Positions 1 through 58,254 of a stretch of 58,254 nucleotides of DNA are shown one piece after another (the stretch's first letter is position 1; every line of letters begins with the position of its first letter). The notes under the pieces were generated by a model. The model did not search any database and was not told where the DNA came from. It worked only from the letters and a program-made list of their open reading frames with translations. The translations under genes and the position numbers were made by a program. Source of the stretch: Bacteroidota bacterium (GTDB lineage Bacteria > Bacteroidota > Bacteroidia > Bacteroidales > VadinHA17); assembly GCA_025350595.1 (NCBI GenBank), contig JANXXP010000391.1:1-58254 (forward strand). Direction: 5' to 3'.

Positions 1-167
1 CAGGTCAGAACAGGGTTATAAGGAGAATGTTTGAAACACTCGGATACAAGGTTAAAAAACTCGACAGAGTATATTTTGCCGGACTTACAAAAAAGAATGT
101 CCAGCGCGGAAAATGGCGTTTCCTCACTGATAAAGAGGTAAGCATGCTGAAACGGGGTATTTTTTAA
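1..167 (+). CDS. 23S rRNA pseudouridine synthase, RluB/RsuA type (3' end only)
   Basis: Reading frame 3 is open from the window edge to a TAA at 165-167, giving about 54 residues. They contain the segment NRVIRRMFETLGYKVKKLDR followed by VYFAGL and RGKWR. This matches the C-terminal end of the RsuA/RluB family, where the N-R-x-I-R-R-M-F segment lies near the active-site floor. The family converts uridine to pseudouridine in rRNA. The catalytic Asp and the N-terminal S4 domain lie outside the window, so the RluB/RluE/RluF choice is not decidable here. The stop codon is 9 nt before era, which suggests co-transcription. Confidence 0.8.
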   Translation, partial: GQNRVIRRMFETLGYKVKKLDRVYFAGLTKKNVQRGKWRFLTDKEVSMLKRGIF

Positions 168-176
168 TATCAGAAG

Positions 177-1055
177 ATGAATCACAAATCAGGTTTTGTA
201 AATATACTTGGGAATCCCAACGTTGGGAAATCTACCATTATGAATGCTCTTGTGGGCGAGAAGCTTTCCATTATTACTGCAAAAGCTCAGACAACACGTC
301 ACCGCATAATGGGTATAGTTAATGGCGATGATTTTCAGATCGTATATTCCGACACTCCAGGAATTCTCAGACCCCGGTACAAGCTGCAGGAAACAATGAT
401 GAATTTTGTTAATTCTGCGCTGTCTGATGCAGATATGATACTTTATGTTACCGATGTTAATGAACGCACAGCTTATGAGGGTGAATATATTGACAAAATA
501 AAAGAATCGAACATTCCAGTAATTATTGCAGTAAATAAAGTTGATATAACCGATCAGGAAAACCTTGAAAAAGTTGTAGAATCGTGGCATCAGGCTTTTC
601 CAAACTCACCCGTAATACCAATATCTGCAATTAAAAAGTTTAACCTCGATTCTCTTCTTAACGCAATTCTTGACAAACTGCCGGAGGGCCCGGCCTATTT
701 TCCAAAAGACCAGCTAACTGATAAGTATGAACGATTCTTTGCCTCAGAGATAATTCGCGAGAAGATACTTACCAACTACAAGAAAGAGATCCCCTACTCT
801 GTTGAGATAGAGATTGAAAGCTTTGAGGATGGAAAAGACCTGTTAAAAATAAGAGCGCTTATTCATGTTACCCGCGATAGTCAGAAGGGTATAATAATCG
901 GACATAAAGGGCTAATGTTAAAAAGGGTCGGAACAGAAGCCAGGCACGATATGGAAGATTTTTTCAAGAAAAAGGTCTTCCTTGAATTGTATGTCAAGGT
1001 AACAAAAGACTGGAGAGATAAACCACTGGTACTTAAAAGATTTGGTTACCGGTAA
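177..1055 (+). CDS. era: GTPase Era
   Basis: Era is a GTPase that binds the 3' end of 16S rRNA and helps 30S subunit maturation at the inner face of the membrane. The 292-residue protein has all G motifs: GNPNVGKST (G1, near residue 12), DTPG (G3), NKVD (G4) and a SAI (G5) motif, followed by a C-terminal KH domain with the GxxG-type loop IIIGHKG. Length is normal for the family. The ATG at 177 follows the preceding stop by 9 nt and gives a compact N-terminus that reaches G1 directly. Der follows 20 nt downstream, an arrangement common in Bacteroidota, so both GTPases are probably made from one transcript. Confidence 0.97.
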
Positions 1056-1075
1056 AACAAATTTTAAAATATTTT

Positions 1076-2380
1076 ATGAGTAGAATTGTTGCTATAGTAG
1101 GCAGACCAAATGTTGGGAAATCGACTCTTTTTAACAGGCTCATCGATTCAAAGGAAGCTATTGTTGATGAGGTCAGTGGGGTTACACGCGATCGGAATTA
1201 CGGAATGTCGCATTGGAATGGAATCGATTTTTCTGTAATCGATACAGGTGGATATGTTCAGAACTCTGATGATGTTTTTGAAGAGGAAATAAATAAGCAG
1301 GTGCTGCTGGCAATAGAGGAGTCTGACCTTATAATGTTTATGGTTGATGTAACGTGTGGTATTCACGAAATGGACACTTCAGTTGCCTCGATGCTGAGAA
1401 GGGTAGATAAGAAAGTAATACTGGTAGTTAACAAGGTTGATAATGGTGAAAGATTATTGGATGCCACTGAATTCTATAATCTTGGCCTGGGCGATTATTT
1501 TCCTTTAAGCTCAATGAACGGAAGCGGTACAGGTGAATTGCTTGATGAAGTTGTTAAGAACCTGCCGGTTGAAGAGCCGCAAATTATGCCAGAGTTACCA
1601 AGAATAGCTATTGTTGGCAGACCAAATGTCGGCAAGTCATCTCTTGTAAATTCACTACTCGGGGAAGAGAGGAATATTGTCACTCCGGTTGCCGGAACAA
1701 CCCGTGATTCTATATATACACGGTATAATAAATTCCAGCATGATTTTCTTCTGGTAGATACTGCAGGGCTTCGTAAAAAAGGCAAGGTAAGCGAAGATAT
1801 AGAATTTTATTCTGTGATGAGAGCTGTAAGAACGATTGAGAGTTCTGATATTTGTCTTCTTCTTATCGATGCCACCAGAGGAATTGAATCACAGGATCTT
1901 AATATTATGGGGCTGATTCAAAAGAACAACAAAGGGATGATTGTTCTGGTTAATAAATGGGACCTTATTGAAAAAGAAAATAATACCACAGTACGGTTTG
2001 AAGAGGATATCCGTGAGAAGACAGCTCCTTTCACAGACTATCCTATTCTTTTTATATCTGCTACAAACAAACAGCGAATTCATAAAGTTCTTGAACTTGT
2101 TGAACAGGTAAACACAAACAGGAACAGGAAAATAAGCACCTCTGAATTAAATGAGGTTATGCTCCAGGTTGTTCAAAACAATCCTCCCCCTGCGTTAAAA
2201 GGGAGATACGTTAAGATCAAATATGTAACTCAGCTTCCAATATATACACCGGCTTTTGCGTTCTTTTGTAACCTTCCTCAATATGTGAAGGATCCGTACA
2301 AAAGGTATCTCGAAAACAGGATGAGAGAGAAATTTGAGTTTACTGGTGTTCCGATAAGAATATTTTTCAGAAAAAAATGA
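1076..2380 (+). CDS. der: Ribosome biogenesis GTPase Der (EngA)
   Basis: Der has two tandem GTPase domains and a C-terminal KH-like domain and acts in 50S subunit assembly. Here G-domain 1 has GRPNVGKST (near residue 8), DTGG and NKVD. G-domain 2 has GRPNVGKSS (near residue 180), DTAG and NKWD. The KH-like part fills about residues 345-434, including the NPPPALKGR stretch typical of the family. At 434 residues it is full length. It lies 20 nt after era and 49 nt before a small lipoprotein gene on the same strand. Confidence 0.97.
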
Positions 2381-2429
2381 TCAAATTTGGTGTGATTTTT
2401 GTGTTTGAAAGATTATTACCTGAAAAAAG

Positions 2430-2951
2430 ATGAATAGAGTTAATTATCCCGCCCTTCTTCTTATTATTTCAGTGTTGGCTTTGTCTTCCTGCCGGAAGAT
2501 AGTCCAGTTGCCACCGGTTCCAAGTATAAAATTCACCAGTTTTACCATTTTTGACACTACGGATATCCTTGGAAATACTGCCAAAGGAGGAAGATTAAAA
2601 TTCTACTTTGAAGATGGCGATGGAGATCTTGGATTGCAGGCGCCTACAGGTAATCAGACTGATACAACAAATCTTTTTCTTACACTGTACAGGAAGAAAA
2701 GCGGTTACATGGTACCCGCTCTTTCTAATGATCCGTTGTTTCCATCTCCTTACAGGATTCCTTACATGGAGAGACTTGGTGTGAATAAAATATTGAAAGG
2801 AACTATTTCTGTGACTTTTCTCTATCTTTTCTATTCTCCCGTAGATACAATTAAGTATGATTTCTATATAAAAGACAGAGCTTTAAATGAAAGTAACATG
2901 GCCTCCACAAGCGAAATAGTGATATCAGCCAATAATATATATCTGAAATAA
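2430..2951 (+). CDS. Uncharacterised small lipoprotein
   Basis: This is a 173-residue protein with a lipoprotein signal: a hydrophobic run (LLLIISVLALSSC) ends in a lipobox with Cys at about residue 21. It is therefore expected to be lipidated and exported to the envelope. The mature part has a DGDGDLGL stretch (about residues 69-76) and is otherwise beta-rich in appearance. I do not recognise a characterised family; similar small DGD-containing lipoproteins occur in Bacteroidota. It lies 49 nt after der on the same strand and ends 5 nt before the convergent sensor gene, leaving no room for a separate terminator. Function unknown. Confidence 0.75.
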   Translation: MNRVNYPALLLIISVLALSSCRKIVQLPPVPSIKFTSFTIFDTTDILGNTAKGGRLKFYFEDGDGDLGLQAPTGNQTDTTNLFLTLYRKKSGYMVPALSNDPLFPSPYRIPYMERLGVNKILKGTISVTFLYLFYSPVDTIKYDFYIKDRALNESNMASTSEIVISANNIYLK

Positions 2952-2956
2952 AATAT

Positions 2957-5900
2957 TTATACTTTAATCCCCATTACAAGAATATCATCAACCTGATCAA
3001 AGTTGCCTTTCCAATCAAAGAAAAATTTTGAAATAGCTCCCTTCTGCTCATCCATCGGTAACTTTGAGACCCGCTCAATAAGATTTTTTAATCTTGCAAT
3101 CTTCATTTTTTTACCATCAACACCGCCAAACTGATCGGGCAGACCATCTGAAAAAAGATAAACTGTATCACCTTTATTAAGGTAGTATTCCTGATCATCG
3201 AAGAATTTCTCAATAGCAGATTCACCACCTACGGATGATCTGTTACCTTTAATATAAAAAGGTTCACCAAGAACTATAATAACAGGCCGCATGGCAGATG
3301 CAAACCTCAAGTGGCGCGTCTTAGTATTAAACTCACAGACAACCATATCCATTCCATCATTCGAGACTCCTAATTCCTGATTTTGATTAAGGGTAGCAAA
3401 GATCTGTTTATCAAGAAGGCCCAGTATCCTGGAAGGTTTAGAAATTCTTTTTCTTGAAACGATATCCTGCAGAAGAGTAGAACCTATCATTGACATAAAT
3501 GCCCCTGGCACGCCATGTCCTGTTGAATCAGCACATACAATAACAAATTTATCATCCTCGAGTTTTTCGAACCAGTAGAAATCGCCGCTTACAATATCGC
3601 GGGGATGGAAAAGGACAAAAGCATCATTAAAGGATTCCTTTAGTTTATTAACATCAGGCAGGATACTCGATTGTATACGTTTGGCATAATTAATACTATC
3701 TGTAATTCCAATGTTCTGTAATTCAATCTCTTCTTTTTGTTTTATCACCACACTGGTTCTTAATTCAAGCTCTTTTTCAAGATATGCCTGAACCTTCTTC
3801 TGAGCTTTGTCTCTTTCTCTGATTATTAAAACCACAATTCCTGAGATACCGCCAATGCTAAGTAAAATGAACCACCACGTTTTATAGACCGGTTTTTTTA
3901 TGATAATATCAAATGTCACCGGAGTTTCCTGTGACAATCCTTCCTTGCTGACTGAAATAAGTTTGAACTTATAATTCCCGTCACTCAGACTATATTCTAC
4001 TTCTTTCTGGGTGCTCATCTTACTCCAGTTATTATCATAGTTTTCGAGAAAGGTACTATAGTATACTTTATCAGGTGCAGAGAAGTTAATACCTGAATAA
4101 AATACTCTGATGACATATTTCTTAAGATACGGGAGAGTATATAATGGTTGATATGGATAGACTACATCATTGATAGTTACATAGTTAATATTGTTTATAG
4201 GAACAACCTCATTCTTATTGTCCTTAATTCTGTCATATATTATTAATCCTTCTGTTGTTCCGATAAAGATTTTTCTGTCATCTGATTCAAACATTCCCCC
4301 TTCATTACAAATTCCACCTTTTGCAAAATCAGTCCCGAAAACACTCATTGTTTCTGTTTCAGGATTGAACCTTGAAAACCCTTTCTCATGACCTATCCAG
4401 ATATTTTTTTCAGCATCTGCAAGAATACTGTAACAGTAGTTTGACATCAGGTCGTTTGTCCTGTTAATTGCAATAACTGTGTCATTAAAGTATTTGAAAA
4501 CTCCATTGCCATTTGTGGCGACCCAGATTTCCCCATTTTTACTTTCAGAAAATGATAGAATTTTATTCTTGGTACTTCCACCCATTACGGCATTGCCGGC
4601 AATAGCAGTATCATGCTTATAGTCGATCCTATATAGTCTGTCGCTTTCAGTTCCGATATATGCGTAACCATCATGAGCAAGAAGTATTTTATTTATGCTG
4701 TTATGGGGAAGTCCATGATGATCTATATCAAATCTTTTCTTTTCCCTCTTAATATTCGTGCTATTTCTGTCGATGACAAAAACACCATTGGTCGTTGCCA
4801 GCCATATATTCCTGTCGTCCATCTCGATATCCTTAATATCATCGGCGCCTGAATCACCAGATCTGTGAAAAAGATTAACGGCTCCCGTATTGCTTCTGAC
4901 AAAGAGTCCGTTTCCCGATGTTCCAATCCACAGGTTTTTAAACTTATCAAGATGATAGCAGGTAATTTCTGACTTGCCTATCTGACCCGTAAGGTCTGTA
5001 TAAGAAATTGACTTCCCTAAGGATTGATCAAACAAATGAAAACCTGATGGTGTTCCCAGGATATATTTGTCGTTAAGGCTGTTTACATATATAATATTGT
5101 TTTCGACGGAATTTTTGCCGGGCTTGTAGTAAACAAAAGCATTTGATGATAGCATTGAAATACCTTCCCCTGAAAAACCGAACCAATAATTTCCCTCAAG
5201 ATCCTGAAAAACAGTTTTAATATTATTTGCGTTTAACCCAGACTTTAGATTATAACTGCGAACAGAATTTACAGATTCAAAATTATCAGAGAATTTAATC
5301 TGGATAGCCCCCGATCCGATTGTTGAAATCCACAGGTTATTACCTGAGTCCTCTGATATTGATTGAACATTAAGAGAGTCCCATCCTGGATGATCATGAA
5401 AACGTGTTAGAGAATTACCTTTATCTGAAACTTTCAATTGAAACAATCCATTGTCAGTTGTCCCGATGACAAATCTTGAACTGTCACTTGTCTGATGAAT
5501 TGCAGATATACTTGAATAATTAAATCCTTCCAGGGCACTCAAAACCTTCACGGAATCAGTTGCAAGTCTGCACATTAATAGATTTTCCTGGGTTCCGATG
5601 AGCAATAGTCCGTTCTTTGTAAAGAGCCCTGAAAACATTGTTGGATCAACTGAAAATGAGTACTTTTGTATCGCTTCAGGCTTAGCAGGGTTCACAGAAT
5701 AAACTGCCTTTCCCTGCTGGGGAACAATGTATATTAAACCATCAGGTCCCTCAAGAAGATCGCTGATGCTCTTTGTATTTGTGAGAGAAACTGCGATAAG
5801 CCTGTTATCCCTGACAAAAAAGACAGACCCGTCACTGCATCCGAACCATAATTTACCACTTTTGTCTTTCAGACTGACAGTTGGGTAGCGTGCTATAACT

Positions 5901-6139
5901 GAATCGGGATATTGAACAGTAAAAAAGTTAAAACCATCGAAACGTGATATCCCATTTACAGTTCCAACCCATAGAAATCCATCGGTCGACTGGCTGATGG
6001 TATAAACAAAACCACTTGGAATATTGCTTTCAGTGTTATAATTTTTGAAATTATATGTCTGTCCTTTTAATACCGATGAAAATAACAATAAGCACCCTAT
6101 TATGCTGTTTGATATTTTCAAAGTTATATTAATTCTCAT
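2957..6139 (-). CDS. Beta-propeller sensor with Y_Y_Y domain and SpoIIE-type PP2C phosphatase
   Basis: A 1060-residue transmembrane sensor. Seen in order: signal peptide (1-26); many two-component-regulator propeller (Reg_prop) repeats with LWVGT, LWFG, LWIGT and IWIGH cores (about 30-640); a Y_Y_Y domain (about 680-748); one membrane segment (about 754-774); a coiled-coil linker (775-812); and a cytoplasmic SpoIIE/PP2C phosphatase (about 818-1060). The metal-binding aspartates are present: SGDFYW (851-856), ADSTGHG (870-876), SDG (997-999) and DD (1051-1052). The kinase module usually found in hybrid Reg_prop sensors is replaced by a Ser/Thr phosphatase. Such phosphatases often act on partner-switch proteins, but no anti-sigma or antagonist gene is nearby. 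It is the last gene of the surface operon, 12 nt after the 334-residue protein gene. An active enzyme is inferred from the intact residues. Confidence 0.9.
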   Translation of the reverse strand: MRINITLKISNSIIGCLLLFSSVLKGQTYNFKNYNTESNIPSGFVYTISQSTDGFLWVGTVNGISRFDGFNFFTVQYPDSVIARYPTVSLKDKSGKLWFGCSDGSVFFVRDNRLIAVSLTNTKSISDLLEGPDGLIYIVPQQGKAVYSVNPAKPEAIQKYSFSVDPTMFSGLFTKNGLLLIGTQENLLMCRLATDSVKVLSALEGFNYSSISAIHQTSDSSRFVIGTTDNGLFQLKVSDKGNSLTRFHDHPGWDSLNVQSISEDSGNNLWISTIGSGAIQIKFSDNFESVNSVRSYNLKSGLNANNIKTVFQDLEGNYWFGFSGEGISMLSSNAFVYYKPGKNSVENNIIYVNSLNDKYILGTPSGFHLFDQSLGKSISYTDLTGQIGKSEITCYHLDKFKNLWIGTSGNGLFVRSNTGAVNLFHRSGDSGADDIKDIEMDDRNIWLATTNGVFVIDRNSTNIKREKKRFDIDHHGLPHNSINKILLAHDGYAYIGTESDRLYRIDYKHDTAIAGNAVMGGSTKNKILSFSESKNGEIWVATNGNGVFKYFNDTVIAINRTNDLMSNYCYSILADAEKNIWIGHEKGFSRFNPETETMSVFGTDFAKGGICNEGGMFESDDRKIFIGTTEGLIIYDRIKDNKNEVVPINNINYVTINDVVYPYQPLYTLPYLKKYVIRVFYSGINFSAPDKVYYSTFLENYDNNWSKMSTQKEVEYSLSDGNYKFKLISVSKEGLSQETPVTFDIIIKKPVYKTWWFILLSIGGISGIVVLIIRERDKAQKKVQAYLEKELELRTSVVIKQKEEIELQNIGITDSINYAKRIQSSILPDVNKLKESFNDAFVLFHPRDIVSGDFYWFEKLEDDKFVIVCADSTGHGVPGAFMSMIGSTLLQDIVSRKRISKPSRILGLLDKQIFATLNQNQELGVSNDGMDMVVCEFNTKTRHLRFASAMRPVIIVLGEPFYIKGNRSSVGGESAIEKFFDDQEYYLNKGDTVYLFSDGLPDQFGGVDGKKMKIARLKNLIERVSKLPMDEQKGAISKFFFDWKGNFDQVDDILVMGIKV

Positions 6140-6151
6140 GTCGGACTCTCC

Positions 6152-7156
6152 CTATTTTTTAGGCTTTACGGGTGTTATTTTTACTTTGGGGACATAAACA
6201 GGTATTCCTCCAATAGGCGCTGCATAAAATGGCATACCCTCGCCTTTCTGGTTTTTTGTTATAATGACAACATTGTTATTTTTCACCAAAGTCCCCTGCC
6301 TTTTAATAAACTGGAAGTCCAGTGAAGAATTCACTTCGTCAGGCAGAATGAGGATCTTGGAAATAGCCCAGTCATTTTCGTTTGAAATCGGAACTGAAAT
6401 ACCCTGTCTGGCTTTGGACACGACAAGTATCTGCCCGTCATTATCCCAGTCAAAGTTCGACTGCTCTACATAGATTACACCTGTATCAATATAAGGATAG
6501 ATATGTGATACGCTTTTAAAATCATTCCACATCCGGAAGTGGTATTTATAAGTATACGCGATCGCCCCTTCAATAAGAACATTATTATTAGGATCGCGGC
6601 TCAGAAAATACCTGAAAAGATTCCCGTCATCACCGGATATCCCTTCACAAACGATCTTAAAAATGTACATATTATATTTTTCACTATAATCACCTTCCTT
6701 AAGATTATAGGGCCCAAATGTATACCACTTATTGTCATATTTTGCTTCACTTCCAAAAACTTTGGAGGATAGCAAATTTCCACTTTTATACTTATCTCCA
6801 TTATAAATTCCCTGTGACTCAGTATTTTTTTCAGGATCCACACCCTTACCTCCATATACCGAGAACATTGTTTTTGTATTAAATTCTCCCTGAATCTCAT
6901 CGTTTTCGCCACCACAATCGGGGTCAAAAACTCTGATATAGATCTGCTGTTTGAAATCGCTTGGGATTGAGAAAAAGTAGGTTTGGAAAAAAGAGTCATC
7001 TCCCCAGGAATGTTTACCATCTTTTCCAAATGTCACAAGAAAAGGTATATTCTCATCTTTTCCCGGAACTGGTTGTGCCGATAATCTGGCACCTATTGTC
7101 AATCCGGACAATAAAATAAAAAGAAATATTCTGTATATGAGCTTATTCAATTTCAT
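6152..7156 (-). CDS. Uncharacterised secreted protein of T9SS surface operon
   Basis: A 334-residue protein with an N-terminal signal peptide (hydrophobic run about residues 8-27, ending near SAQP). The conserved-looking block VTFGKDGKHSWGDDSFFQTY is followed by YIRVFDPDCGG, then by SVYGG and by WYTFGPYN. I recall this arrangement from secreted or OmpA-associated Bacteroidota proteins, but I cannot name a characterised family. A lectin- or C2-like beta-sandwich is possible, since the acidic DPDCGGENDE segment could bind calcium. The tail is basic and Pro/Lys-rich (VKITPVKPKK). It lies 29 nt after the PD40/PKD gene and 12 nt before the phosphatase sensor, so it probably works at the cell surface with them. 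Function unknown. Confidence 0.8.
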   Translation of the reverse strand: MKLNKLIYRIFLFILLSGLTIGARLSAQPVPGKDENIPFLVTFGKDGKHSWGDDSFFQTYFFSIPSDFKQQIYIRVFDPDCGGENDEIQGEFNTKTMFSVYGGKGVDPEKNTESQGIYNGDKYKSGNLLSSKVFGSEAKYDNKWYTFGPYNLKEGDYSEKYNMYIFKIVCEGISGDDGNLFRYFLSRDPNNNVLIEGAIAYTYKYHFRMWNDFKSVSHIYPYIDTGVIYVEQSNFDWDNDGQILVVSKARQGISVPISNENDWAISKILILPDEVNSSLDFQFIKRQGTLVKNNNVVIITKNQKGEGMPFYAAPIGGIPVYVPKVKITPVKPKK

Positions 7157-7185
7157 TAATCATCAAAATTAGTCATTTAAAAGTA

Positions 7186-8622
7186 TCAGGGTTTAGGAGT
7201 TATAATAATATTTTTTGAGATACATGCTTCCCGGACAGAGCCCCCTGGTTCAGCTTCGGCTGTGACAATCAGCTGAATAGAATAGGTTCCGGCCTTTAAA
7301 TAAGTATGATCAATTCCCTTGCCGGTTCCGATTGATTCATCACCGAAGTTCCAGTAATACGAATTAATATTCCATCCCGGAAGGTTAGTTTTGTCGGCAC
7401 TCAGATTTATCTTCTGTCCCATATCCGTTTTATCAACGACAGTAATATAAGGTTGTTCGATCTCTTTAATCATAAGTGTATCAGACTTTTGATTACGCAA
7501 AACCTCTTTTGTAATCAGGTTAACAACATCGAGCTGAACAATATAAGTTCCGGGATTATCATAACAATGTTCCACCACTATTCCTGTAGACTTACTTCCA
7601 TCGCCAAACTTCCATTCATACCTGAAAGGCAAGGTATCTACGTTTAGTGCATTCTCTTCAACAAACCGGAAGCAAAAACTGTTTTCTACAAGAGTATCAC
7701 ATAAAGGTTTTCTGATTATAAGTGACTTAAATTCATAGATATCGTCACTTGTATTCCTGTTAGATGCAAGATAGCCTGTTTGAAGATTATCCTGGGCTAC
7801 AAAAGCAAAATCATCTGATGTTGAATTTATAGGGTCAGGCAGGTGTACCGGATCATCCCATTTACCTGAAGTAAATGTTGTGTAATAGATATCCATTCCC
7901 CCAAGGCCACCAGGGCGGGTAGAAGCAAAGTATAGTCTTCCTGAAGCGTGCATAAATGGATAATTTTCACTTTTAGGAGAATTTACCTTAGCACCCAGGT
8001 TTTGAGGTTCGCCCCATTCACCATTAATTAATTTACAATAATACAGATCCGAACCACCCTGTCCTCCGGGCATATCGGATGAAAAAAACAGAAGTTTACC
8101 ATCACTGCTGACAGATGGCATTGCAACATTATATGCTGCATTATTATATTTAAATGGACGAATTGAAGTAAGATCCATTCCGGAGCGATCGGCAATAAAA
8201 ATCCCATTATGGTTTTTATAGTTTTTATTCTTTGCAGCTTTTCCTGTTTCAACATCACTTGTAAAATATACAGTTTTGCCATCAGGTGCAATACAAAGTG
8301 CCCCATTGTTGAACTTTGAGCTTCTCTCGCTTAGTATTTCTTTCGGATTGCTCCATATCGCTGTATCTTTTTGTTCAACCTGGTAAATATTGTAGAGACG
8401 GCGCCCATCGAAGGAAGTCCTGTCTTTTAGCGCACTGAAGCGCCTGTTGGAACAAAAAATAATTCCATCCTTAATTATAACCGGAGAGATATCACTGAAT
8501 GACTCTTTGTTAAATGACATTCTTGTAATTTTATATATAGCAGGCTTCTGCGCTTCTGTCTGAGTCGTAAAAAGTGTCAAAAGTATGACAACCGTAATAA
8601 GATAGAATCTTCTATGCACCAT
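7186..8622 (-). CDS. PD40 beta-propeller and PKD-domain envelope protein (PorE-like, without OmpA domain)
   Basis: A 478-residue exported protein with a signal peptide at 1-24. The first part has PD40/WD40-like propeller strands: DGKTVYFTSD, DGKLLFFSSD and SGRLYFAST, the later ones followed by GG(Q/L)GG-D-(L/I)-YY. Two PKD domains follow: YEWKFGDGS with GTYIVQLDV (about 335-375), and YYWNFGDES with GTYSIQLIV (about 425-465). T9SS proteins of the PorE type pair a PD40 propeller with a C-terminal OmpA peptidoglycan-binding domain. Here the OmpA domain is absent and PKD domains take its place. It is 3 nt downstream of the porP/sprF-like gene, so the two are almost certainly co-translated. Confidence 0.88.
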   Translation of the reverse strand: MVHRRFYLITVVILLTLFTTQTEAQKPAIYKITRMSFNKESFSDISPVIIKDGIIFCSNRRFSALKDRTSFDGRRLYNIYQVEQKDTAIWSNPKEILSERSSKFNNGALCIAPDGKTVYFTSDVETGKAAKNKNYKNHNGIFIADRSGMDLTSIRPFKYNNAAYNVAMPSVSSDGKLLFFSSDMPGGQGGSDLYYCKLINGEWGEPQNLGAKVNSPKSENYPFMHASGRLYFASTRPGGLGGMDIYYTTFTSGKWDDPVHLPDPINSTSDDFAFVAQDNLQTGYLASNRNTSDDIYEFKSLIIRKPLCDTLVENSFCFRFVEENALNVDTLPFRYEWKFGDGSKSTGIVVEHCYDNPGTYIVQLDVVNLITKEVLRNQKSDTLMIKEIEQPYITVVDKTDMGQKINLSADKTNLPGWNINSYYWNFGDESIGTGKGIDHTYLKAGTYSIQLIVTAEAEPGGSVREACISKNIIITPKP

Positions 8623-8625
8623 AGA

Positions 8626-9618
8626 CTAAAAATACCTTGGATTAGCAGCACTAACCTTAGAGCCGAATTCATACCGTAAAATAAATTCACTTGATCCTCT
8701 TGAATTCAGATACTTCCTCCCTACTGGATTATCATATGAGAATCCAAACATAAACTGTGGATTCACCTGAACCTGAAGAATAGCCACAGCAACCTTTTCA
8801 GAGGTTCTCCATGAGCCACCGAGCCATAGCAGATCGCCTAAAATAAAATTACCATTTATATCAAACTGATTAAGTTTTTTGGTCTTTTGGAGGGAGTAAT
8901 CGACCAGAACTGATGGCTTAAATTTTAAAAACTGTGAAAATGTAATAAGCCCGCCTGCTGAAAAAACAAAATCATATTCGCTAAAACTGTGATAGGACTG
9001 AACTGAATTTGTCGGGGTTTTTCTATAGCTCAGGAATGTTGGTACTGAAACACCGGCAAAAAGTTTATCGCTGAAATAATATACTCCGGCACCAAAATTA
9101 GGAAGAACGTAAGGTTTATCATTTGTTGCGAATACCGGATCTCCTGAATCCGTGAGTAGAAGTCCTGAGTAGTTGGTATTTGACATATCTACTCCGCCTT
9201 TAAGTCCCAATGATAGTTTCCCATTCCCCATCCTTATATGATAGGCATAACTGCCATAAATACTCGTTGATTTCGTAAATCCGAATTGCATGAACTGAGC
9301 CATTATACCAAGTGCCACCTTGTCATTTTTCATTGGAGTGTGAAGGGAGAGTGATTGAATTACCGGAGCGCCTTTAATTCCCATCCATTGCATTCGGTAG
9401 GACATAAATGCGCTCAACGCACCTCGTGAACCGGTATATGCGGGATTGATCATCAGACCATTCTGAAGGTATTGACTATAAACAGGATAGCCTAGGCTGA
9501 TTCCGGTGGAATCTGGTACTGCCTGACCGGGCGCACCATTTAGAATAGACAGGAATAAAATGATAAAAATAATTTTTACTCTGTTAACCCTCCGAATATC
9601 AAAAGTTCCACTTTTCAA
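8626..9618 (-). CDS. PorP/SprF family type IX secretion outer-membrane protein
   Basis: A 330-residue outer-membrane beta-barrel with a signal peptide (about 1-32). The PorP/SprF signature is clear: YSQYLQNGLMINPAYTGSRG near residues 48-67, then SYRMQWMGIKGAP and repeated aromatic barrel strands. Members of this family act with the T9SS, often as the dedicated partner that holds a co-encoded type B (CHU_C/gliding-type) substrate at the cell surface, as SprF does for SprB. The gene for such a substrate lies directly upstream (12 nt gap), which fits that role. The PD40/PKD protein follows after 3 nt. Confidence 0.93.
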   Translation of the reverse strand: MKSGTFDIRRVNRVKIIFIILFLSILNGAPGQAVPDSTGISLGYPVYSQYLQNGLMINPAYTGSRGALSAFMSYRMQWMGIKGAPVIQSLSLHTPMKNDKVALGIMAQFMQFGFTKSTSIYGSYAYHIRMGNGKLSLGLKGGVDMSNTNYSGLLLTDSGDPVFATNDKPYVLPNFGAGVYYFSDKLFAGVSVPTFLSYRKTPTNSVQSYHSFSEYDFVFSAGGLITFSQFLKFKPSVLVDYSLQKTKKLNQFDINGNFILGDLLWLGGSWRTSEKVAVAILQVQVNPQFMFGFSYDNPVGRKYLNSRGSSEFILRYEFGSKVSAANPRYF

Positions 9619-9630
9619 AACTTCTCTGCT

Positions 9631-12600
9631 TTAGTATCTTTTTAATATTATAAAACCACTCCATTTTTTAAACGTCCCATTACCTTCCCTTAAAGGATCT
9701 GAAGTTATTTTCAGCAAGTAATAATATGTCCCTTCGGGAAGATCAATTCCGCTTGAATTTTTACCTGTCCAATACGTCCAGGTACTTTTATTGTTTGAAG
9801 TTGAAAATACTTCGGCTCCTGCACTATTAAGAATTTTAAGTTCAGCATATTGATGATCCAGATCCAACCCTCTTATAATTAACGAATCGTTAATATTATC
9901 TCCATTCGGAGAAAATCCCTGAGGTATTTCAATTGCTGATACATTGACGATTACCTGATCCTCATTTTTACAGGTACCGTTTGTTACTGTCCATAAAAAT
10001 GTGTTTTGAGGAGACAGATTCTGAACCGCTGAAGAAGGAGCTGATACATCGGTAAAGTCACCTGTTCCATTTACTATTGTCCATGCCCCTGTCTCCCATG
10101 CATTTAGCTTATGTGCTACCATATGGAGTATGTTGTCGAAAGAGTAAAGGGTAGTATCGGGCTTGGGTCCTGCATAAATGTTGTTTACTCTTTTATCGAA
10201 TTTTACCAGAACTGAATCTTTGCTTTTACATTGCCAGTTAACCTCTTCCCAAATAAATTTATGCGTAATGTTAGCTCCGGGAAATAATGAATCGATAGTG
10301 ACCGTAACCGAAGGATTGTTTGGGAATGGGATAATAGCAGCAGAAGGATAATACCAGGTACCTGTTCCGGCACTGGGAACAGCTTTAAGATTATACTTTG
10401 TTCCGCATGTATCAGCATCAGGACCTGCATTTGCTCTGGGAGTCTTGTAAACATCCGCCTTCCTGGTTCCTGCAAGAGATGTGGCAATACAATTGTTCTT
10501 ATCCTTAACCTCAAAAAGAGAATAGTTGAAGGTTGTCAGTGAAGTACCTGTGACAGGGGTAAACAGAATCGCAGGATCAGTTCCAGCTATGCCTGGTTTA
10601 GTTATCTGTGCGGAGTTCTCCTTAAAAATTAACTGCCATGGTGTTGCACCGGTGAGATGGATTCTCAGACTAATATTTGACCCTTCACATATAATTGTAT
10701 CTGCAGTGGATGTTATTGCACCTGCAGGTAATAAATCTATAGATATATTGAAAACTGCAGAAACATTTGTGCAGCAATCACTTGCGCCTGATTTTACAGT
10801 GCGTCTGTATTTCATCGGAACAAGCAGTGCAGGAGGTTGATAATCGCGAGTGGAATTGACCAGCGCTGCCGGCACCCATGTTGTACCATCAGGGCTCTGC
10901 TCCCACGAGTATGTGTAAGACCCTGCTCCGCCACCGCCTAAAGGATCTGTTCCGGTCAGGAGAGTTGGTACTGTATTATAGCATACTGTAGCTTTACCAG
11001 ATATTACATTGTTTGTAATCGCGGGAAGGACAGTAATTTTAACAGGTGTATTGGTTATATCAGTACAGAGACCGGATGTAACCAGTCGTTTATAGTAAAA
11101 TGTTCCTGCAACTAAAGTAGGAGGCTGGTAAGAAGCCAGGGTGTTTGTGCCCGGCGCGGCGTTATAAGAAGAGTTATCATTTGAAAATTTCCAGAGGTAA
11201 GCATAGTCACCCGGGATATTTGTTCCGCCTGTAGGAATAGTTCCTCTCAACAAGTGAGGAATTGCTCCGTTACAGATTGTGGTATCAGTAAGTCCGCCTG
11301 CAAGCAGTGAAATGATATTATTCAGAAGAGGTTTATGAACAATTACAGTGATTGATTTACTGATATCTGTACAGGCAGATGAGTTTACAATCCGCCTGTA
11401 AGCGGTTGTATCCGTTAATACTGGAGCTTGATAATTAATAAGCGATGCACCGGCTATAATTGCCCAGGTATGCGCTTTGGAACTGTCCTGCCATGAATAG
11501 CTATAAATTAGGTTTCCGTTTTGGGGAGTGGATCCGTTAATAATTGCCGGTGCTGATCCGGAACAGATTGTCTGATTCGCTAAGATTGTATTATTCGTTA
11601 TAACCGGATAATCTCTAAGAAGAACAGAAGCACTTGTCTTGGTACAAACATCATTTGAACCTGATAAGACAACCCGTCTGAAATTGTACTCATTCATGGG
11701 TACCCTCTGAGAAAGTTCAGTAGGGTCATAACCTGAACCGTTGCTTACTCCCGGTGCAGTACTCCAACCAGCTCCGTTTATATTACTTTCCCATTTAAAC
11801 CGATATGAGTTATCACCTCCGGTTAAAGCTGGGGGAGTTGTTGCTGTAAGGTTATTAAATGTTGTACCGAAACAGATATCCTGCGCGGGAGAAATTATAT
11901 TGTTATTACTGATAGTATCGAGTACTGTAATCTTAACAATAGCTGTAGAGTCAACACATCTGCCGGAAGTAACTGTACGTCTGTACCATGATGTAACTTT
12001 CAGTGCAGGAGGTGGAGTATATTGGTCAGCATTATATGTATTTGAAGGCAAATTGAACAAAATGTTATTCTGGCTCACCTGCCACCTGAACGAATAAGTA
12101 CCGTTTCCGTCCAGAAGTGTCGCTTTTGAAGTAAACGCAGGAGGATCCTGTGCAAAACAGATTGTATCAGAAGTTCCGACAATATTGTTTTTAATAAAAG
12201 GTTGAACAAGCACTTTAACCGGTTTGCTAAAATCAACAAGAGCCGGAGAGTTGCTATCTGTGACAACTCTTCTGAACCATGTAGTCTGAGTAAGTATCCC
12301 GGGTAGATAATTCGGATTAGTATTTACCCCTGATGCCGGAGCAAAACCAGAAGTTTCGGATGTTGTGCTGCTCTCCCATAAATAAGTATGAGGAGCTTTT
12401 CCGCCTACTGGTAATGTACCGGATATGGTTCCGAATGAAACATTTGAACAAATTGAATCAACCTGGTTACCGGTTACTTCCGAACGTATAGAGTTAAACA
12501 GGAATCCGTTAAGCTTTGGACTGAAAGCGTATTTAGTTTCCCCAAGCCCTTCAGAAGTAGTTCCTGGTCCTGGATTGCCAGAAACTAATTTGGTCGGCAC

Positions 12601-13872
12601 TTTAGCAGGTATTGAAGCTGCACCGGGAGCAGAGAACCAGATTAAACCACCACCACCTCCACCACCAAATCCATATGAATTACCAATGTTTATACCACCA
12701 TCTCCTCCTTTGACAGATATTTTTAGAGAATCGCTGGCAACATTTGAAAAACTTTGTGCAGAAATTGCTATTGAACCTCCTCCTCCTCCTCCTCCTGCCC
12801 CGGCATCTCCAAGTGCATTACCTGATACTGCGCCATTAGCTTTAAAAGAATTCCTGTTTCCGGAAATTGTATCAGCAATGATTATAACAATTCCACCCCC
12901 ATTACCACCTGAAGAGCCAGTCGATCCTACTGCATGTGTTGAAGCTCCTCCGCCGCCGCCTAGAAACAGTCCATCTAAAATATATGAAATTTTCACTGTG
13001 GAAGCTCCATTTATACTGGTATATGGCGTTCCGCACAGAAGAGGGCCAAAATTTATCTCTTCTCCCCCATCTCCTCCTTTTCCGCGGTTTCCGCCTCCAC
13101 CTCCGCCGGCATATTTACCATTTCCACCGCCTCCTCCTGTCAGGTTTGGTCCCATCCCCCTGGAATGAAGCGGATTTAGTAAAACCTTTGAGGCATCATA
13201 AGTTGCAACACCTTCTCCCTTATTCCCTGAATTTGTCCATGTATCCGGATATGACTCTTTGAAGTTGGCAGTAGAATTAACAGATACACATTCCCCAGCT
13301 CCAATTGCATCCTGTCCGCCATTTAATCCAGATCCTGAGACATCTATGTCTGAGTTTAGAGTTAATTTTCGTCCAACTATCATTGACAATACCCCTCCTA
13401 CTTTATCAGTACTATTCCACGATCTGGCAATAAGCTTCCCGATTACAGTTGCTGCATTATAATAGGGCACCCTAATAAGCTGAACATTTCCTTTTATACT
13501 AAAGGAATTCAGTATATTGTTTCTGAAGACTACTTTTTTTGTACCGGCATCTACAGATTGTACCAAAAGAAATTCATAACCGCCCGGTTTTCCAATAGTA
13601 TCCTGTAATGAAGTTCCATATGCAGGATTCTCATCGGTTTGTATTGTAATACCCTGCATCTGAATAAGCATAACAGTATCACCGGGAGATATTGAATCGA
13701 CTGTGTTTAAAGTTACATTATCCAAACCTGGTCCGATAGCATCAACGCGTCTGTAAACATTTACTATACCACTGATTTTTTTATCCTGAGAATAGACAGA
13801 AACTGCTAATCCTGAAAGAATTAACAAACATAGAATTACTCTCCTTATATAGCTATCAGACCTGCCAGTCAT
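9631..13872 (-). CDS. Large T9SS type B surface protein: polyglycine region, six Ig-like repeats, gliding-type sorting domain
   Basis: A 1413-residue secreted protein with signal peptide 1-29. Residues about 30-235 form a beta-rich head. Residues about 238-445 are extremely Gly-rich, with several runs of five to eight glycines. Six Ig-like repeats of 89-102 residues follow (about 468-556, 557-651, 652-753, 754-846, 847-948, 949-1045). Most have a Cys in a TIC-like motif near the start, a YxWE/YxW core, YRR(x)V, and a second Cys in SGxCTD near the end, suggesting one disulfide each. Two divergent domains lead to a type B sorting domain (about 1315-1413) with PQGFSPNGDNINDSL and LPEGTYYYLLKI. 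It probably crosses the outer membrane by the T9SS and stays on the surface with the downstream PorP/SprF protein. A role in adhesion, motility or ligand capture is inference. Confidence 0.92.
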   Translation of the reverse strand: MTGRSDSYIRRVILCLLILSGLAVSVYSQDKKISGIVNVYRRVDAIGPGLDNVTLNTVDSISPGDTVMLIQMQGITIQTDENPAYGTSLQDTIGKPGGYEFLLVQSVDAGTKKVVFRNNILNSFSIKGNVQLIRVPYYNAATVIGKLIARSWNSTDKVGGVLSMIVGRKLTLNSDIDVSGSGLNGGQDAIGAGECVSVNSTANFKESYPDTWTNSGNKGEGVATYDASKVLLNPLHSRGMGPNLTGGGGGNGKYAGGGGGGNRGKGGDGGEEINFGPLLCGTPYTSINGASTVKISYILDGLFLGGGGGASTHAVGSTGSSGGNGGGIVIIIADTISGNRNSFKANGAVSGNALGDAGAGGGGGGGSIAISAQSFSNVASDSLKISVKGGDGGINIGNSYGFGGGGGGGLIWFSAPGAASIPAKVPTKLVSGNPGPGTTSEGLGETKYAFSPKLNGFLFNSIRSEVTGNQVDSICSNVSFGTISGTLPVGGKAPHTYLWESSTTSETSGFAPASGVNTNPNYLPGILTQTTWFRRVVTDSNSPALVDFSKPVKVLVQPFIKNNIVGTSDTICFAQDPPAFTSKATLLDGNGTYSFRWQVSQNNILFNLPSNTYNADQYTPPPALKVTSWYRRTVTSGRCVDSTAIVKITVLDTISNNNIISPAQDICFGTTFNNLTATTPPALTGGDNSYRFKWESNINGAGWSTAPGVSNGSGYDPTELSQRVPMNEYNFRRVVLSGSNDVCTKTSASVLLRDYPVITNNTILANQTICSGSAPAIINGSTPQNGNLIYSYSWQDSSKAHTWAIIAGASLINYQAPVLTDTTAYRRIVNSSACTDISKSITVIVHKPLLNNIISLLAGGLTDTTICNGAIPHLLRGTIPTGGTNIPGDYAYLWKFSNDNSSYNAAPGTNTLASYQPPTLVAGTFYYKRLVTSGLCTDITNTPVKITVLPAITNNVISGKATVCYNTVPTLLTGTDPLGGGGAGSYTYSWEQSPDGTTWVPAALVNSTRDYQPPALLVPMKYRRTVKSGASDCCTNVSAVFNISIDLLPAGAITSTADTIICEGSNISLRIHLTGATPWQLIFKENSAQITKPGIAGTDPAILFTPVTGTSLTTFNYSLFEVKDKNNCIATSLAGTRKADVYKTPRANAGPDADTCGTKYNLKAVPSAGTGTWYYPSAAIIPFPNNPSVTVTIDSLFPGANITHKFIWEEVNWQCKSKDSVLVKFDKRVNNIYAGPKPDTTLYSFDNILHMVAHKLNAWETGAWTIVNGTGDFTDVSAPSSAVQNLSPQNTFLWTVTNGTCKNEDQVIVNVSAIEIPQGFSPNGDNINDSLIIRGLDLDHQYAELKILNSAGAEVFSTSNNKSTWTYWTGKNSSGIDLPEGTYYYLLKITSDPLREGNGTFKKWSGFIILKRY

Positions 13873-13964
13873 AAAAAGATAATATGGACCGCTAATATAA
13901 CCATAATATTGAATAATTTTAAATGGAAAGTGTTTAAAGTGAACTAAGATTTTAATAGCAAAAT

Positions 13965-16900
13965 TTACCCTAATTTTTCGACTGTGTACATTAACGGCAA
14001 TTCAACATAAAAGACAGATCCTTTATCAGTCTCAGACTCAAACCAGATCCTTCCGTTTGCACTCTCAATATATCTTTTCACAATAGATAACCCCAACCCC
14101 ATCCCCGATGATTTTGTTGTAAAATTCGGTGTAAAAAGTTTTTTCTGCAGATCTGCAGGAATGCCCGACCCGTTATCATAAATTGAAATAATAATCTTAT
14201 CGCTTTTTACTTCCAGATTAATTTTCACAATACCTTCCCTTCCCTGAGGAATTGACTGTATCGCATTTTTAAACAGATTTGAAAAAGCTCCGTTAAGATG
14301 CTCCTTATCAGCATAAACAATGACCTTATTTTCAGATGGCCAATGAACTGAAAAGGTTACATTGTCGGTGTTTTTAAAGAGTTCAAGAGTTATCTGGATT
14401 TGTTCCAGAAGATTAACTTCTCCCGGATTGGTTACGGGCATTTTGGCAAATGCTGAAAAAGCTGATGCAATTGATGAAAGGTTATCAATATATTCAATCT
14501 GGTTTTCGGTAAACCGTTCTATCGATTTATCAAATCCTGGAGCTTTATCTTTCCATGATTTAAACAATTGCTGAACATTAAGTTTCATAGGAGTAAGAGG
14601 ATTTTTAATTTCATGTGCAATCTGTTTTGCCATCTCTCTCCACGCATATTCACGTTCAGAATTTGCCAGTTTGTGTGTGCTTTCCTCAATCTCATCAACC
14701 ATCCTGTTATACTGCTTTACAAGTTCGCCAATTTCGTCATTTCCCCTGTACGACAATTGCTTGCTTTTCTTACCGACCTCAACAGAAGCAAGTCCTTCAC
14801 TAAGCATAGACAGCGGGGAGGTAAGCCATCCGCTTATAAATACTGCCATACCCATAGTAATAAGAACCAGAAGAAGTGTAAAATTAATAACTGCAACTAC
14901 CAGGTTTGAAATCTCCTTTGCCAGAACACTTTGCATTCTGAAATACGGCAGGTTAAGGTAAGCAGTAACTTTATTTTCAGTGTTAAAAAAAGGAACATAG
15001 GCAGATAAATACTCGAGATTTCCGATTTTTTCTTTCTGATAATATTCGCTTTTCGCAAGATGTTTTAAATTATTTAAGGCAACATTGTTAATGCGCTGGC
15101 TGACCAGGTCCCTGTCAAAAATCTCCTGCCGTGATGTAGCTATCAGGAATCCATTTAGATCATAAAGATTTATGTCGGTATTAAAAACATTTGAAAGTTT
15201 TACAAGAAGATCATTTAAAGACAAATATCCATTATTTTTCCAATCAGATGTCAGGTGCTTTTCCATTGAAAGCTTGCTATCCAGTTCAAGGTATACTGAG
15301 TTAAGCTTTTCTTTAATGTTTTCATTATGTTTTGACTGATACTGACTTATTGTTAAAAAAGCTATAACAATCCCGATTAGCAGAAAGGAAAATAACAGTA
15401 TGCCGATGAAAGACATTTGTAACTTCTGGCGCAGATTGAAAATATTCAAACTGTGTAACACTGGTCTTTTTATGAGCATTATGAGCACATTGGTCAGAAG
15501 CAGTATAAAGCCAAAAAGATATGCAAAAGAGATCAGAATATCACCAGCAGCTAAATCAGGTCGCGATATAATAACTGTAGAGTTGCCATTTTTATACAGA
15601 ACATGCTTATACCCGTCAATGTTAAAAATCCTGTAATCAGAATTTTTATCAACATAGTCAGCATCAGTTTTATCAAAAGGAAATTCACCAGTTCGCAGTA
15701 CCATCTCTCCATTTATATATTTTGAAAAGGAGTAATCCTTCAGGCCCGCATATCCGTGGAACTTTTTATCAAGAAGCAGTTCAGAATATCCCGGTTCGAA
15801 TACATTAACATCACTGTATAGTTCAATGAATAAGCCATTTGAATGATTATTTTTACTCCTGTAATACAACTTTCCAAGATAATACGACCTTCCACCCTGA
15901 TTATCAATAAAATAGAAATCAGTCCCTGTCAGTTTATGCCCGTTTCTTCGTATCCGGTTATCAAAAAACTTAAAGCAGTTTTCAGAAAACTCATTTCCGG
16001 AACCAATCTGCAACGGATCATCATTCCGGCATAATACTATGTTAAAATTAAAATTACCCCAATATCCGTTAAAATAGGTTTCGCGGAGATATCCTGAAAT
16101 TTTATCAAAATACCTTTCAAAATTTTCACTTTCCATTAATCTTTTCAAGGCTGTATCACCAGAAATCGCGGGCCATGAATCAAGTAGAAGATGTTCAGCT
16201 TCAGGGTCAATTTCAGTAGAAAATGAGACAGCCTGAATTTTAAGATTCTCTGTTGTCTTTTTATCTGAGAGAATTGTAATAAACCAAAGTGAATAAATTC
16301 CCGCAAGAAGAGAAAAGATGACTGTCATATTAAATAATCCAATCCCTCTTTTTATTGATATCCATATACTGCAGATCAAAATGAAATAAAATGCGGCTAA
16401 AGGTATTAACGTTGAAACAGCGTTAGAGTAAAAAATTACCGGAACAACCAGGGAAGTGAGTATAGAATAGACAACAGTTATATTTCTGTACTGCTTTACT
16501 CTTTGAAATACTTTCAGGAGAAAAAAGACGGGAACTAGTAAAAGCAGTATAGCAGCCGTGAACCCCGTAATACTGAAGATACTCAATTCCAATACTTTAT
16601 ATGTTTCAAAATTAATGTTGGATATTGAGATGAGCTTACTGAAAACAAAATGAAAAAGAGTAAATAATGCTGCTCCTGCACTCAATAATCCGGCAAGAAA
16701 GAAATAGTCTTTTATTGTTTTATCTTCTTCATCTATCTCAAAGTTATAGTACCTGTAAAAAATATTTGAAAAAACTGCTGCAAGAAAACTGAGTAAGACC
16801 AGATGACCCAGGGATGGGATAAATTTGTTTAAAGTAAACCTGTATGGTGAGAACAGTTCTGTTTGAAAAAGGACTGTTGGCTTCCCTGTTAATAGAAAAA

Positions 16901-17660
16901 GAGCATAAATGAAGGAAAAAATTAAAAGAGCAGAACCAACTGCGAGCCGGTCTCTCGCTTTCCCTGCCAATAGTTTCGCAAGTTCTACAGTTAAGAGAAT
17001 AATCAGGATGAATGCAAGAGTCCAAAAACATAAGGGGATAAAAATAAAATAAGTGTTCTCTCTGATTTTCGGAAACAAAAGCGAAAAAAGAAAATCACCA
17101 TTATTATTAAAAACCTGAAATTCTGAGGCATTCTTTACTTTACTTAATCCAACGTTCTCCAGTATTCCATAATCCTTCTCGAAACCACTTTTGATAATAT
17201 CATTTTTAAAACTATAATCAGTTCTAAGCCTGAGCAGGCCAACTATTTTTTCATTACCAGCCTGTATTGTTTTCGGAAGAAACCAGCCATTCTGAAGAAA
17301 AACCAATGGCTTAGTAAAAAGTGAATCTATAAATATTGTTGGAACATTAAACTCATTATCAGAATAATAAGCAAGTTTATTGTCAAGATATTCAAGTATT
17401 GTAATTCTGTTCTGATCAGCTACTGAAAAAAGATTATTTTCAGAATTCGATCCATGATGATTCTCCCTGGCAAGAATTGGCTTCATCTCATTCAAACAAT
17501 CCTCCAGAATTTTCTCTTTAGCATGGAGCCTGTTATTGAACATCCGGGTTCTGAAACGATATTCAAAATCACTGAAATAAACTGATTCGGCTGCCAGGGC
17601 AATAAGAATTACTAAAACAGTCAGGCTGATAAGAAATATCCTATAATGCTTTATTCTCAT
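13965..17660 (-). CDS. Giant orphan NtrY-like sensor histidine kinase
   Basis: A 1231-residue membrane histidine kinase, far longer than ordinary NtrY proteins. A membrane segment at 8-24 is followed by an extracytoplasmic region (about 25-203), roughly eight segments between 204 and 464, a second large external region (about 465-707), two segments (708-731, 749-771), a third external region (772-918) and a last segment (919-943). Then come HAMP (about 944-998), the HisKA box HEIKNPLTP with His1016, and HATPase_c with the N box (LFKNAIQS), DNGSGIP and GMGLGLSIV. All catalytic motifs look intact. No response regulator is adjacent. It lies 17 nt after rlmH in the same direction, so it is probably co-transcribed with it. 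The signal sensed is unknown. Confidence 0.9.
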   Translation of the reverse strand: MRIKHYRIFLISLTVLVILIALAAESVYFSDFEYRFRTRMFNNRLHAKEKILEDCLNEMKPILARENHHGSNSENNLFSVADQNRITILEYLDNKLAYYSDNEFNVPTIFIDSLFTKPLVFLQNGWFLPKTIQAGNEKIVGLLRLRTDYSFKNDIIKSGFEKDYGILENVGLSKVKNASEFQVFNNNGDFLFSLLFPKIRENTYFIFIPLCFWTLAFILIILLTVELAKLLAGKARDRLAVGSALLIFSFIYALFLLTGKPTVLFQTELFSPYRFTLNKFIPSLGHLVLLSFLAAVFSNIFYRYYNFEIDEEDKTIKDYFFLAGLLSAGAALFTLFHFVFSKLISISNINFETYKVLELSIFSITGFTAAILLLLVPVFFLLKVFQRVKQYRNITVVYSILTSLVVPVIFYSNAVSTLIPLAAFYFILICSIWISIKRGIGLFNMTVIFSLLAGIYSLWFITILSDKKTTENLKIQAVSFSTEIDPEAEHLLLDSWPAISGDTALKRLMESENFERYFDKISGYLRETYFNGYWGNFNFNIVLCRNDDPLQIGSGNEFSENCFKFFDNRIRRNGHKLTGTDFYFIDNQGGRSYYLGKLYYRSKNNHSNGLFIELYSDVNVFEPGYSELLLDKKFHGYAGLKDYSFSKYINGEMVLRTGEFPFDKTDADYVDKNSDYRIFNIDGYKHVLYKNGNSTVIISRPDLAAGDILISFAYLFGFILLLTNVLIMLIKRPVLHSLNIFNLRQKLQMSFIGILLFSFLLIGIVIAFLTISQYQSKHNENIKEKLNSVYLELDSKLSMEKHLTSDWKNNGYLSLNDLLVKLSNVFNTDINLYDLNGFLIATSRQEIFDRDLVSQRINNVALNNLKHLAKSEYYQKEKIGNLEYLSAYVPFFNTENKVTAYLNLPYFRMQSVLAKEISNLVVAVINFTLLLVLITMGMAVFISGWLTSPLSMLSEGLASVEVGKKSKQLSYRGNDEIGELVKQYNRMVDEIEESTHKLANSEREYAWREMAKQIAHEIKNPLTPMKLNVQQLFKSWKDKAPGFDKSIERFTENQIEYIDNLSSIASAFSAFAKMPVTNPGEVNLLEQIQITLELFKNTDNVTFSVHWPSENKVIVYADKEHLNGAFSNLFKNAIQSIPQGREGIVKINLEVKSDKIIISIYDNGSGIPADLQKKLFTPNFTTKSSGMGLGLSIVKRYIESANGRIWFESETDKGSVFYVELPLMYTVEKLG

Positions 17661-17677
17661 AATGCGATATTTAGATC

Positions 17678-18151
17678 CTATTCATGATGGTAGGGATCTC
17701 CCTTGATAATTGTAAATACCCTGTAGAGTTGCTCAAGAAACAATAATCGTACCAGTTGATGAGGAAAGGTCATTTGCGAAAGAGACATTTTAAGATCAGC
17801 TCTCTTGTAAACCTCATCGGAAAAGCCCCATGGACCACCAATGATAAACACAATCCGTTTCTTTGGAAACATAAATATCTTTTCGAGTAACATTGAAAAA
17901 TCAACTGTTCTGTATTCTTTACCTCTTTCATCGAGGAGGATAATATAGTCGTCATGGCTCATCGATGATAGAATCTTTAACCCTTCTCTTACCTTCTGTT
18001 CAGCGACAGGCATATTAGCGGCATTCTTTAATTCCGGAAGAGTAAGTATCTCAAAACCTGAGTATTTCTTTATCCGGCTTGCATACAGATCTGCTAATTC
18101 TGAAATATTTTTATCGGTGGTTCTGCCAGTCTGCACCAAAACTATCTTCAT
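17678..18151 (-). CDS. rlmH: 23S rRNA (pseudouridine1915-N3)-methyltransferase RlmH
   Basis: RlmH is a SPOUT methyltransferase that uses S-adenosylmethionine to methylate pseudouridine 1915 in helix 69 of 23S rRNA. The 157-residue protein has the family hallmarks: the SAM-binding FIIGGPWGFSDEVY near residues 102-115 and the C-terminal QLYRVFTIIKGDPYHHE that closes the active site. Length is typical (about 155). It is the first gene of a probable two-gene unit with the giant histidine kinase 17 nt downstream. A Bacteroidota -7 box lies about 46 nt upstream. Confidence 0.96.
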   Translation of the reverse strand: MKIVLVQTGRTTDKNISELADLYASRIKKYSGFEILTLPELKNAANMPVAEQKVREGLKILSSMSHDDYIILLDERGKEYRTVDFSMLLEKIFMFPKKRIVFIIGGPWGFSDEVYKRADLKMSLSQMTFPHQLVRLLFLEQLYRVFTIIKGDPYHHE

Positions 18152-18196
18152 AAAAAATAATTCTCATTTGGTTAAAAGCCATGTGGGCAATAGGCA

Positions 18197-18204
18197 CAAA
18201 AATA
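18197..18204 (-). promoter_or_regulatory. Probable -7 box (TAnnTTTG) for rlmH
   Basis: Read on the minus strand this is TATTTTTG, an exact match to the Bacteroidota sigma-AB -7 consensus TAnnTTTG, about 46 nt before the rlmH ATG. The -33 TTTG is not clear: only a TTTTAG lies at about the right distance. Confidence 0.45.
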
Positions 18205-18283
18205 GTATTTTAAAGTGTCTTTAACTAAAATCCATTAGCTGCATAGTTCGCAGAGATTTTGCGCGAAAAACACAAATTGCGAG

Positions 18284-18295
18284 CTTTGCGGTTAA
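18284..18295. repeat. 12-bp intergenic repeat, copy 1
   Basis: CTTTGCGGTTAA. The identical 12-mer occurs at 34329-34340 and, reversed, at 44141-44152, each time at or beside a gene boundary. Around this copy (about 18245-18297) there are further degenerate CGCAGAG / TTGCG / GCGAG units, suggesting an eroded tandem array of a short CGCAAAG-type extragenic repeat between the divergent rlmH and DUF4783 genes. Confidence 0.7.
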
Positions 18296-18320
18296 AATGA
18301 TTTTATAATAAAATTAGTAT

Positions 18321-18328
18321 TAAATTTG
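18321..18328 (+). promoter_or_regulatory. Probable -7 box (TAnnTTTG) for the DUF4783-nadC unit
   Basis: TAAATTTG matches the Bacteroidota -7 consensus and lies 45 nt before the ATG of the DUF4783 gene. No good -33 TTTG is seen at 19-21 nt, so support comes from one box only. Confidence 0.4.
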
Positions 18329-18373
18329 TAACTCATTGATTTAAAAAGTCGGCAATAACTAAACTGATTTGAA

Positions 18374-18778
18374 ATGAAATCCATAAATATTATTCCGGTG
18401 CTGCTGATAACTTTCATCTGTTTAAGTTCCGGGACACAGGATCAGTCAAAAATTCCCGGAGGAATATCTAGTTCTATAAAAGCAGGGAACGCTGCTGAAT
18501 TGGCAAAGTACATGAATTCCACTATTGAACTTTTGCTTCTGGACAAAGAAGATTTCTATAAAAAAAATGTAGCTGAGACAATTCTAAATGATTTTTTCAA
18601 TGAGTATAAAACCATAGATTTTACAGTTCTTCATCAGGGTGCAAAGAATGATGCACAATATGCCATAGGAAATCTTAAAACAGAAAAAGGATCATTCCGG
18701 GTTTATTTTTTACTAAAAAAAGTTGGCGAGGAATTACTAATACACCAGATACGCATTGAACCCGACAATGGAAAATAA
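18374..18778 (+). CDS. DUF4783 family exported protein
   Basis: A 134-residue protein with a short signal peptide (about 1-20, ending near LSSG). The mature part follows the DUF4783 pattern: IPGGISSSIKAGNAAELAKY, a central IELLLLDKEDFYKK strand, and FRVYFLLKK with an I-R-I-E-P end. The fold is probably NTF2/lumazine-binding-like. The family is limited to Bacteroidota and has no established biochemical role. The last 11 nt overlap the start of nadC, so the two genes are translationally coupled. Because nadC has no link to envelope biology that I know of, the coupling may reflect only a conserved neighbourhood. Confidence 0.88.
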   Translation: MKSINIIPVLLITFICLSSGTQDQSKIPGGISSSIKAGNAAELAKYMNSTIELLLLDKEDFYKKNVAETILNDFFNEYKTIDFTVLHQGAKNDAQYAIGNLKTEKGSFRVYFLLKKVGEELLIHQIRIEPDNGK

Positions 18779-19613
18779 AATTCTCAGAGAGTTCATCTTA
18801 AGAAGCATCGGAGAGGATATCGGAGATGGCGATCATACTTCTCAGGCTTGTATCCCGGAAAAGACAAAGGGCAAAGCGAAACTCCTTATCAAAGAAAAAG
18901 GAATCCTTGCAGGTGTCAGAGTTGCAAAAGAGGTTTTGCAAATTGTCGATAAAGATCTTAAACTTGAGGTTTTATTGGAAGATGGCACCCTGATCTTTCC
19001 CGGAGATATCGCATTCTATCTGGAGGGCCGTCAGCAATCTGTTCTTAAAGCGGAACGGCTTGTTCTGAACATTATGCAAAGGATGAGCGGAATAGCAACC
19101 AGCACTCATGAATATGTCAGCAAGCTTGAAGGTCTTAAAACAAAAATACTTGATACCCGAAAAACAACGCCCGGGATGAGATTTCTTGAAAAAGAAGCTG
19201 TGAGGATTGGTGGCGGAGTTAATCACAGAATGGGATTATTCGATATGATAATGTTAAAAGATAATCATATTGATTTTGCCGGAGGAATTGAGAAAGCAAT
19301 TACAAAGACTCAGGAATACCTTAACAAAAACAAATTGAATCTTAAGGTTGAAATTGAAGCCAGAAATCTTGATGATGTTAAAAAAATCATATCTATCGGA
19401 GGAGTTGACCGAATAATGCTGGACAACTTCAATATTCACGATACCCTGTTGGCTGTCAGAGAAATTTCAGGCAAATATGAAACAGAATCATCAGGAGGGA
19501 TAACTCTTGAAACAATCAGATCTTATGCCGAATGTGGTGTAGATTTCATTTCTGTAGGCGCTCTAACTCATCATATTAAAAGCCTGGATATGAGCCTTAA
19601 AGCAATAGAATAA
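18768..19613 (+). CDS. nadC: Nicotinate-nucleotide pyrophosphorylase (carboxylating)
   Basis: NadC (quinolinate phosphoribosyltransferase) converts quinolinate and PRPP to nicotinate mononucleotide, CO2 and pyrophosphate in de novo NAD synthesis. Motifs seen: EDIGDGDHTS near the N-terminus, the basic quinolinate/PRPP residues in LDTRKTTPGMR and VRIGGGVNHRMGL, KDNHI, IEIEARN-like strand EIEARNLDD, MLDNF and SSGGITLETI with SVGALTHH at the end. About 281 residues, the normal length. I chose the ATG at 18768 rather than a TTG at 18756; the ATG overlaps the end of the DUF4783 gene by 11 nt. No nadA or nadB is in the window. Confidence 0.96.
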   Translation: MENKILREFILRSIGEDIGDGDHTSQACIPEKTKGKAKLLIKEKGILAGVRVAKEVLQIVDKDLKLEVLLEDGTLIFPGDIAFYLEGRQQSVLKAERLVLNIMQRMSGIATSTHEYVSKLEGLKTKILDTRKTTPGMRFLEKEAVRIGGGVNHRMGLFDMIMLKDNHIDFAGGIEKAITKTQEYLNKNKLNLKVEIEARNLDDVKKIISIGGVDRIMLDNFNIHDTLLAVREISGKYETESSGGITLETIRSYAECGVDFISVGALTHHIKSLDMSLKAIE

Positions 19614-19691
19614 AAGACAAAAGTGGTAAATAAACGTTAAGCTTGGAAAGCAGAACGTAGAGAAGAAAAAACAAAAGACAAAACAGGCAGA

Positions 19692-20615
19692 ATGCAAAAT
19701 GGGAAAAGGAAAATCGAAGCCCCTGGCTGGAAAAATAAGCTTAAAAATCTGGTTCTCCCGGGTTTTAAAGGAATTCCAATAAGCAATGTTATAAAATTCG
19801 TAATAAAAGGATTCAGCAAAGGAGTGCTTGTTACTAGGGCATCTTCAATTGCGTTCAACATGTTGCTAGCACTACTGCCTGCCTCTGTTTTTCTTTTCAC
19901 CCTCATTCCATTTATTCCGATTCACAACTTTCAACTGGAGCTGATAAGGCTTTTTGAAAACATCCTTCCTTCAAATGCTTTTGCTTTTATGCAAACCACA
20001 ATCATTGATATCGTTACACATAAGAGCGGGGGATGGCTCATCATAATGTTTATTGCTACAATAATATTCTCAACAAACGGGATTCACGCAGTTATTCATG
20101 CATTTGTGGTATCGGCTCACACCTTTAAAACCAGGTCCTGGATTGATCAGCGGAAAATTTCCATAATTTTATTGGTGATTGTCGTTATATTGATTTCAAC
20201 AGCTGTCGCACTTTTAGTATTGGGGAAAATTGCAGTAAACAGGTTGGTATTACTCCACATTATAAAGCGGCAGTTTGTAATTCATGTTTTAATATTCCTT
20301 AAGTGGATATTAATTATCCTCCTGGTTTTTCTTGCGATCTCATTCTTATATTATCTTGCTCCTGCAAAGAGAGCCGACTTTAAATTTTTCTCACCGGGGT
20401 CCACTCTTGCGACACTCTTATTTATCCTTACGTCTCTCGGATTCTCAGCCTATGTTAACCATTACGGACAATACAATCGGCTTTACGGCTCACTCGGGAC
20501 ACTGATGGTAAGTCTTGGCTGGCTTTATCTGAATTCCATAGCCATCTTAATCGGATTTGAACTTAATGTTAGTACAAAAGCTGCAACTTCTACTATCCGC
20601 AGTGAAGATACTTAA
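19692..20615 (+). CDS. YihY/BrkB family inner-membrane protein
   Basis: A 307-residue integral membrane protein with about six hydrophobic segments. It carries the YihY/BrkB (virulence factor BrkB, UPF0761) pattern: ASSIAFNMLLALLPASVFLF near residues 50-70, FSTNGIHAVIHAF, YYLAPAKRADFKFFSPGS, and YGSLGTLMVSLGWLYLNSIA near the end. The family is often misnamed ribonuclease BN; its transport role is not settled. The first 30 residues are basic and probably cytoplasmic. The last 23 nt overlap the end of the convergent glutamine synthetase gene. The 78-nt gap before it is A-rich and holds an AACGTAGAG string similar to that before the second MacB-like permease. Confidence 0.9.
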   Translation: MQNGKRKIEAPGWKNKLKNLVLPGFKGIPISNVIKFVIKGFSKGVLVTRASSIAFNMLLALLPASVFLFTLIPFIPIHNFQLELIRLFENILPSNAFAFMQTTIIDIVTHKSGGWLIIMFIATIIFSTNGIHAVIHAFVVSAHTFKTRSWIDQRKISIILLVIVVILISTAVALLVLGKIAVNRLVLLHIIKRQFVIHVLIFLKWILIILLVFLAISFLYYLAPAKRADFKFFSPGSTLATLLFILTSLGFSAYVNHYGQYNRLYGSLGTLMVSLGWLYLNSIAILIGFELNVSTKAATSTIRSEDT

Positions 20616-22098
20616 TGACGAGTTTACTTATCTCTTCGTTTTTATTGTAAAGTTTTTCGCTAAGACCTTTATCATTAAAAGCTTTCAACTTAGTCACAAC
20701 ATTATCAATTACCCCGGTCGGGAACACTCCGTCTTTTTCAAAATAGTCCCTTTGAGCTAACAGGCAATCTGCCGATTCACAGCAAGATGCCGGAAGGGAT
20801 TCCAGTTTTTTATCCTTTTTCTTATCCTGTATTCTGAAAATATTATAGTTAACATAAAGTTCATCAGCAATTTCGAGAGCATTATCCATCTCAAGTCCAT
20901 GCTCAGTGGCAATTACAAGTCCGGCAAAAAGTTTATAAATATCAGCTGAGCCATCGGGAGATCTAAGCTCCACTGTTTGTTTTGATGGCATATCCTGAAA
21001 TTCTGTTTTATCAGCCGGATTAGCATCTTTTATCATATTCATTGTTCCATTCCAGCCCAGGGGTACACGAATCAGAACTGATCTGTTCCTGTCTCCCCAG
21101 CAGATATTTGTTGGTGCCTCCTGATGTGGAACCAGACGCAGATAAGAAGTTGGAATGGTATTCCCGAAAGCAGTAAGTGCTTTTGACAGGTCGAGGATAC
21201 CTGCAATCATCCGTTTGGCAACCTGACTCAGTTTCCCGTTTTCAACCATAAGGTTTACTCCGTCCTTTTCAAGCATCATATGAATATGCATTCCTGAGCC
21301 GGCTTTCCCAACAGTAATTTTCGGAGCGAAACTAACTTCAACACCATACTCAGAACTGAGACTGCGTAAAATCCATTTTGAGATAAGCAGCTGATCGACT
21401 GCCTCATCTATTTCAACCGGAAGAAATTCTATTTCATGCTGTTCAAAATCCTCTCCTGCTTTAGTAAAACTGCCTACTTCAGAATGACCATATTTTATTC
21501 TGCATCCTGCTTTTGCACAAAGCTCAAGGGCTTCAATCCTCAGATCCTCGAATTTTGCAAATGGGCGTGACTGGTGATATCCTTTCTGGTCAATCAAGGG
21601 ATAAAGATCATCGTGGGTTGAGTTAATATAATATTCAAGTTCTCCGAAAGCTTTCATTCTATAGCCAGTTTTTTCGATAAAACGGGTATAGGCTTTTCTA
21701 AGGATATATTCCGGAGCGCTTTCGAGAGGCTTCCCATCATTATTATAAAATGAGCAAAGTATTTCGAGAGTGGGAACGCTTGTAAAAGGATTAAGAAAAG
21801 CTGTACGGTACCGGGGGATCAGATAAAGATCGCTGGAGCCTGATTCGACAAATGAGAATAAACTTGAGCCATCAACTCTTTCTCCTGCAGTAAGTATTGA
21901 TTCAAGATGATCCCGGCTGTGTGGCACAAAATTCAGTGATTTGAGTTTGCCATCATCAGCCACATACCGGAAATTAAGCATTGATATTCCCTTAGCCTCA
22001 ATAAACCTGATGATATCTTCTCGTGTAAAGTCCAGAGAAGGCTTTTTTAGAAACTGAACCAATTCATTCGGGTTCATGAGGATATCGTTATTCTTCAT
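20593..22098 (-). CDS. glnA: Glutamine synthetase, type I-like
   Basis: Glutamine synthetase joins ammonia and glutamate with ATP use and is the main assimilating enzyme. The 501-residue protein has GSI-type motifs: NPFTSVPTLEILCSFYN and FGELEYYI (metal-binding Glu), GSGMHIHMML (His), SYLRLVPHQEAPTNICWGDR with NRSVLIRVP (substrate Arg and ATP site), and VELRSPDGSADIYKL near the C-terminus. I do not see the adenylylation-site motif of enteric GSI. The Cys-containing C-terminal part (SCCESADC) is unusual. An internal Met at residue 8 is an alternative start. It lies downstream of the Amt-PII operon but behind a strong terminator, with its own -7 box, so it is probably transcribed separately. 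Family sure; subtype less so. Confidence 0.9.
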   Translation of the reverse strand: MKNNDILMNPNELVQFLKKPSLDFTREDIIRFIEAKGISMLNFRYVADDGKLKSLNFVPHSRDHLESILTAGERVDGSSLFSFVESGSSDLYLIPRYRTAFLNPFTSVPTLEILCSFYNNDGKPLESAPEYILRKAYTRFIEKTGYRMKAFGELEYYINSTHDDLYPLIDQKGYHQSRPFAKFEDLRIEALELCAKAGCRIKYGHSEVGSFTKAGEDFEQHEIEFLPVEIDEAVDQLLISKWILRSLSSEYGVEVSFAPKITVGKAGSGMHIHMMLEKDGVNLMVENGKLSQVAKRMIAGILDLSKALTAFGNTIPTSYLRLVPHQEAPTNICWGDRNRSVLIRVPLGWNGTMNMIKDANPADKTEFQDMPSKQTVELRSPDGSADIYKLFAGLVIATEHGLEMDNALEIADELYVNYNIFRIQDKKKDKKLESLPASCCESADCLLAQRDYFEKDGVFPTGVIDNVVTKLKAFNDKGLSEKLYNKNEEISKLVIKYLHCG

Positions 22099-22127
22099 AA
22101 TCTGTGATCAATATTAAGTAAGCGGGG

Positions 22128-22135
22128 CAAAAATA
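22128..22135 (-). promoter_or_regulatory. Probable -7 box (TAnnTTTG) for glutamine synthetase
   Basis: Minus-strand TATTTTTG followed by C matches the Bacteroidota -7 consensus, 29 nt before the ATG. It lies between the PII terminator (22198-22225) and the gene, as expected for an independent promoter. No clear -33 TTTG at normal spacing. Confidence 0.5.
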
Positions 22136-22197
22136 GATAATTAACTCAAACAGAATTATGATAAATACTTCTATTCGGGGTATAATAAAAAACAAAA

Positions 22198-22225
22198 GTA
22201 GAGGCGCAAGATTTTGCACCTCTAC
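22198..22225 (-). terminator. Intrinsic terminator of the OMP-Amt-PII operon
   Basis: On the minus strand GTAGAGGTGCAA pairs with TTGCGCCTCTAC (one mismatch) around a short loop and is followed by a T-rich tract (CTTTTGTTTTTTATTA). It begins 31 nt after the stop of the second PII gene, so it should end that operon before glutamine synthetase. Confidence 0.82.
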
Positions 22226-22255
22226 AAGTCAACTAACTAACCAACCTGAAAAAAA

Positions 22256-22624
22256 TTATTCGATCAGCTTCATATCACCAGGTCCGGCTGTTGAGGCATC
22301 TCCACGGGACCCATTACTGATCCTTACTGATTCTTCGATATTGTAGCAGAAAATCATTCCGTCGCCTGTTTCTCCGGTGAAAGCAGCTTTTTCTATGCAA
22401 TCGATAGTTTTTTTAACATTAATATCGCGAAGCACGATTGAAAGAAATATCCTCCTGATAAACTGTGTGTCTACAGTTCCTCTGTATCCGTGCTGTCTTC
22501 GCATCTTTTCATTTCCTACACCCGATGCGTCCCAGTAAGAGAAGAAATCGATGCCAAGATCGGCGAGTGCAGTTTTAACATCTTCAAATTTTGATGTTCT
22601 AATAATAGCTTCAATTTTCTTCAT
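22256..22624 (-). CDS. Divergent PII nitrogen regulatory protein (second copy)
   Basis: A 122-residue PII-family protein. It begins MKKIEAIIR and has the C-terminal family region TGETGDGMIF with a later SRGD. PII trimers read 2-oxoglutarate and ATP/ADP and control ammonium channels and other targets. Several usual ligand residues differ: the T-loop reads YRGTVDTQF with no tyrosine at position 51, the VGNEK segment replaces the usual GRQKG (Gln39 lost), and residue 90, normally an ATP-contacting Lys, is Met. It has an extra acidic C-terminal tail (GPGDMKLIE). It lies 55 nt after the first PII gene and just before the terminator. It is best called PII-like; altered ligand response is inference. 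Confidence 0.88.
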   Translation of the reverse strand: MKKIEAIIRTSKFEDVKTALADLGIDFFSYWDASGVGNEKMRRQHGYRGTVDTQFIRRIFLSIVLRDINVKKTIDCIEKAAFTGETGDGMIFCYNIEESVRISNGSRGDASTAGPGDMKLIE

Positions 22625-22679
22625 TTTTTTATGTTCTTAATTAATAGCCTGTTAATTATATTATAAGCAATGATGCGTT

Positions 22680-23024
22680 CTAGTCCTTTATGAACAGCGA
22701 ATCATCACCTCTTTCACGTGTCCTGATCCTGTATGAATCATCGATTGTCGAGACAAAGATCTTGCCGTCTCCAAGTTCGCCAGTATAAGCAGTATCTAGA
22801 ATACAATCAATTGTTTTCTGTAAATTCTGATCACGAACAACAATTGAGAGTGTCCTTCTTGAAATAAATTCTGTATCCTGGCCCCGATAGGAACCCTTTC
22901 GTTTCTTTTCATTTCCAACACCAACAGTATCCCAGTAGGTAAAAAAATCAATGTCGATTGCATGTAAAGCCTCTTTTACTTCCTGAAATTTTGAGACTCT
23001 TATAATAGCTTCGATCTTTTTCAT
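22680..23024 (-). CDS. Divergent PII nitrogen regulatory protein (first copy)
   Basis: A 114-residue PII-family protein (GlnB/GlnK-like). MKKIEAIIR opens it, and TGELGDGKIFVS followed by YRIRTRERGDDSL closes it, keeping the C-terminal Lys and Arg residues for ATP. The T-loop YRGQDTEFISRR is about one residue short and has Thr at position 51 in place of the tyrosine that GlnD uridylylates. VGNEKK replaces the GRQKG context. It is therefore unlikely to be controlled by Tyr51 uridylylation. It lies 57 nt downstream of the ammonium transporter, and the second PII gene follows after 55 nt. This is the usual Amt-GlnK linkage, so binding to the channel is the likely role. Confidence 0.9.
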   Translation of the reverse strand: MKKIEAIIRVSKFQEVKEALHAIDIDFFTYWDTVGVGNEKKRKGSYRGQDTEFISRRTLSIVVRDQNLQKTIDCILDTAYTGELGDGKIFVSTIDDSYRIRTRERGDDSLFIKD

Positions 23025-23081
23025 ATTATCTGAATATTAATTAACTCTAAATTTACTAAAAATCCTTCAATAGGCAGATCC

Positions 23082-24632
23082 TCAATCATGATAAGCTTCT
23101 GCCCCATGTTCCCAAACGTCTAGTCCTCCAGTTCCAGTTTCGCCCTCTGCCTCAACACGAAGCTTATACGGGTAAGGTAATTTACTTACTGCAAGCATTA
23201 GAAGAAGGGAGACAATTAAAGTAACTGCTGTGATAGTAAAGCTCCCTATTGCCTGTGCTTTAAGAACACTCCATCCTCCTCCATAAAAAAGACCAGTTAC
23301 AGGAGCAGAATTATCAGCGCCCAATGGGCCTGTAGATCCAAACTGACCACTCGCAAACAATCCAAGAGATAGTGTGCCCCATATACCATTAAAACCATGA
23401 ACAGAAACTGCACCAACCGGGTCATCTATACGAAGATACTCCATAAGGTAAACACCTGCAAAGACAATAAGTCCCGATACGCCGCCAAGAATTATTGATC
23501 CCAAAGGAGATACCCAATAACACGGAGCAGTTATTGCAACCAACCCTGCCAGCAAACCATTAATTGCAAATCCAGTATCGAATTTCCCTTTGAAAGGGCC
23601 ATACCAAAGAGCACAAAGCATAGCAACCAAAGATCCTGCACAGGCTGCCAGGGTAGTATTTGCAGCAATTCTTCCAATTCCCTGGAAATCCATAGCTGAA
23701 AGTGTGCTTCCCGGGTTAAATCCGTACCAGCCAAACCATAGTAAAAAAGCTCCTACAGCAGCCAATGGTAAATTGTGTGCAGCTGGCAAACCTCCTTTGA
23801 CTTTGTTATCGCGCAAAAATACACGCCCGATTCTGGGACCTAAAACTATTGCACCTGCAAGTGAGACCATTCCTCCGATTGTGTGAACTACAGTTGAACC
23901 TGCGAAGTCGCGAAAACCCTGGCCTAATGAAGGTAAGAAATGACCCGGAGTTCCCATTAAGGCCAAAAATCCGTCAGGACCCCAAGCCCAGTGACCAATG
24001 ATAGGGTATATGAATGCTGTAACACCTATACTGTAAATGATGTCTCCGCGAAAGCTGGTACGTCCGATCATAGCTCCTGAAGTAATGGTAGAGGCAGTAT
24101 CAGCAAATGCAAACTGAAAGATCCAGTGAGCCAATATTGCAACGCCTGTTGCACCATATGTCTCAGGAACTCCCTGTAGGAAATACCAATGGTGCCCTAT
24201 GAATCCGCTCCCCTCACTAAACATGAAAGCATATCCAATTGCCCAGAAAGAAAGACCACAAATAGCGGTATCAAGGATACATTCTACTAAAATATTAACT
24301 GTCTCACGCTTTCTTGCAAATCCGGCTTCAAGCATCACGAATCCAGCCTGCATCCCGAATACCAAAAACGCAGCCACCAAAGTCCATACAGTATTTATAG
24401 TATTTATCATAGCTGTTTCATGAGCAGTGTAAGTGTCTACATCCGCTGCGCTGGCAGTTGTGCTGCCAAGGAGACCCGGAAGCAACATCATAGCTAAAAG
24501 GACTGCCAGCAATCCTATCATTTTACCGGCCAGAATTGTAATTCCAAACTTCCAGTCCTTAGGCTTTGACCAGTTTTCACGTATTCTGGCAAAGTACCGT
24601 CCGCGTCCGGGATTAATTGCGATTACTTTCAT
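23082..24632 (-). CDS. amt: Ammonium transporter Amt
   Basis: A 516-residue ammonium channel of the Amt/Mep/Rh family. An N-terminal hydrophobic segment (about 38-63, ending near ASAA) looks like a signal sequence, followed by eleven membrane helices. Key residues are present: DFAGSTVVH carries the conserved Asp and first pore His, VHGFNGIWGTL the second pore His, and WFGWYGFNPGS the family signature. The C-terminal tail GLDVWEHGAEAYHD is the PII-docking segment. It lies 39 nt after the outer-membrane protein gene and 57 nt before the first PII gene, so uptake and its control are on one transcript. Family and function are secure. Confidence 0.95.
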   Translation of the reverse strand: MKVIAINPGRGRYFARIRENWSKPKDWKFGITILAGKMIGLLAVLLAMMLLPGLLGSTTASAADVDTYTAHETAMINTINTVWTLVAAFLVFGMQAGFVMLEAGFARKRETVNILVECILDTAICGLSFWAIGYAFMFSEGSGFIGHHWYFLQGVPETYGATGVAILAHWIFQFAFADTASTITSGAMIGRTSFRGDIIYSIGVTAFIYPIIGHWAWGPDGFLALMGTPGHFLPSLGQGFRDFAGSTVVHTIGGMVSLAGAIVLGPRIGRVFLRDNKVKGGLPAAHNLPLAAVGAFLLWFGWYGFNPGSTLSAMDFQGIGRIAANTTLAACAGSLVAMLCALWYGPFKGKFDTGFAINGLLAGLVAITAPCYWVSPLGSIILGGVSGLIVFAGVYLMEYLRIDDPVGAVSVHGFNGIWGTLSLGLFASGQFGSTGPLGADNSAPVTGLFYGGGWSVLKAQAIGSFTITAVTLIVSLLLMLAVSKLPYPYKLRVEAEGETGTGGLDVWEHGAEAYHD

Positions 24633-24671
24633 ATTTCTATATTTTAAGTTTTAATTAATTTCTATTTCATA

Positions 24672-25427
24672 TTAAAAATTGATGTCAATCTGCACTGTGA
24701 AGGTGTTGGCATTCTGATTGTTTGTATTATAGTAGGCTTTCTTATTATTATAAATGTCATAGCCAATGATCATTGAAACATTTGTAGAGAAGGACCATGA
24801 AGCACCAAGATTAAGAGCTCCCAGATAATTTTTTCCTCCCTGATAATCAACGGCAAGCCAGAGTTTATCGGATATTTCTGTCATAGTCCTGTCCCAGGAA
24901 AGTAAGATCCCACTTTTTGCCTTATTAAGGTTTTCATCAACCAAAACCTTTTCATTACCTGAATAATAGCCGGCTGTAATCCTTCCAATCACAGGAATTG
25001 TTTTGGCAATCTCACCATACAAAATATTATAATCAGTAAGATTCTTTTTAAGACCAAAATTAAATGCTCCTAAAGCGATAGCAGGAGAGTTTTTAAACAA
25101 CGCATTCTCTGGGAAACCTATTTTTGCATTAAAATAAATTGGATGGTCATCGTAATTATTGTCTCCCATATATAAATAATCCACCCCAATTTCACCCTGG
25201 AATTTTTCGAATGGTAATAGACCTGTAGTCAGACCAAGATCTGTCATCCCGGCACCTCTGACTCCACCAATCTTGGAAGTCCTCAGATAAGTATCATACC
25301 CAAAGTGCATTGTTTTCCACTTTTGAAAATCGGTGGAAGGGATCCAAATCTGAGTTGAGGGTGTTGAATAAGAATTTTCAATGCTTAGAAAACAGAAAAT
25401 TCCAATAATTACAAAGATCTTTTTCAT
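24672..25427 (-). CDS. Outer-membrane beta-barrel protein linked to ammonium transport
   Basis: A 251-residue exported protein starting MKKIFVIIGIFCF, with a signal peptide ending about residue 21. I chose the ATG at 25427 because it opens directly into the signal peptide; a longer reading frame to 25544 would place it internally. The rest alternates polar and aromatic residues as in beta-barrels and ends TFTVQIDINF, with a terminal Phe as in many outer-membrane proteins. I do not recognise a named family. It is the first gene of the operon with amt and two PII genes, which suggests a pore for ammonium or another nitrogen source. That role is inferred from position only. Confidence 0.82.
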   Translation of the reverse strand: MKKIFVIIGIFCFLSIENSYSTPSTQIWIPSTDFQKWKTMHFGYDTYLRTSKIGGVRGAGMTDLGLTTGLLPFEKFQGEIGVDYLYMGDNNYDDHPIYFNAKIGFPENALFKNSPAIALGAFNFGLKKNLTDYNILYGEIAKTIPVIGRITAGYYSGNEKVLVDENLNKAKSGILLSWDRTMTEISDKLWLAVDYQGGKNYLGALNLGASWSFSTNVSMIIGYDIYNNKKAYYNTNNQNANTFTVQIDINF

Positions 25428-25513
25428 TCGTTTAAGTTTTAGGTTAATAACTCCTCTTTTACTTTTCATAAAAAGTACATTGTTGTACACTTTCTTATAT
25501 GGCAAACTATAAG

Positions 25514-25528
25514 TCCAAATGCATGCCA
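25514..25528 (-). promoter_or_regulatory. Weak sigma-54-like -24/-12 site upstream of OMP-amt operon
   Basis: Minus strand reads TGGCATGCATTTGGA. The -24 half (TGGCA) is perfect and the spacing of the second element is right, but the -12 GC is GA. The predicted start is about 75 nt before the ATG. A neighbouring NifA-like activator makes the site plausible, not proven. Confidence 0.3.
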
Positions 25529-25668
25529 GAAAGCAGGAATTCATCTATAAAATAAAAGTAAGAAAGTTGCAAATCAATACCGAATGGGCAATTCAGATTG
25601 TCTTAAAAATATTCAGGAAAATAATTAAAGGGGAAAAATACTACAATACTGTAATAAACTATAAAAAT

Positions 25669-25686
25669 TCCTACAAAAATGTAGGA
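25669..25686 (-). terminator. Possible terminator of the NifA-like gene
   Basis: TCCTAC and GTAGGA form a perfect 6-bp stem with a 6-nt A-rich loop. On the minus strand it is followed by ATTTTTATAG. It lies about 150 nt after the regulator stop codon, which is rather far, so the call is moderate. Confidence 0.45.
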
Positions 25687-25839
25687 TTTCAGTATTTATG
25701 GTTAGCACTGGTGTTCCCGAATAATAAATATATGCCTATACACACCTGATTATGTGTCAGTTAGCTCAGATGACTGTATCAAGGTTTCAACCGATTTGTT
25801 GTTGGACTAAAGTAGAAGTAAATGATTACTGAAGAAATC

Positions 25840-27387
25840 TTATATACCTGTTTCTTTAAGTTTAAACTTTTTGAATACAGTGGGATCTATTTCGTACTTT
25901 TTTATTCTAAGTCCCATAATGCGTTCGGTAAGTTTAAGCTGATCGGCAGCTTTGGATATGTTCCCTTTAGAAATGTTCAACGCATCAATGAGTAACTGTT
26001 TTTCAACATTTTCTAGTATTGCACCCAGACTTCCATCTACGCGGGAGTGTGTTGATGCTGCACTTTGTAATGTAGGGGGAAGGTTATGGGAACGGATTAC
26101 TTTATCAGCGCTTAGTATGCAGGCACGTTCGATACAATTTTCCAGTTCTCTGATATTGCCAGGCCAGTGATATGTCATTAACAAGTCTATTGCTGTTGAG
26201 CTGATCCTTTTAATTTCAAGCCCATGCATCCGGTTATACTTTTCAATAAAATGATTTACAAGCAAAGGGATGTCTCCCCTCCTTTCCCTGAGAGGTGGAA
26301 CAATGATTGGAAAAACATTAAGCCGGTAATAAAGATCTTCTCGGAATTCATTTTTTGCGATCATCTCCTCGAGATTCCGGTTTGTTGCAGCAATGATACG
26401 TACATCAGCCTGAATTGTTTCAGTTCCACCAAGCCGTTGAAATTCTTTTTCCTGAATTACTCTTAATAATTTAACCTGCAGGTTAGCAGGGAGGTCGCCT
26501 ATCTCATCCAGAAAGATTGAACTTTTTTCAGCTAATTCGAATCTTCCTTTATGAAGTTTATCAGCACCGGTAAATGCCCCTTTTTCATAACCGAACAATT
26601 CACTTTCTATAAGGTTTTCGGGAATGGCGGCACAGTTAATTTTAATCATTGGCATCTTGCTTCGCTGACTCTGATCATGGATAGCTTGGGCAACCAGTTC
26701 TTTTCCAACACCGCTTTCACCTCTTATCAGAATAGTTGCGTTGGTCATTGCCACTTTTGTGATCAGGTCGTACACTGCCTGCATTTTCCCCGATTCACCT
26801 ACCAGTGATGTGATTCGGTCATTATAGCTATAGAGTCCCTGTTCTCTAAGTTTTTCAAAATGGAGCTTTTCCAGTTCTTCAATCTTATCCTGTCGCGACC
26901 TGACCAGCCGGGCAAACATGGAAGCCATAACTGTAAGTAACTGCAATTCATTTTTAAAAGTACGGTTTGCGTAATATTTTAGTTTGACGCTAAGGGTGCC
27001 GATGATCTGATTTTTAGCTTTTATCGGTACACAGATAAATGAGTCCTCATCTCTGTTTTTACTGGTCGACTTAGTTTTATTCAGATAACGTGGTTCATCA
27101 GAGATATGAGGAATAATATACGGTTCTCCGGTTTTTACAACTTCACCAATAATACCTTCGCCGATCTTATATTCGCCTCTTTCAATTTCTTCCTTTGTCA
27201 GGCCATAGGCAACCTCGATGCAAATCTTGGATGAGTTCCTGTTAAGGACAGTCAAAATAGCCTGAAGCACTCCAAACTTTTTGTCCATCTCCTCCATTAC
27301 CTGGAGAATAGCCTCTTCAAGGTCAGTACTTTTCGCAACAACCTCGCTGATCTGATACAGCATTGACAAATTATCTGAATAATCCAT
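25840..27387 (-). CDS. NifA-like sigma-54-dependent activator (GAF-AAA+-Fis HTH)
   Basis: A 515-residue enhancer-binding protein. It has an N-terminal GAF domain (about 20-165), a short coiled linker, a sigma-54 interaction AAA+ domain (about 192-420) with Walker A GESGVGKE (223-230), the canonical GAFTGA loop (270-275), Walker B IFLDEIG (about 291-297) and FREDLYYRLN, then a Fis-type helix-turn-helix (KGNISKAADQLKLTERIMGL). NifA, AnfA and related regulators have this GAF-AAA-HTH layout, and the ERIMGLRIKKY end resembles regulators found with nif genes in Bacteroidota and Chlorobi. No nif gene is in this window. It lies upstream of, and co-oriented with, the OMP-Amt-PII operon, so control of nitrogen uptake is the natural guess. 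Confidence 0.88.
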   Translation of the reverse strand: MDYSDNLSMLYQISEVVAKSTDLEEAILQVMEEMDKKFGVLQAILTVLNRNSSKICIEVAYGLTKEEIERGEYKIGEGIIGEVVKTGEPYIIPHISDEPRYLNKTKSTSKNRDEDSFICVPIKAKNQIIGTLSVKLKYYANRTFKNELQLLTVMASMFARLVRSRQDKIEELEKLHFEKLREQGLYSYNDRITSLVGESGKMQAVYDLITKVAMTNATILIRGESGVGKELVAQAIHDQSQRSKMPMIKINCAAIPENLIESELFGYEKGAFTGADKLHKGRFELAEKSSIFLDEIGDLPANLQVKLLRVIQEKEFQRLGGTETIQADVRIIAATNRNLEEMIAKNEFREDLYYRLNVFPIIVPPLRERRGDIPLLVNHFIEKYNRMHGLEIKRISSTAIDLLMTYHWPGNIRELENCIERACILSADKVIRSHNLPPTLQSAASTHSRVDGSLGAILENVEKQLLIDALNISKGNISKAADQLKLTERIMGLRIKKYEIDPTVFKKFKLKETGI

Positions 27388-27477
27388 TATAATAAATTCA
27401 TGCGCTAAAGGTATTAATTAATTGTAATAGTAGAAAAATGAGTATTCTGGCTCTAATTAAAGGTACTTATCAGAAGG

Positions 27478-27510
27478 TTTGACAATTTCCAGAAAATTTT
27501 GTTACTTTCG
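27478..27510 (+). promoter_or_regulatory. Promoter (TTTG / TAnnTTTG type) of the unknown lipoprotein gene
   Basis: TTTG at 27478-27481 and TACTTTCG at 27503-27510 (7 of 8 to TAnnTTTG) are 21 nt apart, the normal Bacteroidota sigma-AB spacing. The start codon is 19 nt after the -7 box, giving a short leader. Confidence 0.6.
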
Positions 27511-27528
27511 GCTCCACAAACCGGCACA

Positions 27529-28833
27529 ATGACAAAATGGATCTTTTTACCGATTTTCCTGTTTCTTTTAAGTTGTAAGGGAGAAAAAACTGACACATAC
27601 TTCACAACTGAAAAAGCTTCACAGTATTTTAAAAGTATTGAAGAGATCTGTAACCGGGATAATGGCAAATTATGGGGAAAAAACCTTTACGGGCCGTTAA
27701 TGTTCATTGAGCGAACAAGTCGGAGAATTATAGCAAACCAGCCTGATAAAGAAGGTTTACTTAAAGGAAAGGACGGAATATATACCGGAATATATCCAAA
27801 AGAACTTGTTTTAACTAATTCTCCTGTTCAATTTGGTGGCGTCATATTTGGAATGGCCCCCCTTCCTCTTGAAGAAGATGATTACAGGATAAAAAACCGT
27901 GCAATACACTGCCTGTTTCACCGGATTCAACCAGAAGTACCTGAAATGAAATCAGCAGGGTTCAGTGCAAGCAATATGGATGAAAAGGAAGCCAGATTAT
28001 GGATAAAACTAGAATGGAAGGCTTTGCGGAAAGCAATTAATGCACAGGGTGAAGAGAGACAACTTGCAATCAGGGATGCCCTTATCTTCAGAGGTTCCAA
28101 CCGCGAGCTTTATCTAAAATATACTAAAGAAGAAAATCGTTTTGAGACTTTTGAGGGCCTTGCAACATTCACATATACAATGCTTTGTACGAACTCGCCT
28201 GAGGAGTTCAAAACCAGGCTTTTCGAAAATCTCGACAGGGTATATTCCATGCAATCCTACTCCAGATCATACGGATCCATCCATGGGGCACTCTACGCCT
28301 CACTCCTTTACGATAAAGGATTTGATTTTAAGAAAATCCCTTCTGAAAATTTTGACCTTGGAAATGCTGTAAGAGAAATGTATAATATTCAGCTCCCACT
28401 TATCTGCAGAGACGTTGCAGGAAGTCTGGCTGTAAGTTATGATATTGATGCAATAAATAAAGAAGAGTACCAGCGTCTGGCAGACATAAGGGAAGGAATC
28501 CATAAACAGACCAGTATATTTACTGAAAAACCTGTTGTATTCCTTGAGCTTGAAAGCCCATACTTTGATTTTGAACCTGAAAATATCCACTCTCTTGATT
28601 CTCTGGGGACGCTTTACAGTTCCATCAGAGTTTCAGACAGCTGGGGAAAACTTACAGTGGATAAAGTTGGATGTCTTGTTTCAAATAATTTTAAATTCCT
28701 TAGAATCACTACTAAAGGATTCAAATCTGATAAAAACCATATTTCAGGGGAAGGTTGGACACTTATTCTTAACAGCGATTGGGAGCTTGTGTTAGTGGAT
28801 CAGAATTATTTTGTAAGGAAACTTATGCCATAA
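27529..28833 (+). CDS. Uncharacterised 434-residue lipoprotein
   Basis: The ATG at 27529 gives a clear lipoprotein signal, MTKWIFLPIFLFLLSC, with the lipidated Cys at about residue 16. An upstream TTG would bury this signal and is rejected. Notable segments are NLYGPLMFIERTSRRIIANQ, FEGLATFTYTML (about 206-217), and a repeated aromatic stretch SYSRSYGSIHGALYASLLYD (about 241-260). No HExxH or other obvious catalytic motif is present. I do not recognise the family. The last 100 residues (after KPVVFLELESPYF) look like a separate beta-rich domain. It stands alone between the divergent NifA-like gene and the convergent valS, with a good promoter of its own. Function unknown. Confidence 0.8.
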   Translation: MTKWIFLPIFLFLLSCKGEKTDTYFTTEKASQYFKSIEEICNRDNGKLWGKNLYGPLMFIERTSRRIIANQPDKEGLLKGKDGIYTGIYPKELVLTNSPVQFGGVIFGMAPLPLEEDDYRIKNRAIHCLFHRIQPEVPEMKSAGFSASNMDEKEARLWIKLEWKALRKAINAQGEERQLAIRDALIFRGSNRELYLKYTKEENRFETFEGLATFTYTMLCTNSPEEFKTRLFENLDRVYSMQSYSRSYGSIHGALYASLLYDKGFDFKKIPSENFDLGNAVREMYNIQLPLICRDVAGSLAVSYDIDAINKEEYQRLADIREGIHKQTSIFTEKPVVFLELESPYFDFEPENIHSLDSLGTLYSSIRVSDSWGKLTVDKVGCLVSNNFKFLRITTKGFKSDKNHISGEGWTLILNSDWELVLVDQNYFVRKLMP

Positions 28834-28843
28834 AACTTTGTCG

Positions 28844-28864
28844 TGCAAGTCTTGAGGTCTTGCA
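28844..28864. terminator. Weak hairpin between convergent lipoprotein gene and valS
   Basis: TGCAAG at 28844-28849 pairs with CTTGCA at 28859-28864 around a 9-nt loop. There is no strong T tract on either side, so it is only a possible bidirectional terminator. Confidence 0.3.
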
Positions 28865-28892
28865 GTCATGCAGTCAACTTATCCTTTTGAAC

Positions 28893-31526
28893 TCACAGAC
28901 TTTTTAACTCATCCAGCCTTTCTTCGAGTGATTTTATCTTTGACTCAGCATCGCTCTTTTTCTTTCTTTCCATCTCAAGAACATTGGCAGGGGCATTCTG
29001 AACAAATCGCTCATTTGCAAGTTTTTTCATAACAGAATCCAGAAAGCCTTTGTTGTAAACGAGCCCTTCTTCCAGCTTGACTATTTCTCCTTCAACATCC
29101 TGAGTCCCTGCTAGAGGGATAAAGTACTCTGTGGTACGCACCATAAATGCAACAGCTCCTTCCTGCTTCTCTGAAACAAATGATATCCCTGAGAGATTGC
29201 AAAGTTTACTGATGACAGAAAGAAACTCAGTATCAAAGTTATCTTTATCAGACCTTATCAGAAGATCCAGTTTTTCCTTCATGGGAATTTCTTTACTTTT
29301 TCTTACTGTTCTGATGGCACTGATTGTCTCCTTAACTGATTCAAAACTTTCAATAAGTTTTTTGTCAAAATTCACCGCTTCAGGCATCCTCGCGACCATA
29401 ATACTTTCACCATCTATCCTGCTTATCATATACTGCCAGATCTCTTCAGTAATGAATGGCATAAAAGGATGAATTACCTTCAAAAGCTTATCAAAAATTT
29501 CAATAGTTGCATCATATGTAACCCTGTCAATTGGTTTTTGATACGAAGGCTTTATGACTTCAAGATACCAACCGGAAAACTCGTCCCAGAATAATTTATA
29601 GGTTGTCATCAAAGCTTCTGAAATGCGGAATTTATTAAAGTTAAGATCAATCTCACTAACTGATTTATTCATGATCTCTTCCATCCACTTTACAGTAACT
29701 GAAGAAGACTCAGGCTGTCCGATTGTTTCATCAATTTCCCAGCTCATTACAAGTCTGAAAGCATTCCAGATCTTATTGGCAAAATTACGTCCCTGTTCAG
29801 GAAGGCTGTCTTCATAGAGCAGGTCATTGCCTGCGGGGGAGCATAAAAGCATACCAACCCTTACTCCGTCGGCCCCATATTTTTCTATAAGATCTATTGG
29901 CTCAGGAGAGTTTCCGAGTGATTTAGACATTTTTCTTCTCTGCTGATCTCGAACCAGACCAGTGAGATATACATTGGTAAATGGCTTCTGGCCTCTGTAT
30001 TCATAACCGGCAATTATCATTCTGGCTACCCAGAAAAAGAGAATTTCAGGAGCTGTAATCAGATCATTAGTTGGATAGTAATATTTAATGTCAGTGTTAT
30101 CCGGATTATTTATCCCGTCGAATGCCACTATCGGCCATAACCATGACGAGAACCAGGTATCCATAACGTCTTCTTCCTGACGAAGATCCTTTTCCATTAA
30201 TGAAGAGTTGCCAGTTGTTTCTCTTGCCAGTTCAAGAGCTTGTGTAACGTTCTCCGCAACAACAAATTCGGTATTATTGTAGTACCATGCAGGTATCCTG
30301 TGCCCCCAATACAACTGACGGCTTATACACCAGTCGCGCACATTCTCCATCCAGTGACGATAGAGATTTTTGAATTTCGCAGGATGTATCAGAACATCAT
30401 CATTCATAACAGCATCCAATGCAGGAACTGACAGATCCTTCATCTTCACGAACCACTGCATGGAAAGTCGTGGTTCAATCACGGCATTTGTTCTTTCCGA
30501 ACGGCCTATCTTATTATCGTAATTTTCAACCTTAACGAGGTTCCCGGTCCTCTGAAGCTCCTTTTCAGCAAGATCTTTTGCCTTGAACCTGTCGACACCA
30601 ATAAACATACCGGCTCTTTCGCTTATAGTGCCGTCATCATTAAAAACATCTATCGTTGGCAGCTTATGCCTTAATCCGATCTCATAATCGTTTATATCAT
30701 GAGCCGGAGTAATCTTCAGGCATCCGGTTCCAAATTCCGGATCTACATAGCTGTCAAAAATAAACGGAACTTCCCGGTTAGTCATTGGGACAATTACCAT
30801 TTTCCCTTTCAGATGCTGGTAACGTACGTCATCAGGATTGGCACATACAGCAGTATCTCCGAGTATTGTTTCAGGTCTGGTTGTTGCAACCATCACAGAA
30901 CCATCCTCTCCAACTATCTTATAGCGAACATAATACAATTTTGATTTTTCGTCTGTATAATTAACCTCCTCATCTGACACAGCTGTCATTGCCTGAGGGT
31001 CCCAGTTAACCATCCTTACACCTCTGTAAATAAGTCCTTTATTGAACAGGTCAACAAAAACTTTAATTACGGAGTCATATCTCTTTTCATCCATTGTAAA
31101 AAGTGTACGACCCCAGTCACATGAAGCGCCCAATCGTTTCAGCTGTTCCAGAATAATACCTCCATGTTTATTTGTCCATGCCCAGGCATGCTCAAGAAAC
31201 TCTTCTCTTGTAAGATCTCGTTTTTCAATCCCTTCTGCTTTAAGCTTTGCAACTACCTTTGCTTCTGTTGCAATTGAAGCATGATCAGTACCTGGAACCC
31301 AGCACGCATTTTTCCCAAGCATACGCGCTCTGCGCACAAGGACGTCCTGTATTGTATTATTGAGCATATGTCCCATATGAAGAACTCCTGTGACATTTGG
31401 AGGTGGTATAACTATTGTATACGGCTCTCTCTCATCAGGAGTACTTTTGAAGAATCCATTGTCCATCCAGTACTTATACCACCTGCTCTCAGCTTTGCCG
31501 GGTTCAAATTTTGAAGGAATTTCCAT
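28893..31526 (-). CDS. valS: Valyl-tRNA synthetase
   Basis: ValRS charges tRNA-Val using ATP and removes mischarged threonine by editing. The 877-residue protein has the class I signature [14 protein letters not shown] with the HMGH form of HIGH (residues 50-53), the editing domain (about 200-350, including [12 protein letters not shown]), KMSKS at 532-536, the anticodon-binding domain (about 600-740) and a C-terminal coiled coil (about 815-877, rich in Lys and Glu). Size is normal for bacterial ValRS. It is alone on this strand; a TATTTTTG -7 box lies about 37 nt upstream. It converges on the lipoprotein gene with a 59-nt gap. Confidence 0.97.
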
Positions 31527-31562
31527 CGATGTGTATTAGAATGTTTGAAAATCTTTGATTTG

Positions 31563-31570
31563 CAAAAATA
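31563..31570 (-). promoter_or_regulatory. Probable -7 box (TAnnTTTG) for valS
   Basis: Minus-strand TATTTTTG, an exact match to the Bacteroidota -7 consensus, 36 nt before the valS ATG. The -33 element is weak. Confidence 0.45.
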
Positions 31571-31640
31571 GAAATTTAAACTGAAACATGATAAAGAGGT
31601 GAGGATGGGTATAAAGAATAAAAAAAGTAACCATGTAGTG

Positions 31641-31690
31641 CACGGAGTTTCACGGAGTCTTATTCCGTGTTAATCCGGGTCCTCCGTGGT
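31641..31690. repeat. CACGGAG-type extragenic repeat
   Basis: CACGGAG occurs directly at 31641-31647 and 31651-31657, and inverted (CTCCGTG) at 31682-31688. CACGGA (31651) also pairs with TCCGTG (31664) as a small hairpin. This looks like an eroded copy of the ACCACGGAG/CACGGAG extragenic repeat seen between genes in many Bacteroidota. It lies between the divergent valS and aminotransferase genes. Confidence 0.55.
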
Positions 31691-31746
31691 AAAATTATAA
31701 ATCTCCCTTTATAATAAAAATCATCTTTTAAGTATTCCATTTTAAT

Positions 31747-31754
31747 TATTTTTG
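31747..31754 (+). promoter_or_regulatory. Probable -7 box (TAnnTTTG) for the aminotransferase gene
   Basis: TATTTTTG matches the Bacteroidota -7 consensus, 36 nt before the ATG. The -33 position has only T-rich sequence. Confidence 0.45.
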
Positions 31755-31790
31755 TCATTCAATTATTAAAATAGTTAAAACCAAAATATT

Positions 31791-32987
31791 ATGCCATCAA
31801 TATCAGACAAAGGCAAAGCGATGCCAGCATCACCAATAAGAAAACTGGTTCCATATTCGGAAGAAGCAAAACGAAAAGGAAGAAAAGTTTATCATCTCAA
31901 TATAGGTCAACCCGACATTCCCACTCCTGAGGTAGCATTAAATGCAATTCGCAATTTTAATCTGAAGGTAATTGAGTACAGCCATTCTGCAGGTAATGAA
32001 ACATATCGTCGGAAACTGGCAGCATTTTATCAAAAGGCAGGAATTAATATCGATCATACCGAAATGCTTGTGACAACAGGAGGATCTGAAGCCATCCTGT
32101 TTGCACTGATGTCTTGCGTAAATCCAGGGGAAGAGGTAATTACCCCAGAACCATTTTATGCCAACTACAATGGTTTTGCTACCACAGCCGGTATAAAAAT
32201 TGTGCCGGTAACATCCTATATCACAGAAGATTTTGCCCTTCCTCCTATCGCCGAGATTGAAAAGAAAATTACCTCAAAGACCAAAGGAATAATTGTATGT
32301 AATCCAAATAATCCTACCGGATATCTCTATTCAAAAGAGGAACTTCTTCAACTCAGAGAAATTGTAAAAAAACATGATCTTTTTCTCTTCTCAGATGAGG
32401 CTTACAGGGAATTTTGCTATGACGGTGCAGAACATTTCTCAGCAATGAATCTGGAAGGCATTGATAATAATGTAATAATGCTCGACTCAGTATCAAAACG
32501 CTATAGTGAATGCGGTGTAAGGATAGGGATGCTAATTTCTAAAAACAAAGAAGTTATCTCAGCCGCACTTAAATTTGCACAAGCACGTCTCTCTCCTCCC
32601 GGACTAGGTCAGATAGTCGGAGAAGCTTCAATTGAAACTCCCCCGGAATATTTTAAAGAAGTTAACAGAGAGTATACTGCCCGCAGGAATTATATGGTAG
32701 AGGCATTGAATAAAATACAAGGTGTTTACTGTCCTAAGCCAAAAGGGGCATTTTACACAGTCGTAAAGCTCCCTGTTGATGATGCTGATAAGTTTGCTCA
32801 ATGGCTTCTAGAAGATTTTGAATTCAATAATCAGACCGTTATGGTAGCTCCTGCCTCAGGATTCTATTCAACTCCTGGTTACGGGAAAAATGAAGTCCGC
32901 ATAGCATATGTACTTAAAATAGAAGACCTTAAGAAGGCTATGGAAATTCTGGCTGAAGCATTAAAGGTATATCCGGGGAGGGTATAG
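31791..32987 (+). CDS. PLP-dependent aminotransferase, class I/II (aspartate aminotransferase-like)
   Basis: A 398-residue fold-type I aminotransferase that moves an amino group between an amino acid and a 2-oxo acid. PLP-site motifs are clear: NIGQPDIPTP near the N-terminus, TTGGSEAI for phosphate binding, NPNNPTG (171-177), SDEAYREF (Asp202 contacts the PLP ring nitrogen) and SVSKRYSECGVRIG with the Schiff-base Lys236. Length and motifs fit the AspC/AAT Ib-type subgroup. The substrate cannot be fixed from sequence alone; aspartate, aromatic or branched substrates are possible. It is a single gene with its own -7 box and converges on the NamZ gene. Confidence 0.92.
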   Translation: MPSISDKGKAMPASPIRKLVPYSEEAKRKGRKVYHLNIGQPDIPTPEVALNAIRNFNLKVIEYSHSAGNETYRRKLAAFYQKAGINIDHTEMLVTTGGSEAILFALMSCVNPGEEVITPEPFYANYNGFATTAGIKIVPVTSYITEDFALPPIAEIEKKITSKTKGIIVCNPNNPTGYLYSKEELLQLREIVKKHDLFLFSDEAYREFCYDGAEHFSAMNLEGIDNNVIMLDSVSKRYSECGVRIGMLISKNKEVISAALKFAQARLSPPGLGQIVGEASIETPPEYFKEVNREYTARRNYMVEALNKIQGVYCPKPKGAFYTVVKLPVDDADKFAQWLLEDFEFNNQTVMVAPASGFYSTPGYGKNEVRIAYVLKIEDLKKAMEILAEALKVYPGRV

Positions 32988-33026
32988 ATAATCGTATCTG
33001 CTACCCTGATTCCCCCCAGCCCTTTT

Positions 33027-33053
33027 TTGCCCCCTTTAAGGTGTGGGGGGCAA
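33027..33053. repeat. GC-rich hairpin between convergent aminotransferase and NamZ genes
   Basis: TTGCCCCC (33027-33034) and GGGGGCAA (33046-33053) form a perfect 8-bp stem. There is no T tract after it on either strand, so it is not a classic terminator. The preceding CCCCCC run (33012-33017) makes it resemble a Bacteroidota extragenic hairpin repeat. Confidence 0.5.
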
Positions 33054-33075
33054 GAACCATGGATGCTGAGATTAT

Positions 33076-34248
33076 CTATCTATACAGCAAATACTTCTCC
33101 CGTATTTTTCCAAATTTTTCCAACCCGGGTTTCCAGGTTTCCCTTATCTGTGCTGAAGTCATCCCTTTCTGAATCTGTTCACGAAGCAAAGGACCACCGG
33201 CAAGGGTATCAAAATATTTTGTAAAGAATTTATTTTTTTCAGGGAAGTCATTGTAGGCGTTTATCACCCAATCGAGGTTAATTTCCGGTTTTGGAACGAG
33301 TTTCATTTTCGTTGCATTTCTAAGATCAGTCCCGAAACATTTTATACCCAGTAAAGCAGGATTCGATGCCCCGGGAACACTTTCCGGAGTGAAACTGAAT
33401 CCTTTATCCGGAAGTTTTGGTGAGCCGAATACCTGGAACGGAAAAGATGTTCCTCTTCCAAGTGAAAGATTTGTCCCTTCAAAAAAACAAATAGACGGAT
33501 ATAAATATACAGAGTTCTGATTTGGAAGGTTAGGTGATGGTTTCACCGGAAGTTCATAATGAGTCTGGTGATTGTAATACTTACATTTTATAACAGTCAG
33601 ATCGCATTTTACTCCTCCCTTCAGCCATCCCTCACCATTAAGCATCTGAGCATATTCTCCTACTGTCATTCCATGTACAATGGGTATTGGATCCATACCG
33701 ACAAAAGATCTGTATGTAGTATCAAGAATGTTTCCGTCAAAATAAAAGCCATTTGGATTTGGCCGGTCAAGAATCAGGCATTTGACATGGTTTTCTCCGC
33801 ATGCTTCCAGAAGATAATGCAGAGTTGAAATATATGTATAGAACCGGGTTCCTACATCCTGAATATCAAAAATAACTATATCAATTCCTGCGAGATCAGC
33901 AGCAGTTGGCTTAAGATTTGAACCATATAAACTAATTACTGCGATCCCTGTTTCAGAATCTTTCCCGCCGTTGATTGATTCACCGGCATCTGCCAGATTT
34001 CTGAATCCGTGTTCAGGGGCAAAAATGACTTTTATTTTAATCCCAATATTTAGAAGATTATCAACGAGATGTGTTTGTCCAACCATTGAAGTCTGATTTG
34101 CGACAACTGCTACTGATTTCCCTTCAATTATATTCCGATATAGTTCAATCTGGTTAGCCCCGGGAACCGGAATTGTATCAGCACCAAAGCAAGTTGAATA
34201 CGAACACGTTAATGAAAAAAATGATATTACAAAGAGAAGTTTTTTCAT
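33076..34248 (-). CDS. namZ: NamZ-type exo-beta-N-acetylmuramidase (DUF1343, GH171)
   Basis: A 390-residue exported protein with signal peptide about 1-22. The DUF1343/PF07075 pattern is complete: VANQTSMVGQTHLVDNLL, FAPEHGFRNLADAG, ISLYGS, DIQDVGTRFYTYISTL, ILDRPNPNG, VHGMTVGEYA, and LPNQNSVYLYPS with CFFEGTNLSLGRGT. NamZ enzymes remove N-acetylmuramic acid from the non-reducing end of peptidoglycan fragments for recovery in the envelope. Glu in APEHG is the expected catalytic region. It stands alone on this strand. Together with the MltF-like protein elsewhere in the window it points to cell-wall turnover. The symbol is by family similarity. Confidence 0.9.
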   Translation of the reverse strand: MKKLLFVISFFSLTCSYSTCFGADTIPVPGANQIELYRNIIEGKSVAVVANQTSMVGQTHLVDNLLNIGIKIKVIFAPEHGFRNLADAGESINGGKDSETGIAVISLYGSNLKPTAADLAGIDIVIFDIQDVGTRFYTYISTLHYLLEACGENHVKCLILDRPNPNGFYFDGNILDTTYRSFVGMDPIPIVHGMTVGEYAQMLNGEGWLKGGVKCDLTVIKCKYYNHQTHYELPVKPSPNLPNQNSVYLYPSICFFEGTNLSLGRGTSFPFQVFGSPKLPDKGFSFTPESVPGASNPALLGIKCFGTDLRNATKMKLVPKPEINLDWVINAYNDFPEKNKFFTKYFDTLAGGPLLREQIQKGMTSAQIRETWKPGLEKFGKIREKYLLYR

Positions 34249-34328
34249 ACAAACATTTTATGCTTTGTAAAATTAATAAAATTCCCGGTTATAGGTTGAA
34301 TTACTTTTTAACCCCAAACCGTTGCACA

Positions 34329-34340
34329 CTTTGCGGTTAA
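34329..34340. repeat. 12-bp intergenic repeat, copy 2
   Basis: CTTTGCGGTTAA, identical to 18284-18295 and the reverse complement of 44141-44152. Here AACCG (34317-34321) and CGGTT (34334-34338) also make a small hairpin. It lies between the divergent NamZ and LolC/E-like genes. Confidence 0.7.
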
Positions 34341-34384
34341 TTCTTCATTAAATTCAATTATGAAAATAGATTGATCAATTTTCT

Positions 34385-34392
34385 TAATTTTG
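34385..34392 (+). promoter_or_regulatory. Probable -7 box (TAnnTTTG) for the LolC/E-like gene
   Basis: TAATTTTG matches the Bacteroidota -7 consensus and lies 16 nt before the ATG, implying a very short leader. The -33 box is not clear. Confidence 0.45.
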
Positions 34393-34408
34393 AGAACTTA
34401 TTAAACAG

Positions 34409-35656
34409 ATGAATTTACCATATTTCATAGCACAGAGGCTCATAAAAGGAAGACGTGAAGAGACATCCTTCTCCCGTCCGATAAATGTTATTGCAATAAT
34501 TGGAATTGCAATGGGTCTGGCAGTTATGATCCTTGCCGTTGCAATACTTACCGGTTTTAAACAGCAGATCAGGGAGAAAGTCGTTGGATTCGGATCTAAT
34601 ATTCAGGTAATGAACTTCGATTCGAACATCTCATTCGAGACAACTCCTATCAGTGACACCCAGAAATTCATTCCAAAACTCAAACAGATTCCCGGAATCC
34701 AACATGTGCAGGTTTTTGCCACAAAAGCAGGTATTATTAAAACTGAAGCAGATATTCAGGGTGTAGTACTTAAAGGTATAGGAAGCGATTTTGACTGGCG
34801 TTACTTTAAAAGCAATATGATTAATGGAAATGTTTTCACAGTTTCTGATACCGGACGTCCATCGAACAATGTCATCATTTCTAAAAAAATCTCTGATATG
34901 CTCCGAGTACATACCGGTGATACTATAAGAATGCATTTTATTCAGGATCCGCCGAGAATGAGATCATTTATTATCAGTGGCATATATGAGACAAGTCTCG
35001 AAGAATTTGATAAGATATATGTATTTTGCGACATCCGACATATTAAAAAGCTCAATGGCTGGAGTGATGATCAGGTAAGCGGATTTGAAATATTTATTAA
35101 TGATTTTGATAAGCTGGATGAAATGACAATGGCTGTCAGGGATACCATAGGATATAAAATAAGCGAAAAAGAGGCTAAGTTTAAGGTAACAAATATCCGG
35201 ACAAAATATCCGCAGATATTTGACTGGCTTAATTTTCAGGATGTAAATGTTATCATTATTATTTTTCTGATGCTTATTGTAGCCGGATTTAATATGATTT
35301 CGGGGCTGCTTATTCTGATCCTTGAAAAAACAAATATGATTGGAGTACTTAAAGCCCTTGGATCGGAAGATTCAATAATCCGGAGAATATTCCTTTACCA
35401 GGCAGCATATCTTATCGGAAAAGGACTGTTATGGGGGAACCTGATCGGGATAGGTCTTGCATACATTCAATTAAAAACCGGTGTATTAACCCTTGATGCC
35501 TCTTCTTATTATATTAAAACTGTTCCGGTAAATCTTCAGCTTTCCCATATACTGTTACTGAACGCAGGTACAATGGCTGCTATCATAATAATGCTGCTTG
35601 TCCCATCCAATTTAATCAGCAGGATCACACCTGTTAAAGCTATAAAATACGATTAG
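34409..35656 (+). CDS. ABC transporter permease, LolC/LolE-like (FtsX family)
   Basis: A 415-residue permease with the FtsX/LolCE layout: a first membrane helix near residues 24-47 (INVIAIIGIAMGLAVMILAV), a large periplasmic domain (about 50-270), and three helices in the C-terminal part (about 280-305, 325-350 and 375-400). The N-terminus FIAQRL-KGRREETSFSRPI is typical of the Bacteroidota proteins annotated LolE/LolC, which move lipoproteins from the inner membrane with the LolD ATPase. No ATPase gene is adjacent. The gene is single and converges on the histidine kinase gene with a 4-nt overlap. Confidence 0.88.
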   Translation: MNLPYFIAQRLIKGRREETSFSRPINVIAIIGIAMGLAVMILAVAILTGFKQQIREKVVGFGSNIQVMNFDSNISFETTPISDTQKFIPKLKQIPGIQHVQVFATKAGIIKTEADIQGVVLKGIGSDFDWRYFKSNMINGNVFTVSDTGRPSNNVIISKKISDMLRVHTGDTIRMHFIQDPPRMRSFIISGIYETSLEEFDKIYVFCDIRHIKKLNGWSDDQVSGFEIFINDFDKLDEMTMAVRDTIGYKISEKEAKFKVTNIRTKYPQIFDWLNFQDVNVIIIIFLMLIVAGFNMISGLLILILEKTNMIGVLKALGSEDSIIRRIFLYQAAYLIGKGLLWGNLIGIGLAYIQLKTGVLTLDASSYYIKTVPVNLQLSHILLLNAGTMAAIIIMLLVPSNLISRITPVKAIKYD

Positions 35657-37005
35657 AAACTCAGGCAGAAGACAGTCTCTTTTTCTATGACAGATCTGAC
35701 CTTCAGATTTCCACCATGTACCTTCATGATTTGTTTTGAGATACTCAGACCAATTCCCGATCCGCTGTTACGTGTTGTAAAGAACGGGACAAATATTTTA
35801 TCGAGATTTGCTTCACTTATACCCGGACCATTATCTGATACACAGATCTCAGTGCGGTGGTCAATGTTTATACCAGCTGAAAGCACAATCTTCCCATCTG
35901 GATTGTTTTCGTTGGCTTCCAGGGCATTCTTCAGAAGATTAATCAATACCTGTGAGATCAGGTTCTGGTCTGCAAAGATTTCAAGATCAGGATCTTTAAG
36001 TGAAAAAGAGAGGTTGACCTTGTCGCTCTTATCAAGTGAATTATATAGTGTTGTAACACGATTTATCAGGTCAGCTACCCTGAAAATTTTTTTATCAGGT
36101 TCAGGGATCCTTGTAAGCTTTCTGTACGACTCAACAAAAGACATCAACCCATTTCCCTGTTCTTTTATGACGTTCAACCCCTGGAGAGTAGTTGTTATGG
36201 TTTTATCAGTAACCTGTTCAGGATGAAGCTGTTTCCCGTCTTTGCTGTAAATATTTGAAAGACTTTCCGAAAGAGAAGTTATTGGTGTTATAGAGTTCAT
36301 TATTTCATGCATCAGGACACGAATAAGTTTCATCCAGGAATCCAGTTCTTTTTCATCAAGTTCATTTTTTATATCCTGAATTGACAGAATTACTAATTCA
36401 TGCTCATCTGTTTTGAATGATGTTGCTTTAAGGGAAAGTTGAATCTCGCCTCGCTCAGTATTCATAGCAACCAAACGTCTCTCAAAAGGCTTAATTCCTG
36501 AGATTGCCAAAAAAAGCTTCTGATCTATTCTTTCAATTTGCTGTAAATGAGTAAGAACATCAGTTGAAAGTAATCTTTTTGCAGACGAATTGGCATGGTA
36601 AATAAACCCTTGATTATTATATGTTATTATTCCTGTAGCAAGGTGTTCAATAAGAATCTGAAAATATTGTTCCTGCTGCCGGTTTTCAATTTTTAACCGT
36701 TGTATCTGCTGATTTACCTTGTTCATACTGTGATATAACTCACGAAGATTCGGATTCTTTGAATCAACCGGAAATGAAAGATTGGAATCATCGTTCCTGA
36801 CTGAATCGAAAAAGAACCTGATTTTTCTGTTGGTGTTATTCAGGTAGTATATCAGATTAAAAGTAAGGCCAGTGAGTGCAAGGAAGCAGATAAGTGAAAA
36901 ACGCAATGATTGAAGCACTACAATAAAATATCCCAACAGAACAGACAGAAAAGTTAATAGGAATACCCTGATTATAATATTAATATAAAGGTTTTTACTT
37001 ATCAT
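35653..37005 (-). CDS. Sensor histidine kinase (NtrY/NtrB-like) of the NtrC-type pair
   Basis: A 450-residue kinase with two membrane helices (about 9-30 and 36-56) and almost no external loop, so it probably senses at or inside the membrane. A PAS-like domain follows (about 113-215), then the phospho-acceptor box LMHEIMNSITPI with His233, and HATPase_c with LLKNALEA, DNGPGI and GSGIGLSISKQI. The HEIMNSITP variant is typical of kinases paired with NtrC-type regulators in Bacteroidota. Its start codon overlaps the regulator stop by 4 nt, so the two are made as a coupled pair. It is the second gene of the pair. Confidence 0.92.
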   Translation of the reverse strand: MISKNLYINIIIRVFLLTFLSVLLGYFIVVLQSLRFSLICFLALTGLTFNLIYYLNNTNRKIRFFFDSVRNDDSNLSFPVDSKNPNLRELYHSMNKVNQQIQRLKIENRQQEQYFQILIEHLATGIITYNNQGFIYHANSSAKRLLSTDVLTHLQQIERIDQKLFLAISGIKPFERRLVAMNTERGEIQLSLKATSFKTDEHELVILSIQDIKNELDEKELDSWMKLIRVLMHEIMNSITPITSLSESLSNIYSKDGKQLHPEQVTDKTITTTLQGLNVIKEQGNGLMSFVESYRKLTRIPEPDKKIFRVADLINRVTTLYNSLDKSDKVNLSFSLKDPDLEIFADQNLISQVLINLLKNALEANENNPDGKIVLSAGINIDHRTEICVSDNGPGISEANLDKIFVPFFTTRNSGSGIGLSISKQIMKVHGGNLKVRSVIEKETVFCLSF

Positions 37006-38372
37006 CTGCCTGATTTTTTCATTCTGTTGTAAAGAGTTTGCCTTGTTATACCCAACTGTTCAGCTGCTGCAGTGAAATTACCATTATTTTTTTCAAGTGC
37101 CTGCTGAATCAGTTGCTTTTCTACTTCTTGCAGGGTAGAACTGGTGTTGTTCCCTGAACCTGAACCGACATTACGTAGATAAAAATCTTCAGGTTTTAGC
37201 ACACTTGAATCACTTAGAATAACGGCTTTTTCAATTGTGTGCTGAAGTTCCCGGATATTACCAGGCCACGAATAATTAAGCAATTTTTCGTTTGCCTGAT
37301 GGTTAATTTTCAGATTTGGTTTATTGTACTTATAGGTATATTTTTTCAGGAAGAATTCAGCCAGAACTATAATATCATTTTCACGCTCCCTGAGCGGAGG
37401 CAATTCAATGTGGATAGTATTTATCCTGTAAAGCAGATCCTCACGGAAGAGTCCGGAACCTACCATACTTTGAATGTTTTTATTTGTGGCGCATATAAGT
37501 CGTATATCAGTAGGGATAGGCTGATTTGATCCTATTCGGGTGATAGTGCGATTCTCTATGGCGGCAAGTAATTTAGACTGAAGATGAAAAGACAGGTTCC
37601 CTATTTCATCAAGAAAAAGAGTGCCCTTATTTGCAATCTCAAATTTACCCTGCCTGTTTTCATATGCATCAGTAAAAGAACCTTTCATGTGACCAAACAG
37701 TTCACTTTCAAACAGAGTCTCGCTTAAAGAGCCCATATCAACACTCACCAGGATCTCTGCTGATCTGCCTGACTGCCGGTGAATTTCCTGTGCAATCAAT
37801 TCTTTTCCAGTGCCGTTTTCACCGGTAATAAGAACATTGGCATCAGTCTTTGCAACTTTCCGTACAAGATTTAAAACGTTCATTAAGGCTTTTGATGAAC
37901 CAATAATGAACTTTTGTTCCCGGTTTATCTCTTTCTTAAGTCCGGTTTCCCTCTCTTTAAGCTGTTTAACTTCTGTTTTTGAAAGATTTAACTGTATGGC
38001 GAGTTTTAATGTGGCGAGTAACTTAGCATTATCCCATGGTTTCAGCACAAAATCCGAAGCTCCTGCTTTCAAAGCTTTCACAGCCGTATCAATATCACCA
38101 TAAGCTGTAATCATCACGACAGATACTTCGGGATTTGTCTCTTTAATCCTGCCCAGCCAGTAAATACCTTCATTGCCAGTATTGACCCCTGCCTGGAAAT
38201 TCATGTCAAGAATTATAAGATTATATTCTTTCTTTCGTAACTCGGTTGGAATCTGATTTGGATTTGAAAGCAGTGTAATCTCTTTAAATTCAGTTGTCAG
38301 TAAAATCTCAAGAGCGCTTAGAATGCTTTTGTTGTCGTCGACTATTAATATGTTGCCTTTCTGAGACTGCAT
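37002..38372 (-). CDS. NtrC-family sigma-54-dependent response regulator
   Basis: A 456-residue regulator. The receiver domain (1-125) has acidic Asp12 and Asp13, phospho-acceptor Asp56, and Lys111. The AAA+ domain (about 156-385) has Walker A GENGTGKE (184-191), Walker B TLFLDEIG (251-258) and the arginine-finger region FREDLLYRIN. A Fis-type helix-turn-helix ends it (NGNFTAAAEQLGITRQTLYN). The loop that contacts sigma-54 reads GSFTDA (231-236) rather than GAFTGA. It overlaps its kinase gene by 4 nt and is divergent from the first MacB-like permease gene across a 297-bp region with dyads and a sigma-54-like site, so that permease is the likely target. Confidence 0.93.
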   Translation of the reverse strand: MQSQKGNILIVDDNKSILSALEILLTTEFKEITLLSNPNQIPTELRKKEYNLIILDMNFQAGVNTGNEGIYWLGRIKETNPEVSVVMITAYGDIDTAVKALKAGASDFVLKPWDNAKLLATLKLAIQLNLSKTEVKQLKERETGLKKEINREQKFIIGSSKALMNVLNLVRKVAKTDANVLITGENGTGKELIAQEIHRQSGRSAEILVSVDMGSLSETLFESELFGHMKGSFTDAYENRQGKFEIANKGTLFLDEIGNLSFHLQSKLLAAIENRTITRIGSNQPIPTDIRLICATNKNIQSMVGSGLFREDLLYRINTIHIELPPLRERENDIIVLAEFFLKKYTYKYNKPNLKINHQANEKLLNYSWPGNIRELQHTIEKAVILSDSSVLKPEDFYLRNVGSGSGNNTSSTLQEVEKQLIQQALEKNNGNFTAAAEQLGITRQTLYNRMKKSGR

Positions 38373-38410
38373 GTGATTGAATATCTATGTTTTACTCTTC
38401 GCTTTCTACT

Positions 38411-38474
38411 CCCCAATCCCCCATTCTTGCTTTGACGTAGCAGTTACGCAAAGGTGAAGATGGGGGGTTGGTGG
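38411..38474. repeat. Long imperfect hairpin repeat upstream of the NtrC-type gene
   Basis: The left arm (38411-38434, CCCCAATCCCCCATTC then TTGCTTTG) pairs imperfectly with the right arm (38449-38474, CAAAGGTGAAGATGGGGGG then TTGGTGG) around a 14-nt loop. The C/G-rich run stands out from the AT-rich surroundings. It resembles extragenic hairpin repeats of Bacteroidota and could also affect the regulator leader. Confidence 0.55.
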
Positions 38475-38525
38475 GTTGATTCAGAAAGTAAAATTATTCT
38501 ATTTCAGACAAAAAATCAACGATAT

Positions 38526-38568
38526 GTAAAATATTTTTACGCGTAACCGTATAATATCTTTACGTAAA
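38526..38568 (+). promoter_or_regulatory. Cluster of palindromic sites, probable NtrC-type enhancer
   Basis: Three perfect dyads: GTAAAA-TAT-TTTTAC (38526-38540), TTACGCGTAA (38537-38546) and TTTACGTAAA (38559-38568). The last two have centres 22 bp apart, close to two helical turns. They lie about 80 and 100 bp before the predicted sigma-54 start. A fourth palindrome, CATCTAGATG, is at 38586-38595. This layout is what a dimeric NtrC-type activator binds. Confidence 0.55.
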
Positions 38569-38616
38569 TAATTTACTTGGTTTCGCATCTAGATGTAAAT
38601 CTTATAGATACTATTG

Positions 38617-38631
38617 TGGCATTATTATAGT
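38617..38631 (+). promoter_or_regulatory. Sigma-54-like -24/-12 promoter of the first MacB-like permease
   Basis: TGGCATTATTATAGT has a perfect -24 half (TGGCA) and correct spacing. The -12 element reads TAGT instead of TTGC. No TAnnTTTG box is seen between here and the ATG at 38670. The predicted start is about 25-30 nt before the ATG. Confidence 0.4.
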
Positions 38632-38669
38632 ATATTATATTAAGGTATGAATAAAATGAAACTGATAAG

Positions 38670-41033
38670 ATGAAATACTTATTTAAATCACTTTTTAGGA
38701 ACTTCACCAAACGACCGGCGACAAATCTGATTAACCTGATTGGTTTATCAATAAGTTTTAGTCTGGTAATAATTCTATCCATTTACTGCTATAGTGAACT
38801 TACAACAGACAACTATCACACTTTCGGAGAACGAGTCTATTTATATGGATTAGGCGATCATATCTATACCCCCGGCATCCTGAAGGAACAAATTGATGCC
38901 AAAGTTCCCGGTGTAGAGACTACTGTGAGAATAAGCGGAACATGGGACGCTCCTGTTTTTCAGACGGAAAACAATGAACCTATTACATCAGATCTTGCTT
39001 TTGCCGATGAAGATTTCTTCAGGCTTTTTACTTACAATTTCATTGAAGGAAGTGCTGAAAATGCCATGAAAGAACCATTGACCATTGTAATAACTAACGT
39101 ATTGTCTCATAAGCTTTTCGGCAATGAAAGTGCTTTGGGAAAATCAATTAAACTGAACAATGGGAAAAGTCTTACAGTAAGCGCAGTTATTGCTGAACCA
39201 GATGCTAATTCCTGTCTTTCCTTTAGTGCAATAACAAATATTGCCACAAGAAAAATTGTTCAGGAGAACGGAGGTGAGTACACAGAGTGGGGCTGGAGCG
39301 ATTTCCAGACATTTGTGCTTCTGAAAAAAGGAGTTGATCCTGATGAAACAGGCAAAACTATTCTATCTCTTTTCCCGCCGAAAAATCAAAAAGATCGTGC
39401 GAACACCCAGCTCACTCCGCTAGCAAAGGTTTACTTTTCAAAATTTTCACTTTTCGGAAGCAATTATCTTAGAAACGGAGACAAGAATAAGGTCCAGATT
39501 CTGCTTCTTGTAGCTTCACTCGTTCTGATAATAGCCCTCATCAATTTCATTAATATTTCTTCATCTCAGTGGCAGGATAAAATTAAACAGACAGGGGTTA
39601 TGAAGGTAATCGGGGCAACAAGATATTCGATATTAATGAATACAATTGCCGAGGCATTCCTGTTTTTTCTGGCGGCACTTTTAATTTCGGTAGAACTTGT
39701 TAACGCATTAAGTCCATTTATCAAAACATATACTGGTATTAATTACAGTCAGGAATTAATCAATTCTCCGGGTTTTATACTTATTTCCCTGGCAATCATC
39801 CTCGTTTTAAGTATTGTCTTCAGTATTATCCCGGCGTTAATGGTCTCCTCTTCAAGAGCAGTCGATAATCTGAAGAAAACAATCAGACAAAATAAAACCA
39901 ACTTCTCTATGAGAGGTCTTCTTGTAATAATACAGTTTACAATTGCTATTGTCCTTATATCATTTACTCTGCTGGTGCAGAAACAGGTCAGATACGGAAG
40001 TAGCAACCTTGGATTTAACCAGACAAATATTTTAGGAATAAGGATGACCGACCAGCTTAATCAGAAGAAAGATGTTCTAAAAAATTTACTGGAAGAAAAA
40101 GCCACGGTAAGGAAGGTCTCATTTTCACAGTATTATCCAGGTAAAATTATTTCATACTGGGGTACAAGATTGAACCTTGGAGAAGAGCAAAAACAAATCA
40201 ATTTTGACACTTTCAGTGCCGATGCTAAATTCTTTGAAATACTTGGATTACAGCTGATTTCGGGACGAATCTATTCTGATAGCCTGGCTTCCGACAAAAA
40301 GAAAATTATTGTTAATGAGACATTTCTTCGTGAAAATAAATTAACCACTCCTTTAAATGCAACTATCAATATTGGCATGATGGGTGAGCAAGGGTCCACT
40401 GCAGAAATAATCGGGGTGGTAAAGGATTTTCACTACAAGCCTTTAAATCTGCCTATTGCCTCTCTTGCTATAAGAAATGATTCTTATGCTTCCTATTGTC
40501 TGATCTCAATCCATACAAGTGAACTGAAATCATTATTTACAACCGTAGATGAGATAAAGAAAACCGTTACGGAGCTTTCTCCATCATTCCCGGTGGAAGT
40601 GAGTTTTTTTGATGAAGCAATCCGAAATACTTATGAATCGGAACTAAGGTTTCGTAGAACATTCTTTCTGTTTGGAGTTTGTGCAATAATTATTTGCTGC
40701 ATGGGTATTCTGGCTATGTCAATTTTTGCATCTCAACGAAAGGTTAAGGAAATAGGAATCCGCAAAGTTAATGGAGCTAAAATTCTTGAAATAATGCTGA
40801 TGTTAAATGAAGATTTTGTAAAATGGGTTGGAATTTCTTTTGTAATTTCCTGTCCCGTGGCGTGGTACGTCATGAACAAATGGCTTCTGGCATATGCTTA
40901 CAAAACAGAAATAAGCTGGTGGATATTCGCATCCGCAGGAGTTATTGCACTCGTAATCGCTGTGTTAACCGTGAGCTGGCAGAGCTGGAGGGCAGCAACG
41001 GGAAATCCGGTAGAGGCGTTGAGGTATGAATAA
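38670..41033 (+). CDS. MacB-like ABC transporter permease (FtsX family), first copy
   Basis: A 787-residue permease with two FtsX repeats: an N-terminal helix (about 20-42) with a MacB periplasmic-core-like domain, three helices (about 268-290, 320-345 and 370-392), then a second unit with a helix near 410-430, a second periplasmic domain and three C-terminal helices. The RKVKEIGIRKVNGAK segment (about 690) is the FtsX signature. Such permeases in Bacteroidota usually need a separate MacB/LolD ATPase, which is not encoded nearby. The upstream region holds a sigma-54-like promoter and dyads, and the NtrC-type pair is divergent. The substrate is unknown; peptides, lipids or lipoproteins are possible. 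Confidence 0.9.
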   Translation: MKYLFKSLFRNFTKRPATNLINLIGLSISFSLVIILSIYCYSELTTDNYHTFGERVYLYGLGDHIYTPGILKEQIDAKVPGVETTVRISGTWDAPVFQTENNEPITSDLAFADEDFFRLFTYNFIEGSAENAMKEPLTIVITNVLSHKLFGNESALGKSIKLNNGKSLTVSAVIAEPDANSCLSFSAITNIATRKIVQENGGEYTEWGWSDFQTFVLLKKGVDPDETGKTILSLFPPKNQKDRANTQLTPLAKVYFSKFSLFGSNYLRNGDKNKVQILLLVASLVLIIALINFINISSSQWQDKIKQTGVMKVIGATRYSILMNTIAEAFLFFLAALLISVELVNALSPFIKTYTGINYSQELINSPGFILISLAIILVLSIVFSIIPALMVSSSRAVDNLKKTIRQNKTNFSMRGLLVIIQFTIAIVLISFTLLVQKQVRYGSSNLGFNQTNILGIRMTDQLNQKKDVLKNLLEEKATVRKVSFSQYYPGKIISYWGTRLNLGEEQKQINFDTFSADAKFFEILGLQLISGRIYSDSLASDKKKIIVNETFLRENKLTTPLNATINIGMMGEQGSTAEIIGVVKDFHYKPLNLPIASLAIRNDSYASYCLISIHTSELKSLFTTVDEIKKTVTELSPSFPVEVSFFDEAIRNTYESELRFRRTFFLFGVCAIIICCMGILAMSIFASQRKVKEIGIRKVNGAKILEIMLMLNEDFVKWVGISFVISCPVAWYVMNKWLLAYAYKTEISWWIFASAGVIALVIAVLTVSWQSWRAATGNPVEALRYE

Positions 41034-41069
41034 ATATTGAAATAAAAGTAAGAACACCAGTTGTCCATA

Positions 41070-41120
41070 GAGCGTAGAGCGTAAAGAGAAAAAAAGTAAA
41101 AAGTAAAAAGTAAAAAGTAA
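41070..41120 (+). repeat. Two short heptamer tandem repeats in the gap between the permease genes
   Basis: GAGCGTA occurs twice in tandem (41070-41083), and GTAAAAA three full times plus a partial copy (41096-41120). They end 9 nt before the ATG of the second permease. A similar AACGTAGAG string lies before the YihY-like gene (about 19652). Confidence 0.75.
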
Positions 41121-41128
41121 ATTTTGTG

Positions 41129-43519
41129 ATGCTAAATTTCAGACTCATTCTCCGAAATCTGTTCAGGAAAAAAAGTTTTACTATCCTTAATATCGCAGGA
41201 CTTGCCATCGGACTGGCTTGTTCAATAGCTGTGATTGTTTGGGTAAAAAACGAATTGAGTTACGATAAACATCTTCCCGATTCTGACCGGATCTACAGAC
41301 TGACCTTTGAAACCAACTTCAACGGAAACCGTATTCACTTTGCCCGCTGCTATGAAACATGGATATGGGAAATGCCAAAGACTTTTCCACAGATTGAGCA
41401 GATGGTAAGACTCGAGCCTTACAGAAGGGCAGCAATAAAGGCTGGAGAAAACAAATTTTATTCCGACAGGGTTTTCTCAACAGATACTAATTTTTTCAAA
41501 GTCTTTAATATCGATTTACTCGCCGGAGATTTTGAAAAAGCCTTAAGTGAGCCAAATTCAGCAGTTATTTCAGCCTCACTGGCAAATAAGTGTTATGGGA
41601 AAACCAATCCCATCGGTCAGCCAATAATATTATCAGGAGAACAAGATACGAAGTTCGGAACGTTCATAATTAAAGGTGTGATGAAGGATAATCCTGTCAA
41701 CTCACACATTCATTTTGATGTTCTGACATCATTTGCCAAGCCGGAAAATCCTCCATACTGGGCTTATGTTTATATTTTATTAAGGAAGAATACCACTCCT
41801 GATGAAATCTTATCACAATACCCTGCTTTTCTGAAGAATGTAGTCAAAGTAAATGATCAGAAAACCTATACTCCCTTCCTCCAGAAAATAACAGATATCC
41901 ATCTTTATTCAAATAAAGACAGGGAATTAGAAGCTAATGGAAATATTACCGGACTTTATCTTTTCATGGTAATTGCATTTGTTCTACTCGTTGTGTCATG
42001 GGTTAATTACTATAACCTAAACAATGCCAGATTACTGACACTTAAAAAACAGATTCACATTCAAAGCATAAGCGGTGCAAATAACAGGAGTCTTGTTTCA
42101 CAGTCAATAGTTGAATCTGCAATAAGTATGATATTGTCCATGGTACTTGCAATTATTTTTCTTGACCTGGTGGATAATCCGGCAAAGACTATTTTTGGTT
42201 TTAATCTTATACCTGGAGGTTATTCTGATATATTCAGTAATTGGTTTTTAATATCTGTAATACTTATCATTTCATTGCTTTCTGGGAGTCTGCCTGTAAT
42301 AATTTATATAACATCAGGACGAAACAAACCACAAGGGTTCCCAGAAATCAGAGGTAAAAGAAATCATGGAATCTCATCATACGGAATATTGATGACTGCG
42401 CAACTTAGTCTTTCTATAATATTAATGGTATCATCAATTACAATCTATAAGCAAAATAATTTTATGTTGTCTCGAAGTCTGGGCGATATAAATTCGGAGA
42501 TACTAAGTTTCAAGCAACAGAATTGGGAATCGAGAGCTAAATACACTGCTATCCGTAACAGGGCATTACAGAATCCATTGATAAAAAGCTTCTCTGCCGT
42601 GATGGAGCAACCTTCAGGTGAAACCCTTGATGCTCTTAAGATTGTATCTTCAGGGATCAAAGATAACCTTGAACAGAAAGAGTTATTTGTATTACCTGTG
42701 GAAGATAATTTTCTGGACTTCTTTCATTTACAGCTTATCGCCGGCAGAGATTTCGTCCCATTCAATCCCAACAGAAAAGGAGAAGATTATATATTGAATG
42801 AAACCGCATTGAAAAAACTTGGATGGACTGCGGAAGAAGCAATCGGACAACCATTTAAAATAGCCTTTGATACTCCTGATATTTTTTTCGGAGGGACAGT
42901 TGTGGGAGTTGTCCGCGATTTTAATTTCAACACTGTAAAAAGCGAAATAAAGCCATATGTCCTGTTTCAGAAACCTATATTTTATATCTGTTTCCTTGCT
43001 AAGATTGATTCCGCACGAACAGAGGAAGCAATTGCAGATCTAAAAAAAATATGGAGCGAGGAATTGCCCGACTATCCATTTAATTACGAGCTCCTTGATG
43101 ATGTGTACAAAACTGCATATAGTAAGGAAATTTCACAGGCAAAAATCACAGCCTTCTTCTCAATTCTGGCAATAATTATTATTTGTTTCGGCCTCTTTTC
43201 AGTTACCTCGGTTCTGGTCGCCAGAAGAACCAAAGAGATCGGCATTCGGAAAGTAAACGGGGCAAAGATATTTGATATTCAGATTTTGTTGAACTCGGGA
43301 TTTATCAAAATGGGGATAACTGCATTTATAATTGCCTGTCCTGTTGCATTGTATGCAATGAATAAATGGCTTCATAATTTTGTTTACAAAACTGAAATAA
43401 AATGGTGGGTATTTTTATTTGCAGGAGTTATAGTATTTTCTGTAACTTTAATTACGGTTAGTTTGCAGAGTTGGAGGGCTGCTACAAGGAATCCGGTGGA
43501 GGCGCTGAGGTATGAATAA
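41129..43519 (+). CDS. MacB-like ABC transporter permease (FtsX family), second copy
   Basis: A 796-residue paralogue of the first permease. The start is taken at the ATG at 41129, 3 nt inside a GTG. It has an N-terminal FRLILRNLFRKKSFTILNIA motif with a first helix, a MacB-core-like domain (about 45-265), membrane helices near 283-303, 330-350 and 375-395, a second FtsX unit, and TKEIGIRKVNGAK before the last helices. The end SLQSWRAATRNPVEALRYE is almost the same as that of the first copy (SWQSWRAATGNPVEALRYE), showing tandem duplication. The 8-nt overlap with the Nudix gene suggests coupling. The gap between the two permeases has only heptamer repeats, so they are probably one transcript. 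Substrate unknown. Confidence 0.9.
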   Translation: MLNFRLILRNLFRKKSFTILNIAGLAIGLACSIAVIVWVKNELSYDKHLPDSDRIYRLTFETNFNGNRIHFARCYETWIWEMPKTFPQIEQMVRLEPYRRAAIKAGENKFYSDRVFSTDTNFFKVFNIDLLAGDFEKALSEPNSAVISASLANKCYGKTNPIGQPIILSGEQDTKFGTFIIKGVMKDNPVNSHIHFDVLTSFAKPENPPYWAYVYILLRKNTTPDEILSQYPAFLKNVVKVNDQKTYTPFLQKITDIHLYSNKDRELEANGNITGLYLFMVIAFVLLVVSWVNYYNLNNARLLTLKKQIHIQSISGANNRSLVSQSIVESAISMILSMVLAIIFLDLVDNPAKTIFGFNLIPGGYSDIFSNWFLISVILIISLLSGSLPVIIYITSGRNKPQGFPEIRGKRNHGISSYGILMTAQLSLSIILMVSSITIYKQNNFMLSRSLGDINSEILSFKQQNWESRAKYTAIRNRALQNPLIKSFSAVMEQPSGETLDALKIVSSGIKDNLEQKELFVLPVEDNFLDFFHLQLIAGRDFVPFNPNRKGEDYILNETALKKLGWTAEEAIGQPFKIAFDTPDIFFGGTVVGVVRDFNFNTVKSEIKPYVLFQKPIFYICFLAKIDSARTEEAIADLKKIWSEELPDYPFNYELLDDVYKTAYSKEISQAKITAFFSILAIIIICFGLFSVTSVLVARRTKEIGIRKVNGAKIFDIQILLNSGFIKMGITAFIIACPVALYAMNKWLHNFVYKTEIKWWVFLFAGVIVFSVTLITVSLQSWRAATRNPVEALRYE

Positions 43520-44144
43520 ATTAGCAGATAAATTGACTTCGGAAATTCTCAGAGGCCTTCCTGGCACTGAAATTCAATGGCAAATGGCCTCATCGGACCG
43601 TATGATAAGGGATTTTCCCAGATCACCGGGGAATGATGCGAGGGTTGCCGCTGTACTTATTCTTCTTTACCCTCATAACGAATCGATCCATACAGTTTTA
43701 ATGCAGAGGCATGACTATAAAGGGGTGCATGGAGGACAAATAAGCCTTCCGGGAGGAAAGCAGGAGCCACAGGATAAAGATATCATTCAGACAGCGCTGC
43801 GAGAAGCATACGAAGAAACAGGTGCTGATCAGGAAAATATAAGTGTTATCGGAACACTTACTCCATTATTTATTCCTGTGAGCAATATGATTGTTACACC
43901 AGTTGTTGGCTGGACAGAAGAGAAACCTGTTTTTACTCATCAGCAGGAAGAAGTTGTTTTTCTTTTTGATACCGATATAAAAAAGTTGCTCGATCCCGAT
44001 ATAGTCAAAACTAAACAGATGGCGATCAGAGGTGAAATGATAGACGTAAGATATTTTGACTATGAAGGACATGTTATATGGGGAGCAACTGCAATGATTC
44101 TTCATGAATTACTGACAATAATCCGAAAAATTAAAATCCTTTAA
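43512..44144 (+). CDS. Nudix hydrolase, CoA pyrophosphatase (NUDT7/8-like) type
   Basis: A 210-residue Nudix protein. HGGQISLPGGKQEPQD with the later ALREAYEETGAD forms the Nudix box in the CoA-pyrophosphatase variant, where H-x-GQ-(I/V)-SLPGG precedes the box. The family splits CoA and related dinucleotides into 4'-phosphopantetheine and 3',5'-ADP, using Mg or Mn. Length matches the family (about 190-210). The ATG lies 8 nt inside the second permease gene, so translation is coupled. It ends within a perfect hairpin that probably stops transcription. A functional link to the permeases is not evident. Confidence 0.92.
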   Translation: MNKLADKLTSEILRGLPGTEIQWQMASSDRMIRDFPRSPGNDARVAAVLILLYPHNESIHTVLMQRHDYKGVHGGQISLPGGKQEPQDKDIIQTALREAYEETGADQENISVIGTLTPLFIPVSNMIVTPVVGWTEEKPVFTHQQEEVVFLFDTDIKKLLDPDIVKTKQMAIRGEMIDVRYFDYEGHVIWGATAMILHELLTIIRKIKIL

Positions 44145-44165
44145 CCGCAAAGGTGGCGGTTAAAG
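44139..44165. terminator. Perfect 10-bp hairpin at the end of the Nudix gene; includes the third 12-bp repeat
   Basis: CTTTAACCGC (44139-44148) and GCGGTTAAAG (44156-44165) are exact reverse complements around a 7-nt loop. The stop codon (44142-44144) lies in the stem. The hairpin sits between convergent Nudix and MltF-like genes, so it may end both transcripts, though no long T tract follows. It contains TTAACCGCAAAG (44141-44152), the reverse complement of the 12-mer at 18284 and 34329. Confidence 0.6.
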
Positions 44166-44200
44166 AGAACTTAAGTCCAAAGAGGTGAGTTGAGTAGAAA

Positions 44201-45640
44201 CTATTTTAATTTTTCTTCAGGCAGAATATTTTTGTAATGCTCGTACCTGTCAAGTATCTGTGACACAAATGCTACAGACTCGGTACCGCAGAAATATCCG
44301 TTTTTTACAACAATGTCTTTATAATATTTGGGCTGTGACTTCTTTAATAACCAGATGGCAACATTGTCCCATTTTTGGGGATCCATCCCGTTTTTTTCAG
44401 CAAGTTTCATGGCATCGATAACATGACCCGGACCTGCATTATACGACGCCAGGATAAACCTGATCCTCTCTTTATCGTCAGTTATTTTAGAATCAAATAT
44501 TGAATGAAGCCAGTTTATGTACCTTATTCCTGCCCTCATATTATTCTTAGGTGAAGCAGTGAAATCGATATCAAAATTTTTCCCTGTTTCAGGCATTAAC
44601 TGCATTAAGCCATAAGCGCCACTTCCCGATTCAACATTTGGGTTGAAATGAGATTCCTGGCAAATAAGCGATGCCAGCAATCTCCAGTCCCACTTTATGC
44701 TTACACTGAATTCTCTGATCATGTCATCATACTGTGACACTTTACCTGTATTTAATGCATAGTAGTCGCTCTTAATAATAATGCTCGACCAGGTGTTATT
44801 AAAGTACTTGGCATGAAGCAAAGCATAGGAGTTGGTTTTTTTATAGGTTGTTATCCACCTGTTAAGTTCAGATAAAAGAGCACTGGAATTAGTCTTTCTC
44901 ACACCCCATGCCAGACTCTGAGGAAAACTTACAGGCGTACTTACATCGATATCAGGATAATATGTTGCATTCACCAAAGCGATATTCTCATCACAAACTG
45001 TGTATTCAATCTCGCCATTGGCAACATTCCGGATAAGCTTTTCCGAATCAAAAGGAACCTCAATAACATTAATGGTATCCCCTATTTCATTTGCCAGAGT
45101 AGACAGTCGTTCAGCATGTGATGAACCTTTTTGCACATAAACTGTCTTTTTTGCCAGTCCCATCTGGTTTCTGATGAGCAGTTTATCTGTTTCTTCAATT
45201 GTTTTAGAACGCCAGTTACGTGGTTTTCGCTGAACAAGCACCTGTCTTGTTTCATCCAATGGTTCCGAGAATTGAATATCTTTCTTGCGTGATGAATTAA
45301 CAGTCAGACCAATAGCAAGGAGATCTGCCTCGCCTGACTTTATCATTCCGAATACTTTTTCCAGACGATTCTCTGTAACTATTTCAAGATCTATTCCAAT
45401 ATGATCGGAAAATGACTTTAGCAGTTCATAGGTGAAACCCATTGGCTCGCCTTTATAAATAAAATAATTCGTTGAATTAAAGTCAGTTACGGCAATGAGC
45501 TTTCCTCTTTTTCTTATAGAATCAAGATCAAAGCAAACAGAACTACTTATTTTTGCTGGTGTGGGGTGACTTACTGTACAAGAAATCAGTACTGTAATCA
45601 AAAATGCAAAGAGATATAATAACTTCTTTATCAAAGGCAT
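44201..45640 (-). CDS. MltF-type membrane-bound lytic transglycosylase
   Basis: A 479-residue lipoprotein: signal LLYLFAFLITVLISC with Cys at about 21. Two domains follow, as in MltF: an extracellular solute-binding domain of family 3 (about 45-285) and a lytic transglycosylase SLT domain (about 300-440) with the catalytic Glu in LICQESHFNPN and the GAYGLMQLMP motif. MltF cuts glycan strands between MurNAc and GlcNAc with formation of 1,6-anhydroMurNAc, and the binding domain modulates activity. It has its own TATCTTTG -7 box and is separated from the upstream porin gene by 51 nt. Confidence 0.93.
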   Translation of the reverse strand: MPLIKKLLYLFAFLITVLISCTVSHPTPAKISSSVCFDLDSIRKRGKLIAVTDFNSTNYFIYKGEPMGFTYELLKSFSDHIGIDLEIVTENRLEKVFGMIKSGEADLLAIGLTVNSSRKKDIQFSEPLDETRQVLVQRKPRNWRSKTIEETDKLLIRNQMGLAKKTVYVQKGSSHAERLSTLANEIGDTINVIEVPFDSEKLIRNVANGEIEYTVCDENIALVNATYYPDIDVSTPVSFPQSLAWGVRKTNSSALLSELNRWITTYKKTNSYALLHAKYFNNTWSSIIIKSDYYALNTGKVSQYDDMIREFSVSIKWDWRLLASLICQESHFNPNVESGSGAYGLMQLMPETGKNFDIDFTASPKNNMRAGIRYINWLHSIFDSKITDDKERIRFILASYNAGPGHVIDAMKLAEKNGMDPQKWDNVAIWLLKKSQPKYYKDIVVKNGYFCGTESVAFVSQILDRYEHYKNILPEEKLK

Positions 45641-45672
45641 TGATTTAATAAAACACTTTTTAAAATCGGGTG

Positions 45673-45703
45673 CAAAGATACGATAATTTTCCTAATCATA
45701 AAA
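45673..45703 (-). promoter_or_regulatory. Promoter (TAnnTTTG type) of the MltF-like gene
   Basis: Minus-strand TATCTTTG followed by C (45673-45680) is the classic Bacteroidota -7 box; TTTT at 45700-45703 is 19 nt further up as a 3-of-4 -33 box. The -33 region overlaps the 3' end of the upstream porin gene. The leader would be about 27 nt. Confidence 0.6.
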
Positions 45704-47626
45704 CGTCCAGGCTAATCCATAGCGGAACATCCTGATATTCATTGGATAACCGGGTATCATATCGTAGTTAAAACCCGTACTTCCGGCATTTAAATGGTCC
45801 ATCATCAGGAAGACTCTGGTCCTTTTCACCTTAAAATTAATAAAAGCATTCAGAAAAGGGTAATTTCCGGCAGTTACAAGATCCTGTCTGTAAAATCTGC
45901 CTGTTGCAGGCATATAATTATATGGATGATAAAGAGTGTTATACATTCCTTCAGCTCCAATCTGAAAATTCAATTTTCCCCCTGTTGAAGCAAATTTAAA
46001 AAGATGTTCAAAGTAAACAGCGGAACGAATTGCCCCCAGCGGAAGATCAAGTATATAGACATTGCTGGTTTTCTGAATCAGCACATCATTTACAAAATGG
46101 AACTTCCATACTTTAATTTCTTTTTTGATACTGACAGCCAACACGGATATTCCACCGGAATACTGTGATGGATGAGCCGTTGAATCAAAGTCGGTATAGT
46201 TGTGAATAATTGCATAATTGAATTTAATCTCAGTTTTTCGAGCCGGATAGCTGAACTTAGTTCCCACATCGATCCTGAACTCCTTACTGAAATTATTGGT
46301 CCATGCAAAATAATTTCCTCCCCAGCGGTCGAACCAGAATGAAGGCTGCCGGTTTGCCATTGACCCTGTTATAAGCCACGAAGCCCTGCCTTTCTTAAAG
46401 TCAAATGATTTGTCTATCTCTCCGTCAAAGTTAAAATCACCTGCCCTGTATCCTGTTATATATAATTCCCCTGTTGCGATCCAACGAAACTTTTCACCAA
46501 TATTATTGTAGAGTCTTCCAACCAGAACATTATCGTTTCGGTTCAATAGAGCATTATTTGTATGTACTAAATAGTGAACCGGAATTATTGAATAATACCG
46601 GAAAAGCTCATTTCTTATACCAACGCCACCGCCTAATCTGAACTTTCTCGTTTCATCGGTAGTAAAATCGAACCTCACAGTATTTTTGATGTTCCTAGAA
46701 TAGAGGGAATCGAATGTAATAGCTTTGGTTATTAATATTGTATCGTAAAACCCTGAAGCGGGGGATTTGTCAGAGTAAGTTCTGCTGTTGGTTTCCAGAA
46801 TAAAAATATGTGAAAAGGTTCCACTCAAACCTAAAAAACCAGAGTGCTTTTTCCTGAGACTATCAGGAGTTCCAACCGGATTACTGGTCAGCTCATACCT
46901 CTGGACAATTAAAAGATTACGATTCTTAAGAGTACTTGTTGCCAGGTTGAGCGATCCAAGATTAACCGGTACATCACGGATTTTATTAAAAGCAAACTTA
47001 CTTAGGTCGGTAACAGTTTGTACCCCACCATTCTCATGTGATATAATGCTATTAATTCCTGCTGAAACATAAAGTTTATACTTAGGTCCCGTATAAGAAG
47101 TAAACAAGGTAAATGTCTTATCCTCTGCCCTTTGGTAATTGTACTGACCTAAACTGTAAACTATATCGTAAATCAGTCCGAAATTGAGAAACCTGTTTAC
47201 GTTCTGCGTATGTCTGACCCTGAAAGTCTGTTCAGATGTCTCCTTTGGTCCTGCAAAAGTCCATTCTAACTCCGTAAAAGGGGTCTGTGTATTCATGAAT
47301 ATTGCATTGTCGGGCAGATGCATTAAAGGGTAATAATAATTATAAAGAAATTTATCCGGATCTGATATTCTGTCAAAGAAGTTTAACTGATAAAATGGAA
47401 GACCATAATTTCCCAGAGATGCGTTTAATGATGAGTATCTGTCGGCAACTTTCGACCTGTGAAATAATGAAAAGACGGTATCAAAAGGCATACTTACCTC
47501 TTCAGAAAAATCATGCGAGAGATTATATTCTTTTAAGATCTTCGGCGCTTTTACAGAATCCGGTTTCTGGGCCATAAGACCGGAAGAAATAAGCAGAAGA
47601 ATTGCTATTGAAATATTCTTTATCAT
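45692..47626 (-). CDS. Putative outer-membrane porin (porin_10-like)
   Basis: A 644-residue outer-membrane protein. The ATG at 47626 starts MIKNISIAILLLISSGLMAQ, a clean signal peptide; an upstream start would bury it. The mature protein matches the Bacteroidota putative porin family (PF14121-like): SSLNASLGNYGLPFYQLNFF, YYYPLMHLPDN, TPFTELEWTFAGPKETSEQ, with long runs of alternating aromatic strands and a terminal MFRYGLAWTFYD. Such proteins are predicted large barrels; substrates are unknown. It lies 87 nt after ftsZ but has its own excellent promoter next to a terminator, so it should be controlled apart from the dcw genes. The mRNA would be nearly leaderless. Confidence 0.88.
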   Translation of the reverse strand: MIKNISIAILLLISSGLMAQKPDSVKAPKILKEYNLSHDFSEEVSMPFDTVFSLFHRSKVADRYSSLNASLGNYGLPFYQLNFFDRISDPDKFLYNYYYPLMHLPDNAIFMNTQTPFTELEWTFAGPKETSEQTFRVRHTQNVNRFLNFGLIYDIVYSLGQYNYQRAEDKTFTLFTSYTGPKYKLYVSAGINSIISHENGGVQTVTDLSKFAFNKIRDVPVNLGSLNLATSTLKNRNLLIVQRYELTSNPVGTPDSLRKKHSGFLGLSGTFSHIFILETNSRTYSDKSPASGFYDTILITKAITFDSLYSRNIKNTVRFDFTTDETRKFRLGGGVGIRNELFRYYSIIPVHYLVHTNNALLNRNDNVLVGRLYNNIGEKFRWIATGELYITGYRAGDFNFDGEIDKSFDFKKGRASWLITGSMANRQPSFWFDRWGGNYFAWTNNFSKEFRIDVGTKFSYPARKTEIKFNYAIIHNYTDFDSTAHPSQYSGGISVLAVSIKKEIKVWKFHFVNDVLIQKTSNVYILDLPLGAIRSAVYFEHLFKFASTGGKLNFQIGAEGMYNTLYHPYNYMPATGRFYRQDLVTAGNYPFLNAFINFKVKRTRVFLMMDHLNAGSTGFNYDMIPGYPMNIRMFRYGLAWTFYD

Positions 47627-47632
47627 TGAGCG

Positions 47633-47664
47633 CAAATATAGAAAATATGAAAGGCCCTGCCAAA
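47633..47664 (-). promoter_or_regulatory. Strong Bacteroidota promoter of the putative porin
   Basis: Minus-strand TTTG (47661-47664), 20 nt, then TATATTTG (47633-47640): both boxes are exact with ideal spacing. The start ATG is only 6 nt after the -7 box, so transcripts would begin at or near the start codon. The -33 box lies in the loop of the ftsZ terminator hairpin. Confidence 0.78.
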
Positions 47665-47674
47665 TGGAGGGCCT
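47652..47674 (-). terminator. Terminator hairpin after ftsZ
   Basis: AGGCCCT (47652-47658) and AGGGCCT (47668-47674) make a perfect 7-bp stem with a 9-nt loop. On the minus strand it is followed by TTCATATTTTCTATATTTG, moderately T-rich. It lies 39 nt after the ftsZ stop and should close the dcw transcript. Confidence 0.65.
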
Positions 47675-47713
47675 AATTTTCAATTTTTAAGTTTTATCGA
47701 AGATCTAATATTG

Positions 47714-49198
47714 CTAATCAACGTTATCGTTCAGGTAAGCATTATTCTCACGCAAAACAGGTTCGTTATTCTCACCTGATGTCAGTGTGAATTTAGATAA
47801 CTTGCTCTCGCCAGCACTATCCGGTGTTGAGATTGACAGGTTTTTTCTTATATATGCAGGTACATCTTCAAAAGTATCGATATTCTCTTTCATTGTCTTA
47901 TTTGAAAGCCCCTCCTTCTTAAGAATATTCTGCATGTGCTTCACTTTTCGCAATGTTGCCTCAGGTTTTTCATGAGCGTCTTCATGCTCAGCTGCTCTTC
48001 TGTTTCTGATCTCATTCATCTCCTCGTTTCTTTCAAGACTGAAGTCTATTATACCCTGTGATTCCTCTTCAAAATCAGTAATGATAGACTTCTTCCCTCT
48101 TTCATGAACAGAGAACACATCACTTCCTGTCTCAGGTATAATACGTGATGGAATAGCATTTCTATTTGATAATAACTCAACCTTGCTCGGTTTCTTGGGC
48201 TTATATGGCTGAAAGATACTGTTCGATTCAAAACCCGTTGCGATCACTGTAACGCTTATTTCTTCCCCAAGACTTTCATCTTTTGATATACCCCTGATTA
48301 TCAAAGCATCATCGGAAGCTGCCTCATACATATAGTCGGTTATTTCACCCAGTTCATCCATTGTAATCTCGTGGTCACCTGAACCTGAAGAAATATTAAT
48401 AAGAATACTATTAGCCCCGGTAATATCATTTGAATTCAATAACGGCGATCCAAGTGCATTTTCGATAGCCTTTATGGCCCTGTTTTCCCCTGAAGCTTTT
48501 CCCATTCCCATAATTGATACCCCGGAATTTTTCATTACCGTTTCAACATCTGCAAAGTCAACATTTATATAACCTGTGACAGTAATGATCTCAGCAATTC
48601 CTTTTACGGCTGTTGTAAGAATATCATCCGCCTTGGCAAAAGCAGATGAAACAGACTGATTTCCGTAGATCTCCCTAAGCTTTTCATTGTTTATAACCAA
48701 TAATGAATCAACATTTTTCTGAAGTTCAGTAACACCATCAATTGCCTGCATTATGCGTACTTTTCCTTCCGATTTGAAAGGGATGGTAACAACGGCAATT
48801 GTAAGCAGTCCGGCATCCTTGCATGCCTTTGCAATAACCGGAGTAGCACCGGTGCCTGTACCTCCTCCCATACCTGTTGTAATGAATACCATCTTTGTAT
48901 TTCCCGATAAAGCTTCCATGACATCGTCGATGTTCTCGATGGCAGCCTGTCGTCCGACTTCCGGTTTACTTCCGGCCCCCCTGCCTTCAGTAAGCGATTC
49001 CCCAATCTGAACCTTAATCGGGACCTGGCTTTTTGTGAGAGCCTGATGATCAGTGTTGCAAACCACAAAGTTCACATCCCTGATACCCTTTTCGAACATG
49101 TGGTTTACAGCGTTATTGCCACCTCCACCAATTCCAAGGACCTTAATAATCGACGATCTTTCAACAGGAAGATCAAAGTTCATTATATCGTCTGACAT
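47714..49198 (-). CDS. ftsZ: Cell division protein FtsZ
   Basis: FtsZ is the tubulin-like GTPase that forms the division ring. The 494-residue protein has GIGGGGNNAVNHM (about 22-34), the tubulin signature GMGGGTGTGATP (about 109-120) and the T7 loop NVDFADVETVM for GTP hydrolysis. The C-terminal linker (about 330-430) is long and charged. The conserved peptide EDVPAYIRKNL is not at the very end but followed by about 40 residues (ending ENNAYLNDNVD), a layout usual in Bacteroidota. It is last in the dcw cluster, 20 nt after ftsA, and a hairpin follows. Confidence 0.98.
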   Translation of the reverse strand: MSDDIMNFDLPVERSSIIKVLGIGGGGNNAVNHMFEKGIRDVNFVVCNTDHQALTKSQVPIKVQIGESLTEGRGAGSKPEVGRQAAIENIDDVMEALSGNTKMVFITTGMGGGTGTGATPVIAKACKDAGLLTIAVVTIPFKSEGKVRIMQAIDGVTELQKNVDSLLVINNEKLREIYGNQSVSSAFAKADDILTTAVKGIAEIITVTGYINVDFADVETVMKNSGVSIMGMGKASGENRAIKAIENALGSPLLNSNDITGANSILINISSGSGDHEITMDELGEITDYMYEAASDDALIIRGISKDESLGEEISVTVIATGFESNSIFQPYKPKKPSKVELLSNRNAIPSRIIPETGSDVFSVHERGKKSIITDFEEESQGIIDFSLERNEEMNEIRNRRAAEHEDAHEKPEATLRKVKHMQNILKKEGLSNKTMKENIDTFEDVPAYIRKNLSISTPDSAGESKLSKFTLTSGENNEPVLRENNAYLNDNVD

Positions 49199-49218
49199 AG
49201 CTTTTTGTTTTTAATTTC

Positions 49219-50586
49219 TTACTTTATAGGCTGATCTTCAACTTCAAACATTCGCGAAAGCATGCTCTTAATCTTCTCTGTTAAAGGGATTTTTTCTTCT
49301 TCCGGTTCATCCTGAGGAACGAATGCCTCATCGTCTTCCTTTTCCATTTGATGAAGTTGGGTCACGACTTTTGGTTCTGGCCTGACAAATTCTTCCTGAC
49401 TGCCGGCGTTGAACGATTTCTTATATGTCTCAAGATAGTCGAACCCACGCATAATAAGTCCAACACTTGTTGCATACATAGGCTGATTAATCTCATTCTT
49501 TGCCGATCCTGCAAGATGTTCGTTAGGCAGACCAATCCTTACATCCATGGCTGTTTTGAATTTCATAAGCTGGGTAAGGTGTTTCAGCATTGCTCCTCCT
49601 CCGGTTATTACCACTCCTGCAGCAAGCTTATCTGCGTAACCCGAATTCTGGATTTCAAAATTCACAGCGTCGATAATTTCTTCCATCCTCGACTGAATAA
49701 TATAGGCGAGACTCTTAAATGAAATTTCCTTCGGTTCCCTTCCGCTTATGCCCGGGATTGATACTACTTTATCTTCAGGGGCAATGTCACCCAAAGCTGA
49801 ACCATACTGGATTTTAAGCTGTTCAGCATGACGCTGAAGTATCGCACAACCCTCCTTGATGTCTTTTGTGACAACATTACCACCAAAAGGGATTACGGCA
49901 GTATGACGGATTATATTATCGTAATAAACAGCCACATCTGTTGTTCCTCCACCGATATCAACCAAAACCACTCCGGCTTCTTTTTCATCTTCTGTAAGCA
50001 CTGCATCCGATGAAGCAAGAGGTTCCAGTATCATATCCTTAACTGTCAGATTTGCTTTACGGATACATTTCTCTATATTCTTTGCAGCCGCAACCTGGCC
50101 TATAACAATATGAAAATTAGCTTCTAATCTTCTGCCGCACATACCTATAGGGCTCTTCACGCCTGTCTCATTATCGACGATGAAATTCTGAGGTATGACA
50201 TGAATTATTTCCTCTCCTATGTCGATGTGGATCTTATGCATGTCCTCTATTAACTTAAAGACCTCATCCTTCTGTATTTCATCATCATAAGCCTCGCGCA
50301 TAATATATCCGCGGCTCTTCATGCTTTTTATATGCTGACCGGCAATCCCGACAAAAACCTCGGTAAACAGAATGCCTGATCTTTTTTGTACGTCATCCAC
50401 GGTTGTCTGAATAGCGGTAACAGTTTCTTCTATATTAAGAACCACACCTCTTTTTACACCTTTGGAAGGAGCTTTACTAAGTCCGAGAATTTCAATCTTG
50501 CCGTTCTCGTTTTTCTTACCAACAATAGCCACAATTTTTGTGGTTCCTATGTCGATAGCTGCTACATACTGGTCTTTCTTGTTCAT
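49219..50586 (-). CDS. ftsA: Cell division protein FtsA
   Basis: FtsA is an actin-like ATPase that ties FtsZ to the membrane and recruits later division proteins. In 455 residues it shows phosphate motif 1 (AIDIGTTKIVAIVG, about 10-23), the 1C domain that replaces an actin subdomain (about 85-165), phosphate motif 2 (VDIGGGTTDVAVY, about 208-220) and the adenosine motif VVITGGGAMLKHL. The C-terminal end LTEKIKSMLSRMFEV is amphipathic and should be the membrane anchor. An acidic linker precedes it. It lies between ftsQ (21 nt) and ftsZ (20 nt). Confidence 0.97.
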   Translation of the reverse strand: MNKKDQYVAAIDIGTTKIVAIVGKKNENGKIEILGLSKAPSKGVKRGVVLNIEETVTAIQTTVDDVQKRSGILFTEVFVGIAGQHIKSMKSRGYIMREAYDDEIQKDEVFKLIEDMHKIHIDIGEEIIHVIPQNFIVDNETGVKSPIGMCGRRLEANFHIVIGQVAAAKNIEKCIRKANLTVKDMILEPLASSDAVLTEDEKEAGVVLVDIGGGTTDVAVYYDNIIRHTAVIPFGGNVVTKDIKEGCAILQRHAEQLKIQYGSALGDIAPEDKVVSIPGISGREPKEISFKSLAYIIQSRMEEIIDAVNFEIQNSGYADKLAAGVVITGGGAMLKHLTQLMKFKTAMDVRIGLPNEHLAGSAKNEINQPMYATSVGLIMRGFDYLETYKKSFNAGSQEEFVRPEPKVVTQLHQMEKEDDEAFVPQDEPEEEKIPLTEKIKSMLSRMFEVEDQPIK

Positions 50587-50607
50587 ACTTATTAGGGTTG
50601 TTTCTGA

Positions 50608-51384
50608 TTATCTCTTTTTACAAACTATCTGATCTTTAAATTCAAGGTTAATAGAAGAATATTTGTTCCAGCCTACTTCAGGAAGCACCTTATCATAAAA
50701 TGCTTCAAGATTTTTTAATTTCCCTTCAAAATTCTCAGTTGTTCCAAGGTGTACCATCTGGATTCCGACTCGGGGGATAAGGTCAATTTCATCATTCACG
50801 TCAACAGATATCTGATCGATCTGAGCCGACCAGAAATTGTCGCCATTTATATAAGAAACAAGAGGAAAAATATCTTTAAGAATAGAGTTTTTAATAGCGG
50901 TATCAAGAACGCTCACTCCATTAAGCATGGCAGAACTTATATTCACATTTCCCTCAATAATATGTAACCGGGGATTATAAAGATTTCTGCTCCTTATTAC
51001 AACGCCTTCATCATCAACAAAATAGTCTCCTCCGTTAGCCGGCATAACTCTCATTACCGGAGTCCGCTGATCTGCAAACACATGAACAGTTCCATCAATT
51101 GTCATGTAAACTTCTGCAACTTTTAATTCCCTGAGAACAGCTACTCTTCCCTCTATTTCTTCTGTTGAAATATCTTTAATTGGTTTCCCGAGTATTTTCC
51201 CTTTATTTCCATAAACCAGATTTAACAGTTGTTTCTCTGTGACAAAATGAAGATCGGCTGAATCTTTCAGATCAATACTAATTCCGCTGCATGGTTTGGA
51301 ACCAGTGGAGATGACATAGTAACCCGGCATTATAAAAATGTATAACACGGGAATAATTAACAATATGTTTAAAAATCTCCTCAT
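50608..51384 (-). CDS. ftsQ: Cell division protein FtsQ/DivIB
   Basis: A 258-residue bitopic membrane protein: a short cytoplasmic start, one helix (about 5-24), then an extracytoplasmic POTRA-like domain (from ISIDLKDSADLHFVTEKQLL to AEVYMTIDGTVHVF) and a beta domain. FtsQ links early and late division proteins. Identity rests on position between murC and ftsA and on the POTRA/beta layout; primary sequence is weakly conserved in this family. It overlaps murC by 4 nt. Confidence 0.9.
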   Translation of the reverse strand: MRRFLNILLIIPVLYIFIMPGYYVISTGSKPCSGISIDLKDSADLHFVTEKQLLNLVYGNKGKILGKPIKDISTEEIEGRVAVLRELKVAEVYMTIDGTVHVFADQRTPVMRVMPANGGDYFVDDEGVVIRSRNLYNPRLHIIEGNVNISSAMLNGVSVLDTAIKNSILKDIFPLVSYINGDNFWSAQIDQISVDVNDEIDLIPRVGIQMVHLGTTENFEGKLKNLEAFYDKVLPEVGWNKYSSINLEFKDQIVCKKR

Positions 51385-52775
51385 TTCATCCTCTCCTTCC
51401 TAAGCTTTTCTTCAATCGGACCAACAAGAGAATCTATGTCACCTGCACCGATAGTAAGCAGAACATCTATCTTGCTTACGTCAAGTTTCCCGGGGATCTC
51501 AGCTTTATTCATGAACCTTTTCTTAGCCGATTTCATCTTAGTAAAAATCATTTCCGATGTAACTCCTTCAATCGGTTTTTCACGTGCAGGATATATCGGG
51601 AGAAGGATCGGTTCATCCAGTTCATCAAGTATTGCAGCAAATCCTTCAGCATTATCTCGGGTTCTTGAAAAAAGATGAGGCTGGAAAATTCCTGTAATTT
51701 TTCTTCCTTTAAAATACTCTTTTACTGATCTGATGCAGGCATTTATCTCCTCAGGATGATGTGCATAATCATCAATATAAGCCAGACCCGGAATATTTAT
51801 CCTGATATCAAATCTTCGCCTGACACCCTGAAACAATAAGACAGCTTTGCGGATTTCCTGTTCAGTAACCCCACACATCAGAGCAATGGCAATAGCAGCT
51901 GTGAAGTTTTCAATGTTTATTATCCCGGGAAATGCAAAATGAAGATCTTCGATTAGTGTGTCTGGTGTTCTGACATTAAATTTATAATAATCTTTACAGT
52001 GTTCTATGTTAAATGAATGATAATCAGCATTAGTATCGAGGCCATATGTAAAACAGCTTACTCCTGCAGGGACGGTTATCTCACTTCTGATTTTACTGTT
52101 TACAACAAGCCTGCCTCCATGTCTGATTTTTCCTGCAAAGACATTATATGCCTCAACCATCGTTTTCTGATCACCATAAATATCAAGATGATCGGCGTCG
52201 AGTGCGGTAATAACCGCCATCAGAGGTCTAAGTCTGTGGAATGAACGGTCGAATTCATCAGCCTCCATAACAGTATATCTGCTTTCGCCAAGAAGCAGAT
52301 TTGAATCGTAGTTCTTTGAGATCCCTCCAAGAAATGCTGAACAGTCTATTTCCGACTGTTTCAGCAAATGTGCAATCATTGTCGATACAGTTGTTTTACC
52401 ATGAGTACCTGCCACCGCAAGGGTATCAGTATGAGTCGAAATCTCGCCCAGAATCTCCGACCTTTTGTAAAGCTGATAGCCATTAGATCTGAAAAAAGAT
52501 AAAATATTGCTTTCAGAAGGGATCGCTGGAGTATAGACAATCAGAACCTTAGCTTTCCCTGATACATTTCTGAACAAATCAGGTAATAAGGTCACATCAT
52601 CTTTGTATGAAACAGTACAGCCATCTTCAATTAAGGAAAGAGTTATCCTGCTTTCTGACCTGTCATAACCGGCAATTGAATAACCACCTTTTGCAAAATA
52701 AAGTGCAAGGGCACTCATGCCGATACCGCCAATCCCGACAAAATAAATTCCTTCTATATTTTTGAACTCAATCAT
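51381..52775 (-). CDS. murC: UDP-N-acetylmuramate--L-alanine ligase
   Basis: MurC adds L-alanine to UDP-MurNAc with ATP, the first peptide step of peptidoglycan synthesis in the cytoplasm. The 464-residue protein has a Rossmann-type start FVGIGGIGMSALA, the ATP loop AGTHGKTTVSTM (about 118-129), MEADEFDRSF, the DDYAHHPEEI motif and FQPHLFSRT in the C-terminal domain. These distinguish MurC from the other Mur ligases. It overlaps both murG and ftsQ by 4 nt, so translation of the three is coupled. Confidence 0.97.
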   Translation of the reverse strand: MIEFKNIEGIYFVGIGGIGMSALALYFAKGGYSIAGYDRSESRITLSLIEDGCTVSYKDDVTLLPDLFRNVSGKAKVLIVYTPAIPSESNILSFFRSNGYQLYKRSEILGEISTHTDTLAVAGTHGKTTVSTMIAHLLKQSEIDCSAFLGGISKNYDSNLLLGESRYTVMEADEFDRSFHRLRPLMAVITALDADHLDIYGDQKTMVEAYNVFAGKIRHGGRLVVNSKIRSEITVPAGVSCFTYGLDTNADYHSFNIEHCKDYYKFNVRTPDTLIEDLHFAFPGIINIENFTAAIAIALMCGVTEQEIRKAVLLFQGVRRRFDIRINIPGLAYIDDYAHHPEEINACIRSVKEYFKGRKITGIFQPHLFSRTRDNAEGFAAILDELDEPILLPIYPAREKPIEGVTSEMIFTKMKSAKKRFMNKAEIPGKLDVSKIDVLLTIGAGDIDSLVGPIEEKLRKERMK

Positions 52776-53884
52776 ACTCCTGCTAACTTAAGTACCTCCT
52801 CTGCAATTCTTATATCAGCATCTCTGTCAGCCATCTTTAAAATATTCTCAGAAAGCAGATCTCTTCTTTTTTTATCTGAAATCAATTTTATTGCCTCACC
52901 AACCAGAGAACTAACTGCCTGACTATCAGTAATCAATATTGCTGCTCCTTTCTCCGATAATGCCTTTGCATTCCTTGTCTGGTGATCCTCAGCTACATTC
53001 GGAGATGGAATAAGTATGACAGGTTTACCCACCAGGCAGAGCTCGGAAATTGTGCCTGCTCCAGCTCTCGAAACTATGATATCTGCAGCAGCATAGGCAA
53101 GATCCATTCTGTTAATAAATCCGTGAACCGAAATATTCTCGCTGAAAGAGACTGAAACCAGGGCGTTAACATTTTCGAAATAATGCTTTCCTGTCTGCCA
53201 TAACCACTGACAGTCTGAATCACGAAGCTTATCTATATTCTCCGAAAGGCTATTGTTAATACTGCCTGCTCCAAGAGATCCTCCCAGTACAAGTATAACA
53301 GGGAATTCCTTTTTGAGATTAAAAAATGATAGCGCCTCATTTTCAAGACTCTTAATGTTATCAAAATTCTGACGAACAGGGTTCCCTGTTTTAATTATTT
53401 TTTCCTTCGGAAAGTATTTCTCCATTCCATCGTAAGCAACACAGATAACTGAAGCTTTCCTTGCAAGAAGTTTATTTGTAACACCAGCATAACTGTTCTG
53501 CTCCTGAATCAGGGTCGGAATTCCCATTCTTCCTGCCTGCCTTAGAACCGGTCCACTGGCGTAACCTCCCACACCCACCACCACATCAGGATTGAATTCC
53601 TTAAGAACTTTTCTTGCTTTGCGAAGGCTTTTTAAGAGTTTAATCAGAACTGTAAAATTTTTAAGTGTCAAACTCCTGTAGAGACCGGCAACTGGTAGTC
53701 CGATAATCTCATAACCTGCGGCAGGAATTTTTTCCATCTCCATTCTACCCTCTGCGCCAACAAATAGAATTTCTGTCTCAGGATCAATTTTCCTGAGAGC
53801 ATTGGCAACAGATATTGCAGGGAAGATATGTCCCCCGGTGCCGCCTCCGCTGATTATAATCTTCTTATGTTTTTGCCGGTTCAT
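52772..53884 (-). CDS. murG: UDP-GlcNAc--undecaprenyl-pyrophosphoryl-MurNAc-pentapeptide GlcNAc transferase
   Basis: MurG adds GlcNAc to lipid I to make lipid II on the inner face of the membrane. The 370-residue GT28 protein starts with the G-loop ISGGGTGGHIFPAISVA, has GVGGYASGPVL (second G-loop), LVLGGSLGAGSIN (third) and the UDP-GlcNAc site RAGAGTISELCLVGKP with NAVAEDHQTRNA-like text (NVAEDHQTRNAKAL). The start overlaps the ftsW end by 20 nt; this ATG gives the expected short N-terminus before the first G-loop. It overlaps murC by 4 nt. Confidence 0.97.
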   Translation of the reverse strand: MNRQKHKKIIISGGGTGGHIFPAISVANALRKIDPETEILFVGAEGRMEMEKIPAAGYEIIGLPVAGLYRSLTLKNFTVLIKLLKSLRKARKVLKEFNPDVVVGVGGYASGPVLRQAGRMGIPTLIQEQNSYAGVTNKLLARKASVICVAYDGMEKYFPKEKIIKTGNPVRQNFDNIKSLENEALSFFNLKKEFPVILVLGGSLGAGSINNSLSENIDKLRDSDCQWLWQTGKHYFENVNALVSVSFSENISVHGFINRMDLAYAAADIIVSRAGAGTISELCLVGKPVILIPSPNVAEDHQTRNAKALSEKGAAILITDSQAVSSLVGEAIKLISDKKRRDLLSENILKMADRDADIRIAEEVLKLAGV

Positions 53885-55076
53885 ATATTTTTTCTCCTTC
53901 GTCTGAAACTTCTTCTTCAGGTAATTCTTCGTTTTTTATCCTCGCATTAACTACCCTGCTTACACTCAGTATAGCTCCGATTGAAAAACTCATAACAAGT
54001 ACAGATGTTCTTCCCCAGCTCACCATGGGGAGTGTCTGCCCTGTTACAGGGAATAATCCGACGGCAACAAGCATGTTTAACATTGCCTGTACCACCATCA
54101 TTACAATCAATCCCATGACCAGAAAAGCCGGGAATGCGGTCTCGCATTTTTTGGCTATAGTTATCCCTCTGAAAAGCAATATCATATACGCAAGTATCAG
54201 TGGTATAGCTCCAAGCAGTAAGCCATATTCCTCAATTATGATTGCAAAAATGAAGTCGGAATTCGATTGTGGCAGCATGTTTCTCTGAGCGCTGTGACCC
54301 GGAGCCTTCCCAAATAATCCGCCAGTTGAAATTGCAATTTTCGCCTGATTTGACTGATAGTCTCCGTCGGCATCCTCCTTACCTGATGCAAAATGCTCAA
54401 TCCTGTTTTTCCATACCTGCACCCTGTTACTTTTCGAAACCACAACAAGTACCATGGCAAATAAAACAACACCTACCACTGCCATCCCAACATAAGCAAG
54501 CAGATATTTGAACGGAATTCTTCCTATAAACAGAATTATCATACTTATTCCAAAAACCATCAGCGCAGTTGAAAGATTCTCAGGCAGGATAAGGCCACAT
54601 ATAATAGCAATGGGAACCATGAAATACTTTGTAACAAGCATGAAATTATTAAGCTCGTTCTGATATTTTGCCAGTGTTCTTGCCAGGTAAATCACAAGAG
54701 CCGCTTTTGCAACGTCAGACGTCTGAAGTCTGAATCCGGTCCCGGGTATAACGAGCCACCTTGTAGCTTCGTTAACTCTTGATCCAAAAGCAAAAGTAAG
54801 TACCAGTAATCCGGCAGCACCTATCAGTAATAATCCTGCAACGGAAAAATAGATCCGGTACGGCAAATAACTTACTACTACTATTATTCCAAGGCTCAGG
54901 ACAAGCATAATAAACTGGGTCCTCAGAAAATATGTTGTATTCCCTCCAAAATTTTTATAAGCCACGCCTACCGAAGAACTGTAAACAGCCAGGAGGGAAT
55001 AGATCATAAAAAGTGCCACAAGGCCCCATATAGCCCTGTCTCCTTTAAATGTCTTTGTAAGCCAGCCTTGTTCCAT
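53865..55076 (-). CDS. ftsW: Lipid II polymerase FtsW (SEDS family)
   Basis: FtsW is the SEDS glycosyltransferase that builds septal peptidoglycan together with a class B PBP. The 403-residue protein has about ten membrane helices, a large external loop in the second half (about 215-270), and the SEDS segments TGFRLQTSDVAKAALVIYLA, LPENLSTALMVF, SDFIFAIIIEEYGLLGA-like (SDFIFAIIIEEYGLLLGA), and TGQTLPMVSWGRTSVLVM. The cytoplasmic tail is acidic. Being inside the dcw cluster between murD (12 nt) and murG it is FtsW rather than RodA. Confidence 0.96.
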   Translation of the reverse strand: MEQGWLTKTFKGDRAIWGLVALFMIYSLLAVYSSSVGVAYKNFGGNTTYFLRTQFIMLVLSLGIIVVVSYLPYRIYFSVAGLLLIGAAGLLVLTFAFGSRVNEATRWLVIPGTGFRLQTSDVAKAALVIYLARTLAKYQNELNNFMLVTKYFMVPIAIICGLILPENLSTALMVFGISMIILFIGRIPFKYLLAYVGMAVVGVVLFAMVLVVVSKSNRVQVWKNRIEHFASGKEDADGDYQSNQAKIAISTGGLFGKAPGHSAQRNMLPQSNSDFIFAIIIEEYGLLLGAIPLILAYMILLFRGITIAKKCETAFPAFLVMGLIVMMVVQAMLNMLVAVGLFPVTGQTLPMVSWGRTSVLVMSFSIGAILSVSRVVNARIKNEELPEEEVSDEGEKIYEPAKT

Positions 55077-55088
55077 TTAAAAATTTTA

Positions 55089-56426
55089 TTAAAGATTTCT
55101 TACAGCCTCTTTAAACTGACGGCCCCTGTCTTCATAATTCTTAAAAAGATCGAAACTTGCGCATGCCGGTGACAACAAAACCGTTTCTCCCTTTTTAGCC
55201 AGATAATAGGCTGATCTGACAGCCTCCTCCATACTTGTTGTCTCCACTATAGTCGCTACCTTATCTTTGAATGCTTCTAAAATTTTGCTGTTGTCTTTAC
55301 CCAGACATACAATTGCTTTTACCTTTTTACTTACAACCTTAAAAAGTTCAGAATAATCATTTCCCTTGTCAACACCTCCTACGATCCACACAATTTCATT
55401 CTCCATACACTCAAGAGCATACCATACTGAATTTACATTTGTGGCTTTTGAATCGTTTATAAAATCGATGCCACAAACGGTAATTACCGGTTCTAAGCGG
55501 TGCTCAACTCCCTGAAAATCTGCCAGACTTTCACGGATTACATCTTTGCGGATATTCAGAACTTTACCGGCAATAGCTGCTGCCATTGAGTTGTAGGTGT
55601 TGTGACGGCCTTTAAGCGCTAATTCGTGAATAGTCATAAGGTTAGTTTTATTAGGATAGTCGATTATCAATTCGTTCTGTTCGATATATGCGGTCATACC
55701 TTCCCTTACTTCATCAGAGAAAGGAAGAAGGGTCATTCCATAATGCCTCTTAGCCAGTTCAGCTTTAATTATCGGGTCTCCTTCCCAGAAAATAAGGAAA
55801 TCCGATTTAGTCTGGTTTTGAGTTATTCTGAATTTGGCATCAACATAGTTCTGAAGCTTATATCCATACCTGTCGAGGTGATCGGGTGTGATGTTCATTA
55901 AAACAGCTATATCAGCTTTAAATTCATACATTCCATCAAGCTGAAAACTGCTCAGCTCAATTACATAATAATCGTAACTACCTTCTGCAACTGCCATTGC
56001 AAAACTTTTTCCTACATTACCTGTCATCGCAACTTTCAATCCGGCTTTTTTCAGAATATGGTAGATCAGGTTTGTAACAGTTGTCTTGCCATTACTTCCG
56101 GTTATACAGATCTTGATTCCGGTTGAATATCTTCCTGCAAATTCAATCTCAGAAATAACAGGAATCCCTTTTTCATGAAGTTTAACGATGATAGGCGCTT
56201 TTTCAGGAATCCCCGGACTCTTTATTATTTCATCAGCGGAAAGTATTATACTCTCATTATGATTATTCTCTTCCCACTTAATATCATGTTTATCAAGAAC
56301 TTCCTTATATTGATCTTTTATCGGACCCATATCAGAAACGAATACATCGAAACCATGTTTTTGTGCAAGTACTGCAGATCCTGCACCACTCTCTCCAGCC
56401 CCCAGAATTACAATTTTCTTTTCCAT
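55089..56426 (-). CDS. murD: UDP-N-acetylmuramoylalanine--D-glutamate ligase
   Basis: MurD adds D-glutamate to UDP-MurNAc-L-Ala. The 445-residue protein has GAGESGAGSAVLA at the start, SPGIPEKAPI, the ATP loop ITGSNGKTTVTNL (about 111-123), ELSSFQLDGM, NITPDHLDRYG (carbamylated-Lys region later), GVEHRLE and DSKATNVNSVW, all in the MurD order. Length is usual. It lies 4 nt after mraY and 12 nt before ftsW. Confidence 0.97.
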   Translation of the reverse strand: MEKKIVILGAGESGAGSAVLAQKHGFDVFVSDMGPIKDQYKEVLDKHDIKWEENNHNESIILSADEIIKSPGIPEKAPIIVKLHEKGIPVISEIEFAGRYSTGIKICITGSNGKTTVTNLIYHILKKAGLKVAMTGNVGKSFAMAVAEGSYDYYVIELSSFQLDGMYEFKADIAVLMNITPDHLDRYGYKLQNYVDAKFRITQNQTKSDFLIFWEGDPIIKAELAKRHYGMTLLPFSDEVREGMTAYIEQNELIIDYPNKTNLMTIHELALKGRHNTYNSMAAAIAGKVLNIRKDVIRESLADFQGVEHRLEPVITVCGIDFINDSKATNVNSVWYALECMENEIVWIVGGVDKGNDYSELFKVVSKKVKAIVCLGKDNSKILEAFKDKVATIVETTSMEEAVRSAYYLAKKGETVLLSPACASFDLFKNYEDRGRQFKEAVRNL

Positions 56427-56430
56427 TTTA

Positions 56431-57687
56431 TTATCTGATCTTGAGCGTCACAATAGTTAAAACAGCCAATAATATTGCCACTATCCAGAACCGTGTGACG
56501 ATCTTGGGTTCGGGGTAGCCTTTTTTCTGATAATGATGATGGAGCGGGGCCATCAGGAAAATCCTTCTTCCCACACCATATTTCTTTTTTGTTCTTTTAA
56601 ACCATGCGACCTGAATAACCACCGACAGATTTTCAACAAGGAAGATCCCACATAGAATAGGTATCAAAAACTCCTTCCTGATGATTATTGCGAATACAGC
56701 TATTATACCTCCCAGGGCAAGACTGCCTGTATCGCCCATAAAAACCTGGGCCGGATATGAGTTATACCACAGAAATCCGATAGTGGCTCCGATAAACGCA
56801 CTTGCGAATATTACCAGCTCTTCAGAACCCGGGATAAACATTATATTCAGATACTTGGCATAGATTATATTACTCGACAGGTAAGCAAGTATGCCCAGAG
56901 CAGTTCCGATAATTGCTGATGTACCTGTAGCAAGCCCATCAAGGCCGTCCGTCAGATTTGCACCGTTGGAAACCGATGTTACAATAAATATTGAAATTAT
57001 CACAAACGCAAGCCAGGTCCATGGCTGTCTGTTTTCCTCCTTTATGAATCCGACAAACCATGAATAATTGAATTCATTATTTTTGATAAAAGGAATTGTG
57101 GTTTTTGTAGATTTTCTCTCCATGGAAACTTCCTGCTGTGCAGCATATTTTTTTGCAGAATCAAGGAGTTCTTTTTTCTCTCTGAGTGTAAGGTCTGATA
57201 CTCTGACCTTTTCCATGATTATAACATCAGGACTGAAATAAAGTGTCATCCCAACTATCAGTCCAAGTCCGACCTGACCTATTATTTTGAATTTACCTGC
57301 CAGACCTTCTTTATTCTTCTTGAATATTTTGATATAATCATCGAGGTAGCCTATCAAACCCAGCCATACGGTTGCAAGGAGCATGAGGAGAACATAGATA
57401 TTATCGAGTTTTGCAAATAAGAGAGTAGGAATTATAATTGATGCAAGAATAATTATCCCCCCCATGGAAGGAGTTCCCTGTTTCTTATACTGGCCCTCCA
57501 GACCCAGATCTCTGACAACCTCTCCAACCTGCTTTTTCTGCAGATACTGAATTATCCTTTTGCCAATAAGAAGCGAAATTATCAGTGATCCTATTATAGC
57601 CATTGCTGACCTGAACGATATATAGGTAAAGATTCCTGCTCCGGGGAAATTGAGTGTATGAAGATATTTAAACAAGTAATAAAGCAT
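56431..57687 (-). CDS. mraY: Phospho-N-acetylmuramoyl-pentapeptide transferase MraY
   Basis: MraY moves phospho-MurNAc-pentapeptide from UDP to undecaprenyl phosphate, making lipid I. The 418-residue protein has about ten helices and the family motifs: [11 protein letters not shown], the DDYIKI catalytic aspartates, [24 protein letters not shown] and the [19 protein letters not shown] end. Compared with the 360-residue enterobacterial enzyme it has an insert of about 60 residues (about 150-215, charged, including [17 protein letters not shown]) before the helix pair, a known Bacteroidota trait. It sits 11 nt after murE and 4 nt before murD. Confidence 0.97.
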
Positions 57688-57698
57688 TGTCTTTCTGT

Positions 57699-58254
57699 TT
57701 ATTTCAGTAATAGTGCATTTTTCAATTCCTCCCTGTCGTCGAAGTGATGTTTTACACCCATTACATCCTGGTATGTTTCATGCCCCTTCCCTGCAACAAG
57801 TATAACATCACCTTTATTTGCAAGCATTACAGCAGTCTTAATTGCCTCGCGTCTGTCAGCTATCCGGAGGGTCTTCCTTTTCAGGTCAGGTGTAATACCT
57901 GCTTCCATGTCATCCAGAATTTTTTCGGGGTCTTCAGTTCTTGGGTTATCGGATGTAAGTATAATTTTTGTGCTCCCTTCAGCAGAAATTGCTGCCATTT
58001 TTGGACGTTTTGTCTTATCCCTGTCGCCTCCTGCGCCAACAACTGTTATTAATTGTACTCCGTCTTCCCGTATTTTATTAATAGTATCTATTACATTATA
58101 AAGAGCATCGGGTGTATGAGCATAATCTACAATACCGGAAATGCCTCCGGTTGATTTTACAACTTCGAGTCTGCCTTCCACCGGATGCAGATCACTGAGA
58201 ATAGTCAGAATTTCATTTTTTGAAGCGCCAAGAAGCTCTGATGCTGCATAAACA
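57699..58254 (-). CDS. murE: UDP-MurNAc-tripeptide synthetase MurE, meso-diaminopimelate type (3' part)
   Basis: About 184 C-terminal residues are present; the frame stays open past a GTG at 58181 to the window edge, so the gene begins outside. It shows [42 protein letters not shown] and [10 protein letters not shown]. MurE adds the third amino acid of the stem peptide. The DNPR motif (in [10 protein letters not shown]) marks the meso-diaminopimelate type; the lysine type has a different residue set there. The ATP loop is outside the window. mraY follows after 11 nt. Confidence 0.95.

What the first reader, a model, noticed from the sequence alone, without database searches (positions are those of the whole stretch)
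2957..13872. T9SS surface operon that ends in a SpoIIE-phosphatase sensor
Five minus-strand genes with gaps of 3-29 nt encode a 1413-residue type B T9SS substrate, a PorP/SprF protein, a PD40/PKD protein without an OmpA domain, an unknown secreted protein, and a Reg_prop/Y_Y_Y sensor with a cytoplasmic SpoIIE phosphatase. Substrate plus PorP/SprF is a known pairing. Adding a membrane-spanning propeller sensor whose output is a Ser/Thr phosphatase suggests that the state of the exported structure, or its ligand, is reported into the cell by partner switching. I know of no characterised system of this make-up.
Basis: partly seen in the sequence, partly recalled or inferred. Interest (0 to 1): 0.75.

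Follow-up and report, generated by a model that had tools for sequence, protein, structure and literature searches.

The report
Surface-structure operon with trans-envelope phosphatase sensor
Some Bacteroidota carry one conserved gene set that makes a secreted surface protein with its outer-membrane carrier, an undescribed secreted protein and a membrane sensor whose inner part is a phosphatase, which suggests that the cell can read the state of its own surface structure.

Summary
In detail: five minus-strand genes (gaps 12, 29, 3, 12 nt) encode a CHU_C/type B T9SS substrate, PorP/SprF, a PorE-like PD40/PKD protein, an undescribed secreted protein (UNK), and a Reg_prop sensor with an intact SpoIIE phosphatase. 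In a class-wide sample the set recurs in 14 of 48 loci, 8 families, but PorP is upstream in only 15 of 45; UNK directly precedes a propeller gene in 40 of 48 (15 of 17 families). UNK-linked sensors fall on one side of a branch (bootstrap 100) from 44 paralogues; PorP lies near 12 of 35 of them but 1 of 46 paralogues. In 5 of the 14 full loci SiaC follows the sensor (with SiaB in two); the phosphatase's closest solved relative is SiaA. The likely output is SiaABC-type partner switching; this genome has 8 SiaC and no GGDEF. Best reading: a type B-PorP-PorE surface complex coupled through UNK to a trans-envelope phosphatase. Physical coupling, signal and downstream target are inferred.

The parts
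9631..13872 (-). T9SS substrate, 1413 aa: signal peptide (by eye), glycine-rich N-terminal region, repeats (Ig_7 17.6 bits, under its cut-off), C-terminal CHU_C/type B sorting domain
   Evidence: N-terminal 440 aa modelled
9697..9933 (-). CHU_C sorting domain (residues 1314-1392)
   Evidence: 62.4 bits
8626..9618 (-). PorP/SprF outer-membrane protein, 330 aa, no cysteine (no SprF-type twin-Cys tail)
7186..8622 (-). PorE-like protein: PD40 propeller + two PKD domains; no OmpA here, OmpA in 13 of the 29 such proteins scanned
6152..7156 (-). UNK: undescribed protein, 334 aa, signal peptide by eye, two beta domains in the model, invariant DxDxDG motif
6434..6451 (-). DWDNDG, an invariant DxDxDG motif in UNK (residues 236-241); that such motifs often bind calcium is recalled, not tested
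   Evidence: D236, D238, D240, G241 invariant in 40 sequences
2957..6139 (-). Sensor, 1060 aa: Reg_prop propellers + Y_Y_Y-like domain, one membrane segment and linker (by eye), SpoIIE phosphatase
   Evidence: 4a2l over residues 20-754; 6k4e over 784-1058
2963..3556 (-). SpoIIE (PP2C) phosphatase domain; Asp 853, 871, 998, 1051 and 1052 conserved in 46 of 46 UNK-linked sensors
13965..17660 (-). NtrY-like histidine kinase, 92 nt upstream; neighbour in close relatives only, not counted as part of the module
   Evidence: 41 of 80 close loci, 0 of 14 class-wide full loci

Best explanation
The operon encodes one trans-envelope unit. The T9SS exports the type B substrate, which is loaded on PorP in the outer membrane; the PorE-like PD40/PKD protein holds PorP on the periplasmic side. 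UNK, secreted to the periplasm, works with the periplasmic propellers of the sensor and with the PorE-like protein, so that occupancy, load or ligand state of the surface complex (or failure to assemble it) changes the sensor's dimer state. This switches the cytoplasmic SpoIIE phosphatase, which dephosphorylates a SiaC-type phosphoprotein opposed by a SiaB-type kinase; SiaC then binds a target other than a diguanylate cyclase. Shown: gene content, order and conservation, intact phosphatase residues, one sensor lineage tied to UNK, SiaC (and in some SiaB-like) genes behind the sensor in some lineages. Inferred: all physical contacts, the signal, enzyme activity, which of the 8 SiaC proteins is the partner here, and the SiaC target.
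For: Full five-gene set in 61 of 80 close loci and 14 of 48 class-wide loci in 8 families. Short junctions: UNK-sensor gap <=30 nt in 68 of 73 and 36 of 40 loci, 17 of the 40 overlapping by 1 or 4 nt. UNK-linked sensors (47) against 44 paralogues: one branch, bootstrap 100/SH-aLRT 99. PorP within 4 genes of 12 of 35 UNK-linked class sensors against 1 of 46 paralogues, Fisher p 1e-4; PD40 15 of 35 against 0 of 46. Catalytic Asp residues 46 of 46. Nearest solved relatives: HTCS ectodomain 4a2l and SiaA phosphatase 6k4e. SiaC as first or second gene behind the sensor in L122, L130, L134, L141, L148, L150, all over the Pfam cut-off; SiaB-like gene in L134, L148, L150 (L148 and L150 also DUF6272 by Pfam). 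Ser/Thr at the SiaC phospho-site in 24 of 24 SiaC proteins held. UNK divergence follows the sensor's periplasmic half (rho 0.55) better than its cytoplasmic half (0.36) over 47 loci (no significance test). Outside the class UNK heads PKD-array proteins, i.e. UNK and PKD on one chain. Published: PorE-PorP-type B complex in P. gingivalis (PMC9143113); SiaA/SiaB act on SiaC T68 (PMC7647112).
Against: PorP is upstream in only 15 of 45 judged class-wide loci, and several families have UNK-sensor with no PorP, PorE-like protein or substrate nearby, so the sensor can work without a linked surface complex. 8 of 48 UNK loci lack a propeller gene next door. SiaC is no commoner beside UNK-linked sensors (6 of 35) than beside paralogues (11 of 46, p 0.58): it is a general partner of this sensor type, not specific to the module. 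Behind the sensor of the window and of the 80 close loci no SiaC and no SiaB-like gene was found, though some of these contigs end early. The window's PorE-like protein has no OmpA. PorP occurs in 387 of 395 class genomes, so its presence in all 49 UNK-positive genomes says nothing. The 80 close loci are the best 80 of 201 and so near relatives. No physical or functional data.
Confidence: 0.5

Rival explanations
1. Co-regulation only: the sensor with UNK as a periplasmic co-receptor detects an outside ligand (for example a glycan, as HTCS propellers do) and sits in the operon because the surface protein is made under the same conditions; there is no physical link to PorP or the substrate.
Against: A PD40/PKD gene directly precedes UNK in 27 of 48 class loci, and UNK is fused to PKD arrays elsewhere, which suggests contact with the PorE-like partner.
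Confidence: 0.27
2. Export checkpoint: UNK or the unexported substrate accumulates in the periplasm when the T9SS or PorP is blocked, and the sensor reports this back to adjust synthesis; it monitors secretion, not the finished surface structure.
For: The layout suggests one transcript; UNK looks secreted and is highly conserved (45% identity in the 14 class-wide full loci, against 25% for the sensor ectodomain).
Against: Pair-only lineages have no linked substrate.
Confidence: 0.13
3. UNK and the sensor form an independent envelope-signalling pair that happened to join a type B-PorP-PorE operon and stayed by selection for compactness.
For: UNK-sensor is more widely conserved than the five-gene set; the sensor lineage is marked by UNK, not by PorP.
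Against: The full set is found in 8 families of the class, and the association with PorP is far above that of paralogous sensors.
Confidence: 0.1

Closest known systems
PG1035-PorP-PorE complex of Porphyromonas gingivalis and PorE-containing type B operons of Flavobacterium johnsoniae (PMC9143113, PMC12618676)
   Same: Type B substrate, PorP/SprF and a PorE-like propeller protein; relatives of the window's PD40 protein carry the OmpA anchor.
   Different: UNK and a Reg_prop-SpoIIE sensor are added; the window's PorE-like protein shows no OmpA or TPR and has two PKD domains. The passages I read mention no sensor in these operons.
SiaABC(D) partner switch of Pseudomonas aeruginosa (PMC7647112, PMC8457831)
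   Same: SpoIIE/PP2C phosphatase as output of a membrane sensor; SiaC (and SiaB-like DUF6272) genes behind the sensor in some lineages; Ser/Thr kept at the T68 site.
   Different: Propeller ectodomain in place of the SiaA sensory part; linked to T9SS surface genes; no GGDEF match in this genome, so no SiaD-type output.
HTCS hybrid sensors (4a2l, 3v9f, 3ott)
   Same: Reg_prop ectodomain with a Y_Y_Y-like domain and a membrane segment.
   Different: Output is a phosphatase, not a histidine kinase/response regulator.
SprB/SprF gliding adhesin pair (PMC12635249)
   Same: Type B substrate with PorP/SprF-like carrier.
   Different: No twin-cysteine tail for GldK attachment; a PorE-like gene is present, as in the complexes thought to be static.
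PorZ
   Same: Weak match of the propellers (51.3 bits, cut-off 260).
   Different: The sensor has a phosphatase, and no T9SS sorting domain was matched in it.

Membership tests
Type B-PorP-PorE surface complex | T9SS type B C-terminal sorting domain | tested here: met
   CHU_C 62.4 bits over cut-off; TIGR04131 30.4 under its cut-off of 35
Type B-PorP-PorE surface complex | PorP/SprF gene directly downstream of the substrate | tested here: met
   PF11751 191 bits, TIGR03519 196.6 bits; 12-nt gap
Type B-PorP-PorE surface complex | PorE-like protein with OmpA peptidoglycan anchor | tested here: not met
   PorE-like propeller found (182.5 bits, cut-off 600) but no OmpA or TPR match in the window protein; OmpA in 13 of the 29 such proteins scanned
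Type B-PorP-PorE surface complex | Physical complex of the proteins | not testable with these tools
   needs pull-down
SiaABC partner switch | SpoIIE/PP2C phosphatase with complete metal-binding Asp set | tested here: met
   65.2 bits; Asp columns 46 of 46 (which Asp bind metal is recalled); 6k4e E 1.5e-29
SiaABC partner switch | SiaC phosphoprotein with phosphorylatable site | tested here: inconclusive
   Behind the sensor in 6 class-wide loci, 8 copies in this genome, none adjacent here; Ser/Thr at the site 24 of 24
SiaABC partner switch | SiaB kinase | tested here: inconclusive
   SiaB-like gene behind the sensor in L134, L148, L150 (DUF6272 by Pfam in L148 and L150); not searched genome-wide in the window's genome
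SiaABC partner switch | SiaD diguanylate cyclase output | tested here: not met
   0 GGDEF matches in the 98.2% complete genome
HTCS | Reg_prop ectodomain | tested here: met
   90.7 bits; 4a2l E 7.7e-37
HTCS | Histidine kinase and response regulator output | tested here: not met
   SpoIIE only
SprB/SprF gliding system | Twin-cysteine motif in the SprF C-tail | tested here: not met
   PorP of the window has no cysteine
PorZ | NCBIfam equivalog match | tested here: not met
   51.3 bits against a cut-off of 260
RsbU/anti-sigma STAS switch | STAS antagonist and RsbW-type kinase as partners | not tested
   8 HATPase_c_2 matches in the genome, 4 over the cut-off, none on the window's contig; STAS was not searched
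Any described fold for UNK | Confident structural relative | tested here: inconclusive

The most novel reading that the evidence does not exclude
An undescribed outside-in signalling device spread over the class: a T9SS-built surface structure held by PorP and a PorE-like protein is mechanically or allosterically read through a new secreted protein family (UNK) by a propeller sensor, which reports to the cytoplasm by SiaC partner switching without c-di-GMP. As far as my searches reach, it would be the first T9SS cargo complex found to signal into the cell.
Probability: 0.4. Interest if true: 0.85.

Novelty: new variant of a known kind. Interest (0 to 1): 0.66.

Why it matters
The T9SS regulators named in the papers I saw are PorX, PorY and SigP. 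Here a signalling protein is encoded inside the cargo operon itself and conserved across families, together with a conserved protein family without a name. If the link is physical, T9SS surface complexes are sensors as well as anchors, and the Reg_prop-SpoIIE proteins of this class gain a testable partner (SiaC), here in a genome without GGDEF proteins. The cultured Breznakibacter xylanolyticus DSM 6779 carries the full set (L079), so it can be tested.
Full report
Observation. Five minus-strand ORFs lie at 2957-13872 with gaps of 12, 29, 3 and 12 nt. Pfam and NCBIfam give CHU_C (62.4 bits), PorP_SprF (191), PD40 plus PKD without OmpA, no family for the 334-aa protein (called UNK here), and Reg_prop plus SpoIIE for the sensor; Y_Y_Y (24.2 bits) and TIGR04131 (30.4) are below their cut-offs. 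The PD40 protein aligns with the propeller part of PorE (182.5 bits, cut-off 600). The sensor's outer part matches the HTCS structure 4a2l over residues 20-754 and its phosphatase the structure 6k4e over 784-1058 (6K4E is named as the SiaA phosphatase domain in PMC7647112, passages read). Signal peptides and the membrane segment were judged by eye.

Conservation. A scan of GTDB genome contigs with UNK gave 201 confirmed stretches, of which the best 80 were kept, so these are near relatives. With all ORFs considered, a propeller gene follows UNK in 73 of 77 judged loci (66 with SpoIIE in the same ORF), a PD40/PKD gene precedes it in 75 of 79, PorP is upstream in 71 of 72, a sorting domain in 68 of 68, and all five are present in 61 of 80 (51 of 54 loci with at least 5 kb upstream and 1 kb downstream). 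A profile of UNK (40 sequences) found it in 49 of 395 genomes drawn evenly from the class. I fetched 48 of the 53 non-own matches (five not fetched: G235, G315, G179, G109, G062). There a propeller gene follows UNK in 40 of 48 loci (15 of 17 families), PD40/PKD precedes in 27 of 48, PorP is upstream in 15 of 45, a sorting domain in 17 of 43, and the full set is in 14 loci of 8 families. Among 60 relatives 37 have UNK. Identity to the window in the 14 full class loci (medians of matches over half the query): UNK 45%, phosphatase 45%, PorP 34%, PD40 31%, sensor ectodomain 25% (12 of 14 matched), whole substrate 0 of 14: cargo changes, UNK and the phosphatase change least.

Control. From 20 UNK-positive genomes (capped list) I took the 40 best-scoring sensor paralogues with long frames and no UNK, plus three from the window's genome and two in fetched loci; with a second one in L218 that makes 46 paralogues. 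PorP lies within four genes on the same strand in 1 of 46, against 12 of 35 UNK-linked class sensors (Fisher p 1e-4); PD40/PKD 0 of 46 against 15 of 35; a sorting domain 2 of 46 against 12 of 35. Some regions end at contig ends. In a maximum-likelihood tree 47 UNK-linked sensors and 44 others fall on the two sides of one branch, support 100/99 (two long-branch paralogues left out; a quick tree with them gave the same split with SH-aLRT 99, apart from L114, whose UNK my picker had missed). The tree is unrooted. So UNK marks one sensor lineage.

Output. In L122, L130, L134, L141 and L150 (five of the 14 full loci) and in L148, the first or second gene behind the sensor is SiaC, over the Pfam cut-off in all six; a SiaB-like gene lies between in L134, L148 and L150 (DUF6272 by Pfam for L148 and L150). 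That DUF6272 is SiaB-like is recalled and fits its place; the PDB sequence search did not show it. SiaC is equally common beside paralogous sensors (11 of 46 against 6 of 35, p 0.58), so it is a general partner of this sensor type. All 24 SiaC proteins held have Ser or Thr at the position of the published phospho-site T68 (site from PMC7647112, passages read). The window's genome has 13 SpoIIE, 8 SiaC and no GGDEF match, so SiaC does not act through a diguanylate cyclase here. The five phosphatase Asp residues are conserved in 46 of 46 UNK-linked sensors.

What is known. Type B substrates are paired with PorP/SprF carriers, and PorE binds PorP in P. gingivalis (PMC9143113: part 1 of 6 and passages read; it also counts six porP-like genes next to porE-like genes in F. 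johnsoniae). F. johnsoniae has five operons with a PorE homologue, a type B substrate and its SprF-like carrier, thought to be static, wall-anchored complexes (PMC12618676, passages read). SprF is tied to GldK through a twin-cysteine tail (PMC12635249, passages read). SiaC activates the cyclase SiaD in P. aeruginosa (PMC8457831, passages read). The first three genes here are of the known kind, and OmpA is present in 13 of the 29 PD40 proteins scanned (the window and 28 of the 33 listed). The added UNK, the SpoIIE sensor and the SiaC link are not in the passages or search listings I saw.

Reading. The genes most likely form one trans-envelope unit that couples a T9SS surface complex to SiaC-type signalling. 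The gene evidence is strong; physical coupling, signal and target are inferred. The main weakness is that UNK and the sensor also occur without PorP nearby in many families, which fits a ligand-sensing pair that is merely co-regulated with the surface protein.

Noticed in passing
window 13965-17660: NtrY-like histidine kinase 92 nt upstream of the substrate; a match in 41 of 80 close loci but in none of 14 class-wide full loci.
   Followed up: partly
window 2430-2951: ORF of 173 aa without a family (lipoprotein-like by eye), convergent with the sensor (5 nt apart); an opposite-strand ORF of similar size and place recurs in many close relatives.
   Followed up: no
L159-L168: Outside the class UNK is the N-terminal domain of ~1000-1650-aa PKD-array proteins; neighbours include HAMP histidine kinases (L159, L166), a FecR/LysM protein and a guanylate cyclase (L159) and REC-SpoIIE proteins (L161, L166).
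   Followed up: partly
L118 (family f75), L126 and L136 (f39): UNK and sensor are followed by a TPR protein that looks secreted by eye, with no PorP genes before them; genes of similar size in f33 and f71 loci were not scanned.
   Followed up: partly
window's genome (G000): 13 SpoIIE and 8 SiaC proteins but no GGDEF match: SiaC without diguanylate cyclases.
   Followed up: partly
L197, L201, L208, L211, L213, L217, L221, L226, L228, L229: Paralogous propeller-SpoIIE sensors have a SiaB-like gene at +2 and SiaC at +3; in the six of these loci that I printed, the gene at +1 is a ~270-340-aa protein, mostly lipoprotein-like by eye.
   Followed up: no
L132, L134, L138: The UNK-linked sensor is split over two ORFs, by real decay or by sequencing error.
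   Followed up: no
window 12553-13872: Glycine-rich N-terminal region of the substrate matches AgmC_N below its cut-off (156.5 of 275 bits) and models as a beta-rich domain with a small barrel.
   Followed up: partly
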